From: Actinomycetota bacterium
GTDB taxonomy: Bacteria > Actinomycetota > Thermoleophilia > Solirubrobacterales > Solirubrobacteraceae
Length of the DNA stretch: 64,000 bases
Direction: 5' to 3'
Assembly: GCA_018268595.1 (NCBI GenBank)
Contig: JAFDWH010000009.1
Location: 124,001 to 188,000 of the forward strand
The notes under the pieces are model-generated. The model did no database searches. It worked only from the letters and a program-made list of their open reading frames with translations, and was not told where the DNA came from. A program made the translations under genes and the position numbers. This document shows positions 1 through 64,000 of the stretch, in pieces (the stretch's first letter is position 1; each line of letters opens with the position of its first letter).

Positions 1-193
1 CGAGTGCCCGCTTGAGGCCGTCCTTCTTCTCCTCCGTCGAGAAGTACGGCGAGAAGAAGAACACGCGCAGGTCGCCGTTCTCGTCGAGCGCCCCGGCGAA
101 CTGCCCGAGCTGCTCGCGCACGAGGTCGAGCTTGTCCTGCTCCTTCGCGACCTCGAAGAGGGCGCGGGCGTAGACCTGGGCGATCTCCTCCAT
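1..193 (-). CDS. atpH: ATP synthase F1 delta subunit, N-terminal part (runs off the window)
   Basis: This is the start of the delta subunit, which joins the F1 head to the peripheral b-stalk of the F1Fo ATP synthase. The first 64 residues begin MEEIAQVYARALFEVAKEQ, the usual OSCP/delta N-terminal helix pair. The ATG lies three bases after the atpF stop, in the operon order b then delta. The rest of the gene lies outside the window. Confidence 0.9.
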   Translation of the reverse strand, partial: MEEIAQVYARALFEVAKEQDKLDLVREQLGQFAGALDENGDLRVFFFSPYFSTEEKKDGLKRAL

Positions 194-196
194 GGC

Positions 197-751
197 CTAG
201 TTCCGGCTCCCCTCGCCCGAGAGGGCGCTGAAGTCGAGCTCGGCGAGCGCGTCGTCGACGAGCCGGCGCTGGTCCGCGGGGTCGAGCGTCTTGCGCGTGA
301 CCTTCTCCGTCGCCATCACGGTCAGGTCGGCGACCTCGCGGCGGATCTCCTGCAGCGCGCGGCGCGTCTCCGCCTCGACGTCGCGCTTGGTCTGCTCGAG
401 CAGATCCTCGCGCTGCGCCTTCGCGGCGGCCAGCGACTCCTCCTTCGCGACCTCGCCGGCGCGCTCGGCTCTGGCGACGATCTCGTCCGCCTGCGCGCGC
501 GCGTCCGTCAGCCGCTGGCGGTAGTCGGCCAGCAGCTGGTCGGCCTCCGCGCGGGTGCGCTCGGCGGCGTCGATCGACTCCTCGATCGCGCGCTGGCGCT
601 TGTCGAGCGCGTCCCCGATCGCGGGGAACGCGTACTTGCGCAGGATGAAGAGCGTCACGAAGAACGCGAGCAGCAACCAGATCATCAGGCCCACGGAGGG
701 CGAGACGAGGAAGTTGCCGCTCTCCTCCGCGGCTGCGATGACGGGCGTCAT
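197..751 (-). CDS. atpF: ATP synthase Fo subunit b
   Basis: This 184-residue protein is the peripheral stalk of the ATP synthase. It has one N-terminal membrane helix at about residues 18-38, followed by a long charged helix rich in Ala, Glu and Arg (about 45-165) expected to form the b-b coiled coil and to bind delta. Length and layout are normal for subunit b. It lies between atpE and atpH with only a few bases on each side, so it is translated within the operon. Confidence 0.95.
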   Translation of the reverse strand: MTPVIAAAEESGNFLVSPSVGLMIWLLLAFFVTLFILRKYAFPAIGDALDKRQRAIEESIDAAERTRAEADQLLADYRQRLTDARAQADEIVARAERAGEVAKEESLAAAKAQREDLLEQTKRDVEAETRRALQEIRREVADLTVMATEKVTRKTLDPADQRRLVDDALAELDFSALSGEGSRN

Positions 752-755
752 GGCG

Positions 756-1040
756 CTAAGAGAGGAAGAACGCGATCAGGCCGAAGATGAAGGCGTAGAA
801 GACGATCGCCTCGGTCAGGGCGAAGCCGAGCCACTGGATGCTCGTGATCTCGTCGCGCATCTCCGGCTGACGCGTCACCGACTCGATGACCTTGCCGAAG
901 ATGTAGCCGACGCCGATGCCCGGACCGACGGTGCCGAGACCGGCGCCGACGCCCAGCGCGATCGCCTTGCCGGCCTTGCGGCCGATCGCCTCGTTCTCGG
1001 CGACCGTGGCGGCCAGCGTGTTGATGACGGAGAGGTCCAC
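756..1040 (-). CDS. atpE: ATP synthase Fo subunit c
   Basis: This is the rotor-ring subunit, 94 residues, forming a two-helix hairpin. Helix 1 carries the glycine-rich GVGAGLGTVGPGIGVGY stretch (about 30-46), the polar loop contains RQPE (57-60), and the ion-binding carboxylate in helix 2 is Glu77 in FALTEAIVF. A single carboxylate with no Na+-type Gln or Ser-Thr ligand set fits proton coupling, though that is an inference. The start codon is GTG. A 14-16 residue N-terminal extension precedes the first helix compared with minimal c subunits. Confidence 0.95.
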   Translation of the reverse strand: MDLSVINTLAATVAENEAIGRKAGKAIALGVGAGLGTVGPGIGVGYIFGKVIESVTRQPEMRDEITSIQWLGFALTEAIVFYAFIFGLIAFFLS

Positions 1041-1058
1041 AGCAGATCTCCTGTGTCG

Positions 1059-1961
1059 TTAGTGAGACTCGGCGACCGCGCCGCCGAGGTAGATGGCAGT
1101 GAGCGTGGCGAAGATGAACGCCTGGAGGGTGGCGACCAGGCCCACCTCGAAGAGGAAGAACGCGATCGCCATCGTGCCGGTGACGAGGCCGAGGATCACC
1201 GAGCCGGCGACCGCCAGGTTCAGCAGCACGACGAGCCCGCCGCCCATGAAGAGGATCAGCAGGTGGCCGGCGAGGATGTTCGCGAACAGACGGACGGAGA
1301 GCGAGACGAGCCGCACGAAGTGGGAGATGACCTCGATCACGAAGATCGGGCCGGCGGCGGCGCCCTCGACACCCGCGGGAATCCAGGACTTCATGTACCC
1401 GACCGGGCCCTTCGCGCGCACGCCCTCGACGTGGTAGCTGACCCACACGACCAGCGTCAGCGCGAGCGGGACGGACAGGTTCGCGGTCGCCGCGTAGAGC
1501 GACAACGACGGGATCTGCGCGCCGAAGATGTTCACCGTGTGCTCGGTGTTCGTCGGCAGCGGCAGGTAGCCGAGCATGTTCGAGAACCAGATGAAGAGGA
1601 ACAGCGCGCCGACGAACGGGAACCACTTCTTCGCCATCGCGTCGCTCATGTTCCCGCGCGTGATGTTGTCGCGCATGAGCGTGAACGCGGCCTCGACGGC
1701 CGTCTGCACGCGGTTCGGGCGCGCCTGCATGCGTCTCGCGATCCACACCATCGTGAAGCAGGTGAAGATCGCGGCCAAGATCACGTAGAAGACGGCCTTG
1801 TTGATCGAGAGGTCGAGGCCGCCGATGTGGATCGAGATCCATGGGTCGAGCTTGAACTCGTTCTGCGGCTTGAAGTTCTCGTTGACCTGGAGCGCCGAGG
1901 CGCTGGCAGGCGTCAGCAGCAGAACGAGCGGGGCGAGCGCCGCGAGCAGGCGGGCCTTCAT
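1059..1961 (-). CDS. atpB: ATP synthase Fo subunit a
   Basis: This is the stator channel subunit, 300 residues with about six membrane segments. The essential arginine is Arg224 in SLSVRLFANILAGH, and the partner residues Glu272 and Gln280 lie in FLFEVGLVATLQAF. The first about 23 residues look like a cleavable or uncleaved signal segment, ending in ASASA. The ATG at 1961 overlaps the stop of the atpI-like gene as ATGA, which fixes the start. A longer in-frame extension upstream is ignored because it would overlap that gene almost completely. Confidence 0.95.
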   Translation of the reverse strand: MKARLLAALAPLVLLLTPASASALQVNENFKPQNEFKLDPWISIHIGGLDLSINKAVFYVILAAIFTCFTMVWIARRMQARPNRVQTAVEAAFTLMRDNITRGNMSDAMAKKWFPFVGALFLFIWFSNMLGYLPLPTNTEHTVNIFGAQIPSLSLYAATANLSVPLALTLVVWVSYHVEGVRAKGPVGYMKSWIPAGVEGAAAGPIFVIEVISHFVRLVSLSVRLFANILAGHLLILFMGGGLVVLLNLAVAGSVILGLVTGTMAIAFFLFEVGLVATLQAFIFATLTAIYLGGAVAESH

Positions 1962-2323
1962 GGACGCGGGTTCTCCTTCTCGAACGGGCGCAGGATCATC
2001 TGCATGGTGAAGTAGACGGTGAAGAGGGCGATGAAGAGGACGGCGGCGGACAGGCCGGTCGCGCTGTCCGTGGCGGCTCCGACGGCGAAGATCGTAAGCG
2101 CTACGAGCCATCCGCGTCCGATCATCGAGCCGGCCATCAGCCCGACGGTCGTGCGCGCGTCGTGACTGGCGGCCGCGCGGCGCGCCGTGTAGTCCCCGAT
2201 CGCCCGCTGGGCCGCGTACGTGCCGGCGCCCGCGATCCATCCCACGAGCGGCAGGCCGGCGACCAGGAAGACCGGCAGCGCAAGCACGGCGAGCAGCAGG
2301 TCGAGGTAGCGCAGGACGATCAT
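1958..2323 (-). CDS. AtpI-like small membrane protein heading the atp operon
   Basis: This 121-residue protein has four predicted hydrophobic segments and sits immediately upstream of atpB, with an ATGA overlap. Position and topology match the ATP synthase protein I (AtpI) slot, whose members help assemble the c-ring or carry cations. The sequence itself is not a clear AtpI match, so the call rests on context. The ATG at 2323 is chosen because GAGGT lies about 11 bases upstream. A longer frame reaching 2359 or beyond would read back towards the leader hairpin. Confidence 0.6.
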   Translation of the reverse strand: MIVLRYLDLLLAVLALPVFLVAGLPLVGWIAGAGTYAAQRAIGDYTARRAAASHDARTTVGLMAGSMIGRGWLVALTIFAVGAATDSATGLSAAVLFIALFTVYFTMQMILRPFEKENPRP

Positions 2324-2415
2324 CGGATCAGCTGACCTCGGTGCGTGCGTAGCAGTCATCTGGCTGCCGTTCGGGCTGGTTGGGGGGACACATGAAGGGC
2401 GTTGCCGCCGGATGC

Positions 2416-2441
2416 AAAAAGCCCGCACCGGGCGGCGCGGG
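2416..2441 (-). terminator. Hairpin with T tract in the atp leader
   Basis: On the minus strand the arms CCCGCGCC and GGTGCGGG (8 bp with one G-U pair, loop GCCC) are followed by CTTTTTG. This is a textbook intrinsic terminator. It lies 126 bp beyond the wecA-like stop and 93 bp before the AtpI-like start. It could end the upstream operon, but a promoter-like sequence lies upstream of it, so it may instead act inside the atp leader. Confidence 0.75.
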
Positions 2442-2489
2442 ACTGCCGCGAACCTGAAGATGTCCTCCATGAGCTCGCGGGCTGCGGCA

Positions 2490-2519
2490 AGTGTACAGAA
2501 TCTCGCGCGCTTGTAACAA
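2490..2519 (-). promoter_or_regulatory. Candidate promoter of the atp operon
   Basis: On the minus strand a TTGTTA -35 box is followed after 18 bases by TACACT as a -10 box. This is the best sigma-70-type match in the 243-bp gap before the ATP synthase genes. A transcript from here would carry a leader of about 160 nt that includes the T-tract hairpin. Confidence 0.5.
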
Positions 2520-2566
2520 CATTGTGACACCCGCCACACGCGGCGCGCGGCCGCTCGGACCGTCCT

Positions 2567-3745
2567 TCAGCGCTTGCGCTCCGGCTCGAGCGCCGGGAAC
2601 TCACCCGTCTCCAGCTCGCGCTCGACCCGCTCGACGATCTCGTGCTCGGTCGTGTCCGGGTCGGCACGGCGCAGCTGCCACGCGCGCAGCCGCTTGAGCT
2701 TGAGGATCTCCAGCACGACGACGAGGTAGACGCTCGCCGCCAGCACCAGCAGGAACAGCGCACCCATCACCAGCGACCAGCCGAGTCTGAAGTGCCCGTG
2801 GTTGTCCGAGTACGGGATGAAGCGCATCGCCACCGCCAAGCCGGCCAGCAAAAACGTCCAGGCGTACAGGTACAGCACCGTGCGCCGCTGGCTGAAGCCG
2901 ATGCGCGCCATGCGGTGGTGGAAGTGGTGCGCGTCCGCCGACCAGGGCGCGCGTCTGTACTTGAGCCGCCGCGCGACGACGAAGCTCGTGTCGAGGAACG
3001 GCACCGCGAGGATCGCGAGCGGGCCGACGAGCGCGATCAACGCGTTCGTCTTGAGCGAGCCCTGCACCGCCGTGCAGCCGAGCAGGTAGCCGAGCAGCAG
3101 CGCGCCGCAGTCGCCCATGAAGACCGACGCCGGGTGGAAGTTGTGGACCAGGAAGCCGAGCGCCGCGCCCGCGACGATCGCCGCCAGCACGCCGGCGCTC
3201 GTGCGCCCGAGGTCGAACGCGATGATCGCGAAGGCGACCGCGCTGATCGCGCAGACGCCCGCGGCGAGGCCGTCGACGCCGTCGGAGAAGTTCACGACGT
3301 TCATCAGGCCGACCATGCCGACGACGGTGAGGACCCCGCCCCAGGCGGAGCCGAAGTCGAGCGCGCCGGCGAACGGCAGCGTGATGTGCTCGACACGCAC
3401 GCCGGCCAGCACGGGGATCAGCGCAGCCGCGACCTGCCCGACGAGCTTCACGCCCGGCGACAGCTCGCGCGTGTCGTCGACGGCGCCGACGGCGGCGATC
3501 AGCGCGGCGCCGAGCAGGATGCCGACCGTCTGGCGGTCGAGCGGCAGCCACAGCAGCGCGGCCGCCAGCACGCCCGCGAGGATCGCCAGCCCGCCGAGCA
3601 GCGGCGTCCTGCGCAGCGCCAGGCCGCGCTCGCGCGGCTCGTCGACCGCGCCGACGCGGGCCGCGAGCCGCGCCACGAGCGGCGTCAGCAGCGCCGCCAC
3701 GGCGAGCGCGACGAGGAAGCCCCAGAGCGCGTCGATCTCGCTCAC
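2567..3745 (-). CDS. wecA: UDP-GlcNAc-type: undecaprenyl-phosphate sugar-1-phosphate transferase (WecA/TagO family)
   Basis: This polytopic enzyme of 392 residues transfers a sugar-1-phosphate from a UDP-sugar to undecaprenyl phosphate, the first step of teichoic acid, arabinogalactan or other envelope glycan synthesis. Family motifs are present: VDD at 89-91 (metal-binding Asp pair), NVVNFSDGVDGLA at about 149-161, and the cytoplasmic HHFHHR motif near residue 277 that separates WecA/TagO from MraY. It starts with GTG and is last in the rpmE to glyA operon, 40 bp after glyA. The same pairing of prfA, prmC, tsaC and wecA is common in actinobacteria next to the atp operon. Confidence 0.9.
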   Translation of the reverse strand: MSEIDALWGFLVALAVAALLTPLVARLAARVGAVDEPRERGLALRRTPLLGGLAILAGVLAAALLWLPLDRQTVGILLGAALIAAVGAVDDTRELSPGVKLVGQVAAALIPVLAGVRVEHITLPFAGALDFGSAWGGVLTVVGMVGLMNVVNFSDGVDGLAAGVCAISAVAFAIIAFDLGRTSAGVLAAIVAGAALGFLVHNFHPASVFMGDCGALLLGYLLGCTAVQGSLKTNALIALVGPLAILAVPFLDTSFVVARRLKYRRAPWSADAHHFHHRMARIGFSQRRTVLYLYAWTFLLAGLAVAMRFIPYSDNHGHFRLGWSLVMGALFLLVLAASVYLVVVLEILKLKRLRAWQLRRADPDTTEHEIVERVERELETGEFPALEPERKR

Positions 3746-3785
3746 GGACGCATCCTGACACGCGCCGCGGCGCGCGCCGCCGGCG

Positions 3786-5075
3786 CTATACCGCCGCGGC
3801 GGCGGTCAGGTGCGGGTAGAGCGGGTAGCGCTCGGCGATCGTCCGCACGCGCTCGGCCAGCTCGTCGCGGCGCTGCTCGAAGCCGGGCTGCAAGGCGGCG
3901 GCGAGGATGCGCCCGATCTCGGTGAAGTCATCGACCTGGACGCCGCGCGTCGCGAGCGCCGGCGTCCCGATCCGCAGGCCGCTGGAGACCATCGGCGGCC
4001 GCGGGTCGAACGGGACGGCGTTGCGGTTGACGGTGATGCCGATCTCGTGCAGGCGGTCCTCCCCCTGCTGCCCGTCGAGCTCGGACTCGCGCAGGTCGAC
4101 GAGGATCAGGTGCACGTCGGTGCCGCCGGTGAGGACGGAGGCGCCCGCGCCGGCCTGCAGGACCTCTGTCGCCAGCGCCCGCGCCCCGTCGAGCGTGCGC
4201 TGCTGGCGCTCCTTGAAGGCGTCGCTCATCGCGATCTTGAACGCGACCGCCTTGCCGGCGATCACGTGCTCCAGCGGCCCGCCCTGCTGGCCGGGGAAGA
4301 TCGCCGAGTCGATCTTTCTCTGATGCTCGGCCTTGCAGAGGATCAAGCCGCCGCGCCCGCCGCCGATCGTCTTGTGCGTCGTGCTGGTGACGACGTCCGC
4401 GTGCGGCACCGGGCTCGGATGCAGCCCCGCGGCGACGAGCCCGGCGAAGTGCGCCATGTCGACCATCAGCAGCGCGCCGACCTCGTCGGCGATCGCGCGG
4501 AAGCGCGCGAAGTCGAGCTGTCGGGGGTAGGCGGACCAGCCGGCGAGCAGCAGCTTCGGCCTGCGCTCGCGGGCGATGCGCGCGACCTCGTCCATGTCGA
4601 TCAGGCTCGTCTCGCGGTCGACCTGGTAGGACGCGATGTCGTACAGCCGACCCGAGACGTTGATTCTCATCCCATGCGTGAGGTGGCCGCCGTGCGCCAG
4701 CTCGAGCCCCATGATCGTGTCGCCCGGCTGCAGCAGCGCGTGGTAGACGGCCGTGTTGGCCTGTGCCCCCGAATGCGGCTGCACGTTCGCATGGTCGGCC
4801 CCGAACAGCTCCTTCGCGCGGTCGATCGCGAGCTGCTCGGCGACGTCGACCCACTCGCAGCCGCCGTAGTAGCGCCGGCCCGGATAGCCCTCCGCGTACT
4901 TGTTCGTCAGCACGCTGCCCTGGCACTCCAGCACCGCCTGCGGCACGAAGTTCTCGGAGGCGATCATCTCCAGCGTCCGCTGCTGACGCTCCAGCTCCTT
5001 CGCCAGCACGTCCGCGATCTCCGGATCGAGGTCGGCCAGCGGGCGGGTGAAGTAGTCGGGCGGCAGCTCGGTCAT
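3786..5075 (-). CDS. glyA: Serine hydroxymethyltransferase
   Basis: This PLP enzyme of 429 residues interconverts serine and glycine with tetrahydrofolate as one-carbon carrier. The internal aldimine lysine is Lys235 in [12 protein letters not shown], and the cofactor-pyridine Asp206 lies in VDMAHFAG. The N-terminal [10 protein letters not shown] and the tyrosine pair in RRYYGGCE are also standard. The ATG at 5075 overlaps the rpiB stop as ATGA, so the long in-frame extension upstream is rejected. Confidence 0.97.
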
Positions 5076-5536
5076 GCGGGGGTCTCCGTCGCGCCGGCGG
5101 CGCTCTCGATTGCGGTGATCTGATCCACGCGGCGCGCGTGCCGGCCGCCGTCGAAGTCGGTCGTGAGGAACGTCGCGACGATCGCGTCGGCGGTGGCCGG
5201 GTCGAGGCGCGCGCCGGACAGCGTGACGACGTTCGCGTCGTTGTGGCGGCGGGCCATCTCGGCCTCGTCCGCGTCGTGCGCGTTCACGGCGCGAACGCCC
5301 GGCAGCTTGTTCGCGACGATCGCGACGCCGTTGCCGGAGCCGCACACGAGCACCCCGCGCTCGGCCTCCCCATCGGCGACCGCGCGCGCCGCCCGCTCGG
5401 CGAAGCCGGGATAGTCGACCGACTCGGTGGAGTCGGTGCCGAGGTCGGCGACCTCGTGGCCGGCGGCGGCGAGCGACGCGGCGAGGTGGTCCTTGAGCGG
5501 GAAGCCGGCGTGGTCGGAGGCGAGCGCGATCCTCAT
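5072..5536 (-). CDS. rpiB: Ribose-5-phosphate isomerase B, first copy
   Basis: This 154-residue RpiB/LacAB-family protein interconverts ribose 5-phosphate and ribulose 5-phosphate. It has the DHAG motif (Asp8, His9), the CGSGNG anion loop with Cys65, and RRHNDAN with His98. All residues expected for a true RpiB are present. It overlaps both neighbours, tsaC upstream and glyA downstream, by four bases, so the three are translationally coupled. A second, more diverged copy lies at 62485-62967. Confidence 0.92.
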
Positions 5537-6147
5537 GGGCGGCCGACGATACCAAGCGCCCTGGCGACCTTCGCGGCCGGCAGCGCGCCCTCGCGGACGA
5601 TGCTCCACGCGCCGGTGTCCTCGAAGCGCTGCAGGTCGATCACGGTCGAGGGCGTGCCGGGGAGCGGGCCGGCGTCCAGCACGAGGTCGGCTCTGGCGCG
5701 GATATCCTCGGGGACCTCCTCCAACCGCTTCGCATCCGCTCCCCCGGCGTGGTTGGCGCTCGACTGGAGGACCACGAGGGGGACGGTCTGGAGCTGCGGC
5801 GCGAGCGGGATGCGCATCCCCAGCGCTCCCCCCTCCCCAGCCCGCCCGGCTGCGAGTGGAAACCGACGACGTGGGTTCGGAACGAGCAACGTGACACGGC
5901 CCGGGGCAAGCGCTTCGACGGCGGCACGCGTGCGAGGCCCCAGTTCCGGCAGCGCTTCCAACGCCCGCGCCTGGTCGAACCACATCACCGCCGCCGGCTT
6001 GTCGGCCGGACGGCCCTTGAGCGCATAGAGCTTGGCGACCGCCGCCGGGCTCTCCGGATCGCACGCGAGCCCGTAGACCGTGTCGGCCGGGAACACGACG
6101 ACGCCGCCGCGCTCGATGCACGCGACGAAGGCGTCCGCGTCGCTCAT
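5533..6147 (-). CDS. tsaC: L-threonylcarbamoyladenylate synthase (Sua5/YrdC/TsaC family)
   Basis: This 204-residue protein makes threonylcarbamoyl-AMP from threonine, bicarbonate and ATP for the t6A37 modification of ANN-decoding tRNAs. The family signatures are [11 protein letters not shown] near residue 20, [12 protein letters not shown] near 44 and SSANHAGG near 127. It is the short TsaC form, without the Sua5 C-terminal domain. It overlaps prmC and rpiB by four bases each. Confidence 0.92.
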
Positions 6148-6986
6148 CGCCGCCCCACCACCACGCGCTCGATCCCGGCGAGGTCGCTGTGCAGCTCCAC
6201 GCGCATGCCGGCTCTGCGCAGCAGCTCCCCCACCGCTCCTGCCTGACCGGCGCCGACCTCGAAGGCGACGAACGGCGCGCGCGCCGCGGCGGCCGGCACG
6301 AGGCGGCGCAGCACGTCGAGCCCGTCGGGGCCGGCGAACAGCGCGGGCCCCGGCTCGTGCGCGAGCTCCGGCGGCAGCTCCGCGCGGTCGGCCACGTACG
6401 GCGGGTTGGACAGGACCGCGTCGAGCGGATCGCGGTCGAGCGGCGCGAGCAGGTCGCCGTGCGCGAACGTCACGTCGAGCCGGAGCGCCCGCGCGTTCGC
6501 CCGCGCGATCGCGAGCGCGTCCTCGCTCGCGTCGGTGGCGATCACCTCCAGGTCCGGCCGCTCGTGCTTGAGCGCGAGCGCCACCGCTCCGCTGCCGGTG
6601 CCGACGTCGGCGACGCGCGCGCCGCGCGGCAGGCCGAGCGCGACCTCGACCAGCAGCTCGGTCTCGGGGCGCGGCACGAGCACGCGCGGGTCTACGGCCA
6701 GCTCGATGTGCCGGAAGGCCCGCATGCCGAGCAGGTAGGCGACCGGCTCGCGCGCGCGGCGGCGCCGCAGCAGCTCGGCGAAGCGGTCCGACTCCGCCAG
6801 CGTCAGCTCGCGCTCGGGCGCGAGGTGCAGCTGCGTGCGCGTGGCGCCGAGCGCGTCGGCCAGCAGCAGCTCGGCGTCGAGGCGCGGCGTGTCGCAGCCG
6901 GCGTCGCGCAGCTCCGCCGTCGCGATCGCGAGCGACATGCGCACCGACGGGCCGGCCGCGAACTCCACGGCGGACGGGTCAGGCAA
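6144..6986 (-). CDS. prmC: Release factor glutamine N5-methyltransferase
   Basis: PrmC methylates the glutamine of the GGQ motif in release factors, and here it directly follows its substrate gene prfA. The N-terminal helical domain occupies about residues 17-100 ([16 protein letters not shown]). It is followed by the SAM fold with [11 protein letters not shown] at 127-137 and the catalytic NPPY at 194-197. The start is uncertain. A TTG at 6986 with AGGCGG just upstream overlaps prfA by eight bases, and GTG at 6968 or ATG at 6938 are alternatives. All keep the catalytic domain intact. Confidence 0.92.
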
Positions 6987-8025
6987 CCGCCTGCGCCTCG
7001 AGCCGGCGGCGCTTCTCGTCGTCCTGCAGGGCGGCCGTCAGCTCGTCCACCTCGCCGCCGAGGACGGCGTCGATGTTGTGGACGGTGAGCTTGATGCGGT
7101 GGTCCGTCACGCGGCCCTGAGGGAAGTTGTACGTGCGGATCTTCTCGGCGCGTTCGCCCGAGCCGACCTGCGCGAGGCGGTCGGCGGCGAGCGCGGCCTG
7201 CTGCTCGGCGAGCGCCCTCTCGTACAGGCGCGCGCGCAGGACGCGCATCGCCTTCTCGCGGTTCTGGAGCTGCGACTTCTCGTCCTGCATCGAGACGACG
7301 ATGCCGCTCGGCCTGTGCGTGATGCGCACCGCTGAGTCCGTCGTGTTGACCGACTGGCCGCCCGGGCCGCTGCTCCTGTAGACGTCGATCTGCAGGTCGG
7401 ACTCGTTGATCTCGACGTCGACATCCTCGGCCTCCGGCAGCACCGCGACGGTGGCGGTGGAGGTGTGGATGCGGCCCTGCGTCTCCGTCTCCGGCACGCG
7501 CTGGACGCGGTGCGTGCCGCCCTCGTACTTGAAGACGCTGTAGGCCCCGGAGCCCTTGATCGCGAAGCTGTACTGGCCGTCGCCCTCGGACAGCGCCTCC
7601 GTCTCGAAGCCCTTGCGCTCCGCGTAGCGGTTGAGCATGCGATAGAGGTCGCCGGCGAACAGGCCCGCCTCGTCGCCGCCCGCGCCCGGACGGATCTCGA
7701 CGATCACGTTCTTCTCGTCGTTCGGGTCGGGCTCGACCATCGCGAGGCGGATCTCCTCGTCGAGCGCCTCGATCCTCGCGTGGGCCTCGGCGGCCATCTC
7801 GCGCAGCTCCGGGTCGTCCCCGTCCTCGAGCAGCTCCCGCGCGCCGGCCTCGTCGTCGACCGCGCGGCGCCACTCCTGCGCCAGCTTCGCGGCCTGCTCC
7901 AGGCTCGCGTACTCCCGCCCCACCTCGGCGTAGCGCTCGCGGTTCCCGATCACGTCGGGATCCGCCATCTGGCGCTCCAGCTCCGCGAAGCGGGCTTCGA
8001 TCTGTTCGACGAGCTGCTCGATCAT
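6979..8025 (-). CDS. prfA: Peptide chain release factor 1
   Basis: This 348-residue class I release factor recognises UAA and UAG. The GGQ catalytic motif is at 222-224 within [14 protein letters not shown]. The codon-recognition tripeptide is PET at 178-180, in [14 protein letters not shown]. The PxT form marks RF1 rather than RF2, which has SPF. Its ATG overlaps the upstream AbiEi/DUF559 gene stop as ATGA, so translation of this essential gene appears coupled to that accessory-looking gene. Confidence 0.97.
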
Positions 8026-8933
8026 GGTGCGAGTCCGAGTCTACGCAGGGTCTCGACCACCGCGTCGGGCCGGTGGATCACCTGGCGGTGCGTGAAGCGG
8101 ACGACGCGCCAGCCGGCGGCGGTCAGCGTCGCGTCCCGCTCGCGGTCGCGCTCGAACGCGTCGCGGGTGTGGTGGTGGGCCCAGCCGTCCAGCTCGACGG
8201 CGATGCGCTGGGCCGGCCAAGTGGCGTCGATCTTGAAGCCCTCCACGTACGCGTTGATCTCCGGACTCGGCAGGCCGTTGTCGTGCACCAGTCGGTGAAC
8301 GGCATCCTCGAGGATGGAGTCGGTGGCGGAGAGCCCGAGCGTGGCGTGCTCCTCGATGGCCGCGCTCAGTGCTCTGTGGCCTCGGCCGGTGCGGCCCCGT
8401 GTGCGGGCCATGGCGGCCTGGACTTGGTTGAGGTCGAAGGTGCGCTGGCGCTCCGCCTCCTTGATGGCCTTCGCGAGGTGGTCGCGCGGGACCTGGCCGG
8501 CGAGGTCCACGAGCGTGCGCGCCACGGTGGTGACGGGGATGCCGCTCACCGTCGTGACGTCGTCGGCATCGAGGACACGCGTGCGGTGGAGCTGGAGCTT
8601 CGCGCTCGACCTCGCGCGCCCGGTCGTCGCGACGTCGATGCGCGCGTGGTTCGCGGGGCGCAGGCCGTGCAGCCCCGCCGCGTCGCGGTGGCTCAGGACG
8701 GCGCCGGGCCCGGCGGCCAGCACCGCGGCGAGCCAGTGGCCCTCGCTGCGGAGTCTGGCATGCCCGACGGCGTAGACGCCGGGGTGGAGCGTCAGCAGGC
8801 GCCCCGCGCGAACGCGGTCGGCGATCTGCTTCCGCGACAGTCCTGCATCGAGGAGCTGGCCACGGGAGACCACCCCCCACTGTCTCGCCGCCAACGCCGC
8901 GATCACGCGATCTGTGTCCTTTTGGGTCCCCAT
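8022..8933 (-). CDS. AbiEi-like winged-helix protein fused to a DUF559 endonuclease-like domain
   Basis: This 303-residue protein has an N-terminal winged-helix domain (about 8-75, [18 protein letters not shown] and PGVYAVGH) of the AbiEi antitoxin/regulator type. Its C-terminal segment (about 220-295) has the DUF559 pattern of Vsr-like nuclease folds: IDATWP, then [11 protein letters not shown], then [19 protein letters not shown]. No AbiEii-type nucleotidyltransferase toxin lies nearby. Such proteins are numerous in Thermoleophilia and have no established function. It sits inside a housekeeping operon, overlapping prfA by four bases, and its start codon lies in the loop of a nested inverted repeat. 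Confidence 0.8.
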
Positions 8934-8952
8934 GAGGGACCCTGAGGGACAC
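8914..8952 (-). repeat. Nested inverted repeat centred on the AbiEi/DUF559 start codon
   Basis: Inner arms GGGTCCC and GGGACCC (7 bp) are separated by five bases that contain the ATG. Outer arms GTGTCC and GGACAC (6 bp) enclose them. As RNA it would bury the start codon in a hairpin. As DNA it is a dyad-symmetric operator candidate for the winged-helix protein encoded downstream. AbiEi proteins are known to bind inverted repeats at their own promoter. Confidence 0.75.
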
Positions 8953-8972
8953 AGCTCGGGCGGTTCGCCCCG

Positions 8973-10016
8973 CTAGGCGACGACCTCGACGCCGATGAGG
9001 CTTCTGGCGTCGGCGGTCAGGAGGTCCGGCTCGGCCTCCAGTACGGCGTTGAGCGCGGCGATCGCGACGGCGAGCTGGGCGCGGTCGGGTTCGCGGGTGG
9101 TGAGGTACTGGAGCTGGATGCCGGGCCACATGATCGCGCGGACCCAGCGGCGGTGGCGCTGTCTGCCGGACAGCTTGATCAGCTCGAACGAGATGCCCGC
9201 GATCAAGGGAACTCCGACGATCCGTGTGAGCAGGAGCCAGTACCAGGCCGGCAATCCGATGGGGGCGAAGACGAAGATCGCGACGACCATCACGAGCAGC
9301 AGGAAGGTCGTCCCGCAGCGGGGATGGAGGCGCGAGAAGCGCTCGGCGTTGGCCGGCGTGAGCGGCGTGCCGGACTCGAAGCAGGAGATCGTCTTGTGCT
9401 CGGCGCCGTGGTACTCGAACACGCGCCGCAGGTCTCTCAGGCGGCTGAGCGCGAGCAGGTAGCCGAGGAAGATCGCCGTTCGCAGCAGCCCCTCGACGAG
9501 CCAGAACAGGAACGACGAGTGCAGCTGGTCCTTGATCAGCGAGGTGACGCCGACGGGGATCAGGAAGAACAGGCCCACCGCCAGCAGGATCGAGACGACG
9601 ATCGTGCCGGCCCACATGCCGCCGGAGATCTCCTGCTCCTCCTCGGGCAGCTGGGCGTTCGCCGAGATTCCGAGCGCGTTGAAGCCGACCTTCAGCGACT
9701 CGCCGAGCGCGACGACCCCGCGCACGATCGGCAACCGCAGCAGGCGATGGCGTCTGAGCCACGAGTCGAGCGGCTCGACCGTGACGGCGATCTCGCCCTC
9801 GGCGGCCTCCTCCGGGTCGAGCCCCTCCCTGTGCGTGGCGAGCTGCTCGGCTGAGGGCTTGCGGACCGCGACGGCCCACGTCCTGATGCCGCGCATCATC
9901 ACGCCCTCCAGCACGGCCTGGCCGCCGACCGGGGCGTCGCGGCCGGCGCGCAGCTGGGCGGGCGGGGACGGGTCCCCGCCCGGAGCGGTGTCGGCTGGCT
10001 TGTCGGTGACGCTCAC
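8973..10016 (-). CDS. DUF1385 membrane protein
   Basis: This 347-residue integral membrane protein belongs to the DUF1385 family, of unknown function and usually found beside rpmE and prfA as it is here. Visible family motifs are GGQAVLEGVMMRG near residue 31, FEYHGAEHKTI near 200 and LHPRCGT near 231. About four hydrophobic segments lie between residues 135 and 270. Conserved His, Glu and Cys residues suggest metal or thiol chemistry, but that is speculation. The start codon is GTG. Confidence 0.85.
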   Translation of the reverse strand: MSVTDKPADTAPGGDPSPPAQLRAGRDAPVGGQAVLEGVMMRGIRTWAVAVRKPSAEQLATHREGLDPEEAAEGEIAVTVEPLDSWLRRHRLLRLPIVRGVVALGESLKVGFNALGISANAQLPEEEQEISGGMWAGTIVVSILLAVGLFFLIPVGVTSLIKDQLHSSFLFWLVEGLLRTAIFLGYLLALSRLRDLRRVFEYHGAEHKTISCFESGTPLTPANAERFSRLHPRCGTTFLLLVMVVAIFVFAPIGLPAWYWLLLTRIVGVPLIAGISFELIKLSGRQRHRRWVRAIMWPGIQLQYLTTREPDRAQLAVAIAALNAVLEAEPDLLTADARSLIGVEVVA

Positions 10017-10052
10017 CGCTTCCCCCGAAGGCGGCTCAGGCGAGGCGCGCCG

Positions 10053-10271
10053 CTACGCGTCGGCGCCCGCCCGGCGCTTGGCCGCGCGGCGCTGGAAGCG
10101 TTCGACGCGACCACCGGTGTCGACGAGCTTCTGACGGCCCGTGTAGAAGGGATGGCAGTTCGAGCAGATCTCGACGTGGATCTCTCTTTCGACAGAGCGC
10201 GTCGTGAACTCGTTGCCGCAGGTGCAGCGGACGTGCGCATCGCGGTACGTGGGATGGATTTCGGTCTTCAT
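10053..10271 (-). CDS. rpmE: 50S ribosomal protein L31
   Basis: This 72-residue L31 is the zinc-binding C+ form, with Cys16, Cys18, Cys36 and Cys39 (RCTCGNEF and [11 protein letters not shown]). The start MKTEIHPTY is typical. It is first in the operon that continues through DUF1385, prfA, prmC, tsaC, rpiB, glyA and wecA. A TACACT hexamer lies nine bases before the ATG with no ribosome binding site, so the mRNA is probably leaderless. Confidence 0.96.
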
Positions 10272-10280
10272 CGTCGGTCC

Positions 10281-10286
10281 AGTGTA
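10281..10286 (-). promoter_or_regulatory. TACACT -10 box of rpmE
   Basis: TACACT on the minus strand ends nine bases before the rpmE ATG. No Shine-Dalgarno sequence lies between them. Transcription would start within about three bases of the start codon. Confidence 0.55.
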
Positions 10287-10327
10287 GCCGGACGCGCCGG
10301 GCCCGCGCCCGACCGCCGGGAGCCGCC

Positions 10328-11125
10328 CTACGGGGCCGGGCAGACCGCGCTCAGGGCGTTGTTGGCCTCGTCGGCCTCGTCCACCGCGTTCGCCGGGTCG
10401 GCGGCGAACGTCGCCGGCTGCCCGCCGGCGGGGCAGCCCGGGCCGACGAAGCGGACCTCGGCCGTGGCGCCCGGAGCGAGCGCGCGGACCACGCGCGTGC
10501 GCTGGTCCGGAGCGGTGTCGCCGGGAAGCGTCGCGGCGATCGCGGCGCGGGCGACTGGGCTCCGCCCGTCGTTGCCGACCCGCACGACGTAGCGGACCGC
10601 GCTGCCCCGCGCCGGGAGTGCGCGCACGTCCCGCAACACGAGATCGGGACGCAGGTCCGGCTCGCGGCATGCCTTCGTCGTGAGCGCGGCCTCGCGCACG
10701 ACTCTGCCGTCCGGCGCCAGCCAGCGGAACGCGACGTGGAAGCGGTACGTCGCGGGCACCTCGAGCCGGCCGACGGCCTGGCGGTACTTGAAGACGTCAC
10801 CCGCGCGCGTGCCGAGCTGCGCGTCGCTCGGCGTCGTCCAGCTGCCGAGGCCCGGGACGTCGGTGCGCTGCGTCCAGCGCTGGCCCGGCGTGCGCTCCCA
10901 CAGCTCGATCCGCAGCGCCATGCGTCTACCGCCGGGGACCGGACGCATCCACGCGCCGACGACCGCGACGCGCCGGTCGATCGACGGCGAGCGGTGGCAG
11001 GCGACCAGGCGCGCGCCGGCGGGCGTCGCGGACGCGGCGCTCCCACCGCGCTGGGAGGCGGCGGCGAGCGCCGTCGGGACGGCGAGGGCGACGGTGAGCA
11101 GCGTGACGGCGAGGCGGGCGACCAT
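10328..11125 (-). CDS. Secreted CARDB-like protein of unknown function
   Basis: This 265-residue protein begins with a clear signal peptide ([21 protein letters not shown]). The C-terminal 100 residues look like a CARDB/immunoglobulin-like adhesion domain: [20 protein letters not shown], then [14 protein letters not shown], and a closing D-P-A-N-x-V-D-E-x-x-E-x-N-N pattern typical of that fold. Two Cys near residues 43 and 150 may form a disulphide. The substrate is unknown. The gene stands alone between rpmE and the ETF genes. Confidence 0.7.
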
Positions 11126-11165
11126 GTGCCGCCTTAACCGCCTCGCCGCGGCGAAGTTGCGTCGC

Positions 11166-12908
11166 TCAGGTGATCTGGTAGAGCGGCCCGTCGCCGCCCT
11201 CGGGCGTCGTGAGGCGCCCGCCCTTCGCAGTGATCGCGCCGCACTGCACGCAGTTCGTGTAGTTGACGATCACGTCGACGGGCCCGGTCTCCGGCGCGTC
11301 CTCGGGGATCTCGTACACGCCCGCCGGACACATCCACTTCCACGTCTCGGCGATCTCGCGCGGGACGTGCTTCTGCACGCGGATGTGGTTCGGCGCGTCG
11401 TCGCGCGTCGCGTTGCCGGTGATGAAGACCGACGAGAGCTTGTCGAACGTGTATCTGCCGTCCGGTCTCGGATAGCGCTTGTGCGTGTTGCCGATGAACA
11501 TCGGCTTCTCGTCGTTGCGATGCCACGCGAGGCGCCCCGGTGGCAGCTTGCCTCTCGTCGCGATCGCGAGGTTGACGAGCGGGCCGCCCTTGAGGAAGCC
11601 CTTCTGGAACGGCTGGCGCAGGTTGCGCACCTCGTACAGCTCTCTGCCGGTGACCGAGTCCTCGATCATGTACTCGTAGGACTCGAACGACGTCTCGCCG
11701 TTCTTCAGGCCTCTGTAGATCGCCTCGGCGGCCAGCTTTCCGGAGTTGATGCAGTGGTGGACGCCCTTGAGCGCCGCCGTGTCGACCATGCCGCCGGCGT
11801 CGCCGACGATCACCGCGCCCGGCATCGAGAGCTTCGGCATCGACCAGTAGCCGCCGCCCGGCAGCGCCTTCGCGCCCCACGCGACGCGCTCGCCGCCGTC
11901 GAGGATCTTTCTCACGAGCGGGTGCAGCTTGAACGCCTGCAGCATGTCGTGCGCGGAGGTCGTCGCGTCCGCGTACTCGAGCCCGATCACGAAGCCGAGC
12001 GACACCAGGTGATCGCCGGTTCTCTCGTCCTTCATCGGGTAGAGCCACGTGCCGCCGACCTGGCCGTACTTGCCGGGGATCTTCGCCGGCCACGGACCGA
12101 CGGTGTGGATCAAGCGGTCGAGCGGCTTGGGGACCTTCCAGACCTCCTTGACGCCGAGCTCCCACACCTGCGGCTCGCGGCCGTCGGCGAGGTCGAACTC
12201 GCGGATCGCGGCACCGGTGAGGTGGCCCCAGCAGCCCTCGGCCAGCACGACGCACTTCGCCTTGATGTCGGTGCCGGGCTCGAAGTTGCCGAGCGGCTCG
12301 CCGTCCTTGCCGCGGCCCTTGTCGCCGGAGCGCACGCCGACGACGCGCCCCTCCTCGACGATCAACTGCGTCGCCGAGGTCTCGGTCAGCACGTAGGCGC
12401 CGCCCTCCTCCGCCTGGCGCTGCTGGTAGCGCGCCAGTGAAGACACCGAGATTATCTCGTTGCCGTGGTTCTTGAACGGCGGCGGCGTCGGGATTCGCAG
12501 CGCGAGCTTGGAGGTCGGCGTCATGTAGACGGCCTCCTTCGTGACCTCACCGAAGGCGAAGCCCTCCTTGCGCCAGTCCTCCCGCGTCAGCTCCGGGAAC
12601 AGCTCCTGCAGCGGGCCGGGGCGCATGACCGCCCCGGACAGGTTGTGGCCGCCGCAGGTCTTCGCCTTCTCGATGACCGCCACCGGCACCTCGCCGAGGC
12701 GCTCCATCAGGTCGGGGTCGTCCGCCAGCAACTGGAGCAGGCGGTTCGCGCACGCGAGGCCGGCGGTGCCGCCCCCCACGATCGCGACGCCGACCTCGAT
12801 CAGCTCGTCCTCAGGGTCGAGGCCGCGCTTGACGAACTCCTTCGGCGAGTCGACCGGCGGCGGATACGCCGCCGGGACGACCTTGCCGTTTCCGTTACTG
12901 GCGGACAT
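11166..12908 (-). CDS. fixC: Electron transfer flavoprotein:quinone oxidoreductase
   Basis: This 580-residue flavoprotein passes electrons from reduced ETF to the membrane quinone pool during acyl-CoA oxidation. The FAD-binding [14 protein letters not shown] is near residue 46, the [10 protein letters not shown] segment near 85, and the second FAD contact [14 protein letters not shown] is near 368-381. The C-terminal iron-sulfur domain starts CPAGVYE (Cys527) and contains NCVQCGAI with Cys553 and Cys556. The fourth ligand position, 559, is Ile instead of Cys. It is last in the etfB-etfA-ETFQO operon, 6 bp after etfA. Confidence 0.92.
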
Positions 12909-12914
12909 GGCGTT

Positions 12915-13892
12915 CTACGCCCCCTTCTTGGCCTTCACGGCCTCGGTGAGCTTCGGCAGGATCTTGTTGAGGTCGCCGACGATGCCGAGGTCGGAGAACT
13001 CGAAGATCGGGGCGTTCGCGTCCTTGTTGATCGCCACGATGTTCTCCGAGGCCTGCATGCCGACCTTGTGCTGGATCGCGCCGGAGATGCCCGCCGCGAG
13101 GTACAGCTTCGGCGCGACGGTCTTGCCCGTCTGGCCGATCTGCGCCGCGTAGGGGTACCAGCCGGCGTCGACGACCGCGCGCGTGGCGGCGACGGCGCCG
13201 CCGAACGCGCCGGCGAGGTCCTCGCAGAGCTGGAAGCCCTCGGCCTTGCCGAGGCCGCGGCCGCCGGCGACGAGGATGTCGGCGTCCTCGATGTTCACGT
13301 CGGCGCCGCGCTGCTCGCCGCGCTGGACCATCGTCGCCTGGTTCGACCACGGCGAGTACTCGACCGCGACGTCGACGACCTCGGCCGCCCCGCCGCCGGT
13401 CTCCTTGACCTCGAACGCGTTGATGCGGCCGATGATGATCCCGAGGTCCCCGCGGTACTTGGAGACCGAGATCTGCGAGTCGCCGAGAATCGGGCGCTCG
13501 GCGACGAGCTTGCCGCCCTCGACGTTGACGCCGGTGACCTCCATCGTCACGCCCGCCTGCTTGCGCGCGGCGAGGCCGGCGCCGATCTCGAAGCCGAGCA
13601 GGCCGCCGCCGAACAGGGCGTACGAATGGCCGTTGTCGTCGATCACCTTCGCCATCACGTCGATGACCGGCTGCGCGAGGCCCTCGGCGCCCTCTGCCTT
13701 GTAGACCTTCTTCGCGCCGTAGGAGCCGAGCGTGGCGCAGAGGTCGTTCGTGAGGTCGGCGCCGCCGACGACGACCGCGTCGCACTCGACGCCCAGCTCG
13801 CCGGCGAGCTTCGCGCCCTCGGACACGGCGCCGAGCGAGTTCTTGTTGAAGGCGCCCTCGTAGTGGAGGACGTAGACCAGGATGTTGCCCAT
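12915..13892 (-). CDS. etfA: Electron transfer flavoprotein alpha subunit
   Basis: This 325-residue subunit holds the FAD of ETF. The C-terminal FAD domain shows [15 protein letters not shown] near residue 207, [21 protein letters not shown] near 250, and [11 protein letters not shown] just after it. The ATG at 13892 lies two bases after the etfB stop, which fixes the start although the frame continues upstream. In mycobacteria the pair is fixB/fixA next to the MGLP genes, as discussed elsewhere. Confidence 0.95.
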
Positions 13893-13894
13893 GA

Positions 13895-14686
13895 TCAGAT
13901 CAACTTCCTCTCGTCGAGCCAGGCGACGATCTGCTCGACCGTCTCGTTCGTGTCCTCGTCCTCGATGATCTTGCCCGCGGCCTTGGCCGGCGGGGCCTTG
14001 AACTCGCCGCAGTCGACGCGCGAGCCGTCGGCGCCGACGAGCGAGCCGTCGATGCCGACGTCGCCCGACGCCTTCGTGTCGAGCGGCTTTTTCTTCGCGC
14101 CCATGATCGCCTTCAAGGACGGATAGCGGGGCTCGTTGATCGCGTCGCCGACCGAGATCACGGCCGGGAGCTGGACCTGGACGGTGTCGTAGCCGTACTC
14201 GGCCTGGCGCTCGCAGCGCAGCGCGCCGCCGTCGACGTCCATCTTGATGACCTGCGTCAGCGAGGGCATCTTGAGGTGGTCCGCCACGACCGCGCCGATC
14301 GTGTAGCACTCGCCGTCGTCCGACTGCTGGCCCAGCAGGACGAGGTCCGGCTGCTCCGACTCGAGCACCTTCGCGAGCGCGTAGCCGGTCGCGGCGACGT
14401 CGGAGCCGGCGAGCGCGGCGTCGGTCAGATGCACGGAGCGGTCGGCGCCGAGCGAGACGGCCTTGTGGAGCGCGCGCACGGCGGACTCCGGCCCCATCGT
14501 CACGGCGACGATCTCCTCGACGGGGACTGCCCCGCCCTCCTTGATCTGCATCGCCGCCTCGATGGCGTGCGTGTCATACGGGTTGAGGTTCTTCTCCCCG
14601 CTGCGGTCCATTCGCCCCGTCGATGGGTCGATGCGCTTCTCGACGGCGGCGTCCGGCACCTCTTTGACCAGGACGCAAATCTTCAA
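13895..14686 (-). CDS. etfB: Electron transfer flavoprotein beta subunit
   Basis: This 263-residue subunit binds AMP and docks acyl-CoA dehydrogenases. It begins MKICVLVKEVPD, with LNPYDTHAIEAA near 34 and LLGQQSDDGE near 120. The Arg-Tyr-Pro-Ser-Leu-Lys recognition-loop stretch is near 187. The start codon is TTG, supported by a perfect AGGAGG eight bases upstream. It heads the ETF operon behind a palindromic operator. It presumably accepts electrons from the acyl-CoA dehydrogenase encoded 1.5 kb further on. Confidence 0.95.
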   Translation of the reverse strand: MKICVLVKEVPDAAVEKRIDPSTGRMDRSGEKNLNPYDTHAIEAAMQIKEGGAVPVEEIVAVTMGPESAVRALHKAVSLGADRSVHLTDAALAGSDVAATGYALAKVLESEQPDLVLLGQQSDDGECYTIGAVVADHLKMPSLTQVIKMDVDGGALRCERQAEYGYDTVQVQLPAVISVGDAINEPRYPSLKAIMGAKKKPLDTKASGDVGIDGSLVGADGSRVDCGEFKAPPAKAAGKIIEDEDTNETVEQIVAWLDERKLI

Positions 14687-14746
14687 CTCGGGTGCCTCCT
14701 AAGGAAAACAGGCAAAACGCGTGTTCGTGGCTATCGCTGGCGGCGG

Positions 14747-14773
14747 ATGATACCGCGTTGACTGACCAGTCAA
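14747..14773 (-). promoter_or_regulatory. etf promoter with TetR-type palindromic operator
   Basis: The sequence at 14758-14773 has arms TTGACTG and CAGTCAA (7 bp, 2-nt spacer). On the minus strand one arm supplies a TTGACT -35 box and TATCAT follows 15 bases later as -10. A 16-bp dyad over the -35 box is the usual layout for repression by a TetR-family protein such as an acyl-CoA-responsive FadR-type regulator. No regulator gene lies adjacent, so its identity is unknown. Confidence 0.65.
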
Positions 14774-14837
14774 TCGCACCACCCGGCGCGAACCGCCGGC
14801 GGGCGGATCGGACCCGCCGCGGACGCCGCTGCGGGCG

Positions 14838-15248
14838 TCAGGCGGACGTGCGCACGGCGCCGCGCACGAACGCCACGATGTCCTGCGTGGGCGTGCCCGG
14901 CGTGAACACCTCCGCGACCCCCAGCTCCTTCAGCTCGGGAATGTCGTCGGCCGGGATCGTCCCCCCGACCGTCACGACGACGTCGTCGACGTCCTGCGCA
15001 CGCAAGAGCTCGACCACCCGCGGCACGAGCGTCATGTGCGCACCGGAGAGGATCGACAGACCGACCGCGTCCGCGTCCTCCTGGATCACCGTCTCCACGA
15101 TCTGCTCAGGCGTCTGATGCAAACCCGTGTAGATGACCTCCATGCCCGCATCACGCAACGCACGCGCGATGATCTTCGCGCCGCGATCGTGCCCATCCAG
15201 GCCCGGCTTCGCGACGACGACGCGGATCTTGCGCTCGGTCGTGCTCAT
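14838..15248 (-). CDS. B12-binding subunit of a methylmalonyl-CoA-type mutase
   Basis: This 136-residue protein is a free-standing cobalamin-binding domain. The base-off/His-on motif is [11 protein letters not shown] (D-x-H-x-x-G), followed by [10 protein letters not shown] and [10 protein letters not shown]. It matches the C-terminal domain of methylmalonyl-CoA or isobutyryl-CoA mutase, which in split enzymes is encoded separately. The large catalytic subunit is not in the window. The chaperone GTPase gene meaB lies 6 kb away, supporting the mutase assignment over a methyltransferase corrinoid protein. Confidence 0.88.
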
Positions 15249-16156
15249 TGCGCGCGGATGTTAGGTGAAACTCCTCCTACATGCCGTCGCCGCGTGCCGC
15301 CGGCCAGGAGCGTGCTCACGCCCCGGCTGCGCGCCAGCACGACCGTCGCGCCGAGGTTCAGCGCGAGGCCGGCGAGCAGCGGCGCCCCCGCGAGCGCAGC
15401 GCTCCCCCAGCGCTCGCGCAGGAACAGCGGCTCGAGCGCGATCGGGACGAACGTCTGCACCGCGAACGAGATCGGCACGACCGTCGTGGCGGCGAGCCGC
15501 TGGAACGCCGTCATCTCCGTCAGCAACGCCCCGGCGCCGGCGAGCAGCCCGACGCCGGCCCACACGGCGGCGGAGAGCCAATGGCCGCCGCCGGCGTCGT
15601 CGCCGAACAGCTTCGTCGCGACGTTCGTCGCGCCGTAGCCGAGGCCCGAGCCGATCGTGACCGCGAGCGCCGTGTCCCAGCGCCGGCCGCGCAACGCGAT
15701 CGGCAGCAGCGACAGCGCGACCAGCCCGCCGAGAACGAGCGCGAGGACGGCGCCGGGGCGGTGCGTCTCGATGTGGTTGGGCGCGCCCCAGGCGAGCAGG
15801 GCGACGCCGACGATCATCGCCAGCACGCCGCCCCACTCGGCGCGTCCGACGCGCTCGCCGAGCGTGCGCGCGCCGAGCACGAGCAGCACGAGCAGGCCGA
15901 GCGCGAGCGCCGGCTGGACGACGACGAACGGCGCCTGCTCGAACGCGAGCACCTGGAGCGGCACGCCGAGCAGGCCGATGGCGCCGCCGGCGAGCCAGCG
16001 GCGGCGGCGCACCAGCCGCGTGAGCAGCGTGACGCGCAGGCCCTCCTCGGGCGGCTCCGCGCGCGCGTCGAGCGCCTGGAGCGCGACGCCGACGCTGAAC
16101 AGGACCGCTGCCATGACCGCGGCGAGGAGCCCGAGCAGGAAGGCGGCCTGGTGCAT
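15245..16156 (-). CDS. DMT/EamA-like membrane transporter
   Basis: This 303-residue protein has nine to ten hydrophobic helices in two related halves, as in the drug/metabolite transporter superfamily. A half-way segment reads [17 protein letters not shown] and the second half contains [14 protein letters not shown]. It resembles the NIPA/DMT proteins often annotated only as hypothetical. The substrate cannot be inferred. It overlaps the B12-binding gene by four bases, so it is co-translated with the acyl-CoA genes. Confidence 0.7.
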
Positions 16157-16162
16157 CGCCTC

Positions 16163-17292
<1,130 letters not shown>

Positions 17293-17296
<4 letters not shown>

Positions 17297-18174
17297 CGCG
17301 GGCGGCGCAGCGGACGGCGCGGCGGGATGCGGCGCGGCGGCGGGACCGGCTTGCGGCGCCCCAGCGCGAGCGAGCCGAGCCCGCCGAGTGCCGCCGCGCC
17401 GGCGAGCGAGCCGGCGACGACGAGGCGCCGGCCCAGCCGCTCGAAGCGCAGCACCTCCCAGCCCTCCTCGCGCGCGACGCGCGCGAGCGTCGCGTCGGGG
17501 TTGACCGCGACCGGATGGCCGACCGCGCGCAGCATCGGCAGGTCCGACTCGGAGTCGGAGTAGGCCCACGAGGCGGACAGGTCGATCCCGCGCTCGACCG
17601 CCAGCTCGCGCATCGCCTGCGCCTTGCCCTCGCGGTAGGTGAACGGCCCGTGCGGCCTGCCGGTGTAGACGCCGTCGACGACCTCCGAGCGCGCGCCGAC
17701 GCCGCCGTCGAAGCCCAGCACCAGCGCCAGCACCTGCGCCAGCTCGTGCGCGGCGGCGGTGCAGATGTAGACCTCGCGGCCCTCGTCCTGATGCTGCCAG
17801 GCGACCTGCAGCATCTGCGGGTAGACGCGCGGCAGCACGCCCGCCAGCACGGCGGGGCCGAGCCGCTGCAGGTCGCGCACGCGCACGCCCTCGATCGCGC
17901 GCGCGATCCGCTCGCGCAGCTCGTCGGTCGCCGCGTCGGTGGAGCCCTTCAGGCGGAACTGGACGTTCGCCCACGCGCCCGCGGCGAGCTGGCGGCGCGA
18001 GATGAGCCCGTTGCGGTAGGAGGCGCGCGCGAACTCGTACGCCGACGAGCCCGCCATCAGCGTGCGGTCGAGGTCGAAGAAGGCGGCCGCGCGCAGCGCG
18101 TCGGCGCCGCGCGCACCGCCCGCGCCGCCGGCCGCGGGGGCCGGCGGACGGGGGTCGGTCGCGACGTCGCTCAG
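17293..18174 (-). CDS. HAD-IB family phosphatase, probable CTG start
   Basis: This 293-residue protein belongs to the phosphoserine-phosphatase-like HAD-IB group. Motif I is [11 protein letters not shown] near residue 36-46, motif II is ICTAAAHE, and motif III/IV is [13 protein letters not shown] basic, proline-rich C-terminal tail follows a hydrophobic segment (about 250-275) that may anchor it to the membrane. No ATG, GTG or TTG exists in frame before motif I. A CTG at 18174 overlaps the thiolase stop as CTGA and has GAGGTG eight bases upstream, so CTG initiation is proposed. A start closer to motif I, also CTG, is the alternative. The substrate may be a phospho-lipid headgroup, which is a guess. 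Confidence 0.8.
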
Positions 18175-19355
18175 GACGCGGGCACCTCGACGATCACGGC
18201 GTCGCCCTGGCCGCCGCCCGAGCAGATCGCGGCGCAGCCGCGGCCGCCGCCGCGGCGCTGCAGCTCCAGCACGAGCGAGCCGAGGATGCGCGCGCCGGAG
18301 GCGCCGATCGGGTGGCCGAGCGCGACCGCGCCGCCGTTGACGTTGACCTTGTCCTCGTCGATCCCGAGCATGCGGATCGAGTTGAGCGTGACCGAGGCGA
18401 ACGCCTCGTTGATCTCCCACACGTCGATGTCGTCGACCGACAGGCCGGCGAGGCGCAGCGCCTTCTGTGCAGCGAGCGCGGGCGTTCTCGCGAGGTACGG
18501 GAAGTCGTCCGCGACTTGCGCCTGCGCGACGATCGTGGCGAGCGCCTTCTTGCCGTTCTTCGCGGCCCACTCGTCGGAGGCCAGCACGAGCGCGCCGCCG
18601 CCGTCGTTGACGCCGGGCGCGTTGCCGGCCGTGTGCGAGCCGTCCTTCATGAAGATCGGCGGCAGCTTCGCGAGCGTCTCCAGGGTCGTGTCGCGGCGCG
18701 GCGCCTCGTCGACCTCGACGACCGTGTCGCCCTTCTTGCCCTTCACCGTGACGGGGACGATCTCCTCCGGCAGGCGACCCTCGTCGGTCGCCTTGATCGC
18801 CAGCTCGTGCGAGCGCACCGACCAGCGGTCCATGTCGGCGCGCGTCAGCTCCAGCTCGGCGGCGACCTCGGACGCCTCGTGCGCCATGTGCTTGCCGGAG
18901 AACGGGTTCGTGAGCCCGTCGTTGATCATCGAGTCGATCGCCTTCGCGTCGCCCATGCGGAAGCCGAAGCGCGCGCCCTTGAGCAGGTACGGCGCGTTCG
19001 ACATCGACTCCATGCCGCCGCCCACGGCGACCTCGACGTCGCCCGCGCGGATCGCCGCGTCGAGGATCCCGGCCGCGCGAATGCCAGACGCGCACACCTT
19101 GTTGATCGTCTCCGAGGACACCTCCTTGGGGATCCCCGCCTTGATCTGGGCTTGGCGCGACGGGATCTGGCCCTGCCCGGCCTGGATCACCTGGCCCATC
19201 ACGACGTGCTGGACCTGCTCCGGCTCGACGCCGGCGCGCTCGAGCGCCGCCTTGATGGCGGTTCCGCCCAGCTCGGTCGCGTCGAGCGAGGACAGGCCGC
19301 CCCCGAGCTTTCCGATCGGGGTGCGGGCGGCACCGAGGATGACGGTCTTGGGCAT
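18171..19355 (-). CDS. Acetyl-CoA acetyltransferase (thiolase)
   Basis: This 394-residue thiolase cleaves or condenses acyl-CoA chains. The nucleophile is Cys88 in [10 protein letters not shown], the base pair is His in [10 protein letters not shown], and the second Cys is in CSGGGQGDA. It opens the acyl-CoA operon. GGAGA lies seven bases before the ATG, and TAGCAT at 19413-19418 (minus) is a possible -10 box. It is divergent from pepA over a 90-bp gap. Confidence 0.95.
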
Positions 19356-19432
19356 CGGGATCTCCGTGTTTGGCGGTGTGGGAGGGGCGCCCGCCGGGGG
19401 CGCCGGCCCCGAATGCTAGACGCGCCGACGGG

Positions 19433-19438
19433 TAACCT
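19433..19438 (+). promoter_or_regulatory. TAACCT -10 box of pepA
   Basis: TAACCT ends seven bases before the pepA ATG, with no ribosome binding site between. This would give a leaderless mRNA. Confidence 0.5.
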
Positions 19439-19445
19439 GCCGCGG

Positions 19446-20891
19446 ATGCGCATCGCCGCGACGACCGACGCCCCGCTCGCGACGAGCGCCGACACGATCG
19501 CCGTCGGCGTGTTCGACGGCGAAGACGTCGCCCACGACGCCGGCGACGGGACGCTCCAGCGACTGCTCGACCGCGGCGAGGCGCGCCGCGCCTTCAAGCA
19601 CCTCGCGGTCGCGCACGCAGACGACCGCCGCTTCGTCGTCGTCGGGCTCGGCGCGCGCGACGCGTTCGACGGCGAGCGCGCACGCATCGCGGCCGCGACC
19701 GTCCACGCGCGCGCACGCGAGCTGGGCGCGACGATCCTCTGCTGGGAGGTCCCCCACCACGTCGACGACGCCGTCGTCGCGGGGCTCGTCGAGGGGACCG
19801 TGCTGGCGGCGTATCGGTTCGACCGCTACCGCAACCACCCCGACGACGACGGCACGCTCGAGGCGCTGCTGATCAGCGCCCACCACGACGTGAGCGAGCC
19901 GGTCGCGATCGGCACCGTCGTGGCGGAGGCGCAGAACCGCGCGCGCGACCTGCAGAACCTGCCGGGCAACGAGGCGACGCCGGCGTTCCTCGCCCACCGC
20001 GCGCACGAGCTCGCCGGCGAGGCCGCCGGGATCGTCGTCGACGTGCTCGGCGAGGCCGCGATCCGCGAGCGCGGGATGGGCGCCTTCGCGGCCGTCGCGC
20101 AGGGCTCCGAGCAGGAGGCGCAGCTCATCTGCCTGCGCTACGAGCCGCCCGCCGGCGAGACGCGCGGGCCGCTGCTGGCGCTCGTCGGCAAGGCGGTCAC
20201 GTTCGACAGCGGCGGGATCTCGCTCAAGCCCGGCGCGAGAATGTCGGAGATGAAGTTCGACATGTCGGGCGGCGCGGCCGTGCTGGAGGCGCTCGGCGCA
20301 ATCGCGCGGCTGAAGCTGCCGCTCCGCGTGCTGGCGATCGTCGGCGCGACCGAGAACATGCCGAGTGGGCGCGCGGTCAAGCCGGGCGACATCGTGCGCG
20401 CGTCGAACGGCACGACGATCGAGATCGTCAACACCGACGCCGAGGGCCGGCTGGTGCTGGCCGACTGCCTCGCCTACGCGGTCGCGCAGGGCGCCGAGCG
20501 GATCGTCGACCTCGCGACCCTGACGGGCGCGATCGTGACCGCGCTCGGCGACTCGCACGCGGGGTTGATGGCGAACGACGACGCGTGGGCCGCAGCGGTG
20601 AGCGAGGCGGCGGACGCCGCCGGCGAGCCGGTCTGGCGGCTGCCGCTGCACGACTCCTACGCCGAGCTGATCAGAGGCCGCTACGCCGACATCATGAACG
20701 CGGTCGAGAGCCGCAAGGCCGGCTCGATCACCGCCGCAGAGTTCCTCCACCGCTTCGTCGGCGACGTGCCGTGGGCGCACCTCGACATCGCCGGGACCGC
20801 GTGGGACAACGGCAAGCCGTACGCCGGCAGAGGCGGCGCCGGCTGGGGCGTGCACACGCTCGTCGCGCTCGCGCGGCGGCTGGCGGCCTGA
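19446..20891 (+). CDS. pepA: Leucyl aminopeptidase (M17 family)
   Basis: This 481-residue dizinc/dimanganese exopeptidase removes N-terminal residues. The catalytic C-terminal domain contains LVGKAVTFDSGGISLKP near residue 250 with the metal-binding and catalytic Lys. The family signature NTDAEGRL near 332 contains the metal-binding Asp and Glu and the transition-state Arg. The N-terminal macro-like domain spans about 1-165. The ATG at 19446 is chosen over a far longer upstream frame that would run antisense through the thiolase gene. Confidence 0.95.
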   Translation: MRIAATTDAPLATSADTIAVGVFDGEDVAHDAGDGTLQRLLDRGEARRAFKHLAVAHADDRRFVVVGLGARDAFDGERARIAAATVHARARELGATILCWEVPHHVDDAVVAGLVEGTVLAAYRFDRYRNHPDDDGTLEALLISAHHDVSEPVAIGTVVAEAQNRARDLQNLPGNEATPAFLAHRAHELAGEAAGIVVDVLGEAAIRERGMGAFAAVAQGSEQEAQLICLRYEPPAGETRGPLLALVGKAVTFDSGGISLKPGARMSEMKFDMSGGAAVLEALGAIARLKLPLRVLAIVGATENMPSGRAVKPGDIVRASNGTTIEIVNTDAEGRLVLADCLAYAVAQGAERIVDLATLTGAIVTALGDSHAGLMANDDAWAAAVSEAADAAGEPVWRLPLHDSYAELIRGRYADIMNAVESRKAGSITAAEFLHRFVGDVPWAHLDIAGTAWDNGKPYAGRGGAGWGVHTLVALARRLAA

Positions 20892-20900
20892 GCGGCGGCG

Positions 20901-21860
20901 CTACTCGGCCGCGCGCGCGAGCCCACGCGCGAGGATCTGCGTCGCCGCAGAGGCCGGGTCGAGCTTGCGTTCGCAGACCTCGTCGAGCAGGCGCTGCACG
21001 TCGGCGTCCTCGCGGATCGACGCCTCCAGCTCGCGGCGCATGCGCGAGCTGGCGATCGCGACGACCTCGTTCATCAGGTTGCGGCGGCGCCGCTCCAGCA
21101 ACGTGCCCTCCTGCTGGATGTAGGCGCGATGCGCTTCGAGCTGCTCGAGCAGCTCGTCGATGCCGATGGCGTGCGCGGCCTGCGTCTTGACGATCGGCAC
21201 GCGCCAGCCCTTCTGCTCGCCGAGGCTCAGCACGCCGCGGATCTCGCGCACCATCGTGTCGGTCAACGGGTGGTCGGCCTTGTTGACGACGATCACGTCC
21301 GGGATCTCCATCACGCCCGCCTTCAGCGCCTGGATCGAGTCGCCCGAGCCGGGCATCAGCACGAGCACGATCGTGTCGGCGTGGTCCATCACGTCGACCT
21401 CCGCCTGCCCCACGCCGACCGTCTCGACCAGCACGACGTCGCGGCCGGCGGCGTCCATCAGCAGCGCCGCCTGGAGGGCAGCCTCGCTCAGGCCGCCGAG
21501 CGCGCCGCGGTTCGCCATCGAGCGGATGAAGACGCCGCTGTCGAGGAAGTGCTCGGAGAGGCGGATTCGGTCGCCCAGCAGCGCGCCCTGCGTGAACGGC
21601 GAGGACGGGTCGATGCTCAGCACGCCGACGGTGCGCTCGCGCGCGCGCTCGGCCTTCGTGAGCGCGCCGAGCAGCGTCGACTTGCCGACGCCGGGCGGTC
21701 CGGTGAAGCCGACGACGGCCGCGTTGCCGGTGTGCGGGAAGACCTCGCGGACCAGCTCCCAGCCCTCGGGGCGGTCGTCCTCGACGAGCGTGATCGCCCG
21801 CGCGAGCGCGCGCTTGTCGCCTCTGAGGAGGCGCTCGGCGAGGGTCGGGTCGGCGCTCAT
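20901..21860 (-). CDS. meaB: Methylmalonyl-CoA mutase-associated G3E GTPase MeaB
   Basis: This 319-residue G3E GTPase gates cobalamin loading and protects methylmalonyl-CoA or isobutyryl-CoA mutase. Walker A is GPPGVGKSTL near residue 53, the Mg-binding segment is ETVGVGQAEVDV near 145, and the NKAD base-specificity motif is near 195. The frame extends upstream of 21860, but that part is antisense to the acyltransferase gene and is dropped. It ends 9 bp from the convergent pepA. It fits functionally with the B12-binding mutase subunit at 14838. Confidence 0.95.
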   Translation of the reverse strand: MSADPTLAERLLRGDKRALARAITLVEDDRPEGWELVREVFPHTGNAAVVGFTGPPGVGKSTLLGALTKAERARERTVGVLSIDPSSPFTQGALLGDRIRLSEHFLDSGVFIRSMANRGALGGLSEAALQAALLMDAAGRDVVLVETVGVGQAEVDVMDHADTIVLVLMPGSGDSIQALKAGVMEIPDVIVVNKADHPLTDTMVREIRGVLSLGEQKGWRVPIVKTQAAHAIGIDELLEQLEAHRAYIQQEGTLLERRRRNLMNEVVAIASSRMRRELEASIREDADVQRLLDEVCERKLDPASAATQILARGLARAAE

Positions 21861-21910
21861 GGGCCGCGCATGATGGCACGGCACGCGGCGCCCCTGCCGT
21901 GCGCCGCGCA

Positions 21911-21916
21911 TACCAT
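21911..21916 (+). promoter_or_regulatory. TACCAT -10 box of the hexapeptide acyltransferase operon
   Basis: TACCAT ends eight bases before the ATG at 21925. No Shine-Dalgarno sequence is present. Confidence 0.5.
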
Positions 21917-21924
21917 CCCGGGCG

Positions 21925-22602
21925 ATGGACTCGACGCTCGCCCCGCCCCCCGTCGCCCTCCCGCCCGAGGTCCGCAGCGCGCCGCCGCCGCCGCACGGCG
22001 GCCCGCTGACGCTGCTGCGCTTCATGCGCCGCAACGGGATGCTGAACCGCCGCTACGCGGTGCTGCTGCTGCGGCTGGCGTGGCTGAAGCTGCGCTGGCG
22101 CGGGCGCCTGCAGACCGACGGGATCGCGTTCGTCTGCCCCGGCGTGCAGCTCGAGATCGGCCGCGACGCCCGCATCGTGCTGGGCCGCTGGTCGTGGCTC
22201 GGCCACGGCACGAAGGTGCGCGCGCACGAGGGCGAGGTGCTGATCGGCGCGAAGTCCGTGCTCGGGCAGGAGTGCACGATCTCCGCCTACCAGCACGTCG
22301 CGATCGGCCGCGAGTGCATCGTCGCCGACCGCGTGATGTTGATCGACTTCGACCACGGCGTCGTCGAGGTCGAGCGCCCGATCCGCCTGCAGGGGATCTA
22401 CAAGCGCGACGTGAACGTCGGCCACAACGTGTGGATCGGCTACGGCGCCTGCGTCCTGCGCGGCGTGACGGTCGGCGACAACAGCGTGATCGGGACGAGC
22501 AGCGTCGTGACGAAGGACGTGCCGGAGAACGCGGTCGCGGCCGGCGCGCCCGCGCGCGTGCTGCGCATGCGCGCGGAGCCGCAGACGATGAGATGGGCAT
22601 GA
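21925..22602 (+). CDS. Left-handed beta-helix (hexapeptide repeat) acyltransferase
   Basis: This 225-residue protein has a basic, proline-rich N-terminus, an amphipathic segment (about 29-60) and then hexapeptide-repeat coils from about 70 to 215. These end with VWIGYGACVLRGVTVGDNSV and the common GAPARVLR closing helix. The likely catalytic His is in LIDFDHGVV. Members acetylate or succinylate sugars. In mycobacteria a related acyltransferase (Rv3034c) sits in the MGLP locus, and the same role is proposed here. It overlaps the ABC ATPase by ATGA. Confidence 0.85.
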   Translation: MDSTLAPPPVALPPEVRSAPPPPHGGPLTLLRFMRRNGMLNRRYAVLLLRLAWLKLRWRGRLQTDGIAFVCPGVQLEIGRDARIVLGRWSWLGHGTKVRAHEGEVLIGAKSVLGQECTISAYQHVAIGRECIVADRVMLIDFDHGVVEVERPIRLQGIYKRDVNVGHNVWIGYGACVLRGVTVGDNSVIGTSSVVTKDVPENAVAAGAPARVLRMRAEPQTMRWA

Positions 22603-23495
22603 GCGGCGCGGCGATCTCGCTGCGCGGCGTGGTCAAACGGTTCGGGCCGATCACCGCGGTCGCCGGCCTCGACCTGGAGGTCCCGCCCGGGATCTGCCTC
22701 GGCCTGCTCGGCCCCAACGGCGCGGGCAAGTCGACGACGATGCGGATGCTGACGGCGCAGGCGATCCCCGACGAGGGCGCGATCTCGGTGCTCGGCTGGA
22801 CGCTGCCGGGCGAGTCGAAGCAGGCGCGCGCCGAGATGGGCGTCGTGCCGCAGCTCGACAACCTCGACGTCGAGCTGACGTGCCGCCAGATCCTGACCGT
22901 GTTCGCGCGGCTCTACCGCGTGCCGCCGGACGCGCGCGCCGGCGCCGTGCAGCGCGCGTTGCAGATCGCGAACCTGACCGAGCGCGCCGAGACGCGCGTG
23001 GACCTGCTGAGCGGCGGCATGCGCCGCCGCCTGCTGATCGCGCGCGGGCTCGTGCACAGACCGCGGCTCGTGCTGCTCGACGAGCCGACCGTCGGGCTCG
23101 ACCCACAGGTGCGCCAGGAGCTGTGGTCGCTGATCGGGGCGCTGCGCGCCGAAGGCACGACCGTGCTGATGTCGACGCACTACATCGAGGAGGCCGAGCG
23201 GCTCGCCGACACGGTCGCCGTGATGGCGAGAGGGCTGATCGTCGCGCGCGGGCGGCCGGCCGACCTTGTGCGCCAGCATGCCGGCGAGCAGACGCACGAG
23301 GTCTACGGGCCGCCGGCGCGGCTGGAGGAGCTGCGGGCGCAGGGCGAGCGGGCAGGTTGGGCGATGCGCCGCTCAGGGCCCGCGCTGGCGATCCTGCACG
23401 CGGAGCAGCACGACGGGACGCTGCCCGAGGGCGTGCGGCGCGCCGCAACGCTCGAGGACGCGTTCGTCGTGTTGACCGGCGAGGAGATCGAATGA
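22599..23495 (+). CDS. ABC transporter ATP-binding protein (NodI/DrrA type)
   Basis: This 298-residue ATPase powers the ABC-2 permease encoded next. It shows Walker A GPNGAGKST near residue 40, the Q-loop in VVPQLDNLD, signature LLSGGMRRRL, Walker B LVLLDEPTVGLD and the switch His in MSTHYIEE. The C-terminal 60 residues after about 230 are the typical DrrA/NodI tail. The ATG in the ATGA overlap with the acyltransferase stop is chosen. An ATG six bases earlier is also in frame. Confidence 0.93.
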   Translation: MSGAAISLRGVVKRFGPITAVAGLDLEVPPGICLGLLGPNGAGKSTTMRMLTAQAIPDEGAISVLGWTLPGESKQARAEMGVVPQLDNLDVELTCRQILTVFARLYRVPPDARAGAVQRALQIANLTERAETRVDLLSGGMRRRLLIARGLVHRPRLVLLDEPTVGLDPQVRQELWSLIGALRAEGTTVLMSTHYIEEAERLADTVAVMARGLIVARGRPADLVRQHAGEQTHEVYGPPARLEELRAQGERAGWAMRRSGPALAILHAEQHDGTLPEGVRRAATLEDAFVVLTGEEIE

Positions 23496-24334
23496 GCGAG
23501 GGTGACGTCGCCCGCAGCTCGTCGCTTGCGATGAGCGGAGGGCGAAAGCGCCATGGCCGCCGGCTGCATCGCATCGAGCCCAAGGCGGTGCTCGGCGTGA
23601 TGAGCCGCGACGCGACCGTCTTCACGCGCAACTGGAAGACGACGACGTTCTCGTCGGTCGTGGAGCCGACGATCTACCTGCTCGCGTTCGGCTTCGGCTT
23701 CGGCGCGCTGATCACGTCGATCGGCGGGCTCGACTACAAGCAGTACGTCGGGACCGGGATCGTCGCGACCGCGGTGCTGTTCTCGTCCGCCTTCCCCGGC
23801 ATGTACGGGACGTTCCTGAAGTACCGCTTCCAGCGCACGTACGACGCGTTCCTCGCGGCGCCGGTCGACACGGACGAGATCGTGTCCGCCGAGGTGCTGT
23901 GGATCGGGCTGCGTGCCGGGGTGTACGGCAACGTGCCGCTGCTCGTGGCGATCGCGTTCGGGCTCGACCCGAGACCGACGGCCGTGCTCGTCCCGTTCAT
24001 CTGCTTCCTGACCGGCTGCGCGTTCGTCGCGTTCGGCATCACGCTCGCCGCGACGGCCGAGTCGATCGACAACTTCTCGTACGTGACGAGCGGGATCCTG
24101 ACGCCGATGTTCCTGACGGCGGGGACGTTCTTCCCGATCTCGTCGTTCCCGGCCGGGATCGAGGCGATCGCGCATCTGAACCCGCTGTACCACTGCGTGC
24201 AGCTCGTGCGGGACGTGGTGGTGCTGGGAGTCGAGCCGCTCGCCGACCTCGGGCACCTCGCGTTCCTGCTGGCGTTCGGCGTGGCGCTGTGGCGCGTGGC
24301 GATCTGGCGGATGCGCAAGCGGCTGATCGACTGA
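23492..24334 (+). CDS. ABC-2 type permease (NodJ/DrrB type)
   Basis: This 280-residue protein with six membrane segments belongs to the ABC-2 export family. A NodJ-like segment reads VVEPTIYLLAFGFGFGALI near residue 50, and the ABC-2 signature region falls around FLTAGTFFPISSFPAGIEAI. A 35-residue basic cytoplasmic N-terminus precedes the first helix. Coupled by ATGA to the ATPase and preceded by an acyltransferase, it may export an acylated saccharide or lipid. That is inference from context. Confidence 0.9.
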   Translation: MSEGDVARSSSLAMSGGRKRHGRRLHRIEPKAVLGVMSRDATVFTRNWKTTTFSSVVEPTIYLLAFGFGFGALITSIGGLDYKQYVGTGIVATAVLFSSAFPGMYGTFLKYRFQRTYDAFLAAPVDTDEIVSAEVLWIGLRAGVYGNVPLLVAIAFGLDPRPTAVLVPFICFLTGCAFVAFGITLAATAESIDNFSYVTSGILTPMFLTAGTFFPISSFPAGIEAIAHLNPLYHCVQLVRDVVVLGVEPLADLGHLAFLLAFGVALWRVAIWRMRKRLID

Positions 24335-24906
24335 TGGCCGCGCCGCGCTTCTTCGTCGACGTCGGCTCGCCGTACGCGTGGCTGGCGGCGGAGCGGGTGG
24401 AGCGGGTCGTCGGGGCGGTCGTGTGGGAGCCGGTGCTGTTGGGGGCCGTGTTCGCCGCGCGCGGGTTCGGGTCGTGGTCGCTGACTCGCGAGCGTGATGC
24501 CGGGATCGCGGAGGTCGAGCGGCGGGCGGCGCTGCACGGGCTCGGTCCAGTGCGCTGGCCCGAGCCGTGGCCGGGGAACATGCTGCTGGCGATGCGGTGC
24601 GCCGTCGCGGCCGATGAGCGTGGAGTGGGCCGGGCGTTCCTGCTGGCGGCGCTGCGGGCGGGGTTCGTGGAGGGGCGCGACCTGTCAGACCCGGCGGCGG
24701 TGGCGGACGCGGCGTCGACGGCGGGCGTCGAGGGGGACGAGCTGCTAGCCGCGGCTTCTACGCCGGCGGTGAAGGCGGCGCTCAAGGAGCGGACCGAGCG
24801 CGCGATCGCGCTCGGCGTGCGCGGCGTCCCGACGGTCGTCGTCGGCGACGAGGCGTTCTGGGGCGACGACCGGTTGGACGACGCGGCGAGAGCACTGCGG
24901 GTCTGA
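24334..24906 (+). CDS. DsbA-family protein, HCCA isomerase-like
   Basis: This 190-residue thioredoxin-fold protein begins FFVDVGSPYAWLA, where a serine replaces the active-site cysteine of DsbA. This is as in 2-hydroxychromene-2-carboxylate isomerases and kappa-class GSTs, which use glutathione or a similar thiol. The cis-Pro loop is GVRGVPTVVVGDEAFWG. It follows the permease with a one-base TGATG overlap, so it is the last gene of that operon. The substrate is unknown. Confidence 0.85.
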   Translation: MAAPRFFVDVGSPYAWLAAERVERVVGAVVWEPVLLGAVFAARGFGSWSLTRERDAGIAEVERRAALHGLGPVRWPEPWPGNMLLAMRCAVAADERGVGRAFLLAALRAGFVEGRDLSDPAAVADAASTAGVEGDELLAAASTPAVKAALKERTERAIALGVRGVPTVVVGDEAFWGDDRLDDAARALRV

Positions 24907-25051
24907 GCATCTGTGGGATGTCGAGATCCGCAGTGCTCGGGCGAACCGCTATCTGCCAGAGCCGCGTCTGCGTCTGCTGCCGCCTCTGCTGTGCTGACCG
25001 CCGCGTCTCGACGCGCCGGGCGAGTTGGCGAGTGCGCATGCGGCCGGGATG

Positions 25052-25849
25052 TCAGGCGACGAACGAGTGGAAGTCGCCGAGCCTGCTCGGCAACGTCGGC
25101 GTGAAGGGCTCGAACCTGAACGGCCGGCTGGTGTCGAAGCCGGCTCTCGCGGCCGCGCGCTTGTCGATGAACGGCGTGAGCGCCTCGACGGCCTTCGAGA
25201 TCCGCGCCCAGCGCAACGTGCGCTCGTACGTGTTGTTGTTCGGCGGATCGACCGACTCGGCCCTGCCCTCGATGCCGGTGACGTGCTCGATCGAGAGCGT
25301 CGGCGCCACCACACGCGCGAGGATGCGGTGGTCGCTCTCGATCCCCATGATGCGCGCGGCCGTGACGCGCAGGTCGGGCGAGCTGAAGCGGCGCACGCCG
25401 ACGAGATAGGCCGCGATGAACGCCTCCTCCAGCGTGACGAGCACGTTCAGCGTCGTCTGCGCGTCGTCGAACATCCGCGGCGGGAAGTAGAACGTGGTCG
25501 CTGCGGCCGGCTTTCTCGTGACGCTTCGCTCCAGCAGGTAGTGCGCCATCTCCTCCTGACGCGCCGCCTTGAAGTACTGCTGGTCGTCGGCCTCGAGGCG
25601 CGCGAAGAAGGGCGCGTCGTCGACGATGCCGGTGTACGTCGTGACGGCGAGCGCCTCGGCGATCTGCGCCGCGCCGAGGATCGCGAGGTCGCCCTTGGTG
25701 ACGCCGCCCTTCTTCCCGCGCGCGGCCGCGAACGACGGCAGCAGCGCTTCGAGCGCACCGGCGCCGACCGCGGCGCCGGCACCGGTCGCGGCGCCCGTCG
25801 CGATGAAGCCGCGGCGATCCATCACTCCCGCGTCGGAGTGCGATGACAT
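25052..25849 (-). CDS. Ferritin-like protein with Tat signal
   Basis: This 265-residue protein starts with a twin-arginine signal (DRRGFIATGA, then a hydrophobic Ala/Gly stretch to about residue 42). The body is the ferritin-like domain seen in secreted bacterial proteins: AAQIAEALAVTTYTGIVDDA near 60 and FKAARQEEMAHYLLERS near 93 supply Glu and Glu-x-x-His ligands. LVTLEEAFIAAYLVGV and MGIESDHRILARVV add the second pair. It probably folds around a di-metal site outside the membrane. Its role, perhaps oxidative stress or desiccation, is unknown. Confidence 0.82.
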   Translation of the reverse strand: MSSHSDAGVMDRRGFIATGAATGAGAAVGAGALEALLPSFAAARGKKGGVTKGDLAILGAAQIAEALAVTTYTGIVDDAPFFARLEADDQQYFKAARQEEMAHYLLERSVTRKPAAATTFYFPPRMFDDAQTTLNVLVTLEEAFIAAYLVGVRRFSSPDLRVTAARIMGIESDHRILARVVAPTLSIEHVTGIEGRAESVDPPNNNTYERTLRWARISKAVEALTPFIDKRAAARAGFDTSRPFRFEPFTPTLPSRLGDFHSFVA

Positions 25850-25935
25850 GACGAGAACTCCCCTCGTGAGATTGGGCCGGCCGGCATGGCGCGGCTCTCA
25901 CACGGGTATTCGCAGCCGCGCGCGGCGCGGATCAA

Positions 25936-27123
25936 TCAGACGGCGAGACGGCGCAGGTCGCCGTAGATCTCGGCGGTCTGGCGCGCGATGTCGGCCCAGT
26001 CGAAGCGCAGGACGTGCTCGCTCGCCTCCGCGACGAGGCGGTCGCGCAGCGCGTCGTCGGACAGCACGCGCTCCATCATCCCCGCGAGCGAGACCGGGTC
26101 GCGCGACTCGAAGCGCAGCCCCACCTGCTCGTTCGGGACGACCTCGCGCAGGCCGCCGGTGTCGGCGACGATGCACGGGCAGCCGGAGGCCATCGCCTCC
26201 AGCGCGACGAGCCCGAACGGCTCGTAGATGCTCGGGACCACGGTCAGGTCGGCGATGCGGTAGAGCGAGTGCAGCACGTCGTCGCCGATCCAGCCGAGGA
26301 AGGTGCCGTAGCGGGTGAGGTCCAGCGCGTCCGCCTGCGCGCGCAGGTCGGCCTCCGCGGTGCCCGACCCGGCGACGAGGAAGCGCACGTCGCCGAGCCG
26401 CTCGATCACGCCCGGCAGCGCTTCGAGCGCGATCTGGAAGCCCTTCTCGTAGACGAGCCGGCCGACCAGCAGCACGAGCCGCTCGTGCGGGGCGGCGAAG
26501 CGGGCACGCAGCGCATCGAGGTCCTCGACCGGCTGCAGGTCGAGCGGGTCGATCCCGTTCGGGATCACGGCGATGCGCGTCTCGTCGAGGCCGTAGACGT
26601 CGGCGACGTGGTCACGCATGTAGTGCGAGCAGGTGATGACGGCGTCGGCGCTGTTGGCCATCCACGTCTCGACGCCGTGGATGTGCGACTGCGGGTGCTT
26701 GTCGACCCAGCCCTGGTGGCGGCCGTACTCGGTTGCGTGGATCGTCACGACCCACGGGCAGTCGAGCCGCTTCGCGAGCTTGTCGCCGGCGGTCGCGACG
26801 AGCCAGTCGTGGCCGTGCACGAGGTCGAAGTCGTGCCGCTCCCCCAGCTCGATCCCGGCGGCCAGCATGTCGGCGTTCATGTGCTCGATCCAGGCGACGA
26901 ACTCGGTCAGGTCGCGCGGCTTGCTCGGCTCGCGCACACGGTGCACGCGCACGCCGCACAGCTCCTGCTCGGCGGGCATCGCGTCGTCGCCGCGGGTCAG
27001 CACGTGAACCTCGACGTCCTGCTGCACGAGCTGCTCGGACAGCTTGCGGACGTGCCGCGCGAGCCCGCCCTCGATCAGCGGCGGGTACTCCCAGGAGAGG
27101 ATGAGGATGCGGGTGGAGGCCAT
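25936..27123 (-). CDS. GT4 alpha-glucosyltransferase (Rv3032-like)
   Basis: This 395-residue GT-B retaining glycosyltransferase begins ILILSWEYPPLIEGGLARHV, the acceptor-site G-G-L loop. It continues with VGRLVYEKGFQ (phosphate-binding Arg222 and Lys227) and ends with EPFGLVALE, the E-x7-E motif at Glu301 and Glu309. It resembles actinobacterial glycogen-synthase-like enzymes. With the GH57 and methyltransferase genes just upstream it matches Rv3032, which elongates the alpha-1,4 chain of MGLP and glycogen. A canonical GlgA or GlgM role is the alternative. Confidence 0.88.
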   Translation of the reverse strand: MASTRILILSWEYPPLIEGGLARHVRKLSEQLVQQDVEVHVLTRGDDAMPAEQELCGVRVHRVREPSKPRDLTEFVAWIEHMNADMLAAGIELGERHDFDLVHGHDWLVATAGDKLAKRLDCPWVVTIHATEYGRHQGWVDKHPQSHIHGVETWMANSADAVITCSHYMRDHVADVYGLDETRIAVIPNGIDPLDLQPVEDLDALRARFAAPHERLVLLVGRLVYEKGFQIALEALPGVIERLGDVRFLVAGSGTAEADLRAQADALDLTRYGTFLGWIGDDVLHSLYRIADLTVVPSIYEPFGLVALEAMASGCPCIVADTGGLREVVPNEQVGLRFESRDPVSLAGMMERVLSDDALRDRLVAEASEHVLRFDWADIARQTAEIYGDLRRLAV

Positions 27124-27212
27124 CTGGGGGCTGGTTCAACGGCCAACGCGACCGGCCGCAGTCTAGTCCGCGCCTCGCGCCGCAGCGCCGCATCCGCAGT
27201 GCGGGCCGTCGG

Positions 27213-29279
27213 CTACTGCGACGGCGCGCCGGCGCTCCGGCGGTACTCCAGGAGCTGCCCGACCGGCCAGTTCCGCAGCCGCCACTGCCCGACCGGCTGA
27301 AATCCCCGCGCGGCGAGCGCCGCGAGCTGATCCTGCGACCACGGCTCCGCGAGGAAGACCGCGTCGCCGCCTTCGGCGGCGAGCTGGTCGAGCGTCTCGG
27401 CGAACTGCTCGCGCGCGGGCATCTGGCCCAGGCCGGGATACGGGCTCACGTCGATCACCCCGGCCGCGCGCGCGATCCGGTGGCCCACCGGCGAGAAGAT
27501 CACCACCCGCTCGCCTTGCCGCGTGCGCGTCGCGATCGTGCGCGCGACCGCGTCGCCGCGGAACGCGTCGGCCGGCAGGTAGCTCCTCTGGCCGGCCTCG
27601 AGCTTCCCTTCGAGGCGCTGCGCCTGGCTCCACGGCGTCGGCACCTGCGCGAGCGAGCAGGCCAGCAGCGCGAAGCCGAACAGCACGACGACGCCGGACG
27701 GTCCGACGCGCCGGCCGACGGGCGGCGTCCGCACGACGACGACCACCAGCAGCGCGAGCCCGAGCGCCCACGCCGGGAACAGGTTGATCAGCACGAGCGG
27801 GTGCGAGCGGTACGCGAAGTAGTAGGCGCACGCGCCGAGCCCGAACACGCCGGTCCATGCGAGCGCCCCGGTCAGCACGACGTCGCGCTCGCCCGTCGCC
27901 GCGCGCACGGCCGCCGTCGCGAGCGCGGCGACGAACGTCAGCGCGATCGCGACGTGCAGCCCCAGCCCGGGCAGCGCGAGGTTCCCCTGGCCGCCGACGA
28001 CGAAGTAGTGGCCGTAGCGCGTCAGCAGGCCGAGGTGCGGGAGGCTGCCGGAGCGGATCAGCGTCAGCGCCGAGACGAGCGCCAGCGCCGCGAGCACGCC
28101 GAGCCCGGCGTCGAGCGCGAGGCGCCCGAGCGCGCGCCGCTCCAGCGGTCGCTGGGTGAGCGCGAGCGCCGCGAGCGTGCCCAGCAGCGCGGACAGGCCG
28201 AAGTCGAGGTTGTTCAGCAGCACCAGCCCCGCGCCCGCGAACAGCAGCACGGTCGTGCGCCGGGAGCGCGCGGCGCCCAGGTGGAGCGTCGTCGCCAGCA
28301 CGAGCAGGAACGGCCCCGCGTAGCGCAGCGGGAACATGCCGTAGTACGTGCCGGGGCTGTAGCGCGAGGCGGGCGTCCCGATCTCCACGAAGAACGCCGT
28401 CGCGAGCACCGGCAGGTAGAGGGCGAGCGCCGCGAGCGCGCGGCGCGTGACGCGCACGAACGTCCAGTAGAGCGCCAGCAGCGACGCCCCGGTGAGCGTC
28501 ATCATCGTCGCCGTGTACGCGAGGTAGGTGCCGCCGAAGACGCGCAGCGGGAGCGCCGCGACGTAGGGCCACACGTAGCCGTACGCGGCCATGTTGACGA
28601 GCGGCGTGCGGCCGTTCAGCACCGCCGTCGTCTCGTCGAAGAACCAGGCGCCGAGGAATAGCGCGTCGGGCGCCGCGACGAGGCTGTGGTCGGTGTAGAC
28701 GCCCGACAGCGCCCACACGCACGTCGCGAGCAGCGCGACCGCCGCGCACGCGATCGCGACCGCGCGGGGCGAGGGCCGCGGCAGCCGGCGCGCCCACGCG
28801 GCGACGCGCTCGCGCCGCGTCAGCGCGGCGACCGCGAGCCCGGTCAGCAGCGCCGCGACGAGGACCGTGGCGGTCGTGAAGTAGACGCGGCGGGTGCCGA
28901 GCGAGGTGACATGGCGCTGCGCGACCCAGCACGCCACCAGCAACGCGAGACCGAGCGCCTGCACGACCGCGACGGCGAGACGGCGGGTGCGCGGCGGCAG
29001 CGCCGGCCGGCGCCGCGCGACGACCACGATCGCGGCCGCGTAGGCGACCACGCAGGCCGCGGCGAGCGGGTAGCCGGCCTGGATCGAGGGCTTGCGCACG
29101 GACGGTTCGCCCGGCCAGTAGTGCACGCCGTGATTCGGGAACAGCAGGTCGCCGAGCGGCGGCGCCAGCAGCAGCACGAGCGGGACCGCGACGACAAGCG
29201 CCGCCGGCAGCAGCAGCCACGCGAGCGCAGTCGGCGAGAGCGGCTCCGGCCGCGACGCCGCGTCTTCCCCCTTCGACAT
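27213..29279 (-). CDS. Large polytopic GT-C-like membrane protein, paralogue 1
   Basis: This 688-residue protein has about 14 hydrophobic segments and a soluble C-terminal domain (about 570-688). The first large external loop carries DETTAVLNGRTPL, then YVWPYVAAL. Further landmarks are GMFPLRYAGP, LLNNLDFGL, FGLGACAYYFAYRSHP and VVVLFGFALLACSLAQVPTPW. The C-terminal domain has GHRIARAAGVIDVSPY. The topology and a paired acidic motif in the first loop fit GT-C lipid-linked-sugar glycosyltransferases, but no known family is recognised. It lies between the GH57 and GT4 genes. Two paralogues are at 55644-59842. Confidence 0.7.
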   Translation of the reverse strand: MSKGEDAASRPEPLSPTALAWLLLPAALVVAVPLVLLLAPPLGDLLFPNHGVHYWPGEPSVRKPSIQAGYPLAAACVVAYAAAIVVVARRRPALPPRTRRLAVAVVQALGLALLVACWVAQRHVTSLGTRRVYFTTATVLVAALLTGLAVAALTRRERVAAWARRLPRPSPRAVAIACAAVALLATCVWALSGVYTDHSLVAAPDALFLGAWFFDETTAVLNGRTPLVNMAAYGYVWPYVAALPLRVFGGTYLAYTATMMTLTGASLLALYWTFVRVTRRALAALALYLPVLATAFFVEIGTPASRYSPGTYYGMFPLRYAGPFLLVLATTLHLGAARSRRTTVLLFAGAGLVLLNNLDFGLSALLGTLAALALTQRPLERRALGRLALDAGLGVLAALALVSALTLIRSGSLPHLGLLTRYGHYFVVGGQGNLALPGLGLHVAIALTFVAALATAAVRAATGERDVVLTGALAWTGVFGLGACAYYFAYRSHPLVLINLFPAWALGLALLVVVVVRTPPVGRRVGPSGVVVLFGFALLACSLAQVPTPWSQAQRLEGKLEAGQRSYLPADAFRGDAVARTIATRTRQGERVVIFSPVGHRIARAAGVIDVSPYPGLGQMPAREQFAETLDQLAAEGGDAVFLAEPWSQDQLAALAARGFQPVGQWRLRNWPVGQLLEYRRSAGAPSQ

Positions 29280-29346
29280 CCCGTCTCCCCCGAGATCGGC
29301 GCGGTTCGGGGGCCGAAGCTACCAGAGATCGGAGCGGCGCCGGCCC

Positions 29347-30783
29347 CTATCGCGAGGGCGCGGACAGGGCGGCGGCGAGCGCCGCACGATGGCCGTCCGC
29401 GCGCTCGCGCGGATAGGAGCCGGCCAGCTCGCGCGTCACCTGGAAGGCCCAGTCGCTCGACTGCAGCAACAGCAGCTCGCGCTCCGCGCGCGGGCTCGGC
29501 GCGTGCCCGTCCCCCGGCGTCCGCACGAGCGCGCGCAGCTCGGCCTCGCGCACCTGCCAGGCGAGCTGGGCGACCTGCGGGCCGTCCCACGTGGAGAGGT
29601 CGCGCGGGGTCCCCCACGTCGTGGTCGGCAGGCGGCCGGCGTGCACGTCGGCGGCGACGCGCGGCGCCGGTTGCGCGGCCACGAGCGCCTCGCGCAGCGG
29701 GACCGGCGCGTGCCGCGTCAGCGCCTCGTCGAGCGGCGCGAGCGCGAGCCCCTGGCGCTCGGCCTCCTCGATCACCGCGCCGAGCCACGCGATCCCCTCG
29801 TACCACCAGTGGCCGAGCAGCTCGGTGTCGAGCGCGCAGACGGCGAGCGCCGGGCGCCCCAGCTCGCGCGCGCCGGCGTCGAGGCGGGCGATCGCGCGCG
29901 CGACGAAGTCGGCCGCGTCGGCGCGCGCCTGCGTCAGCGCGGCCGCGTGGTCGTAGGTGCCGCCGTCGTTGCGCCAGACGCGGTGGTGGTGCACGGTGAA
30001 GGCGTGGTAGTCGCGGTAGAGCGGGTGCGACGGGTAGCCGCCGTCGCTCCACGCCAGCTCGACCGTGGCGCGGTCGAGCGGCACCAGCAGCGGACCGTCG
30101 TCGGTCGCGATCGGGACGAGCTGGGCCGGCGCGCCGGGTCCCAGCACGTCCGTCAGGTCGACGCAGGTCGCGTGCACGCCGGCGTCCTCGAGCAACGGGT
30201 CGAGCCACGGCGCGTGCGCGCACTCCGGCAGCCAGAAGCCGCCCTGCCACTCGTGCGCGGCGTCGAAGCGGGCGCGGTGCGAGGCGATCCCGCGCTCGAG
30301 CTGGAGGCGCACGCCGGCGTCGGTCGCGAGCAGCGGCAGGACGGCGTGGGTGGCGGAGGAGGTCCAGCTCGCGTACGGCGCGAACGCGCCGAGCAGGTCG
30401 CCGCCGAGCCGCTCGACCTGCGCGAGCGCGCGCTCGTAGTCCCCGGCGGCGCGCTCCAGCTCGTGCGCCCACTGCTCGTGGCCGCTGCTGCGGCAGCCGT
30501 CGACGTCGAGCCGGTGCGTGTCGCGCCGCACCTCGCGCAGGAAGCGCGCGAGCCGCTCCGGCACGCCCGGTGCCGCGAGCTGGTCGCACAGCACGGGCGT
30601 GAGCGAGAGCGTCAGCAGGCGCGCGCCGTCGACGCGGTCGAGCAGCTCGAGCAGCGGCAGGTAGCAGGTCGCGATCGCTTCCCACAGCCACTCCTCGCCG
30701 AACGGCCACGTGCCGTAGCCCTCGACGTAGGGCATGTGCGTGTGCAGGACGAGCGCGAGCTCGCCGCGGTCGTGGCGCCTCAC
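29347..30783 (-). CDS. GH57 1,4-alpha-glucan branching enzyme (Rv3031-like)
   Basis: This 478-residue enzyme introduces alpha-1,6 branches into alpha-1,4-glucans. GH57 motifs are in order: LVLHTHMPYV (11-20), nucleophile Glu187 in GFWLPECAHAP, and acid/base Asp319 in CALDTELLGHWWYEG. The helical C-terminal domain (about 390-478, with LLLLQSSDWAFQVT) is typical of the actinobacterial and Thermococcus branching enzymes. The GTG at 30783 overlaps the methyltransferase stop as GTGA and fixes the start. Confidence 0.92.
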   Translation of the reverse strand: MRRHDRGELALVLHTHMPYVEGYGTWPFGEEWLWEAIATCYLPLLELLDRVDGARLLTLSLTPVLCDQLAAPGVPERLARFLREVRRDTHRLDVDGCRSSGHEQWAHELERAAGDYERALAQVERLGGDLLGAFAPYASWTSSATHAVLPLLATDAGVRLQLERGIASHRARFDAAHEWQGGFWLPECAHAPWLDPLLEDAGVHATCVDLTDVLGPGAPAQLVPIATDDGPLLVPLDRATVELAWSDGGYPSHPLYRDYHAFTVHHHRVWRNDGGTYDHAAALTQARADAADFVARAIARLDAGARELGRPALAVCALDTELLGHWWYEGIAWLGAVIEEAERQGLALAPLDEALTRHAPVPLREALVAAQPAPRVAADVHAGRLPTTTWGTPRDLSTWDGPQVAQLAWQVREAELRALVRTPGDGHAPSPRAERELLLLQSSDWAFQVTRELAGSYPRERADGHRAALAAALSAPSR

Positions 30784-31541
30784 GTCCGGCAGACTGCCAG
30801 GAAGTCCAGCGCGCGGTCGAGATCGCCGGCCTTCAGCGCGAAGTCGCTCGCCGCGATCGCCGGCGTGAAGCGGTCGTAGAACGGTCTCGTGACGCCGAGC
30901 GCTCTGTGCGCGCGGTCCCATCCGAGCTTGAGCGCGAGCGCGTGCGCGCGCAGCTTGCGCGCGTGGAAGAGGCCCCACAGCTCGACCTGCGCGAAGTGCG
31001 CCTCGCACAGCTCCCGGAACTCGTGCGCGCGGTACTCCTTGACGTGCCACGGATTCTCCGACTTCTCGGCCCCGGGCGGCGCGAGCGTCAGCAGGTTCGG
31101 CGTCGAGACGTAGGCGACCCCGCCGGGCGCGAGCATCGACTTGAAGTGCTCGAGGATCTCGCCCGGGTTCTGCACGTGCTCGATCGTCTGCAGGAAGACG
31201 ACCGCGTCGCACTCCTCGCGGAACGTCTCGACGAGGTCGCGCTCGAAGCGCAGGTTCTGCCGCACGTAGCGCAGCCGCGCGTGCTCGTGCGCCTCCGGGT
31301 TGGCGTCCACGCCGACGACCGACGCCGCGCCGCGCGCGAGCACCTCGGAGCCGTAGCCCTCCCCGCACGCCATGTCGACCACGCGCTTGCCGAGCGTGCG
31401 CGCCGCGATCCACTCGTAGACGACGAGGTGCCGGCGGTACCAGTAGTTCTCCTCCGGCACGTCGGGCAGCGTGCGCTCGCCCGTCAGCTCCAGCGGGGGG
31501 ACGCCGTCGGGCTGGTTCGACTGAACGTATGCGGTGCTCAT
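30780..31541 (-). CDS. SAM-dependent methyltransferase of the MGLP type (Rv3030-like)
   Basis: This 253-residue class I methyltransferase has motif I DMACGEGYGSEVL near residue 56, with the acidic SAM-ribose residue in GVDANPEA. The N-terminal ELTGERTLPDVPEENYWYRR block is, from memory, closely shared with mycobacterial Rv3030, an MGLP-locus methyltransferase. It is first in a minus-strand operon that continues with GH57, the GT-C-like gene and GT4. Its start lies 32 bp from the divergent methyltransferase. Confidence 0.85.
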   Translation of the reverse strand: MSTAYVQSNQPDGVPPLELTGERTLPDVPEENYWYRRHLVVYEWIAARTLGKRVVDMACGEGYGSEVLARGAASVVGVDANPEAHEHARLRYVRQNLRFERDLVETFREECDAVVFLQTIEHVQNPGEILEHFKSMLAPGGVAYVSTPNLLTLAPPGAEKSENPWHVKEYRAHEFRELCEAHFAQVELWGLFHARKLRAHALALKLGWDRAHRALGVTRPFYDRFTPAIAASDFALKAGDLDRALDFLAVCRT

Positions 31542-31557
31542 GAGAGGGGCGACACAG

Positions 31558-31563
31558 TAGAGT
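31558..31563 (+). promoter_or_regulatory. TAGAGT -10 box in a 32-bp divergent gap
   Basis: TAGAGT ends ten bases before the plus-strand ATG at 31574. On the opposite strand TACTGT (31554-31559) ends 12 bases before the divergent ATG at 31541. The two -10 boxes overlap. Confidence 0.5.
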
Positions 31564-31573
31564 GCCGCGCCGC

Positions 31574-32509
31574 ATGGAGGCTCCACGCACCGACGAGGAC
31601 ATCCGCGACGTCAACACGCGCTACCACGACGTCGCCGCCGACAGCTACGACGCGAAGTGGGGCATCGACTTCGGCGAGCCCGGTCAGGCGCAGGTGCTGA
31701 TGAAGCTGCGCAAGGTGCTGGGCCCGGCGGCGCTGGAGCGCGGCTGGGAGCGCTCGCTGGAGATCGGCGCCGGCACCGGCTACTTCTCGCTGAACCTCTT
31801 GCAGGCGGGCGTGATCAGAGCGGCGACCTGCACCGACATCTCGCCCGGCATGCTCGAGACGCTGCGCGGCAACGCCGAGCGGCTGGGCCTGTCGGTGGAG
31901 ACTGTCGCGACCGGCGCGGAGCAGCTGCCGTTCGCGGACGCGTCGTTCGACCTCGTGCTGGGCCACGCGATCCTCCACCACATCCCCGACCTGTCGAAGG
32001 CGTTCGGCGAGTTCCACCGCGTGCTGAAGCCGGGCGGGACGGTCGTGTTCGCGGGCGAGCCGTCGCGCTACGGCGACCGCCTCGCGCAGGTGCCCAAGCG
32101 CGCGGCCGGCGCGGTCGCGCCGCTGTGGCGGCGGGCGATCCGCGCGCGGGCGGCGGGCAGCGTGCCGCACGCGAACGGGAACGGCGCGGGCGGGCACGAC
32201 GCGGACCACGCTCTGGAGCGCTTCGTCGACATCCACGCGTTCGCGCCCGGCGACCTCGTCGCGGCGGCGCGCGCCGCCGGCTTCGCCGACGTGACGGTGC
32301 GCGGCGAGGAGCTGGTCGCCAACTGGTTCGGCTGGACGAACCGCGTGCTGGAGGCGACCGCCGTGCCCGAGGACGTGCCGTGGGGCTGGCGCCAGTACGC
32401 CTACCGCGGCTACCTGACGCTGCAGCGGCTCGACCAGCGGCTGCTGGAGGGCCGGCTGCCGGCGGCGATCTTCTACAACCTGCTGGTCGCCGGCCGCAAG
32501 GCCGCCTGA
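31574..32509 (+). CDS. Class I SAM-dependent methyltransferase (possible Rv3037c counterpart)
   Basis: This 311-residue protein has motif I SLEIGAGTGYFSLNLL near residue 62, DISPGMLETL, and the FDLVLGHAILHHIPD motif IV. A glycine- and alanine-rich loop (about 185-210) splits the C-terminal half. It faces the Rv3030-like gene, and in mycobacteria a second methyltransferase (Rv3037c) accompanies the MGLP genes. A ubiquinone/menaquinone or natural-product methyltransferase is possible. The last 37 bp overlap the convergent FAD oxidoreductase gene. GTG at 31562 is an alternative start but would sit inside the -10 box. Confidence 0.8.
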   Translation: MEAPRTDEDIRDVNTRYHDVAADSYDAKWGIDFGEPGQAQVLMKLRKVLGPAALERGWERSLEIGAGTGYFSLNLLQAGVIRAATCTDISPGMLETLRGNAERLGLSVETVATGAEQLPFADASFDLVLGHAILHHIPDLSKAFGEFHRVLKPGGTVVFAGEPSRYGDRLAQVPKRAAGAVAPLWRRAIRARAAGSVPHANGNGAGGHDADHALERFVDIHAFAPGDLVAAARAAGFADVTVRGEELVANWFGWTNRVLEATAVPEDVPWGWRQYAYRGYLTLQRLDQRLLEGRLPAAIFYNLLVAGRKAA

Positions 32510-33642
32510 GCGACCGCGAGGCGGGCCGCCTCGAGCGCTGAGGTCACCGCCGGGTCCGACAGCAGGCCCGGCGCCGCGACGGAGTCGCCGCACAGGAAGA
32601 CGCCGTCGCCGCAGTCGACCGCCGGGCGGTCGCGCCAGCTCGCGCCGACCGGGTCGAGCGCGCCGGAGCGGCCGTCGAGCACCTGCCGGCGGCGGAACAC
32701 GACGCGCTCGCGCCAGCCGCCGCTCCCGAAGCCGGTGTCGAGCAGCGCCTCCAGACGGCGCTCGCCGTCGTCTGCGCCCTCTCCAGGGCGCAGCGGCATC
32801 TGCGCCTGCACGAGCGCATGGCCTTGCGGCGCGAGCGAGCGGTCGGGCTTGCTGTACGTCTCGACCCAGCCGGCCTCGTCGAGGTCCCACACGACGAAGG
32901 GAGCACGCCGGCCCGTGAGCCCGAGGTCGAGCGCGACCGTGCGGCCGCTCGGCCACGCGAGCGCCTCGTCGCCCAGCAGGGCGCGCGCGTCGCGCAGCTC
33001 GGTCGCGACGATCGTCGCGCCCTCCGCGGGCAGCTCGCTCACGCGCACGCCGGTCTCGATCCGCACGCCGCGCTCGCGCGCACCCCACTCCAGCGCAGCG
33101 ATCAGCACGCTCCAGCCGCCGCGCACGTAGCGCGCTCTCGGCGGCAGGTCGAGGAACGCCTGGCGAAAGCGCTCCCAGACGAACGACGCCGCCAGCTCGC
33201 CCGGGTCGTGGTGGAAGGCGAACACGCCGCACGCGGCCGACAGCCACGCCGCCGCCTCGTCGCCGCAGCGGCCGGCGACCCAGTCGCGGAACGACACGTC
33301 GTCGGGCGCCTCGCGCACGCGCCACAGCCGCAGCAGCGCGCGCGAGAACGCGAGCGGCGGCGTGCGGCGGCGCCTTCCGCCGGCGCGGAAGCAGACGCCG
33401 GTCAGCGGCGGGCGGGCGACCGGCGGCAGCAGCTCGCGCTCGCGCAGGAAGCGCCACAGCGTGCCGTTCGCGTAGAGCACGTGCGGGCCGAAGCTCGCGA
33501 CGAACGGCGGCTCCGTCGCGCGCCCGCGACCGCCGAGCCGCTCGTGCGCCTCCAGCAGCCGCACGGGCGCGCCGCCCTCGGCGCAGGCGATGCTCGCGAC
33601 CAGGCCGGCGATGCCGCCGCCGACGACGGTGATCTCGTCCAT
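32473..33642 (-). CDS. FAD-dependent amine-oxidase/phytoene-desaturase-like oxidoreductase
   Basis: This 389-residue flavoprotein starts with a dinucleotide-binding fold (ITVVGGGIAGLVASIACAEGG, followed by EAHERLGGRGRA). It ends with the FAD-contacting GVFLCGDSVAAPGLLSDPAVTSALEAARLA. The middle region resembles phytoene desaturase/protoporphyrinogen oxidase-like members, but the substrate cannot be read. AGGAG lies nine bases before the ATG. It is divergent from the MocR regulator, which may control it, and its 3' end overlaps the convergent methyltransferase. Confidence 0.82.
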   Translation of the reverse strand: MDEITVVGGGIAGLVASIACAEGGAPVRLLEAHERLGGRGRATEPPFVASFGPHVLYANGTLWRFLRERELLPPVARPPLTGVCFRAGGRRRRTPPLAFSRALLRLWRVREAPDDVSFRDWVAGRCGDEAAAWLSAACGVFAFHHDPGELAASFVWERFRQAFLDLPPRARYVRGGWSVLIAALEWGARERGVRIETGVRVSELPAEGATIVATELRDARALLGDEALAWPSGRTVALDLGLTGRRAPFVVWDLDEAGWVETYSKPDRSLAPQGHALVQAQMPLRPGEGADDGERRLEALLDTGFGSGGWRERVVFRRRQVLDGRSGALDPVGASWRDRPAVDCGDGVFLCGDSVAAPGLLSDPAVTSALEAARLAVAQAALRPATSRL

Positions 33643-33664
33643 CTTCGACGCTCCTGTTGGTGGT

Positions 33665-33729
33665 GCGGCTACGGTAGCCGCGATGCGGACCATCCTCCAG
33701 GGCCAACGCCAGCCCTCGGAAGCGGACCA
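33665..33729. promoter_or_regulatory. Divergent operator region: 17-bp palindrome plus 8-bp direct repeat
   Basis: The palindrome at 33665-33681 has arms GCGGCTAC and GTAGCCGC around one base. On the minus strand it contains TACCGT, a possible -10 box for the FAD oxidoreductase. The octamer GCGGACCA occurs at 33685-33692 and 33722-33729 in the same orientation. MocR/PdxR-type regulators characteristically bind spaced direct repeats in such divergent promoters. Confidence 0.6.
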
Positions 33730-33735
33730 ATCGCG

Positions 33736-35121
33736 ATGGAGCTGCTCGTCGCGCTGACGCGCGAGAACGGCCGCGAGCCACTGCACGCGCAGCTCGAGCG
33801 CCAGCTGCGCGAGGCGGTCCGCAGCGGGCGACTCGCGAGCGGCACGCGGCTGCCGGCGACGCGCGTGCTCGCAGCCGAGCTGGCCGTCTCGCGCGGCGTC
33901 GTCGTCGAGGCGTACGCGCAGCTGACGGCGGAGGGCTACCTCGTCACGCGCCGCGGCGCCGGCACGACCGTCGCCGCCGCGCCCAGGCCGGCGCGCGCGC
34001 CGACGCCGCCGCCCCACCCGCGCCCCGTCGCGGAGGACTTCCACCCCGGCACGCCCGACCTCGCGAGCTTTCCGCGCGGCGCCTGGCTGCGCTCGCTGCG
34101 CACGGTCCTGCGCGAGCTGCCGGACGACGGGCTCGGCTACGCCGACCCGGCCGGCGCGCCGCAGCTGCGCGGCGCGCTCGCGCGCTACCTCGGCCGCGCG
34201 CGGGGCGTCGCATGCGGCCCCGAGCGGGTGCTGGTGACGAGCGGGCTGACGCAGGGCGTCGCGCTCGCGTGCCGCGCGCTGCACGCGCGCGGCGCGCGGC
34301 GGATCGCGGTCGAGGACCCCGGCTTCACGGTCCACCGCGCCGTCGCCGCCCACTGCGGGCTGCAGCCCGTGCCGGTGCCGGTCGACGTGCACGGCCTGCG
34401 CACCGACGCGCTCGCCGCGCTCGACGCCGACGCGCTGCTCGTCACGCCCGCGCACCAGATGCCGCTCGGCGGCGTGCTGGCGCCGCAGCGGCGCGCCGAG
34501 CTGCTCGCATGGGCGGACGCGCACGACGCCTACGTGATCGAGGACGACTACGACGCCGAGCACCGCTACGACCGCGAGCCCGTCGGGGCGCTGCAGGGGC
34601 TCGCGCCCGAGCGCGTGATCTACGCCGGCTGCGCGAGCAAGGTGCTCGCCCCCGGCCTGCGACTCGGCTGGCTCGCCGTGCCGCAGGCGCTGTGGGCGGC
34701 GCTCGAGCGGGAGAAGACGCTCGACGACCTCGGCAGCCCGCTGCTCGAGCAGCTGACGCTCGCCGACTTCCTCGAGCGCGGCGAGCTGGACCGCCACCTG
34801 CGGCGCACGCGCCCGCGCTACCGCGCACGCCGCGACGCGCTGATCGCGGCGCTCGCGCGCGAGCTGCCGAGCTGGCGGATCGGCGCGGGGATCGCAGCCG
34901 GGCTGCACGTCGTCGCGCTGCTGCCGGAGACGGTTGACGAGGCCGCCCTGCTGGCGACGGCGGCGGAGCGCGGCATGCGCCTGCACGGGCTGTCGTGGTT
35001 CCGCGTGACGCCGGGTCCCGCCGGCGTCGTGCCGGGCTTCGGCAACGCGAGCGAGCCGACGCTCGCGCGCGCCGTCGCGCAGCTCGCTCAGGTCGCGCGG
35101 GCCGCCGACGCCGCGCGGTAG
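33736..35121 (+). CDS. MocR/PdxR-family GntR-aminotransferase transcription factor
   Basis: This 461-residue regulator has a GntR winged helix (about 1-78, with PATRVLAAELAVSRGVVVEAYAQL split across helices 2-3) fused to a class I aminotransferase domain. The PLP lysine lies in ASKVLAPGLRLGW near residue 303, and the cofactor Asp in EDDYDAEHRYD near 275. PdxR members sense PLP and control vitamin B6 genes, while other MocR proteins control amine or amino-acid use. The divergent FAD oxidoreductase is the likeliest target. The 3' end overlaps the photolyase gene by 34 bp. Confidence 0.92.
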   Translation: MELLVALTRENGREPLHAQLERQLREAVRSGRLASGTRLPATRVLAAELAVSRGVVVEAYAQLTAEGYLVTRRGAGTTVAAAPRPARAPTPPPHPRPVAEDFHPGTPDLASFPRGAWLRSLRTVLRELPDDGLGYADPAGAPQLRGALARYLGRARGVACGPERVLVTSGLTQGVALACRALHARGARRIAVEDPGFTVHRAVAAHCGLQPVPVPVDVHGLRTDALAALDADALLVTPAHQMPLGGVLAPQRRAELLAWADAHDAYVIEDDYDAEHRYDREPVGALQGLAPERVIYAGCASKVLAPGLRLGWLAVPQALWAALEREKTLDDLGSPLLEQLTLADFLERGELDRHLRRTRPRYRARRDALIAALARELPSWRIGAGIAAGLHVVALLPETVDEAALLATAAERGMRLHGLSWFRVTPGPAGVVPGFGNASEPTLARAVAQLAQVARAADAAR

Positions 35122-36515
35122 CGCTCCAGCGCGCGCCGCCGCTCGTGCGCATGGTCGACGACCGGCGCCGGGTAGTCGCGCCCGACGACGCAGCCGGCAG
35201 CCGCCTGCTCGGCCTCGCTCATCCGCCACGGCTCGGCGAGCCGCTCGTCCGGCACGCCGCGCAGCTCGGGCACCCAGCGGCGCACGTACGCGCCGTCCGG
35301 GTCGTGGCGGCGCTGCTGCAGCGTCGGGTTGAGCAGCCGGCGGAAGGCGGGCGCGGGGTCGACCCCGACCAACGCGATCCACTGCCAGTTGCCGTTGTTC
35401 TGCGCGACGTCGCCGTCGAGCAGCCAGCGCATGAACCACGCCTCGCCCGCGCGCCAGTCGAGCTGCAGGTCCTTCGTCAGGAACGAGCCGACGACGAGCC
35501 GCGCGCGGTTGTGCATCCAGCCGCTGGCGCGCAGCTCGCGCATGCCGGCGTCGACCAGCGGATAGCCGGTGCGGCCGTCCTGCCAGGCGGCGAGCAGCGC
35601 GGCGTCGTCGTCCCACGCGAGCGCGCGCATCGGCTGCTGATGCTCGTGAAGGCGGTTGCCGGGGTGGTGCAGCAGCACGTGCGCGAAGAAGTCGCGCCAG
35701 GCGAGCTGGCGCGTGAACGCGGCCGCGCCGGCGCCGCCGTGCCGCTGCGCCCGCTCCTCGACCTCGCGCGGCGAGAGCGTGCCGAAGCGCAGGTGCGGCG
35801 AGAGCCGCGAGCTGCCAACGGCCAGCCGGTCGTGCCGATCCCCGTAGGCGGCGAGGTCGCCGGCGAGCCAGGCGGCGAAGGCGTCGCGCGCGGCCGCCTC
35901 GCCCGCCTGGACAGCCGGCGCCGCCAGCGCGTCGCCGCCGCCGAGACCGAGCTGCGCGAGCGACGGCAGCGCGCCGCGGTCAAGCCCGCGCGGCAGCGCC
36001 GGCAACCGGCTCGGAGCGGGCAGCAGCGGACGCCGCTCGAGCGCGCTCCAGGCGTGGTGGAAGGGCGTGAAGACGGTGAAGGGCTTGCCGCCCTTGGTGC
36101 GCGCGCGGCCGACGTCCGCGACGAAGTTGCCGGGCCCGCGGATCGCCTCGACGCCCGCGCGTCGGAGCGCCTCGCGCACGCGCCGGTCACGCGCGAGCGC
36201 GTACGGGGTCGCGTCGCTCGCCCAGTAGACCGCCGTCGCGCCGGCGTCGCGCGCGAGCGCCGGCAGCTCTCGCTCCGGCGCCCCGTGGCGGACCACGAGC
36301 CCGCCGCCGCGCTCGCGCAGCGCCGCCTCCAGCTCACGCAGGCAGTCGAGCAGGAAGGCCGTGCGCGGCGCGGACGCGAAGCGGCCGTGCAGCAGCGCGG
36401 GGTCGAGCACGAACGCGGGCACGACCTGGTCGTGCGCGGCGAGCGCGGCCGCCAGCGGCGGGTGGTCGTGCACGCGCAGGTCGCGCCGCAGCCAGACGAT
36501 CGCGGTCGAGGGCAT
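35088..36515 (-). CDS. phr: Deoxyribodipyrimidine photolyase (class I cryptochrome/photolyase)
   Basis: This 475-residue enzyme repairs cyclobutane pyrimidine dimers with blue light. The N-terminal antenna domain starts TAIVWLRRDLRVHDHPPL. The FAD domain contains LAWRDFFAHVL, GYPLVDAGMREL, GWMHNRARLVV and DGDVAQNNGNWQW, with the tryptophans of the electron-transfer chain. The ATG at 36515 precedes MPSTAIVW. The much longer upstream frame is antisense to the next gene and is rejected. Confidence 0.95.
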   Translation of the reverse strand: MPSTAIVWLRRDLRVHDHPPLAAALAAHDQVVPAFVLDPALLHGRFASAPRTAFLLDCLRELEAALRERGGGLVVRHGAPERELPALARDAGATAVYWASDATPYALARDRRVREALRRAGVEAIRGPGNFVADVGRARTKGGKPFTVFTPFHHAWSALERRPLLPAPSRLPALPRGLDRGALPSLAQLGLGGGDALAAPAVQAGEAAARDAFAAWLAGDLAAYGDRHDRLAVGSSRLSPHLRFGTLSPREVEERAQRHGGAGAAAFTRQLAWRDFFAHVLLHHPGNRLHEHQQPMRALAWDDDAALLAAWQDGRTGYPLVDAGMRELRASGWMHNRARLVVGSFLTKDLQLDWRAGEAWFMRWLLDGDVAQNNGNWQWIALVGVDPAPAFRRLLNPTLQQRRHDPDGAYVRRWVPELRGVPDERLAEPWRMSEAEQAAAGCVVGRDYPAPVVDHAHERRRALERYRAASAARAT

Positions 36516-36614
36516 CGGACGCGCATACGTTCGCGCACGGCGTTCGGATGCGTCGCGCGGGCGGCTCGGCGCCCGCGCGCGCTGCGGCGCAGCGGCGCGG
36601 CCCGCTGCCGTGCA

Positions 36615-36620
36615 TACACT
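36615..36620 (+). promoter_or_regulatory. TACACT -10 box of the Lon-substrate-domain gene
   Basis: TACACT ends six bases before the ATG at 36627, which places the expected transcription start on the start codon itself. Confidence 0.6.
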
Positions 36621-36626
36621 TGCCGC

Positions 36627-37253
36627 ATGCCGGGCAGCCCCGTTCGCGACTTTCCCCTCTTCCCGCTCGGGCTCGTCGCGCTGCCGGGCGAGGTGGTCCC
36701 GCTGCACATCTTCGAGGAGCGCTACAAGACGATGATCGGGCGCTGCCTGGAGGACGAGAGCGAGTTCGGGATCGTGTGGCTGTCCGACGACGGCTTGCGC
36801 GAGGTCGGCTGCGCGTGCACGATCACCGAGGTCGTCGAGCGCGACGAGGAGGGACGACTCAACCTCCTCACGCGCGGCACGCGCCCGTTCCAGCTGATCG
36901 AGCGGGAGGACCACCTCCCGTATCCCGCCGGGGTCGTCGAGTTCCTCGCCGACCGCGAGGAGGCGATCGACGGCTCGCTGGCCGCGCTCGCGCGCGAGAC
37001 GTACGCCGAGCTGGTCGAGCGCGCGACCGACAGCCGCCCGGAGCCGCTGGAGCTGGCGAAGATGGGCGCCTACGACATGGCCGCGACGGTCGACTTCGGA
37101 CTCGAGGCGAAGCAGGGCCTGCTCGACATGCGCTCGGAGAACGCGCGGCTGCGGCTCGTGACGCGTCTGTTCCGCGCGGCGATGAAGCGGATGGAGTTCG
37201 TCTCGCACGCGCAGGCGCGGGCGCGCTCGAACGGCAAGGTCCGCTTCGGCTGA
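36627..37253 (+). CDS. LON substrate-binding (PUA-like) domain protein
   Basis: This 208-residue protein is a free-standing Lon N-terminal domain, without ATPase or protease parts. It begins RDFPLFPLGLVALPGEVVPLHIFEERY with the usual hydrophobic strand order. A middle loop has VVERDEEGRLNLLTRGTRPF, and a C-terminal four-helix part follows from about 110. Such proteins are thought to bind misfolded or regulatory proteins, but their role is not established. It appears to be leaderless. Confidence 0.88.
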   Translation: MPGSPVRDFPLFPLGLVALPGEVVPLHIFEERYKTMIGRCLEDESEFGIVWLSDDGLREVGCACTITEVVERDEEGRLNLLTRGTRPFQLIEREDHLPYPAGVVEFLADREEAIDGSLAALARETYAELVERATDSRPEPLELAKMGAYDMAATVDFGLEAKQGLLDMRSENARLRLVTRLFRAAMKRMEFVSHAQARARSNGKVRFG

Positions 37254-37294
37254 CGCCCGCATGGCGCCCGCCGCGGCGGGGTACGGCTTCGCGC

Positions 37295-37510
37295 ATGGAC
37301 CACGAACCCGAGATCGCCGACCTCAGACACGGCACCGAGCTGCTGCGGGAGAGAATCGAGGACGTCAGAGCCGACTGGGAGCGCAAGCGCCGCGACCCGT
37401 CGGTCCCGGGCGCGCCCGCACCAGCAGACGATCCAGAGGCCGCCAACGGCGGCGCGGTCGCCGGCGACTGGGAGGGCGAGGGCCCCGCGGCGAACGACGC
37501 GGGGCAGTAG
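37295..37510 (+). CDS. Small acidic hypothetical protein
   Basis: This 71-residue protein has an N-terminal charged helix (HEPEIADLRHGTELLRERI, then DVRADWERKRRD) and a disordered Pro/Ala/Gly/Asp tail ending at DAGQ. No family is recognised. Codon third positions are mostly G or C, as expected for a real gene. It lies 41 bp after the Lon-domain gene on the same strand. Confidence is limited by its size. Confidence 0.5.
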   Translation: MDHEPEIADLRHGTELLRERIEDVRADWERKRRDPSVPGAPAPADDPEAANGGAVAGDWEGEGPAANDAGQ

Positions 37511-37646
37511 AACGAGGCCGGGCAGTTGGCGGTGGCGGCGCGGCGGTGGTCGTGCCACGGAGGTGGCCGCCCCACCGCGACGTTCGCCGGTCGGTCGCTT
37601 AACGACCCGACCCGCCTCTCGGCGGGCCGGGGAATGGCGTGGCACT

Positions 37647-37666
37647 GCAGCCAGTCGACACCTGTG
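37647..37666 (+). repeat. 20-nt inverted copy of the tRNA anticodon arm
   Basis: The plus-strand 20-mer starts GCAGCCAGTC and ends GACACCTGTG. It equals the minus-strand tRNA anticodon arm (37812-37831) except for one C in place of T. Because the two copies are inverted, the minus-strand RNA of this segment can pair with the tRNA anticodon arm along all 20 positions, the mismatch becoming a G-U pair. Confidence 0.85.
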
Positions 37667-37687
37667 TGATCAACGATAGCACGCCTC

Positions 37688-37755
37688 GACCGGGCGGCTA
37701 GGCACGGAGGTGACAAGCTCCTCGGCACCGAGTGCCTGCCCTTCGCCGCCCGGTC
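37688..37755 (-). ncRNA. Long hairpin / three-way junction downstream of the tRNA
   Basis: Arms GACCGGGCGGC and GCCGCCCGGTC form a perfect 11-bp stem closing a 46-nt interior. On the minus strand the interior can form two further hairpins: GGCAC with GTGCC around TCG, and GGAG with CTCC around eight bases. No T tract follows, so it is not a simple terminator. It begins nine bases after the encoded CCA of the tRNA. Confidence 0.6.
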
Positions 37756-37763
37756 AAGCGTTG

Positions 37764-37855
37764 TGGCGGAGGGCGTGGGAGTCGAACCCACCGGAAGGAT
37801 CGCTCCCGGAGCACAGGTGTCAACTGGCTGCGACGACCGCGCCGCTGCACCCTCC
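37764..37855 (-). tRNA. Selenocysteine-tRNA-like (allo-)tRNA with GAC anticodon
   Basis: This 92-nt gene with encoded CCA folds like tRNA-Sec. The acceptor stem is 8 bp (GGAGGGTG with CGCCCTCC, one T-G pair), and the D-arm has 6 bp and a 4-nt CGGT loop. The variable arm is 7 bp, CCGGGAG with CTTCCGG. The T-stem has 4 bp and a normal TTCGACT loop, and the discriminator is G73. The anticodon stem is CAG/CTG extended by AGC/GCT across one bulged T. Its 7-nt loop TTGACAC gives anticodon GAC, not the UCA of Sec. G8 instead of U8 favours the 8/4 form over a 7/5 serine-like tRNA. G73 and the long arm suggest charging by seryl-tRNA synthetase. Confidence 0.75.
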
Positions 37856-37946
37856 GTCCCCGAGAACGCTAAGCGGCAGCGTCCGAACGGTCTACACACT
37901 ACGTATGTGAATTGGCAAAGCCTTCGCGCAGCGCAATGACACTCAA

Positions 37947-38369
37947 CTAGCGCGCAAGGCCACACACGTCTTGTGCGACGGCGCGCGCGAACGCGACGAC
38001 GGGGCCGAGCTCTCTCCGGCGGGCTGCGTCGACGTCGCTGAACGTGACGGTCCCGTCGGCCGTGCGCAGGCGGTAGCGCAGCAGCGAGCCGCGCGGCGCG
38101 GGCAGCGTCAGGTCGCGCTTCGCCTCGTCGGACAGGTCCTCGGCGATCCGGCGCGCGTCGAGCAGGCGCGGGTCGGGCAGCTCGCGTGGCTTGCCGCCGT
38201 TGCAGCGGACCGTCCCGCCGTCGTTCACCAGCAGCGTCAGTCTCGCGCCGGGCAGCGAGCCGGAGCGCGTCAGCAGCAGCACGTCCGGCGACGCGGCGCC
38301 GCACCCGGCGAGCGGCACGAAGCCGGCGAGCAGCGTCGCGCCCGCGAGCAGCGCAGCGCGGCGCCTCAC
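37947..38369 (-). CDS. Small lipoprotein
   Basis: This 140-residue protein has a lipoprotein signal: an RRR start, a hydrophobic stretch, and the lipobox PLAGC near residue 23. The mature part has no recognised domain and contains two Cys residues besides the lipid-anchored one. The GTG at 38369 overlaps the gamma-glutamyltransferase stop as GTGA, so it is co-translated with that enzyme. Its partner or role is unknown. Confidence 0.75.
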   Translation of the reverse strand: MRRRAALLAGATLLAGFVPLAGCGAASPDVLLLTRSGSLPGARLTLLVNDGGTVRCNGGKPRELPDPRLLDARRIAEDLSDEAKRDLTLPAPRGSLLRYRLRTADGTVTFSDVDAARRRELGPVVAFARAVAQDVCGLAR

Positions 38370-39880
38370 GCGACCACCGCCGCCCCGCCACGGCGCGGGT
38401 CGCCGCCGCCCGACAGTGCGCCCGTCGCAGCATCCCGCTCGACCGCCTGCACGCCGCCGAAGAACAGGTTCAGCGCACGGAACGGCGCGACGGCGTGGCC
38501 GGCGGCCTCGAGTCCCGGCACGTCGACGCCCGGCTCCGCGTACACGACCCCGTCCTCGAAGTGAATCCGCGGGGCGCGCACCGCGTCGCCGGCGCGCATG
38601 CCGTGGTCGATCGCCGCGACGATCGTCTGCAGGATCGCCGAGCGGATGCGGTTCGAGCCGGCGCTGCCGAGCACCAGCTCGGGCGTCCCGTCGCGCAGCA
38701 CCGCGGTCGGCGCCATCATGCTCGGCATCCGGCGACCGGCCGGGAACATGTGGAAGCCGAGCGGGTTGAGGTCGTGCTCGCCCAGCATGTTGTTGAGGTG
38801 GATGCCGGTGCCCGGCACGACGATCCCCGCCCCCTCCCCGTTCGAGCACGTCACGCTGCACGCCCCGCCGCAGCCGTCGATCACCGCGACGTGCGTCGTC
38901 GAGCCGAGCCGGCTGGCGAGGAAGCGCTCGCCGAACCCCGGCTCGTCGAGGCCGGCGAGGAACGCCTCGCCGCGCTCGCGCTGCGTCGCATCCATCGCCG
39001 CCACGAGCGCGTCGAGCGACGGCGGGCCGTCGGTGCGGTCGAGCAGCCCGAGCGCCAGCGCGATCAACGTCCCGCCCGCCGACGGCGGCGGGTTCGTCAG
39101 CACGTCGCGCCCGCGGTAGCGCGCGCGCACCGGCTCGCGCACGACCGTCTCGTACGCGGCGAGGTCGGCGCGCGTCAGCAGCCCGCCCTGCTCCGCCATC
39201 AGCGCGGCGACCTCGGCCGCCACGTCGCCCTCGTAGAACGGCCGCGCGCCCTCGGCGCCAAGCCGCTCGATCGCGTCGGCCAGCGCAGGTTGGCGGACAC
39301 GCTCGCCCTCGCGCAGCACACGCCCGTCCGGGGCGTAGATCGCGCGCACCTCCGGCGTCAGCGTGACGATCCCTTCGAGGATCTCGACGACGTACGCCTG
39401 TTGCGCGTTGAGCGGCACGCCGTCACGCGCGATCGCCGCGGCCGGCGCCGTCAGCTCGCGCAGCGGCACGCGCCCGAAGCGCTCCGACGCGGTGCACACG
39501 CCGTGCGCCATCCCGTACGTGCCGACCGACGCGGCGCCGACGTTGAAGAGCTGGACCGCGTCGCCGAACGACACGTCGACCGGGACCAGCTCCGCGCGCC
39601 GGGCATGGTCGGCGTCGCGCCCCGGCACCTCGACGAAGAAGTCCAGCAGCGCCGGCGCGCGCGTCGCCTCCGGCCACAGCGCGCGCTCGCCCGGCACGAC
39701 GAGCATGTAGCCGCCGGCGCCGAGCCCGGTCAGCAGCGGCTCGGCCGCGAACGCGGCGAGCATCGCGCCGAGCGCCGCGTCGACGGCGTTGCCGCCGGCG
39801 CGCAGCACGTTCGCGCCGGCCTCCGCGCTGAGCGGATGGCCGGCCGCGACGACGCCTTTCCCGGCCGCGCGCTGGGTCAC
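38366..39880 (-). CDS. ggt: Gamma-glutamyltransferase family protein
   Basis: This 504-residue Ntn-hydrolase is made as one chain that self-cleaves. The nucleophile is the first Thr of the small subunit, in LGSTTHVAVID near residue 333. Substrate-loop motifs SNGEGAGIVVPGTGIHLNN and a G-S-A-G-S-N-R-I stretch follow. No signal peptide is visible, so it may be cytoplasmic, unlike the secreted E. coli enzyme. Substrates could be gamma-glutamyl compounds or cephalosporin-like amides. The start codon is GTG. Confidence 0.9.
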   Translation of the reverse strand: MTQRAAGKGVVAAGHPLSAEAGANVLRAGGNAVDAALGAMLAAFAAEPLLTGLGAGGYMLVVPGERALWPEATRAPALLDFFVEVPGRDADHARRAELVPVDVSFGDAVQLFNVGAASVGTYGMAHGVCTASERFGRVPLRELTAPAAAIARDGVPLNAQQAYVVEILEGIVTLTPEVRAIYAPDGRVLREGERVRQPALADAIERLGAEGARPFYEGDVAAEVAALMAEQGGLLTRADLAAYETVVREPVRARYRGRDVLTNPPPSAGGTLIALALGLLDRTDGPPSLDALVAAMDATQRERGEAFLAGLDEPGFGERFLASRLGSTTHVAVIDGCGGACSVTCSNGEGAGIVVPGTGIHLNNMLGEHDLNPLGFHMFPAGRRMPSMMAPTAVLRDGTPELVLGSAGSNRIRSAILQTIVAAIDHGMRAGDAVRAPRIHFEDGVVYAEPGVDVPGLEAAGHAVAPFRALNLFFGGVQAVERDAATGALSGGGDPRRGGAAVVA

Positions 39881-39896
39881 GGCCGGGACTATCGCA

Positions 39897-41309
39897 TCAG
39901 CGACGGGGCAGGAACTCGGGCACGTCGAGCTCGCGCGAGGAGCGCGCGCCGGCGTGCGCCGGCTCGCTCGTGCGCGAGACGCGCGGCTCGCCCACGGGCT
40001 CGCGCAGCTCCGTGCGCAGCCCGGCGGCGCCGAGCTCGTCGCGCGCGGCGCGGCGCCCGCGCTGCTCGCCGTAGCCGGTCGCGACGACCGTCACCCAGAC
40101 CTGGTCGTCGAGCTTCTCGTCGACCATCGCGCCGAAGATGATGTTCGCGTCCGGGTGGGCCGCCTCGGAGACCGCCTTCGCGGCCTCGTTGACCTCCCAC
40201 AGCGACAGGTTCGTGCCGCCGGTGATCGACAGCAGGATCGAGCGCGCGCCCTCCATGCTCGTCTCCAGCAGCGGCGAGGCGACGGCCTGCTCGGCCGCGT
40301 CGATCGCGCGCCGCTCGCCGACGCCCATGCCGATGCCGAGCAGCGCGCTGCCGGCGTCCGACATGATCGTGCGCACGTCCGCGAAGTCGAGGTTGATCAG
40401 CCCCGGCAGCGTGACGAGGTCGGAGATGCCCTGCACGCCCTGGCGCAGCACGTCGTCGGCGACGCGGAAGGCGTCGACCATCGACGTGCCTCTGTCGAGG
40501 ACGCTCAGCAGGCGGTCGTTCGGCACGACGATCAGCGTGTCGACCTCGTCGGCGAGCGCCTGCACGCCGTCGTCGGCCTGCGAGCGCCGGCGCGAGCCCT
40601 CGAACCCGAACGGCTTCGTGACGATGCCCACGGTCAACGCCCCGACTTCCCGTGCGATCCGCGCGACGACGGGCGCCGCACCCGTGCCCGTGCCGCCGCC
40701 GGCGCCGGCCGTGATGAAGATCATGTCGGAGCCCTTGAGCAGCGACTTGATGCGGTCGTACTCCTCCATCGCGGCGCGGCGGCCGATCGACGGGTCCGAG
40801 CCGGAGCCGAGCCCGCGGGTCAACGACTCGCCGATCGACAGCGTCAGGTGCGCGCCCGACTGCTGGAGCGACTGCTGGTCGGTGTTGACGGCGATGAACT
40901 CGACGCCCGCGACCTCCGCCTCGATCATGCGGTTGAGCGCGTTGACGCCGCCACCCCCGACGCCGACGACGCGCAGCACCGGGCCGTGGCCCGGACGGTG
41001 GTCGCGCTCGTCGCGCGTGTAGTCGGCGCGCGGCATGACCCGCGGCGGCTCCAGCATGTTCTCCGGGATGTCGGAGGAGAAGGCGGCGCGCAAGCGCTCC
41101 TGCGGCGAGGGCACAGCGGGCTCCGGCTCGTCCACGGCAGCCGGCGCGGCCTGTGCGAGCAGCGAGGGATGCGGAGCCGACGGTGCCTCGGGCGCGGCGG
41201 TCGCATCCGCGGCGCGCCCGGCCGCGGCCGCGTCGGCGGCCGCCACCGCGGTCGCGTCCGCGTCCTCGTCCGTTCTGCGGAACAGGGCCGCCAACGGGCC
41301 TTCCCGCAT
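39897..41309 (-). CDS. ftsZ: Cell-division protein FtsZ with long N-terminal extension
   Basis: This 470-residue tubulin homologue builds the division ring. The GTPase domain starts at about 111 ([18 protein letters not shown]), the T4 loop is GGGTGTG at 204-210, and the T7 loop [11 protein letters not shown] retains the catalytic Asp. The C-terminal peptide [11 protein letters not shown] is the FtsA/SepF-binding tail. The first 110 residues are an Ala/Pro/Asp-rich disordered extension absent from most FtsZ proteins. The gene follows parA and is not in a visible dcw cluster. ATG at 41333 would add eight residues. Confidence 0.93.
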
Positions 41310-41319
41310 GCTTGCGCGC

Positions 41320-42087
41320 TTACCGCTTGCCATTGCCGAGGACCTCCTTCGCGAGCTGCCGGTAGGAGTGGGCCGCGATGCCGTCCGGGTCGTACTTCAG
41401 CACCGACATGCCCTTCACGGGAGCCTCGGCGAAGCGGACCGTCTTCTTGATCCGCGACGCGAACACGCGGTCCCCGAAGTTCTCCTCGAGGATCTCGATC
41501 GCCTCCTTGGCGTGCAGCGTCCGCGTGTCGAACAGCGTGGGCAGGATGCCCTCGATCTCGACGTTGGGGTTGAGGTTCTCGCGGATCATCGAGAGCGTGT
41601 TCTGGAGCTGGATGAGGCCCCGCATCGACAGATACTCGCATTGCACGGGGACGATCACCTTGTGCGCCGCCGTCAGCGCGTTGATCGTCAGCAGCCCGAG
41701 GCTCGGCGGCGTGTCGATGAAGATGAAGTCGTAGTCCTCCTCGATCGCTCTGAACGCCTTCTGCAGCGAGCGCTCGCGGCCGATCTGGGCCGACATCGCG
41801 ATCTCGGCGCCGGCGAGGTCGATCGAGGAGCAGGCGACGTCGATCTCGCGCTTGCGGATCGCCTCGCGGATCGACGTGTGATGCACCAGCACGTCGTACA
41901 TCGAGGTCTCGACCGTGTCGGGGTCGATCCCCTGCGACATCGTCAGGTTGCCCTGCGGGTCCATGTCGCAGCACAGCACGCGATGACCCTCTTCCGCAAA
42001 GGCCACAGCGAGATTCAGCGTGGTGGTGGTCTTCGCGACGCCGCCCTTCTGGTTGGCGAACGCGATGACCTTGGCCGTGGAGCTCAC
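41320..42087 (-). CDS. parA: ParA-family partition ATPase
   Basis: This 255-residue deviant-Walker ATPase starts [21 protein letters not shown], with the signature Lys pair. It continues with MDPQGNLT and [16 protein letters not shown], and a basic C-terminal surface ([14 protein letters not shown]). No parB gene follows, so it may position FtsZ or another cargo rather than segregate chromosomes. It directly precedes ftsZ. The start codon is GTG at 42087, with GGAG nine bases upstream. Confidence 0.92.
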
Positions 42088-42171
42088 AGCAGCCGTCTCC
42101 GATGCGGTCGGGAAACCATTACGCGCCTCTATTCGCAGCGCCGATCGGGATTCCTCCCGCGGGTGGACGGC

Positions 42172-42177
42172 TAGGGT
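42172..42177 (+). promoter_or_regulatory. TAGGGT -10 box of the BagAB-like operon
   Basis: TAGGGT ends ten bases before the ATG at 42188. Confidence 0.45.
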
Positions 42178-42187
42178 CCCGGACCGG

Positions 42188-43111
42188 ATGGCCGCTCTCG
42201 CCGACAAGCGCCTCGTGTTCGTGACCGGCAAGGGCGGGGTCGGCAAGTCGACCGTCGCGATCGCGCTCGGGCTCGCGGCCGCGCGGCGCGGGCTGCGCAC
42301 GATCGTCGCGGAGCTGAGCGGCCAGGCGCGCGCGGCCGAGGCGTTCGGCGTGAAGCCGCCGTCAGGCGAGGAGGTGCGGCTGACCGATCGCCTGCACGCG
42401 ATCTCCGTCGACATGGAGCACGCGATGGAGGAGTACCTGCACGAGCGCGCCGGCCGCGTCGGCGACCTGCTCGCCGCCTCGCGCGCGTTCCACGCGTTCG
42501 CGCACGCGACGCCGGGCATGCGCGAGCTGCTGAGCGTCGGCAAGGTGTGGGAGCTGGCCGCCGAGAGACGGCGCGTCCCCGGCGCCCAGCCGTACGACCT
42601 CGTGCTCGTCGACGCGCCCGCGACCGGCCACGCGCTCGGCGCGCTGCGCGCCCCGGCCACGTTCGCCGAGATCGCGCGCGTCGGCCCGATCGCACACCAG
42701 GGCCGCACGATCGACGCGACGCTGCGCGACCCTGCGCAGACGGCCGTCGTGGCGGTCGCGCTGCCGGAGGAGATGCCGGTGACCGAGACGCTGGCGCTGC
42801 GCCGCGGACTGCGCGACGCGATCGGGCAGGAGCCGGCCGTCGTCGTCGTGAACGCCTGTCTGCCGCAGCGCCTCGGGCCGCGCCAGGCGACGACCGCCGC
42901 GCAGGCGCTCGAGGCGACGGACGACCGTGTCGCGCACGCCGCGCTGCGCGCGGCGCTCTCACAGCATGCGCGCGCCGGCGCGCAGCGCGAGCAGGTGGCC
43001 CGGCTGGGCGACGCGCCGGCGCCCGTCGAGCTGCCCTACCTGTTCGCCTCCGCGACGCTCGGGCCCGCCGAGTTGGCCACGCTCGCCGACCGCCTGGAGC
43101 CGCTGCTGTGA
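42188..43111 (+). CDS. ArsA/Get3-like ATPase, subunit 1 (BagA-like)
   Basis: This 307-residue ATPase has the deviant Walker A GKGGVGKST at 14-22, and VLVDAPATGHALGAL as switch II. It lacks the arsenite cysteines. It forms a pair with the next gene, overlapping it by GTGA. Mycobacterial Rv3679-Rv3680 (BagA and BagB) are such an actinobacterial Get3-like pair, linked to glycerol metabolism and redox tolerance. Tail-anchored protein targeting is the eukaryotic Get3 role and is not shown in bacteria. Confidence 0.88.
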   Translation: MAALADKRLVFVTGKGGVGKSTVAIALGLAAARRGLRTIVAELSGQARAAEAFGVKPPSGEEVRLTDRLHAISVDMEHAMEEYLHERAGRVGDLLAASRAFHAFAHATPGMRELLSVGKVWELAAERRRVPGAQPYDLVLVDAPATGHALGALRAPATFAEIARVGPIAHQGRTIDATLRDPAQTAVVAVALPEEMPVTETLALRRGLRDAIGQEPAVVVVNACLPQRLGPRQATTAAQALEATDDRVAHAALRAALSQHARAGAQREQVARLGDAPAPVELPYLFASATLGPAELATLADRLEPLL

Positions 43112-44244
43112 GCGGCGGCGTCGCGACCTGGCTCGACGGGGTCGGCGTGTGCGTGGTGGGCGGCTCCGGCGGCGTCGGCAAGACGACCGCCTCGGCCGCG
43201 CTCGCGGCCGGCATGGCGGCGCGCGGGCTGAAGGTCGCGGTCGTGACGATCGACCCGGCGCAGCGGCTCGCGACCGCGCTCGGGCTCGACGAGCTCGACA
43301 ACCAGCCGCGGCGCATCGACCCGCAGCGCTTCGCCGGCGCCGGGCTGCCGCTCGGCGACGGCGAGCTGTGGGCGATGACGCTCGACCCCAAGCGCACCTT
43401 CGACGACCTGATCGCCCGCCTCTCGCCCGACGCGCAGACGCGCGAGCGGATCCTCGCCAACCGCGTCTACCGCGAGCTGTCGGACGCGGTCGCCGGCTCG
43501 CAGGAGTTCACCGCCGTCGCGAAGCTGCACGAGCTGGCGCAAGACGGTCGCTGGGACCTGCTCGTGCTCGACACGCCGCCGAGCCGCAACGCGCTCGACT
43601 TCCTCGACGCGCCCGACCGCCTGCGCGCCTTCTTCGAGGGGCGCGCCTTGCAGACGCTGCTGCGCGGCGGCGGCGCCGGCCTGCGCCTGCTCGGCCGCGG
43701 CACCGGGCTCGTGCTCGGCCTGCTCAGACGCGTCACGGGCGCCGAGCTGCTGAGCGACCTGTCCGACTTCTTCCGCCTGCTCGGCGCGCTGCTCGGCGGC
43801 TTCCGCGAGCGCGCCGAGCAGGTCGAGGCGCTGCTGCGCGCGCCCGGCACGACGTTCCTGCTCGTCACCTCGCCGGAGCGCGAGCCGATCGACGAGGCGC
43901 TGTTCTTCCAGCGGCGGCTGCGCGCGGCGGGCATGTCGCTGGCGGGCGCGATCGTCAACCGCATGCACGTCGACGAGCTGGGCGGCGAGGACGGCGCGCT
44001 CGACGGGCTGCCGGCGCGGCTGGAGCAGGCGGCCGGCCTCTCCCCCGCGCTGGCCGCGAGCGTCGCGGCGGCGTTCGCCGACGAACACGCGCTCGCGCGC
44101 CGCGACGCGGCGAACGTCGCGCACCTGCGCGAGCGGCTCGGCGGCGCGGTGCCGCTCGTCCGCGTCCCCCTGTTGGACGAGGACGTGCACGACGTCGCCG
44201 GCCTCGTGCGACTCGGCGCGCAGCTGTTCGCGCCACCGGCGTAG
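43108..44244 (+). CDS. ArsA/Get3-like ATPase, subunit 2 (BagB-like)
   Basis: This 378-residue partner ATPase has GGSGGVGKTT near residue 18, TIDPAQRLATALGL, and VLDTPPSRNALDFLDAP. Its middle region (about 185-235) is long and hydrophobic, with clusters of Leu and Gly, and could cover a lipid or protein client as in Get3. The start is GTG, overlapping the first subunit. The same two-gene arrangement is found in mycobacteria. Confidence 0.88.
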   Translation: MSGGVATWLDGVGVCVVGGSGGVGKTTASAALAAGMAARGLKVAVVTIDPAQRLATALGLDELDNQPRRIDPQRFAGAGLPLGDGELWAMTLDPKRTFDDLIARLSPDAQTRERILANRVYRELSDAVAGSQEFTAVAKLHELAQDGRWDLLVLDTPPSRNALDFLDAPDRLRAFFEGRALQTLLRGGGAGLRLLGRGTGLVLGLLRRVTGAELLSDLSDFFRLLGALLGGFRERAEQVEALLRAPGTTFLLVTSPEREPIDEALFFQRRLRAAGMSLAGAIVNRMHVDELGGEDGALDGLPARLEQAAGLSPALAASVAAAFADEHALARRDAANVAHLRERLGGAVPLVRVPLLDEDVHDVAGLVRLGAQLFAPPA

Positions 44245-44247
44245 CCT
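44242..44247 (+). promoter_or_regulatory. TAGCCT -10 box of the DUF2252 gene
   Basis: TAGCCT overlaps the stop of the upstream ATPase gene and ends seven bases before the ATG at 44255, allowing separate transcription. Confidence 0.45.
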
Positions 44248-44254
44248 GGACGGC

Positions 44255-45637
44255 ATGTCCGTCGCCGAGCGCGCGGAGGCCGGCAAGCAGGCGCGAGCCA
44301 CGTCGCCGCGCTCCGCGCACGGCGCGTGGACGCCGGCCGCCGACCGGCCGGACCCGATCGGGCTGCTGCAGGCGCAGGCGGCGAGCCGCGTGCCCGAGCT
44401 GGTGCCGATCCGCCACGGGCGCATGTCGGTCTCCCCGTTCGCGTTCTTCCGCGGCGCCGCCGCGGTCATGGCGGCCGACCTCGCGCGCACGCCGACGTCC
44501 GGGATCCGCGTGCAGTGCTGCGGCGACGCGCACCTCGCGAACTTCGGCGGCTTCGCCTCGCCCGAGCGCGACCTCGTGTTCGACCTCAACGACTTCGACG
44601 AGACGCTGCCCGGCCCGTGGGAGTGGGACCTCAAGCGGCTGGCGGCGAGCGTCGCCGTGGCGGCGCGCCAGCGCGGCTGGTCGGGCAAAGAGCGGCGCGC
44701 GATCGTGCGCGCGACCGCGCGCGGCTATCGCGAGGCGATGCGCGAGCTGGCCGCGCGCCGCACGCTCGACGTCTGGTACGCGCGCATCGACGAGCGCGAG
44801 CTGGAGCGCCAGATCCGCGCGCTCGACGGCGACGCGGCCGTCGCGACGTTCCAGCGCGGCGCCGCGAAGGCGAAGCGCAAGGACAGCACGCGCGCGTTCG
44901 CGAAGCTCGCCGAGCGGGTCGACGGCCAGCCGCGCATCGCGCCCAACCCGCCGCTGATCGTGCCGCTGCGCGACCTGCTGCCGCCCGCGCAGGCGGCCGT
45001 GTGGCAGGACCGCATGCGGGCGCTGATCGCCGTCTACCGCGCGACGCTGCCGGCCGACCGCCGCGGCCTGCTCGACCGCTTCCGCTTCGTCGACCTGGCG
45101 CACAAGGTCGTCGGCGTCGGCAGCGTCGGCACGCGCGCCTGGATCCTGCTGCTGCTGGGGCGCGACGACGAGGACCCGCTGTTCCTGCAGTGCAAGGAGG
45201 CGCAGGCGTCGGTGCTGGCGCCGTACGCGGGCGCGAGCCGCTTCGCGAACCAGGGCCGGCGCGTCGTCGAGGGCCAGCGGCTGATGCAGGCGACCAGCGA
45301 CATCTTCCTCGGCTGGGTCCGCACGACCGGGCTCGACGGCCGCGAGCGCGACTTCTACGTGCGCCAGTTGTGGGACTGGAAGGTGTCCGCGGACGTCGAG
45401 GCGATGGACGCGGCGCGGCTCGCCGCCTACGGACGGCTGTGCGGCGCGACGCTCGCGCGCGCCCACGCGCGCTGCGGCGACGCGGTCGCGATCGGCGCCT
45501 ACCTCGGGGGCGGCGACGGCTCCGACCGCGCCTTCGCCGACTTCGCCGAGGCCTACGCCGACCAGAACGAGCGCGACCACGCCGCGCTGCTCGCCGCGAT
45601 CGACGCCGGGCGCCTGGAGGCGCAGACCGGAGTCTGA
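44255..45637 (+). CDS. DUF2252 protein
   Basis: This 460-residue protein belongs to DUF2252, a family with a kinase-like (aminoglycoside phosphotransferase-type) fold and no proven function. Family motifs are PFAFFRGAAAVMAADL near residue 61, CGDAHLANFGGF near 89 and VFDLNDFDETLPGPWEWDLKR near 107. The HGD-like motif of phosphotransferases appears as GDAHLANF. The neighbouring BagAB-like ATPases and cyclase give no clear pathway. Confidence 0.88.
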   Translation: MSVAERAEAGKQARATSPRSAHGAWTPAADRPDPIGLLQAQAASRVPELVPIRHGRMSVSPFAFFRGAAAVMAADLARTPTSGIRVQCCGDAHLANFGGFASPERDLVFDLNDFDETLPGPWEWDLKRLAASVAVAARQRGWSGKERRAIVRATARGYREAMRELAARRTLDVWYARIDERELERQIRALDGDAAVATFQRGAAKAKRKDSTRAFAKLAERVDGQPRIAPNPPLIVPLRDLLPPAQAAVWQDRMRALIAVYRATLPADRRGLLDRFRFVDLAHKVVGVGSVGTRAWILLLLGRDDEDPLFLQCKEAQASVLAPYAGASRFANQGRRVVEGQRLMQATSDIFLGWVRTTGLDGRERDFYVRQLWDWKVSADVEAMDAARLAAYGRLCGATLARAHARCGDAVAIGAYLGGGDGSDRAFADFAEAYADQNERDHAALLAAIDAGRLEAQTGV

Positions 45638-45653
45638 GCGCCTGCGCGCCGCG

Positions 45654-45659
45654 TACTCT
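45654..45659 (+). promoter_or_regulatory. TACTCT -10 box of the adenylate cyclase gene
   Basis: TACTCT ends nine bases before the ATG at 45669, with no ribosome binding site. Confidence 0.45.
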
Positions 45660-45668
45660 TGGCCGCGC

Positions 45669-46790
45669 ATGGACTTCGCGGCAGAGGGGCTCTTGGACGG
45701 CATCGAGGACGAGCGGGCGCGCGCGGAGCGGGTCGCGCTGCTGGAGGAGCTGCTCGCCGACGGCGTTCCGCTGGAGGAGCTGAAGACCGCCGTCGCGGAG
45801 GACCGGCTCGTCTTCCTGCGCGTCGAGCGCACGCTCGGCGCGGCCCGCTACACGCCGCGCGAGGTCGCTGAGCTGACCGGCATCGACCCGGAGGAGGGCC
45901 TGCGCTACCGCCAGGCGCTCGGCCTCCCCCGCCCCGACCTCGACGAGCGCGTGCTGACCGACCGCGACGTCGAGGCGCTCCGCCAGCTGAAGGCGTTCGA
46001 GGCGGCCGGCCTGCCCGAGGAGGGCCTCGTCGAGATGGCGCGCGTGCTCGGCGAGAGCCTCTCGCGCGTGGCGGCGGCGGTGCGGCTGTTCGTGCGCGAC
46101 GCGCTGCTCGCGCCGGACGTCGGCGAGCGCGAGCTGAGCGCGCGCTACGCGGCGATCAACGAGCAGCTCGGCCCGGCGCTCGGCGACAGCATGCGGCGGA
46201 TCTTCGAGATGCACCTGCAGGACCAACTGCGCAACGACGCGATCGGCCGCTCGGAGGTCGCGCACGGGCGCATCGCGGGCGCGGTGGAGGTGACGGTCGC
46301 GTTCGCCGACCTCGTCGGCTTCACGAAGCTGGGCGAACAGATCCCCCCGGAGGAGCTGGGCGCGATCGCGCGGCGGCTGCTGGAGCTGGCGACGGAGGCG
46401 GTGCACCCGCCGGTGCGCCTGATCAAGACGATCGGCGACGCGGCGATGCTCGTCTCGCCCGACGCCGGCGCGCTGCTCGACGCGGCGCTCGAGCTGGTGG
46501 CGCTCGCCGAGTCCGAGGGCGAGGAGTTCCCGCGCCTGCGCGCCGGGCTCGCGACCGGCGAGGCGCTGCACCGCGCGGGCGACTGGTACGGCAGCCCGGT
46601 CAACCTCGCCAGCCGCGTCACCTCGATCGCCCGGCCCGGCAGCGTCGTCGTCACGCAGGCAACGCGCGCCGCGCTCGGCGACGAGCAGCGCTGGCGCTGG
46701 TCCTCGCTCCCGCCGCGACGCATCAAGGGCGTCGACGCGAGCGTGCCGCTGTTCCGCGCGCGGCCCGCGATCCCGGTCGCGGCCGTCTGA
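45669..46790 (+). CDS. Class III adenylate cyclase (Rv1264-like)
   Basis: This 373-residue soluble cyclase makes cAMP. The C-terminal catalytic domain shows metal-binding Asp213 (VAFADLVGF) and Asp257 (IKTIGDAAM), and adenine-specifying Lys253 and Asp305 (GDWYGSPVN). It also has transition-state Asn312 and Arg316. All six canonical residues are present. The N-terminal all-helical domain (about 1-195) resembles the pH-sensing regulatory domain of mycobacterial Rv1264, so pH-dependent activity is likely but inferred. Confidence 0.9.
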   Translation: MDFAAEGLLDGIEDERARAERVALLEELLADGVPLEELKTAVAEDRLVFLRVERTLGAARYTPREVAELTGIDPEEGLRYRQALGLPRPDLDERVLTDRDVEALRQLKAFEAAGLPEEGLVEMARVLGESLSRVAAAVRLFVRDALLAPDVGERELSARYAAINEQLGPALGDSMRRIFEMHLQDQLRNDAIGRSEVAHGRIAGAVEVTVAFADLVGFTKLGEQIPPEELGAIARRLLELATEAVHPPVRLIKTIGDAAMLVSPDAGALLDAALELVALAESEGEEFPRLRAGLATGEALHRAGDWYGSPVNLASRVTSIARPGSVVVTQATRAALGDEQRWRWSSLPPRRIKGVDASVPLFRARPAIPVAAV

Positions 46791-48059
46791 TCAGACGGCG
46801 AGCGGCGCCGCCGCCGACTCGGCCAGCAGCTCGTCGGCGAGCGTGCGCAGGTCGGAGTCGAGGTGGCCGCACAGCACGTCGCGCAGCAGCGCGCGCAGGT
46901 GGCCGGCCAGCTCGTCCGCGAGCCGGTCCGCGCCCGGCTCGGACTGCGCGAGCCCGGCGACGATCGCGTGCTCGAGCGTGACCGCGCGCGCGACCCGCGC
47001 GGCGAGCGCGGCGCGCTCCTGCGGGACCGCGCACAGCGCCGCGAGCCGCTGCGCGAGACGGCCGCTCTCCGGTCCCTCCGGCTCCAGCAGCGCACGCAGC
47101 GCGAGCAGGTCGTCGGTGAGCGCGTCGAACGGCGTCGCGCGCTCGCGCGCCATCTCGTAGCGGGCGAGCGCCCACGCCACCTCGCCGGCGCGCGGCGTGC
47201 GCCGCGCGACGAGGTTGCAGAAGGCGCGCAGCTCGTCCTCCTGCGCGGCGGCGAGCAGCGTGCCGCGGCGCGCTCGCGCCGGGGCGGTGCCGAGCGGCGC
47301 GACGTGCCACGCGCCGCCGTCGACGCGCGCCCACGCGAGCGGGCCGAGCGCGAACGAGCCGGCTTCGAACAGGCGCAGCGCGCTCAGCAGGCGGCGGAAG
47401 CGGGTGCGCGCGGTCGTGATCGGCGGTCCGGCGATCCGGTCGCCCTCGACCGTCAGCACCGCCAGCACGGCGCCCTGCTCGACCTCGCCGGGCGTCGACC
47501 AGACGGCCTCCGGCGGCACGTCGGGCAGCGCCTCGCCGCGCGCGAGCGAGAGGCCGTCGCCGAGTGCGACCTCGTCGGACTCGAGCGCGAGGCCGAGCAG
47601 CGGCGCGATCACGGTCGCGACTTGGCGGCCCTCGTAGAGCGTCGCCTCCAGCTCCGTGTAGGCGGCCGCGAACGCCTCCGGCTGGTGGCCGAACGCGCTC
47701 GTCTCGGCGAACACGGCGGCGAGGAACGAGCGCAGCACCGCGTCGGCGCGTTCGCGCCCGTCGGCCGGGATGCGCGGCTCGCCGCGCCGGCGCAGGTAGG
47801 CGTCGATCCCGTCGATCGCGGCCAGCGCCCGCGCCGCCGGCAGGTAGCTCGGCAGCCGGTCGAGCGTCCCCATCCGCGAGCGGATGAAGCCCGCCGTCTG
47901 CGGGCGGTAGCAGTAGAAGGCGGCGCCGCGACCGCGACCGGTCGGCTCCTCGACGACCTCGAACGGGACCTCGGCGCCGTTCGCGGTGTCGTGCGCGAGC
48001 TGCAGGCCGGCGTCCTCGGTGAAGGCCGCCAGGAGGCTGTGGAGCATGCGGTTGCGCAT
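46791..48059 (-). CDS. Hypothetical protein, no recognised family
   Basis: This 422-residue, mostly helical soluble protein has a high Ala and Leu content. I recognise no domain. Distinct segments are FEVVEEPTGRGRGAAFYCYR near residue 33 and a C-terminal helical region with heptad-like Leu. Two Cys fall in the last 100 residues (ALCAVPQE and DVLCGHLD). Codon use is normal for the window. It converges on the cyclase gene with no spacer. MLHSLL four codons in is an alternative start. Confidence 0.65.
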   Translation of the reverse strand: MRNRMLHSLLAAFTEDAGLQLAHDTANGAEVPFEVVEEPTGRGRGAAFYCYRPQTAGFIRSRMGTLDRLPSYLPAARALAAIDGIDAYLRRRGEPRIPADGRERADAVLRSFLAAVFAETSAFGHQPEAFAAAYTELEATLYEGRQVATVIAPLLGLALESDEVALGDGLSLARGEALPDVPPEAVWSTPGEVEQGAVLAVLTVEGDRIAGPPITTARTRFRRLLSALRLFEAGSFALGPLAWARVDGGAWHVAPLGTAPARARRGTLLAAAQEDELRAFCNLVARRTPRAGEVAWALARYEMARERATPFDALTDDLLALRALLEPEGPESGRLAQRLAALCAVPQERAALAARVARAVTLEHAIVAGLAQSEPGADRLADELAGHLRALLRDVLCGHLDSDLRTLADELLAESAAAPLAV

Positions 48060-48151
48060 GACGAGCGGTTTCGCGACCGCGGCGGGCGATCCTGCTCGGC
48101 GCAGCGCGCGTTGCAGCGCGGCTCGCCCGGAGGGTCGTCAGCGGAGGCGCG

Positions 48152-48526
48152 TCAGGCGACGGCGGATGCGACCGGCTCGACCGCGAGCTCGACGGCCGGG
48201 GCGCAGCTGCCGTCGGCGCCGAGCCAGCGGCGGCCGTAGGCGCGCATGTCTTCGATGATCGGGACGAGCGCGCGTCCCTTCTCCGTCAGCGCGTACTCGA
48301 CGCGCGGCGGCACCTCCGGGAACGTGCGCCGCTCGACGATCCGCTCCTCCTCGAGCGCGCGCAGGCGCAGCGAGAGCGTGCGCGGGCTGATGCCCTGGAG
48401 CGAGCGCTCCAGCTCGCAGAAGCGCGAGCGCCCGTCGGCGAGGTCGCGGATGATCAGCAGCGTCCACTTGCCGCAGACGATCTCGGCGGTCGCGCAGACG
48501 GGGCAGGTGTCGTTCGGCGAAGCCAT
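48152..48526 (-). CDS. HxlR-family transcriptional regulator
   Basis: This 124-residue winged-helix regulator begins DTCPVCATAEIVCGKWTLLIIRDLADG, with the N-terminal Cys of the redox- or aldehyde-sensing HxlR type. It continues with RFCELERSLQGISPRTLSLRLRALEEE as the recognition helix region. A second and third Cys nearby could form a disulphide switch. An ACTT/AAGT dyad lies just upstream, so autoregulation is likely. Confidence 0.9.
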   Translation of the reverse strand: MASPNDTCPVCATAEIVCGKWTLLIIRDLADGRSRFCELERSLQGISPRTLSLRLRALEEERIVERRTFPEVPPRVEYALTEKGRALVPIIEDMRAYGRRWLGADGSCAPAVELAVEPVASAVA

Positions 48527-48548
48527 GCACTCCCTATGGTAGCGCAAG

Positions 48549-48565
48549 ACTTTCCAAACTGAAGT
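48549..48565. promoter_or_regulatory. Candidate HxlR operator
   Basis: ACTT and AAGT are separated by nine bases in the 52-bp gap upstream of the HxlR-type gene. The site overlaps the region where a minus-strand promoter (TACCAT at about 48532-48537 as -10) would lie. Confidence 0.45.
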
Positions 48566-48578
48566 GATACCCCGAGGC

Positions 48579-49880
48579 TCAGCCGAAGCCGGGCGGCGCG
48601 ACCGAAGGCGGAGGCCCATCGGACGGCGCGCGCGACGGCGCGGGCGCGGGCGGCGGAGGCGGCGCCGCATCCGGCCGCGCCGGCGGCTCGGCGGGCGCGG
48701 CCGCGACGGCGACCGGCTCGCGCGGCGCCGGCGGCTCGGCGGCCGGCGGCTCGGCGGCGGGCGGCTCGGCGGCGCCCCCGCCGACGTCGTCCATCGAGGT
48801 CGCGACGCGTCCCTCGGCCGCCACCAGCAGCTTGAAGTCGTGCGGGCTCGTCGCGACCTTCATCGCGTCCTCCATCGCGACGCGCCCGGCCTGCACGTGG
48901 TGGAGCAGCGCCTGGTCGAACGTCTGCATCCCGTAGAACGCGCCCTCGGCGATCACTTCGCGCAGGCGGCCCGTCTGCTCCGGGTCGAGGATCATGTCCT
49001 TCGCGCGGCCCGTCATCCGCAGCACCTCGCAGACGGCCACGCGTCCGCGCCGGTCGGGCGTCGGCACGAGCCGCTGAGAGATGATCCCCTTGAGCGTGCC
49101 GGCGACCATCGCGCGCGCCTGCTGCTGCTGGTGGGGCGGGAAGAAGTCGACGATGCGGTTGACCGTCTCCGGCGCGTCGATCGTGTGCAGCGTCGAGAGC
49201 ACGAGGTGGCCGGTCTCGGCGGCGGACAGCGCGGTGTGGACGGTCTCCTCGTCGCGCATCTCGCCGATCAGGATCACGTCGGGGTCCTGACGCAGCACGC
49301 GCCGCAGCGCGCGCACGAACGACGCGGTGTCGGAGCCGACCTCGCGCTGGTTGAGGATCGAGCCCTTGTCCTCGTGCAGGAACTCGATCGGGTCCTCGAT
49401 CGTCACGATGTGCTCGGCGCGGGTTCTGTTGATGTGGTCGATGATCGCCGCGAGCGTCGTCGACTTGCCGGAGCCGGTCGTGCCGGTCAGCAGGATGATC
49501 CCGCGCTGCTCCTCGGCCAGCTCGTTGACGACCGGCGGCAGGCCGAGCTGCTCGACCGTCTTGATCTTCGTCGGGATCGCGCGCATCACGAGCGAGACGC
49601 TGCCGCGCTGGCGGAAGGCGTTGACGCGGAAGCGCGCGAGCCCGGAGATCGCGTAGGCGAAGTCGACCTCGCCGTCGCTCGCGAACTCCTCGCGGTGCCC
49701 GTCCGTCGGGAGGATCCCGTCGAGCACGCGCTCGGTGTCGGGCGGGCTCAGCGGCGGCTCGTCCGGCAGCGGGCCGAGCGCGCCGTTGACGCGCGCGAGC
49801 GGCGGCGCCCCCGCCTTCAGGTGCAGGTCGGAGCCGCCGGCCTCGACCATCCAGCGCAGCGCAGCGTCGAGCTCGAACAC
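48579..49880 (-). CDS. pilT: PilT-like twitching-motility ATPase
   Basis: This 433-residue secretion-type ATPase drives pilus retraction in type IV systems. Walker A is GTTGSGKST at 133-141, the Asp box is IVTIEDPIEFLHEDKGS, Walker B is DPDVILIGEMRDEET, and the His box follows in GHLVLSTLHT. The last 85 residues are a Pro/Ala-rich tail with AAEPP repeats, absent from typical PilT. The GTG at 49880 has GGAG a few bases upstream. An ATG at 49931 would overlap the divergent gene's start and is less likely. No other pilus genes are in the window. Confidence 0.92.
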   Translation of the reverse strand: MFELDAALRWMVEAGGSDLHLKAGAPPLARVNGALGPLPDEPPLSPPDTERVLDGILPTDGHREEFASDGEVDFAYAISGLARFRVNAFRQRGSVSLVMRAIPTKIKTVEQLGLPPVVNELAEEQRGIILLTGTTGSGKSTTLAAIIDHINRTRAEHIVTIEDPIEFLHEDKGSILNQREVGSDTASFVRALRRVLRQDPDVILIGEMRDEETVHTALSAAETGHLVLSTLHTIDAPETVNRIVDFFPPHQQQQARAMVAGTLKGIISQRLVPTPDRRGRVAVCEVLRMTGRAKDMILDPEQTGRLREVIAEGAFYGMQTFDQALLHHVQAGRVAMEDAMKVATSPHDFKLLVAAEGRVATSMDDVGGGAAEPPAAEPPAAEPPAPREPVAVAAAPAEPPARPDAAPPPPPAPAPSRAPSDGPPPSVAPPGFG

Positions 49881-49916
49881 GGGATCTCCATCGGCGCGCA
49901 CGCGCGACGGCTTGAG

Positions 49917-49922
49917 TAGCGT
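49917..49922 (+). promoter_or_regulatory. TAGCGT -10 box of the GST-like gene
   Basis: TAGCGT ends seven bases before the ATG at 49930, in the 49-bp gap divergent from pilT. Confidence 0.5.
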
Positions 49923-49929
49923 GGCTCGC

Positions 49930-50667
49930 ATGCAGGCGCGCCTCTACGGCTTCGCGATCTCGAATCCGGCCAACTCGGCCAGATTGATGCTCGCCTACAA
50001 GGGCGTCGAGACGAAGTGGGTCGAGCTGCCGCCGGGCGTGCACCCGCTGATCCTGAAGGCGCTCGGGTACCGCCGTGGCACGGTTCCGGCGCTCAAGCTC
50101 GACGGCCGCAAGATCGAAGACTCGGTCGAGCTCTCGCACGTGCTCGAGACGCTGATCCCCGAGCCGCCGCTGTTCCCGGCCGACCCCGAGCGGCGCCGCG
50201 CCGTCGAGGAGGCCGAGCGCTGGGGGGAGGCCGAGCTGCAGATGGTCCCGCGGCGCATCTTCCGCTGGACGTTCGCGCATGACAACGGCGCGCGGGCGCG
50301 GCTCGCCCGCGACATCGGCTTTCCGCTGCCGGGCCTCGTCGGCTGGCTGAACGCACCGATCGCGCGGGCGATGGCAGGCCGCGTCGACGCCGACCTCGAC
50401 CACGCGCGCGCCGCGCTGCGCGACGTGCCGGCGACGCTCGACCACGTCGACACGCTGATCGCCGACGGGGTGATCGGCGATCCCGACGCGCCGAACGCCG
50501 CCGACTTCCAGATCGCGCCGTCAGTGCGTGCGCTGGCGGGCGTCACCGATCTGCTGCCGCTGCTCGCCGGCCGTCCCTGCGACGCACACGCGAGACGGCT
50601 GCTGCCGAGATTCCCGGAGGGCAGAGTCGCCCTGCCGGACGAGCTGCACGCGGCACTGCCTGCGTAG
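49930..50667 (+). CDS. Glutathione S-transferase-like protein
   Basis: This 245-residue protein has an N-terminal thioredoxin-fold domain (about 1-80: RLYGFAISNPANSARLML, then GTVPALKLDGRKIEDSVEL, which contains the cis-Pro and Glu-Asp-Ser glutathione contacts). An all-helical C-terminal domain follows. Actinobacteria generally use mycothiol, so the thiol partner is unclear. A strong GC hairpin follows the stop. Confidence 0.82.
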   Translation: MQARLYGFAISNPANSARLMLAYKGVETKWVELPPGVHPLILKALGYRRGTVPALKLDGRKIEDSVELSHVLETLIPEPPLFPADPERRRAVEEAERWGEAELQMVPRRIFRWTFAHDNGARARLARDIGFPLPGLVGWLNAPIARAMAGRVDADLDHARAALRDVPATLDHVDTLIADGVIGDPDAPNAADFQIAPSVRALAGVTDLLPLLAGRPCDAHARRLLPRFPEGRVALPDELHAALPA

Positions 50668-50676
50668 AACGACGAA

Positions 50677-50694
50677 GGGCCCCGTGCGGGGCCC
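50677..50694. terminator. Bidirectional GC-rich hairpin between convergent genes
   Basis: GGGCCCC and GGGGCCC form a 7-bp stem around GTGC. After one mismatch the stem continues with CGA and TCG. It has no T tract. It sits between the convergent GST-like gene and rpoD and probably terminates or protects both transcripts. Confidence 0.6.
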
Positions 50695-50725
50695 CTCGTG
50701 CGGAAACGGATGTCGTCGCGGCCGC

Positions 50726-51826
50726 TTACGCCACGTCGCGGAGCTTCTGCGCCTCCGCGAGCTGCTGCAGCTTCTTCAGCGACTGGTTCTCGATCTGGCG
50801 GATGCGCTCGCGCGTGACGTTGAACGTGCGGCCGACCTCGTCGAGCGTGCGCGGGTGCTCGCCGCCGAGGCCGTAGCGCAGCTCCAGCACGCGGCGCTCG
50901 CGGTAGGAGAGGTTCTCCAGCGCCTCGCGCAGCGCCTCCTTCGTGAGGATCTCGGCGGCGCGCTCGTACGGCGACTCGGCGCGCTCGTCGGCGATGAACT
51001 GGCCGAACTCCGACTCCTCTTCGTCGCCGACCGGCTTCTCGAGCGAGACGGGCGCCTGCGCGGAGCGCTTGATCGAGTCGACCTCCTCCGGGTCGATCCC
51101 GGTGACCTCGGCGATCTCGTCGGCGGTCGGCTCGCGGCCCAGCTCGGTGACGAGCTTGCGCTCGGCGCGGCCGATCTTGTTGAGCTTCTCGACGACGTGC
51201 ACCGGGATGCGGATCGTGCGCGCCTTGTCGGCGAGCGCGCGCGCGATCGCCTGGCGGATCCACCAGGTCGCGTAGGTCGAGAACTTGAAGCCCTTGCGGT
51301 AGTCGAACTTCTCGGCCGCGCGCACGAGCCCGAGCGTCCCCTCCTGGATCAGGTCGAGGAACGGGAGACCCTGGTTGCGGTAGTTCTTCGCGATCGAGAC
51401 GACCAGGCGCAGGTTCGACTCGACCATCTTCTGCTTCGCGTCGAGGTCGCCGCGCTCGATGCGCTTGGCGAGGTCGACCTCCTCCTGCGCCGTGAGCAGG
51501 CGCACCTTGCCGATGTCCTTCAGGAACAGCTGAAGGGAATCGGTCGTCATGTCCGGCTTGAGGTCGAGCGCCGTTCTCGCTCTGCGACGTCCGCGTCTGT
51601 CGGGCGCGCGCTCGACGTTGGCGGCGGCGGTCGCGGGGTCGATCTCCTCGACCAGCTCGATCTCGGCTCTCTCGAGGAAGCCGTGCAGCTCCTCGACGTC
51701 GGCCTCGTCGAGGTCGAGCTCGCTGACCGCGGTGGAGATCTCGGCATAGGTCAGGACGCCGAGCTGCGTCCCGCGCGCGACGAGGCCTCTGATCTCCTCG
51801 AGTTCCTGAAGTTCCGCTACTGACAT
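50726..51826 (-). CDS. rpoD: Primary sigma factor RpoD (group 1/2 sigma-70)
   Basis: This 366-residue sigma factor has all conserved regions. Region 1.2 is [21 protein letters not shown], split at 92-112, and region 2 has [26 protein letters not shown]. The -10-reading helix is [17 protein letters not shown], and region 4 has [25 protein letters not shown]. The N-terminal domain (1-90) is short and acidic, compared with the long 1.1 region of proteobacteria. An in-frame ATG at 51925 would add 33 residues and lies only about nine bases after the predicted transcription start. Confidence 0.94.
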
Positions 51827-51940
51827 GTGATTCCGTTTCTCGCGTGCGCCGTGCCGGTGAGTCGGTTCGCCGGTGGCGCGTTCATGGTGGAGGAGGAAGT
51901 GCGCGCGGGGGCGCACCACTGCCATCCAAGCATAGGCGTC

Positions 51941-51969
51941 AGCCTAGCCGCTTCACTTTTTGAAGTCAA
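51941..51969 (-). promoter_or_regulatory. rpoD promoter
   Basis: On the minus strand TTGACT is followed after exactly 17 bases by TAGGCT. This is the best sigma-70-type promoter in the window. The leader to the ATG at 51826 would be about 110 nt. Confidence 0.7.
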
Positions 51970-52080
51970 AGGCGCCGCCGGCCGCGGGGAGGGCCGTTGG
52001 ACGCGCCGCTTCAGGGAGGACCGCCGCGCGCGCGTCGTACGTCGCATGTGTACTACGCACAACGGACGAGACGGTTTCAA

Positions 52081-52105
52081 GTTGCGGCGGCATTCATGCC
52101 GCAAC
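52081..52105. promoter_or_regulatory. Palindromic operator before the riboswitch
   Basis: Arms GTTGCGGC and GCCGCAAC (8 bp) are separated by nine bases. The dyad ends 13 bases before a TATACT -10 box and covers the -35 position. An unknown DNA-binding regulator probably acts here. Confidence 0.6.
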
Positions 52106-52118
52106 GTGCGGTGTTCCG

Positions 52119-52124
52119 TATACT
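52119..52124 (+). promoter_or_regulatory. TATACT -10 box of the riboswitch transcript
   Basis: TATACT is the most consensus-like -10 hexamer on this strand of the window. No good -35 box lies 17-18 bases upstream, where the palindromic operator lies instead. Confidence 0.6.
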
Positions 52125-52127
52125 GCC

Positions 52128-52278
52128 GGCCGCCTTGCCGAACGGTCGTCCGCCCGCGGACGACCGGCGGGGGACCCGATGCGAGCCGCTCGGCTCGCGG
52201 GGGCGAATCGGTCGGATCGCGACCGTAGCGCCGCTTCCCGAAGCGCCGCGAGCCCGTCAGCTCACCTCGTAGGCGCGG
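52128..52278 (+). ncRNA. c-di-AMP riboswitch (ydaO-yuaA class)
   Basis: The aptamer core elements occur in order: GGGGGACCC near 52174, GGGGGCGAATCGG near 52199, CGACCGTAGCGCC near 52220, CTTCCCGAA near 52233, and the hallmark CCCGTCAGCTCACCTCGTAGG, split at 52254-52274. An 8-bp stem (TCGTCCGC with GCGGACGA) opens the element and GAGCCGCTCGGCTC forms a side hairpin. In actinobacteria this class controls cell-wall hydrolase genes, and here it precedes an RlpA-like protein. C-di-AMP normally switches expression off. Confidence 0.92.
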
Positions 52279-52287
52279 CACCCGCAC

Positions 52288-53055
52288 ATGACCGGCCATC
52301 GTCTGCTCACCGTGACGCTCGTCGCCCTGCTCGCGCTGGGCGGTCTTGGCGCGGCAGCGCGCGCGGCCGCGCCGGGCGGCGCCGCCCCCGGCGTGCTGCT
52401 GCTGCCCGACGGCTCGCCGCTCGTCGTCAGACTCGGAAACCCGCTCGTGCGGGCGAGCGGCGACGGGATCGCGATCGCGGTGCGCTCGACCGCGCTGCTG
52501 CGCGGACGCGTGCGGATCGCCGGAACGGCGCCCGCCGGCGTCGGCAGCGTCTCGATCGAGCGCCGCGACGACGTCGCCGGCTGGCTGCCGGTCGTCAGTG
52601 CCGCCGTCGCGCCGGGCGGCCGGTTCGTCGCGATCTGGCACCCGAACCGGCTCGGCCCGCTGCACCTGCGCGCGGTCGGCGGTGCCCCGGCCGCGGGTCT
52701 CGCGGAGGAGGACCCGAGCGCCCCGCAGCTCGACGTGACCGTCTACCGGCCGGGGGTCGCATCGTGGTACGGGCCGACGCGGCCGGACACGACGACCGCG
52801 TGCGGCGTCCCGCTCGAGCGCTGGACGATCGGCGTCGCGCACCGCACGCTGCCGTGCGGCACCCCGGTCGCCTTCTACTACAAGGGCCGCACCGTCGTGG
52901 TGCCCGTGATCGACCGCGGCCCGTTCGCGAAGGGGCGCTCGTGGGACCTCACGCAGGCCGCGCAGGAGGCGCTCGGCGGCGACGACGGGCTGATCCGGGT
53001 CGGCGCGCTGCCGCTGCCGCTGCAGGCGCCTCCGGTCGCCGCGCGCGTCCGCTGA
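52288..53055 (+). CDS. RlpA-like double-psi beta-barrel cell-wall protein
   Basis: This 255-residue secreted protein has a signal peptide (about 1-30, ending ARAAA) and a middle beta-rich region. Its C-terminal RlpA/DPBB domain (about 150-245) shows VASWYGP, TACGVPL, IGVAHRTLPCGTPVAFYY and VIDRGPF, with the catalytic Asp of RlpA/3D hydrolases. Two Cys in that domain may pair. The c-di-AMP riboswitch upstream ties it to wall remodelling and osmotic control. Whether it cuts peptidoglycan or only binds it is not settled. Confidence 0.88.
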   Translation: MTGHRLLTVTLVALLALGGLGAAARAAAPGGAAPGVLLLPDGSPLVVRLGNPLVRASGDGIAIAVRSTALLRGRVRIAGTAPAGVGSVSIERRDDVAGWLPVVSAAVAPGGRFVAIWHPNRLGPLHLRAVGGAPAAGLAEEDPSAPQLDVTVYRPGVASWYGPTRPDTTTACGVPLERWTIGVAHRTLPCGTPVAFYYKGRTVVVPVIDRGPFAKGRSWDLTQAAQEALGGDDGLIRVGALPLPLQAPPVAARVR

Positions 53056-53068
53056 GGCCGGCGCGCGC

Positions 53069-54340
53069 TCAGCGCACGAGGCGCGGGCCCGGCCCGCCCT
53101 CGCCGTCCGCGTCGCCCACAGGCGACGGGATCGCCTCGCCGATCCGCACGCCGGCCGCGGAGGCGGCGAGCATCGCCTCCTCCGCACGGTCGATCAGCGT
53201 CGCGGCGTCGCGCCCGTCCTCGCCGTAGACGGCGAAGCCGATCGTCGCCGCGAGCGGCGCGCCGCGCCAGTGCTCGCCGTGCTCGACGCCGGCGCCGATC
53301 CGCTCCGCGAGCGCAATCGCGCCGGCGCGGCCGACGGCCGGCGCGATCACCCACGCGCGGCCCTGACGGTCGGACGCGACGAGGTCCTGCCGGCGGATCG
53401 CACGGCGGATCGCCTGCGCGAGGCGCCCATAGGGCACGCCGCGGTCGTCGCCCTCGCCCGACAGGTCGATCGCGACCGCCGTCGCGAGCCGCTCGCTGTC
53501 GACCAGCTCGACGCGCAGCAGCGCGAGGCCGCCGCCTTCGCGCTGGGCCCGGTCGACGTGGCGCTCGAGCGTGGCGATCCACAGGTCGCCGTCGTCCATC
53601 TCGGGCGGCTCAGGCGCGGAACGCTGGGGCAGGTGGGTGATGGAGCCGCCCGCGGCCCGCAGGTCGCGCACCGCAGGCTCCTCCGGCTCGGGTCCGGCGC
53701 TGCTGCGGGCGGGTCCTGACCACCCGCTTTGCGGGCGGTGCCCCTCCGGGTGCGCGCCCACCGGCCTTCCGGCCGGCGGACGTGCATCCTCACTGCCACC
53801 CGCCCGATCATCGTCTGCGGTCGCCCGCTGGGGCGCCGCCGCCGGTGCGGTGTCCTCTCCCCCTCCCTCGATGCCCGTCGCCGGGGCGCCGGCCAGCGCC
53901 GTCGTGCCGGCGACGAGCGCGACCTCGGCGAGCCGCTCGGCGAGCGGCGCGAGGTCGTCGCCGCGGGCGCCGCGCGCCTCGACGGCGGACGCCCACAGAC
54001 AGGCGCGCAGCGCGTCGACCGCGGCGAGCGTCGCCGCCGCGTCGTGCGCGCCGGCGAGCGCGGGCACGCGCTGCACGAGCGACGCGAGGGCGCCGGTCGG
54101 GCGCAGGCGGTCGAGCTCGGCGTCCGAGCCGAGCGCGCGCGCGAGCGCCGCGCAGACGGCGGGACCCTCGGCCGCGAGGTCGGCGGCGGGGATCGCCGCG
54201 ACCGCGTCGAGCGGCGCGCGCTCGAGCAGCGTCAGCAGCCAGCCCTTCGCGACCGCCTGCGCGCGGCCGGCGAGCAGCTCGGCCTCGGCCCGTTCCACGG
54301 GCACGGGCCGGCTCGGGCGAGGGGTTGCCTGATCCGTCAC
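53069..54340 (-). CDS. Degenerate GGDEF-domain protein
   Basis: This 423-residue protein has an N-terminal Ala/Leu-rich helical domain (about 1-150), a Pro/Gly-rich linker (about 155-245) and a C-terminal GGDEF fold (about 250-400). The fold is recognisable by AIRRAIRRQDLVASDRQGRAW and GFAVYGEDGRDAATLIDRAEEAMLAA. The active-site GGDEF is replaced by GRAWV, so it should not make c-di-GMP. The start is GTG, divergent from moeA by 59 bp. The linker contains a run of DNA hairpins. Confidence 0.75.
   Translation of the reverse strand: MTDQATPRPSRPVPVERAEAELLAGRAQAVAKGWLLTLLERAPLDAVAAIPAADLAAEGPAVCAALARALGSDAELDRLRPTGALASLVQRVPALAGAHDAAATLAAVDALRACLWASAVEARGARGDDLAPLAERLAEVALVAGTTALAGAPATGIEGGGEDTAPAAAPQRATADDDRAGGSEDARPPAGRPVGAHPEGHRPQSGWSGPARSSAGPEPEEPAVRDLRAAGGSITHLPQRSAPEPPEMDDGDLWIATLERHVDRAQREGGGLALLRVELVDSERLATAVAIDLSGEGDDRGVPYGRLAQAIRRAIRRQDLVASDRQGRAWVIAPAVGRAGAIALAERIGAGVEHGEHWRGAPLAATIGFAVYGEDGRDAATLIDRAEEAMLAASAAGVRIGEAIPSPVGDADGEGGPGPRLVR
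53723..53776. repeat. Three tandem DNA hairpins inside the GGDEF-protein linker
   Basis: CCCGC/GCGGG around TTT, GGTG/CACC around six bases, and CCGGCC/GGCCGG around TTCC follow each other within 54 bp. In frame they encode a Pro/Gly/His-rich linker whose composition differs from the rest of the gene. It looks like a small palindromic repeat that has inserted without breaking the frame. Confidence 0.5.
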
Positions 54341-54399
54341 CCGCCTGTCTATACCAGCGGGTCCCGACGCCTGCACGCGCGGATGGACAGAATGGACGC

Positions 54400-55590
54400 G
54401 TGCCGGCCGAGCTGCAGTCGATCGAGTCCGCGCGCGCGGCGGTGGTGTCCAGTTGCGCGCCGCTGGCGGCGGAGCCCGTGCCGCTTGAGGATGCGGCGGA
54501 CCGCGTGCTGGCGGTGGACGTCGTCGCCGCCGCGGACGTGCCGCACTTCGACAATTCGGCCATGGACGGGTTCGCCGTGCGCAGCGACGCGTCCAGCGGC
54601 GCGCTGCCCGTCGTGGACGAGTCGCGCGCCGGCGCGCCGGCGTCCAGGACGCTCGCCGCCGGCGAGGCGATCCGCATCTCGACCGGCGCGGAGCTGCCGG
54701 CGGGCGCCGACGCGGTCGTGCCGCTCGAGCAGGCGCGCGAGGCGGACGGGCGCGTGACGTTCGCGGCGGCCGTCGAGGCCGGCCAGCACGTGCGGCGCGC
54801 GGGCGAGGACCTGCGCGCGGGGGCCGTGGTGCTGCGCGCCGGCACGCGGCTCGGCGCCGGCGCGCTCGCCGTCGCGGTCGCCGCCGGCGCCGGCGCGCTG
54901 GCGTGCGCGCGCCGTCCGCGCGTGGCGATCCTCTGCACGGGCGACGAGCTGCGCCCGCCCGGCAGCGCACTCGGACCCGGGCAGGTCCACAACTCGAACG
55001 CGGCGATGCTGGCGGCGCTGGCGCGGACGGACGGCGCCGCGGTCGTGACCGCCGAGGCCGTGCGCGACGCGCCCGCGGCGACGACCGCCGCGCTCTCCGC
55101 GGCGCTCGCGCGCGCCGACGTCGTGATTCTCTCGGGCGGCGTCTCGGTCGGGCCGCACGACCACGTCAAGCCGGCGCTCGACGCGCTCGGCGTCGCCCAG
55201 CGCTTCTGGCGCGTCGACCTGCAGCCGGGCAAGCCGACGTGGTTCGGCACGCGCGAGCGCCAGCTCGTCTTCGGCCTGCCGGGGAACCCGGTCTCGAGCT
55301 TCGTCACCTACCTGCTGTTCGCGCGCCCGGCGCTGCGCGCGCTGCAGGGCGCCGAGCCGCTGCCACCGCGCGAGCCGGCGACGCTGACCACGGACGTCGC
55401 GCGCCGCGGCCGCACGCAGGCGCTGCGCGTGCGGCTCGACACAAGCGACGGCACCGTGCGCGCGACGCCGAGCGGCGCGCAGGGCTCGCACGTGACCGCC
55501 TCGCTCCCGGAGGCCGACGCGCTCGCGTTCGTCGCCGCTGGCGCAGGCGTCGCGGCGACGGGCTCGCCGGTCCCGGTCGAACGCATCTAG
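54400..55590 (+). CDS. moeA: Molybdopterin molybdenumtransferase
   Basis: This 396-residue enzyme inserts molybdate into adenylated molybdopterin. Domain signatures are DNSAMDGFAVR near residue 50, ISTGAELPAGADAVVP near 90, CTGDEL near 178, and the MPT-binding SGGVSVGPHDHVK near 246. The C-terminal domain IV starts near 325. In the MPT motif Pro-His-Asp replaces the more usual Glu-Tyr-Asp or Asp-Tyr-Asp. The start is GTG, with no in-frame ATG between it and the divergent gene. Confidence 0.93.
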   Translation: MPAELQSIESARAAVVSSCAPLAAEPVPLEDAADRVLAVDVVAAADVPHFDNSAMDGFAVRSDASSGALPVVDESRAGAPASRTLAAGEAIRISTGAELPAGADAVVPLEQAREADGRVTFAAAVEAGQHVRRAGEDLRAGAVVLRAGTRLGAGALAVAVAAGAGALACARRPRVAILCTGDELRPPGSALGPGQVHNSNAAMLAALARTDGAAVVTAEAVRDAPAATTAALSAALARADVVILSGGVSVGPHDHVKPALDALGVAQRFWRVDLQPGKPTWFGTRERQLVFGLPGNPVSSFVTYLLFARPALRALQGAEPLPPREPATLTTDVARRGRTQALRVRLDTSDGTVRATPSGAQGSHVTASLPEADALAFVAAGAGVAATGSPVPVERI

Positions 55591-55631
55591 CTTCCGGTCT
55601 GCTGCCGCTTTCTTTTTCGGTGCGGCGACAC

Positions 55632-55637
55632 TAGAGT
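55632..55637 (+). promoter_or_regulatory. TAGAGT -10 box of the tandem GT-C-like genes
   Basis: TAGAGT ends six bases before the ATG at 55644. Confidence 0.55.
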
Positions 55638-55643
55638 CGGCCC

Positions 55644-57737
55644 ATGGCAAGCGCCGCCTCGGAGGCGGCGGTCGCCTCGCACCGGGGGACGGCGCGCGCG
55701 ATCGCGCGCGGCAGCGAAGACGCCGCGACCGCGGCATGGCTCTGCGCGCTCCCGTGCGCGGCGGTCGCCGCGATCGCGATCGTCGTGCTCGGTCCGCCGC
55801 TGGGCCGTCTGATGACGCCCTCGCCGGGGGCGTTCACCTTCCTCGTCGAAGAGCTGCCGTTCATCCGTCCGGAGCCGACGGAGCATGCGCGTTATCTGCT
55901 CGCGCTCGCCGCGCCGCTGCTCGGCGCGCTCGCGATCGTGCTCGCCCCCCGCTGGCAGCCGCGGATCCCGGTACGCGTCGCCGAGGCCGGGGCGCTGGCA
56001 ACGCAGGCGCTGCTCGCCGGACTCGTCGTCGCCGCGACCGTCGCCCAGGCGCACAGGTCGTTCGGGCCGCCGTACAAGGGCGGCGAAGAACATCCCTTCC
56101 ACCTCGCCTACTTCACGACGGCGACGCTCGTCGTGGCTGGGCTGCTCGCCGTGCTGGCGCTGGTCGCCATGCGCGACGCGCGCATCCGCCGTCGTGCCGC
56201 GAGCCTGCTGCGCGAGTCGCGCGGGCGGCGCTGGATCGCGCTCGCCGTCGCAGCGGCCGCTACGGCGATATGGCTGCTCCCAGCGGTCAACTCCGACGCC
56301 TCGATCGCGCTCGCGCCGGAAGACCTGCTTTACCACCTCGCGTTCCCGTTCGACGAAACGTTCGCCGTCCTCAACGGGCGCACGCCGCTCGCCGACTTCA
56401 CCGCGCAGTACAGCTCGCTGTGGCCGTACGTCGTCGCGCTGTCGATGGACGTCTTCGGCAAGACGCTGCTCGCCTTCACGCTCACGCTGTGCACGATCGG
56501 CGGGCTCGCGCTGCTCGCCGTCTTCGGCGTCTTCCGGCGCGTCACGCGCAGCTCGCTCGCGGCGCTGCTGCTGTTCCTCCCCTTTCTCGCCTCGAGCCTC
56601 TTCCTGATCGCCGAGTCGCTCGGCCGCCGTTCGACCGTCGGCACGTACTTCGGCACGTTCCCGCTGCGCTACGCGGGCCCTTGGTTCGTCGCCTGGCTGA
56701 CGGCGCGCCTGCTCAGCCGGCGCGAGCCACCTTCCGCCCGCGCGCTGTGGCTGCTGTTCGCCGCCGGCGGCCTCGCGCTGCTCAACAACGGCGACTTCGG
56801 CGTGGCGGCGACCGGCGCGAGCGTCGCCGCCGTGCTGTGGACGGCGGAGCGCCGGGACGGCCGCGCGCTGCTGCGTCTGGCGGGCCTGCTCGCGGCGGGC
56901 CTCGCGACCGCGCTCGCGCTCGTCTCGGTCCTCACGCTCGTGCGCGCGGGGACGCTCCCCCAGCTCGGGCGCCTGGTCGACAACCGGGTGCTGACCGGGA
57001 TGCTCGTGTGGGCCGGCGTCTTCGGGCTCGGCGCCGGCACGTACTTCGTCGGGCGCTCGCACCCCGTGGCGCTCAAGCACCACTTCTCGGCATGGGCGTT
57101 CGCGCTTGCGCTGCTGACCGTCGCCGTCACGGGCGCGAGCGCGACGAGGCCGTTCCGCCGCATCGCGCTCCCCGCGCTCGTGGTGCTGTTCGGGTTCGGA
57201 GCGATGGCCTGCTCGCTGGCGCAGGCACCGTCGCCCTGGAGGGAGGCCGACCGGCTCGAGCAGCCGTTCGCGCCGATCGACGAATGGCGCTCGGCGAACC
57301 TCTTCGTCCCGCTCGCCGAAGCGTCCGCGAGAGCGTTCGTCGCGACGATCGCCGACGGGCCGTCGCGCTTCGTCTACCGGCACGGGGCGCCGGTCGCGAT
57401 CCTGATGACGCTGGGCCACCGCATCGCCGACGCGTACGGCGTCGTGAACGTCTCGCCCTACACCGGCATAGAGTCGCTGCAGACCGTGCAGCGCGTCGAA
57501 CGGGCGCTGGACGCGCTGCGCGACGCCGGCGGGAACACGGTCATCCTGCCGGTGATCCTCGACACGAGCATCTTCCCGGTGCTCGAGCGACGCGGCTTCG
57601 AGGTGCTCACGGCGGCCGGCCTCCGCCGCTACGTGCCAGGCCAGACGACGCCCTCGTCGCACCCGTGGCCGATCGTCGGCGGCGTGATGAGATGGGTCGA
57701 CACGCGCCACCTGCGCCCGCGGGCGCTGCGCGGCTGA
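55644..57737 (+). CDS. Large polytopic GT-C-like membrane protein, paralogue 2
   Basis: This 697-residue protein has the same plan as the proteins at 27213 and 57737: about 14 hydrophobic helices and a C-terminal soluble domain. Matching landmarks are DETFAVLNGRTPL, LWPYVVAL, GTFPLRYAGP, LLNNGDFGV, FGLGAGTYFVGRSHP, LVVLFGFGAMACSLAQ and GHRIADAYGVVNVSPY. A glycosyltransferase using a polyprenyl-phosphate sugar would fit, but the family is not recognised. It is followed by its paralogue with a one-base TGATG overlap. Confidence 0.7.
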   Translation: MASAASEAAVASHRGTARAIARGSEDAATAAWLCALPCAAVAAIAIVVLGPPLGRLMTPSPGAFTFLVEELPFIRPEPTEHARYLLALAAPLLGALAIVLAPRWQPRIPVRVAEAGALATQALLAGLVVAATVAQAHRSFGPPYKGGEEHPFHLAYFTTATLVVAGLLAVLALVAMRDARIRRRAASLLRESRGRRWIALAVAAAATAIWLLPAVNSDASIALAPEDLLYHLAFPFDETFAVLNGRTPLADFTAQYSSLWPYVVALSMDVFGKTLLAFTLTLCTIGGLALLAVFGVFRRVTRSSLAALLLFLPFLASSLFLIAESLGRRSTVGTYFGTFPLRYAGPWFVAWLTARLLSRREPPSARALWLLFAAGGLALLNNGDFGVAATGASVAAVLWTAERRDGRALLRLAGLLAAGLATALALVSVLTLVRAGTLPQLGRLVDNRVLTGMLVWAGVFGLGAGTYFVGRSHPVALKHHFSAWAFALALLTVAVTGASATRPFRRIALPALVVLFGFGAMACSLAQAPSPWREADRLEQPFAPIDEWRSANLFVPLAEASARAFVATIADGPSRFVYRHGAPVAILMTLGHRIADAYGVVNVSPYTGIESLQTVQRVERALDALRDAGGNTVILPVILDTSIFPVLERRGFEVLTAAGLRRYVPGQTTPSSHPWPIVGGVMRWVDTRHLRPRALRG

Positions 57738-59842
57738 TGGTCACAGTGCGCACACTGGCGGCCCGAGCAGCGGGTCCACGGGCGGCGGCCGAGCCGCTGC
57801 CAACGCTCGCGTGGGCCCTCGCGCTGCCGTGCGCGGCGATTACATCGACGCTGGTGCTCCTGCTGGGGCCGCCGCTCAGCCACGTCCTGTACCCCAGGCC
57901 GCTGCCCTTCACGTACCTGCCGAACGTCATCCAGCATCCGGAGCCCGTCGAGGGCACTCGCTACGTGCTCTCGCTCAGTGCCCCACTGCTCCTCGTCGGT
58001 GGCATCGCGCTCACTGCCCGCCGTCCGCTGCCACGCCGAGCCGGACTCGTCGCGGCGGCGGCGCAGATGCTCGGAGCCGCGCTGATCCTGGCGTGCCTGA
58101 TTAAGCAGCGCGAAGCAGGCTGGCAGCTCGCCTTCTTCGCGCGGTGGCAGCTTGTCGCCGGAGCCGGGATAGCTGCCGCGCTCGCCATCGCCGCCCGTCG
58201 CGGCTGGCTGACGCGACCGCTCCCGCGGCCGCCCGGCCTGTCGCTCGGGGTCGCGCTGCTGCTCGCACTGGTGACGGGCGCCTGGTTCCTGTCATTCGTC
58301 AACACCGACCAGTCGATCTGGTGGGCCGGCGATCCGTACAACAGCGGCTTCATGTACGACGAGACCTACGCCGTCCTCAACGGGATGACGCCGCTCGCCG
58401 ACTTCACGAGCGCCTACGGGTCGGTGTGGCCGTATCCGCTCGCCTTGTGGCTGTACGCGGTCGGTCCCTCGCTGCTGGCGTTCACGCTCGCTATGTGGGC
58501 GCTGTGCATCGCGACGGTGCTGGCGATTTTCGGCGCGCTGCGACGCGCGACGAGGCATGCGCTGCACGCGTTCGGTCTGACCCTGCCGATCATGGCCTTC
58601 GTGTTCTTCGGCGCCGTCCGCGAGGTGCACAGGCCGCTGGCGATCTTCCAGGAGATGCCGCTGCGCAACGTCGGCCCGTTCATCGTCGCCTGGCTGCTCG
58701 CGCGCCGGCTCGAACGGGGCGGTCGTAGCTGGCCGCTGTTCCTCGTCGCTGGACTCGGCCTGTGGAACAACGTCGAGTTCGGCCTCGCGGCGCTCGCCGG
58801 CGCGCTGCTCGCATTGGTGATGACGACGACGCCGCTCGATCGCCGTGCGCTGCAGCGCATCCTCGGCGGCGCAACGCTCGGGATGGTCGCCGCCTATGCG
58901 TTGCTCGCGCTGGTGACCTTGCCGCGCGCCGGAGCACTCCCCGCCCCGGAGCGAGCACTCGAATTCGCGCGCATCTTCGGCATGGGCGGCTTCGGGCTCG
59001 ACCGGCTGCCGCACCTGCTCGGACTCCCGCTCGTGATCTACATGACATATGCCGCCGCGCTCGGTGTCGCGACCGTGCGATCGGTCGGACGGGCACCGAA
59101 CCACGTGCTGACCGGGCTGCTCGCGTGGAGCGCGATCTACGGCTTCGGCTCGGGCGCCTACTACATGGGCGAGTCGGTGCCAAGAGGTATCCCGACCACG
59201 TTCCCCCCATGGAGCTTCACGCTCGCGCTGCTCGCGGCCGTAGCGGTGCAGCAGATGGCACGCGCCCCCCGTCGGCGGCCGAGTCTCGCGGCGCTCGCCG
59301 CGCTGTTCGGCTTCGGCGTCGTCGCGAGCTTCGTGCTCGATCCGCCGGCCAGCGTGCTCCCGTGGCGGCAGGTCGCAACGATTCGCCATCATCCGGCAGA
59401 CCCGATGCTCGCGCGAGTTGAGGAGGTCGCCACCGCCTTGGTGGCGCCACGCGACCCGGCCTTCCGCGCGTTCGTCGGTGCCTCGCCAGACGGGGTCGTG
59501 CACCACGGCGCCGCGATCGCGCTGTTGTGGAGCACGGGGCACGTGATCGCCGATCAGTACGGCTTCAGGAACGTCGTTCCGTACGTCGGCGAATCGACGC
59601 TCACGATCGAGCAGCTCGACGAGACGCTCGCGCGGCTGCGCGCCGCCGGCGGGAGCGTCGTGCTCGTCCCGGACCTGATCATGATCCGGCTCGCGCAGCC
59701 GCTCGCCGATCGCGGCTTCCACGTGCTCACGCGCAGCGGCTATCGGCCGGCGGTCGCCGCCTTCAACGGCGAACCGGAACGGGTCCTGCACGTGCACGGC
59801 CTCACGAAATGGGTCGATGGGCGCGCGCTGCCCCACGCCTAG
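57737..59842 (+). CDS. Large polytopic GT-C-like membrane protein, paralogue 3
   Basis: This 701-residue protein is the most diverged of the three. It shares DETYAVLNGMTPL, SVWPYPLAL, EMPLRNVGP, LWNNVEFGL, YGFGSGAYYMGESVP and GHVIADQYGFRNVVPY. The acid pair Asp-Glu and the Asn of LNG are invariant in all three copies, which suggests an active site in the first external loop. This gene uses A/T-ending codons more often than its neighbours (CAT, GAT, TAT, CAA), a possible sign of a different history. Confidence 0.7.
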   Translation: MVTVRTLAARAAGPRAAAEPLPTLAWALALPCAAITSTLVLLLGPPLSHVLYPRPLPFTYLPNVIQHPEPVEGTRYVLSLSAPLLLVGGIALTARRPLPRRAGLVAAAAQMLGAALILACLIKQREAGWQLAFFARWQLVAGAGIAAALAIAARRGWLTRPLPRPPGLSLGVALLLALVTGAWFLSFVNTDQSIWWAGDPYNSGFMYDETYAVLNGMTPLADFTSAYGSVWPYPLALWLYAVGPSLLAFTLAMWALCIATVLAIFGALRRATRHALHAFGLTLPIMAFVFFGAVREVHRPLAIFQEMPLRNVGPFIVAWLLARRLERGGRSWPLFLVAGLGLWNNVEFGLAALAGALLALVMTTTPLDRRALQRILGGATLGMVAAYALLALVTLPRAGALPAPERALEFARIFGMGGFGLDRLPHLLGLPLVIYMTYAAALGVATVRSVGRAPNHVLTGLLAWSAIYGFGSGAYYMGESVPRGIPTTFPPWSFTLALLAAVAVQQMARAPRRRPSLAALAALFGFGVVASFVLDPPASVLPWRQVATIRHHPADPMLARVEEVATALVAPRDPAFRAFVGASPDGVVHHGAAIALLWSTGHVIADQYGFRNVVPYVGESTLTIEQLDETLARLRAAGGSVVLVPDLIMIRLAQPLADRGFHVLTRSGYRPAVAAFNGEPERVLHVHGLTKWVDGRALPHA

Positions 59843-59887
59843 CGCAGGCGCCGCTGCACCGCCCGCCCCAGCGGGCACAATCCAAGC

Positions 59888-60610
59888 GTGCTCGCCCCCG
59901 TGCTCGGACTGCTCGCACTCGCGGCCGCGCTCGTCGCGGCGCGCCGGCACCGGCGCGCCGAGCGGGCGCCGGGACGCGTCGGGAAGCTCGGCGACGACAC
60001 GACGATGGGCGCGGAGGGCGCGATCCGCTCCGTGCAGGCCGGCGAGCTGACGCTGCCGGCGAGCGCCCTCGAGGCGCTGTGGAGCCCGCTCCAGCTCGAG
60101 CGCCTCGCGCGCACCTACTGGCGCTTCCTGTCGCGCTGCACGCTCGGGCTGATCCGCGTCGACTACAGCGCGACACAGCGCACCGTCGTGCTGCTGCGCC
60201 AGCCCTTGCGGCTGCTGCGCTTCAAGGCGCCCGAGTACGCGATGGACGCACGCCGCGGAACCGTGCGCTGGCGGATCGAGGACGGCCTGCTGGTGCAGCG
60301 GCGCGGGCACCACGGCGACGGCTACCTGCAGATCGACGTGCAGCGGCTGTCGGCAGCGGGCGAGGACCCCGCGCGGATCCGCGTCGAGGTGGAGGTCGCG
60401 AACTTCTACGCGTCGATCGCGCACCGCCTCAGCCGACCGGTCTACCGCGTCACGCAGTCGCGCATCCACGTGCTGGTGACGTACGGCTTCCTGCGCTCGC
60501 TGGCGCGGCTCGACCTGGCCGAGTCGCGCGTCGGGCGGCTCGCCGGCGGGCTGACCGTCGACGACGTGCCCGACCCGCCGCTGCCGCCCGCCGAGCCGGA
60601 TCAGCCGTAG
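59888..60610 (+). CDS. Hypothetical membrane-anchored protein
   Basis: This 240-residue protein starts with one hydrophobic helix (about 1-20) followed by basic residues. It then has a soluble domain of alternating beta strands, including [20 protein letters not shown] near residue 98 and [11 protein letters not shown] Pro-rich tail ends it. No family is recognised. The GTG start has CACAAT eight bases upstream. It overlaps the convergent glpX by ten bases. Confidence 0.65.
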
Positions 60611-61602
60611 CGCCCGCCCGTCACGGCGCGCAGCTTGCTGCGGTCGTGGCGGGCGGAGATGCGACGCACGGTGCCGGAGCGCGAGCGCATCACAAGCGAC
60701 TCGGTCGTCGCGCCGGAGCCGCGATAGCGCACGCCCTGCAGCACGTCGCCGTCGGTGACGCCGGTGGCGGAGAAGAACACGTCGTCGCCTCTGCAGAGGT
60801 CGTTGCAGGTGAGGACCCGGTCGAGGTCGTAGCCGGCGTCGAGCGCCGCCTGGCGCTCCGCGTCGTCGCGCGGCCACAGGCGGCCGAGCAGTTCGCCGCC
60901 CATGCACTTGAGCGCCGCCGCCGAGATGACGCCCTCGGGCGTCCCGCCGATGCCCCACAGCAAGTCGACCGGCGAGCGGTCGCTGACGGCCAGCAGCGCG
61001 GCCGAGACGTCGCCGTCGAGGATCAGGCGGATGCGCGCGCCAGCCTCGCGCACCTGCTTCATCGCCTCCTCGTGGCGCGGGCGGTCGAGCATCACGACCG
61101 TCACGTCGCCGATCCCCATCCCCTTGCGCTCGGCGATCAGTCTCAGCGTCTCGGGCAGCGGGCGGTCGAGCGAGAGCAGGTCGGCGATCTCCTCGCCGCC
61201 GGCGATCTTCTCCATGTACACGCATGGGCCCGGGTCGAACATCGAGCCGCGCTCGGCGAGCGCGATCACGGCGAGCGCGCTCGGCATCCCGAGCGCCGTC
61301 AGGCGCGTGCCCTCGAGCGGGTCGACGGCGATGTCGACCTGCGGCGGCGTGCCATCGCCGATCTGCTCGCCGTTGTAGAGCATCGGCGCCTCGTCCTTCT
61401 CGCCCTCGCCGATCACGACGACGCCGTCCATCGGGACCGACTCGAGCACGTGGCGCATCGCGTCGACGGCGGCCTGGTCGGCCGCCTCCTTGTCGCCGCG
61501 GCCGACCATGCGGGCGGCGGCGAGCGCGGCCGCCTCGGTCACGCGCACGAGCTCGAGCGCGAGGTTGCGGTCGGGGCGGGCGGGAGCATTGGATGAAGTC
61601 AT
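60601..61602 (-). CDS. glpX: Class II fructose-1,6-bisphosphatase
   Basis: This 333-residue GlpX-type phosphatase acts in gluconeogenesis. Lithium-sensitive phosphatase motifs are present: [13 protein letters not shown] near residue 62, [10 protein letters not shown] near 89 and [21 protein letters not shown] near 213. It is the usual FBPase of actinobacteria. No strong ribosome binding site precedes the ATG. The opposite-strand neighbours, RpiB and transaldolase, are also carbohydrate genes. Confidence 0.95.
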
Positions 61603-61671
61603 CGGAAGGGGCGGATTCGGGAGCCAGGGGGGTCCGCTGCGGGCGCACGCTATCAGCGGTTGCGGCCAGGG

Positions 61672-61677
61672 TAGGCT
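61672..61677 (+). promoter_or_regulatory. TAGGCT -10 box of the RibD-C-like gene
   Basis: TAGGCT ends eight bases before the GTG start at 61686, the same hexamer as the rpoD -10 box. Confidence 0.5.
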
Positions 61678-61685
61678 GCCCGCCC

Positions 61686-62438
61686 GTGGACTTCCACCGC
61701 CTCCACCCCGACCCGGCGACGATCGACGGCGCCGAGCTGCTGGGGGACCTGCGGCTGCACGAGCGGGCGCACGCGGAGCGGCCGTGGGTCGTGACGAACT
61801 TCGCGACGACCGCCGACGGGCGCGCGACGATCGAGGGCCGCTCGGGAGCGATCGGCGACGACGGCGACATGGAGGTCTTCCGGCGCCTGCGCACGCAGGT
61901 CGACGCGCTGCTGATCGGCACGCGCACGCTCGGGATCGAGCGCTACGGCCGCGCCGTCAGACGGCCGGAGCTGCGCGCGGAGCGCGAGGCGCTCGGCCTC
62001 GCCCCGGAGCCGCTCGTCGCGACCGTCAGCCGCAGCGGCGAGCTGCCGCTCGACATCCCCCTGTTCCAGGAGCCGGGGGCCGACGTGGTCGTGTTCGCGC
62101 CGAGCGAGACGCCGGAGCCGGACTGTCCCGCGTGCGTGACGCTCGTGCGGCTCGACCCCGCCGAGCTGACGCTCACGAGCGCGCTGCGCCACCTGCGCGC
62201 CGAGCGCCACGTGCGCTCGCTGCTGTGCGAGGGCGGCCCGACGCTGATGGGCGCGCTGCTGCACGAGGGGCTCGTCGACGAGCTGTTCCTGACGCTCGCC
62301 CCGCAGCTCGCCGGCGGCGGCACCGGACCGACGATGAGCAGCGGCCCGGCGCTCGCCGCGCCGGCCGGCCTCGAGCTCGTGTGGGCGCTCGAGCGGGGCG
62401 GCTCGCTGTACCTCCGCTACGCCGTCAGACGCGGCTGA
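61686..62438 (+). CDS. RibD C-terminal domain / dihydrofolate reductase-like protein
   Basis: This 250-residue protein has the pyrimidine reductase fold. [21 protein letters not shown] near residue 35 is the RibD-C signature, [11 protein letters not shown] follows near 76, and [22 protein letters not shown] near 180 closes it. There is no deaminase domain, so it is either a stand-alone reductase of riboflavin synthesis or one of the many RibD-C proteins of unknown role. The start is GTG. Confidence 0.88.
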
Positions 62439-62470
62439 GCAGCGGTTTCTGCCGCGTACGACGGGGCATG

Positions 62471-62476
62471 TAGCCT
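62471..62476 (+). promoter_or_regulatory. TAGCCT -10 box of the rpiB2-tal operon
   Basis: TAGCCT ends eight bases before the ATG at 62485. Confidence 0.5.
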
Positions 62477-62484
62477 GGGTGCGG

Positions 62485-62967
62485 ATGAGGATCGCCTGCG
62501 GTTTCGACCATGCCGGCGCACCGCTGCGCGACGTCGTCGTCGCGGCGTTGGAGCAGGACGGCCACGAGGTGCTCGACGCGGGCACCTACGACGACTACCC
62601 GTTCGCCGCCGCCGCCGTCGCACGCGCGCTGCACGACGACGAGGGCGCCGAGCGCGCCGTGCTCGTGTGCGGCTCGGGCGCAGGCGTCGCCGTCGCCGCC
62701 TCCAAGCTCCCCGGCCTGCGCGCGGCGGCGATCCACGACGGCTACACGGCGCATCAGAGCGTCGAGCACGACGACCTCAACGTCGCCTGCCTCGGCGCGC
62801 GCGTGATCGGCCCGGCGCTCGCGCGCGAGCTCGTGCAGGCGTTCGCCGCCGCCCGCTTCAGCGGCGAGGAGCGTCACGTCCGCCGCCTCGGCCAGGTCGC
62901 CGCGCTCGAGCGCGACGGCCTGCGCGCCCTCGACCCAGACCCCGCGACAGGAGATCCCCAGCCATGA
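62485..62967 (+). CDS. RpiB/LacAB-family isomerase, second copy
   Basis: This 160-residue protein keeps the DHAG motif (Asp8, His9) and CGSGAG with Cys62. The RRHNDAN segment of true RpiB has become VEHDDLN, with His95. It overlaps tal by ATGA. Its pairing with transaldolase argues for a pentose phosphate role, probably ribose 5-phosphate isomerase. The altered loop leaves room for another aldose-ketose pair. Confidence 0.85.
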   Translation: MRIACGFDHAGAPLRDVVVAALEQDGHEVLDAGTYDDYPFAAAAVARALHDDEGAERAVLVCGSGAGVAVAASKLPGLRAAAIHDGYTAHQSVEHDDLNVACLGARVIGPALARELVQAFAAARFSGEERHVRRLGQVAALERDGLRALDPDPATGDPQP

Positions 62968-64000
62968 GCACCGTCCCCGCGACGACGCCGATCGGACGAC
63001 TCGCCGAGCTCGGCACGAGCGCCTGGCTCGACTCGATCCGCCGCTCGATGCTCACCGGCGGCGACCTCAGACGGCTGGTCGAGGAGGACGGCGTCGTCGG
63101 CGTCACGTCGAACCCGTCGATCTTCGAGCAGGCGATCCTCGGCAGCCCCGACTACGACGCCCGGCTGGCGGAGCTGACGCATGACGGCGACGGCGTCGAG
63201 GAGATCTACTGGACGCTCGCGATCGAGGACGTGCAGGGCGCCGCCGACGTGCTGCGCCCGGTGTGGGACCGCACCGACGGCCTCGACGGCTACGTCTCGC
63301 TGGAGGTCTCCCCCTACGTCGCGAGCGACACGGAGGCCACGCTCGCGATGGTGCGCGACCTGTGGCGCCGCTGCGACCGCCCCAACGTGATGATCAAGAT
63401 CCCGGGCACGCCGGAGGGCGTCCCGGCGATCCGCCGGGCGATCGCCGACGGGATCAACGTCAACGTCACGCTGCTGTTCTCGCTCGACGCGTGGGCGGCG
63501 ATCGCGGAGGCGTGGCTCGCCGGCCTGGAGGATCGCGCCGCCGCCGGCGAGCCGGTCGACGGGATCGCGTCGGTCGCCTCGTTCTTCGTCTCGCGCGTCG
63601 ACACCGCGACCGACAAGCGGCTGAAGGCGCTCGGGCGCGAGGACCTGCTGGGCAGAGCCGCCGTCGCCAACGCGCAGCTCGCCTACGAGCGCTGGCGCGA
63701 GCTCGTCGGCGGCGAGCGCTTCGCCGCCATGCGCGCGCTCGGCGCGAGGCCGCAGCGGCTGCTGTGGGCCTCCACCGGCACGAAGGACCCGTCGTACTCC
63801 GACGTCAAGTACGTCGCCGAGCTGGCCGGCCCGGAGACGGTCAACACGATGCCGCTCGCGACGCTGCTCGCCTACCAGGACCACGGCGAGGTCGCGGAGC
63901 CGCTGCTGCCCGACGCGGCGTCCGCCGCGCACGCGGCGATCGAGGCGGTCGAGGCGGCCGGCGTCTCGCTGCAGGAGGTCACCGACGAATTGCTCGAGGC
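62964..64000 (+). CDS. tal: Transaldolase, C-terminus beyond the window
   Basis: This open frame of 345 codons reaches the window end. It is the TalAB-like actinobacterial transaldolase, moving dihydroxyacetone units between sugar phosphates. LEELGTSAWLD-like start GRLAELGTSAWLDSIRR, GVTSNPSIFEQAI near residue 47, Schiff-base Lys in VMIKIPGTPEG near 144, and VNVTLLFSL near 168 are all family features. The chain continues with LLWASTGTKDPSYSD. It is coupled to the second rpiB gene. Confidence 0.95.
   Translation, partial: MSTVPATTPIGRLAELGTSAWLDSIRRSMLTGGDLRRLVEEDGVVGVTSNPSIFEQAILGSPDYDARLAELTHDGDGVEEIYWTLAIEDVQGAADVLRPVWDRTDGLDGYVSLEVSPYVASDTEATLAMVRDLWRRCDRPNVMIKIPGTPEGVPAIRRAIADGINVNVTLLFSLDAWAAIAEAWLAGLEDRAAAGEPVDGIASVASFFVSRVDTATDKRLKALGREDLLGRAAVANAQLAYERWRELVGGERFAAMRALGARPQRLLWASTGTKDPSYSDVKYVAELAGPETVNTMPLATLLAYQDHGEVAEPLLPDAASAAHAAIEAVEAAGVSLQEVTDELLE

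What the first reader, a model, noticed from the sequence alone, without database searches (positions are those of the whole stretch)
11166..11330. ETF:quinone oxidoreductase lacks the fourth iron-sulfur cysteine
Canonical enzymes hold a 4Fe-4S cluster with one distant Cys and a C-x2-C-x2-C motif. Here Cys527, Cys553 and Cys556 are present but position 559 is Ile (NCVQCGAI). The codon ATC is clear in the sequence. The cluster may be 3Fe-4S, use another ligand, or be absent, which would change how electrons reach quinone.
Basis: partly seen in the sequence, partly recalled or inferred. Interest (0 to 1): 0.55.

Follow-up and report, generated by a model that had tools for sequence, protein, structure and literature searches.

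The report
Respiratory enzyme lacking one iron-sulfur cysteine
A soil bacterium's enzyme that passes electrons from fat and amino-acid breakdown to the respiratory chain has lost one of the four cysteines that normally hold its iron-sulfur cluster, and many relatives in one bacterial class share the change in a very strictly conserved form, so it looks like a working redesign rather than an error.

Summary
Confirmed. The ETF-QO gene (11166-12908, minus, 580 aa) encodes C527, C553 and C556, but Ile559 (ATC, 11232-11234) where the family has its fourth cluster cysteine. Thr558 is Ala and the next loop is four residues shorter.

It is not a sequencing error. Of 151 distinct class sequences, 144 have CGAI with ATC, ATT or ATA codons; 7 (family f8) keep CKTC. 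The motif's DNA pattern occurs in 301 of 399 class genomes, and in 0 of 358 sampled genomes from the rest of the phylum. The variants form one branch (support 92).

The site is under strong selection. Residues 552-575 are the variant's most conserved 24-residue stretch, and the three remaining cysteines are present in 75 of 75 aligned variants. No other cysteine is conserved. etfBA lies upstream in the window's relatives, but not in families f10 and f11. This genome has one ETF, one ETF-QO and no EtfD that I recognised.

Best reading: a working ETF:menaquinone oxidoreductase with a three-cysteine cluster, most likely [3Fe-4S]. Cluster type is inferred, not shown. [4Fe-4S] with water or Thr560 as ligand is the main rival; loss of the cluster is unlikely.

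The parts
11166..12908 (-). ETF:quinone oxidoreductase gene (580 aa), three-cysteine variant
   Evidence: ORF, Pfam PF21162 and PF05187, 2gmh homology, AF2 model matches 2gmh_A with Z 42.7, rmsd 2.4 over 525 residues
11169..11459 (-). C-terminal ferredoxin-like domain (Fer4_ETF_QO; residues 484-580, PF05187 match 484-578)
   Evidence: Pfam
11328..11330 (-). Cys527 codon, remote cluster ligand in CPAGVY
   Evidence: sequence; Cys in 150 of 151 distinct sequences, 75/75 variants in the alignment
11313..11315 (-). Tyr532 codon, conserved Tyr of CPAGVY
   Evidence: 75/75 variants and 6/6 canonical
11250..11252 (-). Cys553 codon, cluster ligand
   Evidence: 75/75 variants
11241..11243 (-). Cys556 codon, cluster ligand
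   Evidence: 75/75 variants
11235..11237 (-). Ala558 codon; Thr in the canonical CKTC motif
   Evidence: 75/75 variants Ala, 6/6 canonical Thr
11232..11234 (-). Ile559 codon (ATC) at the position of the fourth cluster cysteine
   Evidence: 75/75 variants Ile, 6/6 canonical Cys
11229..11231 (-). Thr560 codon, Thr/Asn/Ser in variants; a possible oxygen ligand
   Evidence: T70 N4 S1 of 75
12915..13892 (-). etfA, electron transfer flavoprotein alpha (325 aa from MGNILVYV)
   Evidence: Pfam PF00766, PF01012; start located
13895..14686 (-). etfB, electron transfer flavoprotein beta (263 aa)
   Evidence: Pfam PF01012

Best explanation
The gene encodes a working ETF:menaquinone oxidoreductase, the last gene of an etfB-etfA-etfQO cluster. 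Like porcine ETF-QO it should take electrons from reduced ETF at a C-terminal iron-sulfur cluster, pass them to FAD and reduce a membrane quinone, here menaquinone. The cluster is held by only three cysteines (527, 553, 556). Ile559 takes the place of the fourth, so the most likely native cofactor is a cubane-type [3Fe-4S] cluster whose empty corner is closed by the isoleucine side chain, as in other quinone-linked enzymes that use [3Fe-4S]. Shown here: sequence, conservation, one branch on the tree, gene cluster in the window's relatives, fold, no other conserved cysteine, no second route recognised in this genome. Inferred: cluster presence (about 0.9), [3Fe-4S] as its native form (about 0.55), electron order and potentials.
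For: Ile559 in 144 distinct variants with three synonymous codons. C527/C553/C556 in 75/75 variants of the alignment, and residues 552-575 rank first of all 24-residue windows for conservation (mean entropy 0.18 against 1.20 over 14-580). No other cysteine is conserved: the next best is residue 53, 46 of 75. Full-length fold match to 2gmh_A, Z 42.7 over model 32-580 (Foldseek TM 0.82). etfB-etfA-etfQO in that order on one strand in 57 of 57 variant loci with 2 kb upstream, all and by title nearly all Solirubrobacterales; etfA directly upstream in 30 of 30 further f1 and 2 of 2 f7 loci with 1.2-2 kb. Own genome: one PF05187 match, one ETF alpha/beta pair, and its CCG-domain proteins do not read as EtfD. 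menB over cut-off, no UbiG over cut-off; Conexibacter woesei makes MK-7(H4) (PMC3035278, one passage). Hydrophobic residues at the vacant ligand position of native [3Fe-4S] sites in fumarate and nitrate reductases are recalled, from no call.
Against: No spectroscopy or activity was found for any member. The AF2 model carries no cofactor, no coordinates were available, and its last 20 residues are less certain (76 and 65). Thr560 is always Thr/Asn/Ser and Asp503 is 75/75, so an oxygen ligand is possible. The etfA link fails in families f10 (0 of 5) and f11 (0 of 5; three have etfA downstream on the other strand). Family f8 of the same class has menaquinone-route genes yet keeps the four-cysteine form, so menaquinone use alone does not explain the change. 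One MAG (L038) has Gly at C527.
Confidence: 0.55

Rival explanations
1. The cluster is a [4Fe-4S] cubane with three cysteines and a non-cysteine fourth ligand: water/hydroxide as in aconitase, or a side chain such as Thr560 or Asp503.
For: Residue 560 is T70 N4 S1 and D503 is 75/75 in variants while the canonical residues differ. Three-cysteine [4Fe-4S] clusters with water, SAM, Asp or unknown fourth ligands are known (PMC11138216, passages).
Against: A strictly conserved Ile, not a polar residue, occupies the ligand position (75/75). No geometry could be measured.
Confidence: 0.33
2. The Fe-S cluster is lost or replaced (a [2Fe-2S], a disulfide or a zinc site), and ETF reduces FAD directly or through another route.
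For: One MAG (L038) also lacks C527. Residues around the site (Q555, G557, A558, G563, G564) differ from the canonical ones throughout.
Against: Three cysteines kept in 75/75 variants, and the strongest conservation in the protein is at this site. No second ETF:quinone route was recognised in this genome. In the mitochondrial enzyme the cluster is the acceptor for ETF (Swanson 2008; title seen in a reference list; content recalled).
Confidence: 0.1
3. Sequencing error or a broken gene in one genome.
For: None found.
Against: 144 distinct sequences with ATC/ATT/ATA at the site; pattern in 301 of 399 class genomes; intact frame.
Confidence: 0.01

Closest known systems
[quoted passage not shown]
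   Same: Full-length homology (E 1.7e-83), same fold (Z 42.7), ubiquinone-binding and Fe-S domains
   Different: Three instead of four cluster cysteines, Ala for Thr in the CKTC motif, loop after it four residues shorter; probable acceptor menaquinone
Canonical four-cysteine ETF-QO of family f8 in the same class (L109, L191-L197)
   Same: Same domain order, 36-39% identity, etfA and etfB homologues in the 6 loci with enough flank
   Different: Keeps NC.HCKTCD and has three further cysteines upstream of CPAGVY, aligned beside window residues 513, 515 and 523; separate branch
FixX / EtfX ferredoxin-like subunit (7koe_D; FixX-like loci L202-L211)
   Same: Homologous Fe-S domain; ECGTC/ECGAC resembles QCGAI
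   Different: Separate small protein; keeps the fourth cysteine in 10 of 10 loci read
EtfD of mycobacteria (PMC13083937, passages)
   Same: Same task: ETF to menaquinone
   Different: Not homologous; a membrane protein with CCG domains, a linear [3Fe-4S] and a noncubane [4Fe-4S] cluster; none recognised in this genome
Succinate dehydrogenase/fumarate reductase [3Fe-4S] centre
   Same: Suggested analogue: native [3Fe-4S] in a quinone-linked flavoenzyme (PMC8097209, passages; residue detail recalled)
   Different: Unrelated protein; resemblance is functional only

Membership tests
Canonical four-cysteine [4Fe-4S] ETF-QO | FAD/ubiquinone-binding body of the ETF-QO family | tested here: met
   PF21162 71.2 bits over cut-off 27.7; 2gmh_A E 1.7e-83
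Canonical four-cysteine [4Fe-4S] ETF-QO | C-terminal Fer4_ETF_QO domain | tested here: met
   PF05187 51.1 bits over cut-off 24
Canonical four-cysteine [4Fe-4S] ETF-QO | Four cluster cysteines (CP...C-x2-C-x2-C) | tested here: not met
   Fourth position is Ile559; Ile in 144 of 151 distinct class sequences
Canonical four-cysteine [4Fe-4S] ETF-QO | Contains a [4Fe-4S] cluster | not testable with these tools
   Needs EPR/Moessbauer
Canonical four-cysteine [4Fe-4S] ETF-QO | Reduces quinone with electrons from ETF | not testable with these tools
   Only gene linkage was tested: etfBA upstream in 57 of 57 loci with 2 kb; etfA upstream in 32 of 42 with 1.2-2 kb, 0 of 10 in f10 and f11
[3Fe-4S] electron-transfer site | Three conserved cysteines with a non-ligand residue at the fourth position | tested here: met
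   C527, C553, C556 75/75 and I559 75/75
[3Fe-4S] electron-transfer site | [3Fe-4S] cofactor | not testable with these tools
   No spectroscopy
EtfD | CCG domains | tested here: not met
   Pfam hits of the protein at E 0.001 contain no CCG domain

The most novel reading that the evidence does not exclude
In much of the class Thermoleophilia (the class as the record titles suggest it) the link between ETF and the respiratory chain is an ETF:menaquinone oxidoreductase with a native [3Fe-4S] cluster. It arose once by Cys-to-Ile and Thr-to-Ala changes and a shortened loop, and was then fixed across nine family groups. This would be an independent use of a three-iron cluster in a quinone-reducing flavoenzyme, and evolution's own version of a ligand-removal experiment.
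Probability: 0.5. Interest if true: 0.65.

Novelty: new variant of a known kind. Interest (0 to 1): 0.5.

Why it matters
As I recall it, the four cysteines of ETF-QO are treated as a fixed feature of the family. Here a large bacterial lineage dropped one and then conserved the new site more strictly than any other stretch of the protein. It gives a natural comparison (three-cysteine and four-cysteine enzymes in organisms of one class that carry menaquinone-route genes) for asking what the cluster must be and how its potential is set between ETF and menaquinone. It also warns against annotating these proteins as [4Fe-4S] enzymes by homology alone.

Tried and rejected
Sequencing error or pseudogene: rejected. 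A substitute cysteine elsewhere in the chain: rejected; the next most frequent cysteine column has 46 of 75. A cysteine supplied by ETF: among columns with Cys in over 30% of variant loci, none is both universal and specific (variant loci, then loci without CGAI, which mix canonical, truncated and FixC-like: EtfA 223, 58 of 97 and 1 of 12; EtfB 4, 49 of 57 and 3 of 5; EtfB 127, 79 of 89 and 3 of 8; EtfB 158, 60 of 89 and 3 of 11; EtfB 226, 43 of 89 and 3 of 11), so this was not pursued. Menaquinone use as sole cause: rejected, because the 6 f8 genomes tested carry futalosine-route genes and keep four cysteines. A second ETF:quinone route (EtfD) in this genome: the CCG matches are a 635-aa frame with two CCG domains beside a ferredoxin-type ORF, read as complex-II-like, and an FAD-oxidase/GlpC-like protein; these names are my reading, not a library result.

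Led nowhere: viral collection scans found nothing. tblastn against plasmids matched 441 and 163 records, all under 60% identity; of eight regions fetched, five ETF-QOs and one FixX were read to the motif and keep the fourth cysteine, L217 looked frameshifted and L221 was not read. The AF2 model of the canonical f8 protein was poor (mean pLDDT 72.7, nearly all of residues 465-563 under 50), so no structural comparison was made. No model coordinates were in the Python box, so ligand distances could not be measured. Phyla outside Actinomycetota were not sampled with whole genomes: the one genome-contig scan returned proteins at 52-87% identity, by title nearly all Solirubrobacterales or other actinobacteria. 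Of the 98 class genomes without the pattern I did not check each; they include f6, f8, f9 and incomplete genomes. The reversed control pattern matched one class genome that I saw (G198). The ten literature searches listed no paper that I recognised as describing a three-cysteine ETF-QO; the library holds open-licence papers only, and I read listings and passages, no whole paper. A paper on molecular markers of Thermoleophilia (PMC6544083, passages) does not contain the word flavoprotein in its main text.

Rows dropped: 8 of 198 loci gave no motif (L085, L095, L099, L108 end before it; L069 ends just after it and reads CVQCGAIT; L100 changes frame; L137 and L198 are FixC-like). Duplicates of one genome under two ids were merged by their last 200 residues. 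The tree (quick search, SH-aLRT only) used 57 of 75 variants of A1, 6 canonical, 5 of 6 proteobacterial proteins and 3 FixC-like ones, with the last 100 residues of each ETF-QO cut off.

Full report
What is there. The window carries, on the minus strand, etfB (13895-14686), etfA (12915-13892) and an ETF:quinone oxidoreductase gene (11166-12908, 580 aa) in tight order. The oxidoreductase has the family's quinone-binding and Fe-S domains (PF21162 71.2 bits, PF05187 51.1 bits) and aligns with porcine ETF-QO, 2gmh, over residues 28-577 (E 1.7e-83). Its C-terminus reads C527-PAGVY ... N-C553-VQ-C556-GA-I559-TAKGG. The porcine sequence at the same place is NCVHCKTCDIKDP, so Ile559 stands where the fourth cluster cysteine should be, Ala558 where Thr stands, and the following loop is four residues shorter. 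The codon is ATC at 11232-11234.

How widespread. A search with the protein found a match at E 1e-60 in 227 of 299 genomes of the class, 7 of them of family f8. I read loci from that search, from a scan of named genome contigs, from a phylum search and from chosen genomes of other families. Of 198 loci, 190 show the motif: 182 have CGAI and 8 have CKTC. After merging identical C-termini, 144 of 151 have Ile and 7 have Cys. The Ile codon is ATC in 133, ATT in 10 and ATA in 1, so the amino acid is kept while the codon drifts. Families f1, f2, f3, f4, f5, f7, f10, f11 and f12 carry the variant in the loci read that reach the motif in frame; family f8 carries the canonical form. A DNA pattern for the variant motif occurs in 301 of 399 class genomes. 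In a phylum sample it occurs in 28 of 38 class genomes and in 0 of 358 others. PF05187 itself was found in 42 of 396 phylum genomes, 7 of them outside the class. Those 7 and three of the six f9 matches were read, and all 10 FixX-like proteins keep the fourth cysteine. Record titles of the named loci are mostly Solirubrobacterales, Solirubrobacteraceae, Conexibacter and Patulibacter, so the class is probably Thermoleophilia; the genomes behind the counts are unnamed.

One branch. On a tree built without the last 100 residues, all 57 variants used form one side of a branch (SH-aLRT 92), apart from the 6 canonical proteins of the same class and 5 proteobacterial ETF-QOs, with FixC-like proteins as outgroup. 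The five proteobacterial proteins all have HCKTC. The support is moderate, the search was a quick one and the outgroup branch is long, so one loss is the simplest reading, not a proof.

Is the site still in use? In the alignment of 75 variants and 6 canonical proteins, C527, C553 and C556 are invariant in both sets, and Ile559 and Ala558 are invariant in variants. Among all 24-residue windows of the variant protein, 552-575 is the most conserved (mean entropy 0.18, against 1.20 for residues 14-580). No other column holds a cysteine in more than 46 of 75 variants. One MAG (L038) has Gly in place of C527. A site that had merely lost its cluster would not be expected to be the best conserved part of the protein.

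Genome context. In 57 of 57 variant loci with at least 2 kb upstream, etfB, etfA and the gene follow one another on one strand; these loci all come and are by title nearly all Solirubrobacterales. Of 42 further loci with 1.2-2 kb upstream, etfA lies directly upstream in 32: f1 30 of 30, f7 2 of 2, f10 0 of 5, f11 0 of 5. In three of the five f11 loci etfA lies downstream on the other strand. The link to ETF genes is therefore firm in the window's own relatives but not universal in variants. The window's genome has one PF05187 match, one ETF alpha/beta pair and three CCG-domain matches, none of which reads as EtfD. So this enzyme is probably the only route from ETF to the quinone pool here. The genome has menB over the curated cut-off, no MqnA-type match and no UbiG over cut-off. 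Of 16 genomes chosen (10 with the variant, 6 of f8), 5 have menB over cut-off, the other 11 have the futalosine-route family, and none has UbiG over cut-off. Conexibacter woesei is reported to contain MK-7(H4) (PMC3035278, one passage). The quinone is therefore very probably menaquinone, in variant and canonical lineages alike.

Fold. The AF2 model (pLDDT 90.3, pTM 0.92) matches 2gmh_A with Z 42.7, rmsd 2.4 over 525 residues from 32 to 580 (Foldseek TM 0.82). Confidence falls to 76 and 65 in the last two ten-residue blocks, and no coordinates were available, so no ligand geometry is claimed.

Mechanism. By homology, electrons enter from ETF at the cluster, move to FAD and then to quinone (the order is established knowledge for the mitochondrial enzyme; the primary papers were seen only as references, and their content is recalled). 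Pig ETF has couples of +4 and -50 mV (PMC8097209, passage). With three cysteines the cluster can be [3Fe-4S], or [4Fe-4S] with a water, Thr560 or Asp503 ligand. I prefer [3Fe-4S] because the replacement is a strictly conserved bulky hydrophobic residue, as at the vacant position of native [3Fe-4S] sites in fumarate and nitrate reductases (recalled). Three-cysteine [4Fe-4S] clusters with other fourth ligands are well known too (PMC11138216, passages), which is why the rival keeps a third of the weight. The Thr-to-Ala change at 558 removes a residue that, as I recall, hydrogen-bonds to the cluster and raises its potential in the Rhodobacter enzyme; lowering the potential would suit menaquinone, but family f8 keeps this Thr with menaquinone-route genes, so this is only a lead.

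Verdict. It is a conserved, lineage-wide variant of a known enzyme. The cluster's composition is the open question, and it can be tested with ordinary expression and EPR.

Noticed in passing
L109, L191-L197 (family f8): The canonical ETF-QOs of family f8 carry three further cysteines upstream of CPAGVY, 6 of 6 in the alignment and 0 of 75 variants, seven in all around the cluster; possibly the remnant of a second cluster as in two-cluster FixX/EtfX.
   Followed up: partly
L179, L181, L182 (family f11) and f10 loci: The variant ETF-QO gene is not preceded by etfA here; in three f11 loci etfA lies downstream on the opposite strand, so the gene order was rearranged within the variant lineage.
   Followed up: partly
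L038 (Solirubrobacterales MAG, groundwater): Has Gly in place of the remote ligand Cys527 (WMGPAGVY) with an otherwise normal variant motif; sequencing error or a further ligand loss.
   Followed up: no
L199 (own genome, contig C26): A 635-aa frame with two CCG domains overlaps a ferredoxin-type ORF with two full four-cysteine motifs; looks like a CCG-containing complex-II-like system without the usual three-iron motif.
   Followed up: no
L050, L064, L068, L070, L086, L108: Contigs titled Chlamydiae bacterium or Bifidobacterium breve encode ETF-QO 76-82% identical to the window's protein; the record titles look misassigned.
   Followed up: no
L100 (Thermoleophilaceae MAG): The ETF-QO match spans 2440 nt of the locus and leaves the frame after residue 313; gene broken or misassembled in this MAG.
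   Followed up: no
families f6, f8, f9 and genus g88 of f7: Several lineages of the class lack the variant motif; three f9 genomes read have FixX-like genes instead, suggesting replacement of the ETF-to-quinone route.
   Followed up: partly

Follow-up and report, generated by a model that had tools for sequence, protein, structure and literature searches.

Mukai et al. reportedly described allo-tRNAs, tRNAs of the 8/4 and 9/3 types, in 2017, and to our knowledge no role has been established for them since that description. They have been named from Clostridia, Proteobacteria and Acidobacteria, not from the class of the organism considered here; the acidobacterial ones insert serine in E. coli, and the UAU class has been linked to transposons or toxin–antitoxin systems (PMC7609411). 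The word "antisense" has no occurrence in that review. The tRNA described below lies in the window, by which the whole stretch of 64,000 nucleotides that was analysed is meant, and shares with allo-tRNAs the 8/4 acceptor branch of 12 bp, a tRNA-Sec-like body, a long variable arm and a non-serine sense anticodon. The matches found here in Acidobacteria also fit the group and the phylum of the review. The known allo-tRNAs differ in having, as far as the review tells, no antisense RNA, and those of the UAU class were found without one here.

The tRNA-Sec (selC, RF01852) has the same 8-bp acceptor, 6-bp D-stem and long variable arm, but the window tRNA carries GAC in place of UCA and is built 8/4 and not 8/5. 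The proposed run of the Rfam tRNA-Sec model reached 42.5 bits (E 2e-6), short of the gathering cut-off, which is 47 bits.

In type I toxin–antitoxin systems and in plasmid copy control, antisense RNAs pair with a structured target RNA encoded adjacent to them and make a loop–loop contact in addition. Complementarity for both kinds of contact is seen again in the present loci, for the loop–loop contact in many of them, the target being a tRNA and not an mRNA or a primer. We know of no other case of this control principle, the silencing of a tRNA by an antisense RNA fitted to it. In the type VIII RNA–RNA toxin–antitoxin system CreTA, the toxin CreT sequesters a tRNA (PMC8501985). CreTA is similar in that candidate toxin and candidate antidote are both RNAs and translation is the target; here, however, the candidate toxin would be the tRNA itself, with a toxicity that we infer, and the candidate antidote would pair with it directly, whereas the antitoxin of CreTA is derived from a CRISPR repeat and guides a CRISPR effector, acting through Cascade. 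Nothing in the small RNAs described here suggests a repeat handle. If any RNA–RNA antagonist pair is counted as type VIII, the present module would rank as a new form within that type.

The literature search gave no account of an antisense partner; the paper of Mukai et al. (2017), which may hold relevant remarks, lay outside it. Because no system known to us or met in the literature searched matches and no Rfam family covers the pair, a tRNA with a dedicated, co-evolving antisense gene is counted as new. The comparison suggests a two-RNA module, in which a missense serine tRNA would be restrained by an antisense RNA of its own, as an RNA-only switch resembling a toxin–antitoxin system, and a probability of about 0.55 is given to this reading.

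Structure and identity of the tRNA

The first-pass annotation had placed on this locus a tRNA with the body plan of tRNA-Sec, a valine anticodon on a bulged stem, a three-way junction and an antisense copy of the anticodon arm. The positions of tRNA and antisense segment (Table 1) proved right, both on the minus strand, and the body plan was recovered in full: an 8-bp acceptor (GGAGGGTG/CGCCCTCC), a 6-bp D-stem with a CGGT loop, an anticodon stem with a 2-nt bulge (GCA-GC-CAG/CTG-TGC), a 7-bp variable arm, a 4-bp T-stem, G73 and the encoded CCA. The long variable arm, G73 and the GGA acceptor constitute, as far as the sequence tells, a serine-type identity combined with a non-serine anticodon, and the assignment to the 8/4 allo-tRNAs with a sense anticodon is supported by 28 relatives as well. 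Taken alone, and judged by these features, the window tRNA is another 8/4 allo-tRNA, a kind already known.

Table 1. Features of the tRNA and antisense RNA genes in the window
Feature	Position	Strand	Basis or remark
Predicted -10-like box of the tRNA gene, TAGCGT	37866..37871	(-)	TANNNT likewise placed in several relatives (TAGAGT, TAGATT, TAGCGT)
8/4 allo-tRNA with tRNA-Sec-like body, GAC, G73, encoded CCA	37764..37855	(-)	Rfam, R3 model, covariation
Anticodon GAC (valine GUC/GUU codons)	37819..37821	(-)	loop TTGACAC; relatives GAT, GAG, GAA, GCC
3' trailer with two hairpins closed by an 11-bp stem	37688..37755	(-)	fold; similar closed stem in long-form relatives, by eye
Trailer hairpin GAGG-AGCTTGTCA-CCTC	37707..37723	(-)	loop TGTCA (37711-37715) can pair with anticodon loop TGACA
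Predicted -10-like box of the antisense RNA gene, TATCGT	37673..37678	(-)	TANNNT in 24/25 loci of the class
Antisense segment, with which the small RNA is predicted to start	37647..37666	(-)	20 nt complementary to 37812-37831; co-evolution
Terminator-like hairpin (11 bp) then TCGTT, where the small RNA is predicted to end	37601..37631	(-)	small RNA fold; same position in relatives

The family model R3 scores the window tRNA at 79.2 bits (E 6e-15, within the window). ARAGORN makes no call for it, the Rfam scan of the whole 64-kb window returns no family above threshold, and a strict sigma-70 scan of the window misses the -10-like box of the tRNA gene. The only tRNA called by ARAGORN in the window is a tRNA-Asp of 93 nt (43230-43322, minus strand), which overlaps a long ATPase-like ORF and, having no Rfam support, is probably a false positive.

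A decayed selC had been named as a possible origin. The window tRNA is not simply that, because a canonical UCA tRNA-Sec gene exists elsewhere in the genome, on another contig beside a selB-like gene; as the organism's selC in use the window tRNA was rejected on the same ground.

Relatives in Thermoleophilia

Plain DNA similarity reached only two copies, both from the same genus, so that a covariance model was required; it was seeded with three same-genus copies and refined twice. With this model about 30 such tRNAs, belonging to several families, were found in Thermoleophilia (the window's class), ordinary tRNA-Ser and tRNA-Sec scoring lower; many of the genomes compared are draft or metagenome-assembled. 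In the phylum as sampled outside this class, the matches were tRNA-Ser/Sec wherever they were checked with ARAGORN. For 28 relatives and 28 pairs, 95% of the cells contain standard pairs and 22 of the pairs have changed on both sides, while the helices of 8 and 4 bp are paired in 98-99% of the cells. Because this covariation is better than all 500 shuffles and all slid controls, the molecule is considered a selected cloverleaf and not a pseudogene.

The anticodon arms vary strongly across the class; the anticodons are GAT (9), GAC (6), GAG (6), GCC (6) and GAA (2), 23 of the 29 being hydrophobic-codon anticodons. A restriction to hydrophobic codons was dropped as a general rule, as it fails in Acidobacteria. 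In three genes of the window GUC accounts for 71 of 123 valine codons, with AUC at 40/42, UUC at 34/34 and GGC at 100/141; the anticodons of the class would thus read heavily used codons, which is counted as a toxin-like sign.

Downstream of 25 of the 30 tRNAs there is a run of at least 11 nt antisense to the tRNA's own anticodon arm, and for 24 of them the run reaches at least 12 nt. The longest such run behind nine ordinary tRNA-Ser/Sec genes is 10 nt, and dinucleotide-shuffled downstream sequence gave a run of at least 12 nt in 20 of 600 cases, the real run of the window being 20 nt. Among the five loci of the class without a downstream run, G004 has a degenerate tRNA and an intact antisense RNA, and G091:C5 (locus L059) has its antisense gene upstream and divergent. 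No antisense RNA lies within about 1.5 kb of the intact-looking tRNAs of G081:C21 and of two of the three G186 copies (b and c), which possess the trailer element only. The trailers of these two copies of G186 (L092 and L093, G186:C2 b and c) contain hairpins apparently complementary to the variable loop (TTACCA/TGGTAA), together with a short anti-anticodon.

The antisense RNA as a probable separate gene

A repeat search recovered the 20-nt segment downstream of the tRNA, its complementarity to the anticodon arm being complete as had been claimed (19 of 20 positions Watson-Crick and one G-U). Several lines of comparison indicate that a small RNA distinct from the tRNA transcript most likely starts with this segment, which would then be more than a 3' part of that transcript. 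A TANNNT box stands 4-10 nt upstream of the antisense in 24 of the 25 loci of the class (background 1.8%), and a strict TTGACA/TATNAT promoter directly precedes it in 16 of 26 loci in Acidobacteria (background 2%). When the loci are aligned on the start of the antisense, a -10 box, the antisense itself, in most cases a G+C-rich hairpin, and a terminator-like hairpin follow one another. For the window copy the fold of the small RNA has a z-score of -3.5; simple promoter and terminator scans find nothing in this copy, the T-run after the hairpin at 37601..37631 being too weak.

The tRNA is broken and the antisense RNA intact in G004 and G026:C24b, and a second antisense gene follows in tandem in G436:C48 and L266. 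The second small RNA of G436:C48 (L094) comes after the first, has a -10 box, a hairpin and a terminator to itself, and differs from the first in the antisense (TGGGTGTCAGCCGGTC); no cognate tRNA was seen beside it. That of L266 (G916:C70), about 267 nt into the match, has the terminator loop TGACTA; the loop of the adjoining allo-tRNA needs TGGCTA, which makes this second small RNA an orphan antisense RNA.

Between the tRNA and the antisense the 11-bp stem (37755-37745/37698-37688) closes two hairpins, in agreement with the three-way junction first described, and the tRNA–antisense region folds with an MFE z-score of -4.7. Such a strong joint fold, an antisense located downstream on the same strand, a trailer anti-anticodon acting in cis and the lack of a clear terminator seen between tRNA and antisense are what purely cis self-masking would predict, i.e. 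a single transcript that folds back to cover its anticodon arm while no second RNA is made. This is nevertheless very improbable in view of the -10 boxes or complete promoters that immediately precede the antisense, the tandem second copies and the divergent upstream copy of L059, which can act only in trans. The original proposal of a self-inhibited tRNA therefore holds for one element, the trailer hairpin at 37707..37723, which can pair as a short cis anti-anticodon second to the main antisense; the latter is most likely part of another gene. In long-form loci the trailer matches its own anticodon over 5.5 nt on average, compared to 4.3 nt with other anticodons. The effect is modest, with weaker statistical backing than the main antisense has, and the case rests partly on position judged by eye.

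Locus L059 has the same layout as the others, and its small RNA is divergent from the tRNA, so that the DNA repeat is direct and not inverted; therefore only the complementarity of the RNAs is conserved. A mere DNA inverted repeat is excluded by this upstream, divergent small RNA. More generally, recombination between inverted repeats had been suggested as the origin of the arrangement, and a DNA-level cause (an inverted repeat, an integrase attachment site or a recombination scar, with the anticodon arm involved by chance) would agree with the inverted orientation of the repeat in most loci and with the frequent use of anticodon arms by integrases. Yet the fixed distance of the -10 boxes, the terminators, the loop–loop complementarity and the preference for G-U over A-C at the edges of the duplexes (89 vs 32) speak for RNA, as does the direct repeat of L059. 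The inverted repeat or att site was rejected on the G-U tolerance, the -10 boxes and the L059 copy, and is hardly credible.

Specific and co-evolving pairing

The duplex of each antisense with its own tRNA has a mean energy of -36.5 kcal/mol, against -21.6 kcal/mol for swapped partners, over 51 loci (permutation p < 5e-5, related loci counted as independent), and the own partner ranks first to third in 40 of the 51. At orthologous loci whose flanking genes are 78-92% identical, the anticodon has switched (GAA/GAG, GCG/GTC) and the antisense has switched to match. The search for compensatory changes proposed in the first-pass annotation was thus positive, and its adjacent element able to mask the anticodon gains support from this co-evolution. 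On these comparisons the antisense–tRNA pairing is well supported.

A second contact was recognized in many relatives, in which the hairpin loop of the small RNA and the variable loop of the tRNA from the same locus are complementary (G005 AGTCAC/GTGACT, G418 AATCAC/GTGATT, G194 AACCA/TGGTT, G399 ACCAC/GTGGT). Within the class this match gave p < 5e-5 in a permutation over 25 loci, with related loci counted as independent; in the window's own copy no loop–loop contact was found.

The sequence of events found in the small RNA (5' seed, hairpin, terminator) is also that of many regulatory sRNAs, and it could be imagined that the small RNA regulates other targets such as mRNAs, the tRNA-like RNA being a sponge or decoy. 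The antisense 20-mer, however, has no other site in its own genome at up to 2 mismatches (and one at 3). Moreover, the pairing extends into the D-stem strand and, in relatives, to the variable loop, so that the tRNA appears as a fitted partner, and a covarying cloverleaf with T-arm and CCA end would be needless for a decoy. A role of this kind is thus improbable.

Allo-tRNAs of Acidobacteria

Genomes of Acidobacteria were sampled via a 16S pattern and then via their order. Leaving the UAU/UUA class aside, the sample contained 26 allo-tRNAs, whose anticodons include GCG, GTC, GCC, GTA, GAT, TTC and GAG, and a downstream antisense run of 11-26 nt was present in all 26. In many of them the next hairpin, which is usually the terminator, has a loop complementary to the variable loop over up to 8 nt (permutation p < 5e-5, related loci counted as independent). 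In addition, a segment of 7-12 nt right after the tRNA is complementary to the anticodon stem (3' side) and variable arm; in ten UAU/UUA-type allo-tRNAs the complementarity at the same place amounts to 4-7 nt. For the UAU/UUA type in Acidobacteria no convincing antisense gene was found, the longest runs being 7-12 nt. The pairing is accordingly common to two phyla, and allo-tRNAs divide into two classes because the UAU/UUA type is devoid of the antisense.

The UAU/UUA allo-tRNAs (L239, L258, L261, L270, L275, L277, L278, L280, L283 and L284) form this separate class, without antisense or trailer complementarity. Three more matches to the model, of about 50 bits (L295, L296 and L297), came from other Acidobacteria of the phylum sample.

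Proposed mechanism

In the two-RNA model the product of the first gene would be a tRNA of the 8/4 type that joins serine-type features (the long variable arm, a GGA..UCC acceptor and G73) to a non-serine anticodon. Because of this combination the tRNA, once charged by SerRS, as acidobacterial allo-tRNAs are reported to be in E. coli (PMC7609411), would put serine at valine GUC/GUU codons. The second gene, with its own promoter and terminator, would produce a small RNA of about 65 nt, the 5' end of which is antisense to the anticodon arm and the hairpin loop of which, in many relatives, may also pair with the variable loop. Binding of the small RNA to the tRNA or its precursor would open the anticodon arm, and decoding would be blocked and/or the tRNA exposed to cleavage. 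The anti-anticodon in the 3' trailer may mask the anticodon until processing. On loss of the small RNA the mistranslating tRNA would be released.

For the tRNA structure, the specific co-evolving pairing and the separate promoter-like signals, the model draws on what comparison of the loci has shown at the level of sequence. Serylation, expression, direction of control and toxicity are the parts that we infer; the two adjacent RNA genes show co-varying complementarity at 51 loci and separate promoter-like signals, and an antagonism between them is proposed. An extra tRNA of some soil bacteria probably puts a wrong amino acid, serine, into proteins.

It is tempting to extend the model to an RNA-only addiction or defence module, with the missense serine tRNA as toxin and, as antidote, a trans-acting antisense RNA recognising two points (the anticodon arm and, in many relatives, the variable loop). 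Such a module, present in at least two phyla, would explain many enigmatic allo-tRNAs; this wider proposal is put forward tentatively, its chances being slightly below even. Broken tRNAs beside intact small RNAs, and second small RNAs in tandem, would be expected if a toxin and its antidote were involved. Strict lethality is argued against, since the tRNAs of G081:C21 and of G186, copies b and c, do without an antisense RNA.

If the proposal is true, a tRNA itself would be a regulated, possibly toxic, gene product. As many allo-tRNAs are accompanied by a partner RNA of their own, which changes together with the anticodon arm, their function becomes directly testable. The tRNA–small RNA pairs could also provide a switch for missense decoding that occurs in nature, along with a ready-made collection of tRNA–inhibitor pairs that are distinct from one another.

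Chromosomal context

The loci are found at conserved chromosomal places, beside hemC and other genes. The all-against-all comparison of the flanks revealed no shared protein partner beyond orthologous clusters and no mobile-element partner. Exact-pattern searches for viral copies, made in records other than those of plasmids and phages, gave only protein-coding coincidences in one case and nothing in another. The stable positions and the lack of a mobile partner in the flanks are unlike many addiction modules and count against a strict toxin.

The same observations lend themselves to the main rival of the toxin-antitoxin-like reading, namely regulated mistranslation, in which a missense tRNA would be beneficial under certain conditions (stress, growth phase) and the small RNA would set when and how much of it acts. 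This rival shares the RNA evidence; orthologous clusters at stable places, around which no mobile context turned up, the cis trailer as a further layer of control and three tRNAs without antisense RNA agree with it. On the other hand, the switches of amino acid at orthologous loci are hard to fit to a specific beneficial recoding, and broken tRNAs beside an intact antisense RNA fit an antidote better, so that a useful, regulated tRNA of this kind is judged unlikely, though a serious competitor.

In four Acidobacteria (L257, L279, L286 and L287) an allo-tRNA(GAG) and its antisense RNA lie directly upstream of an apparent hemC, the protein having been judged by eye.
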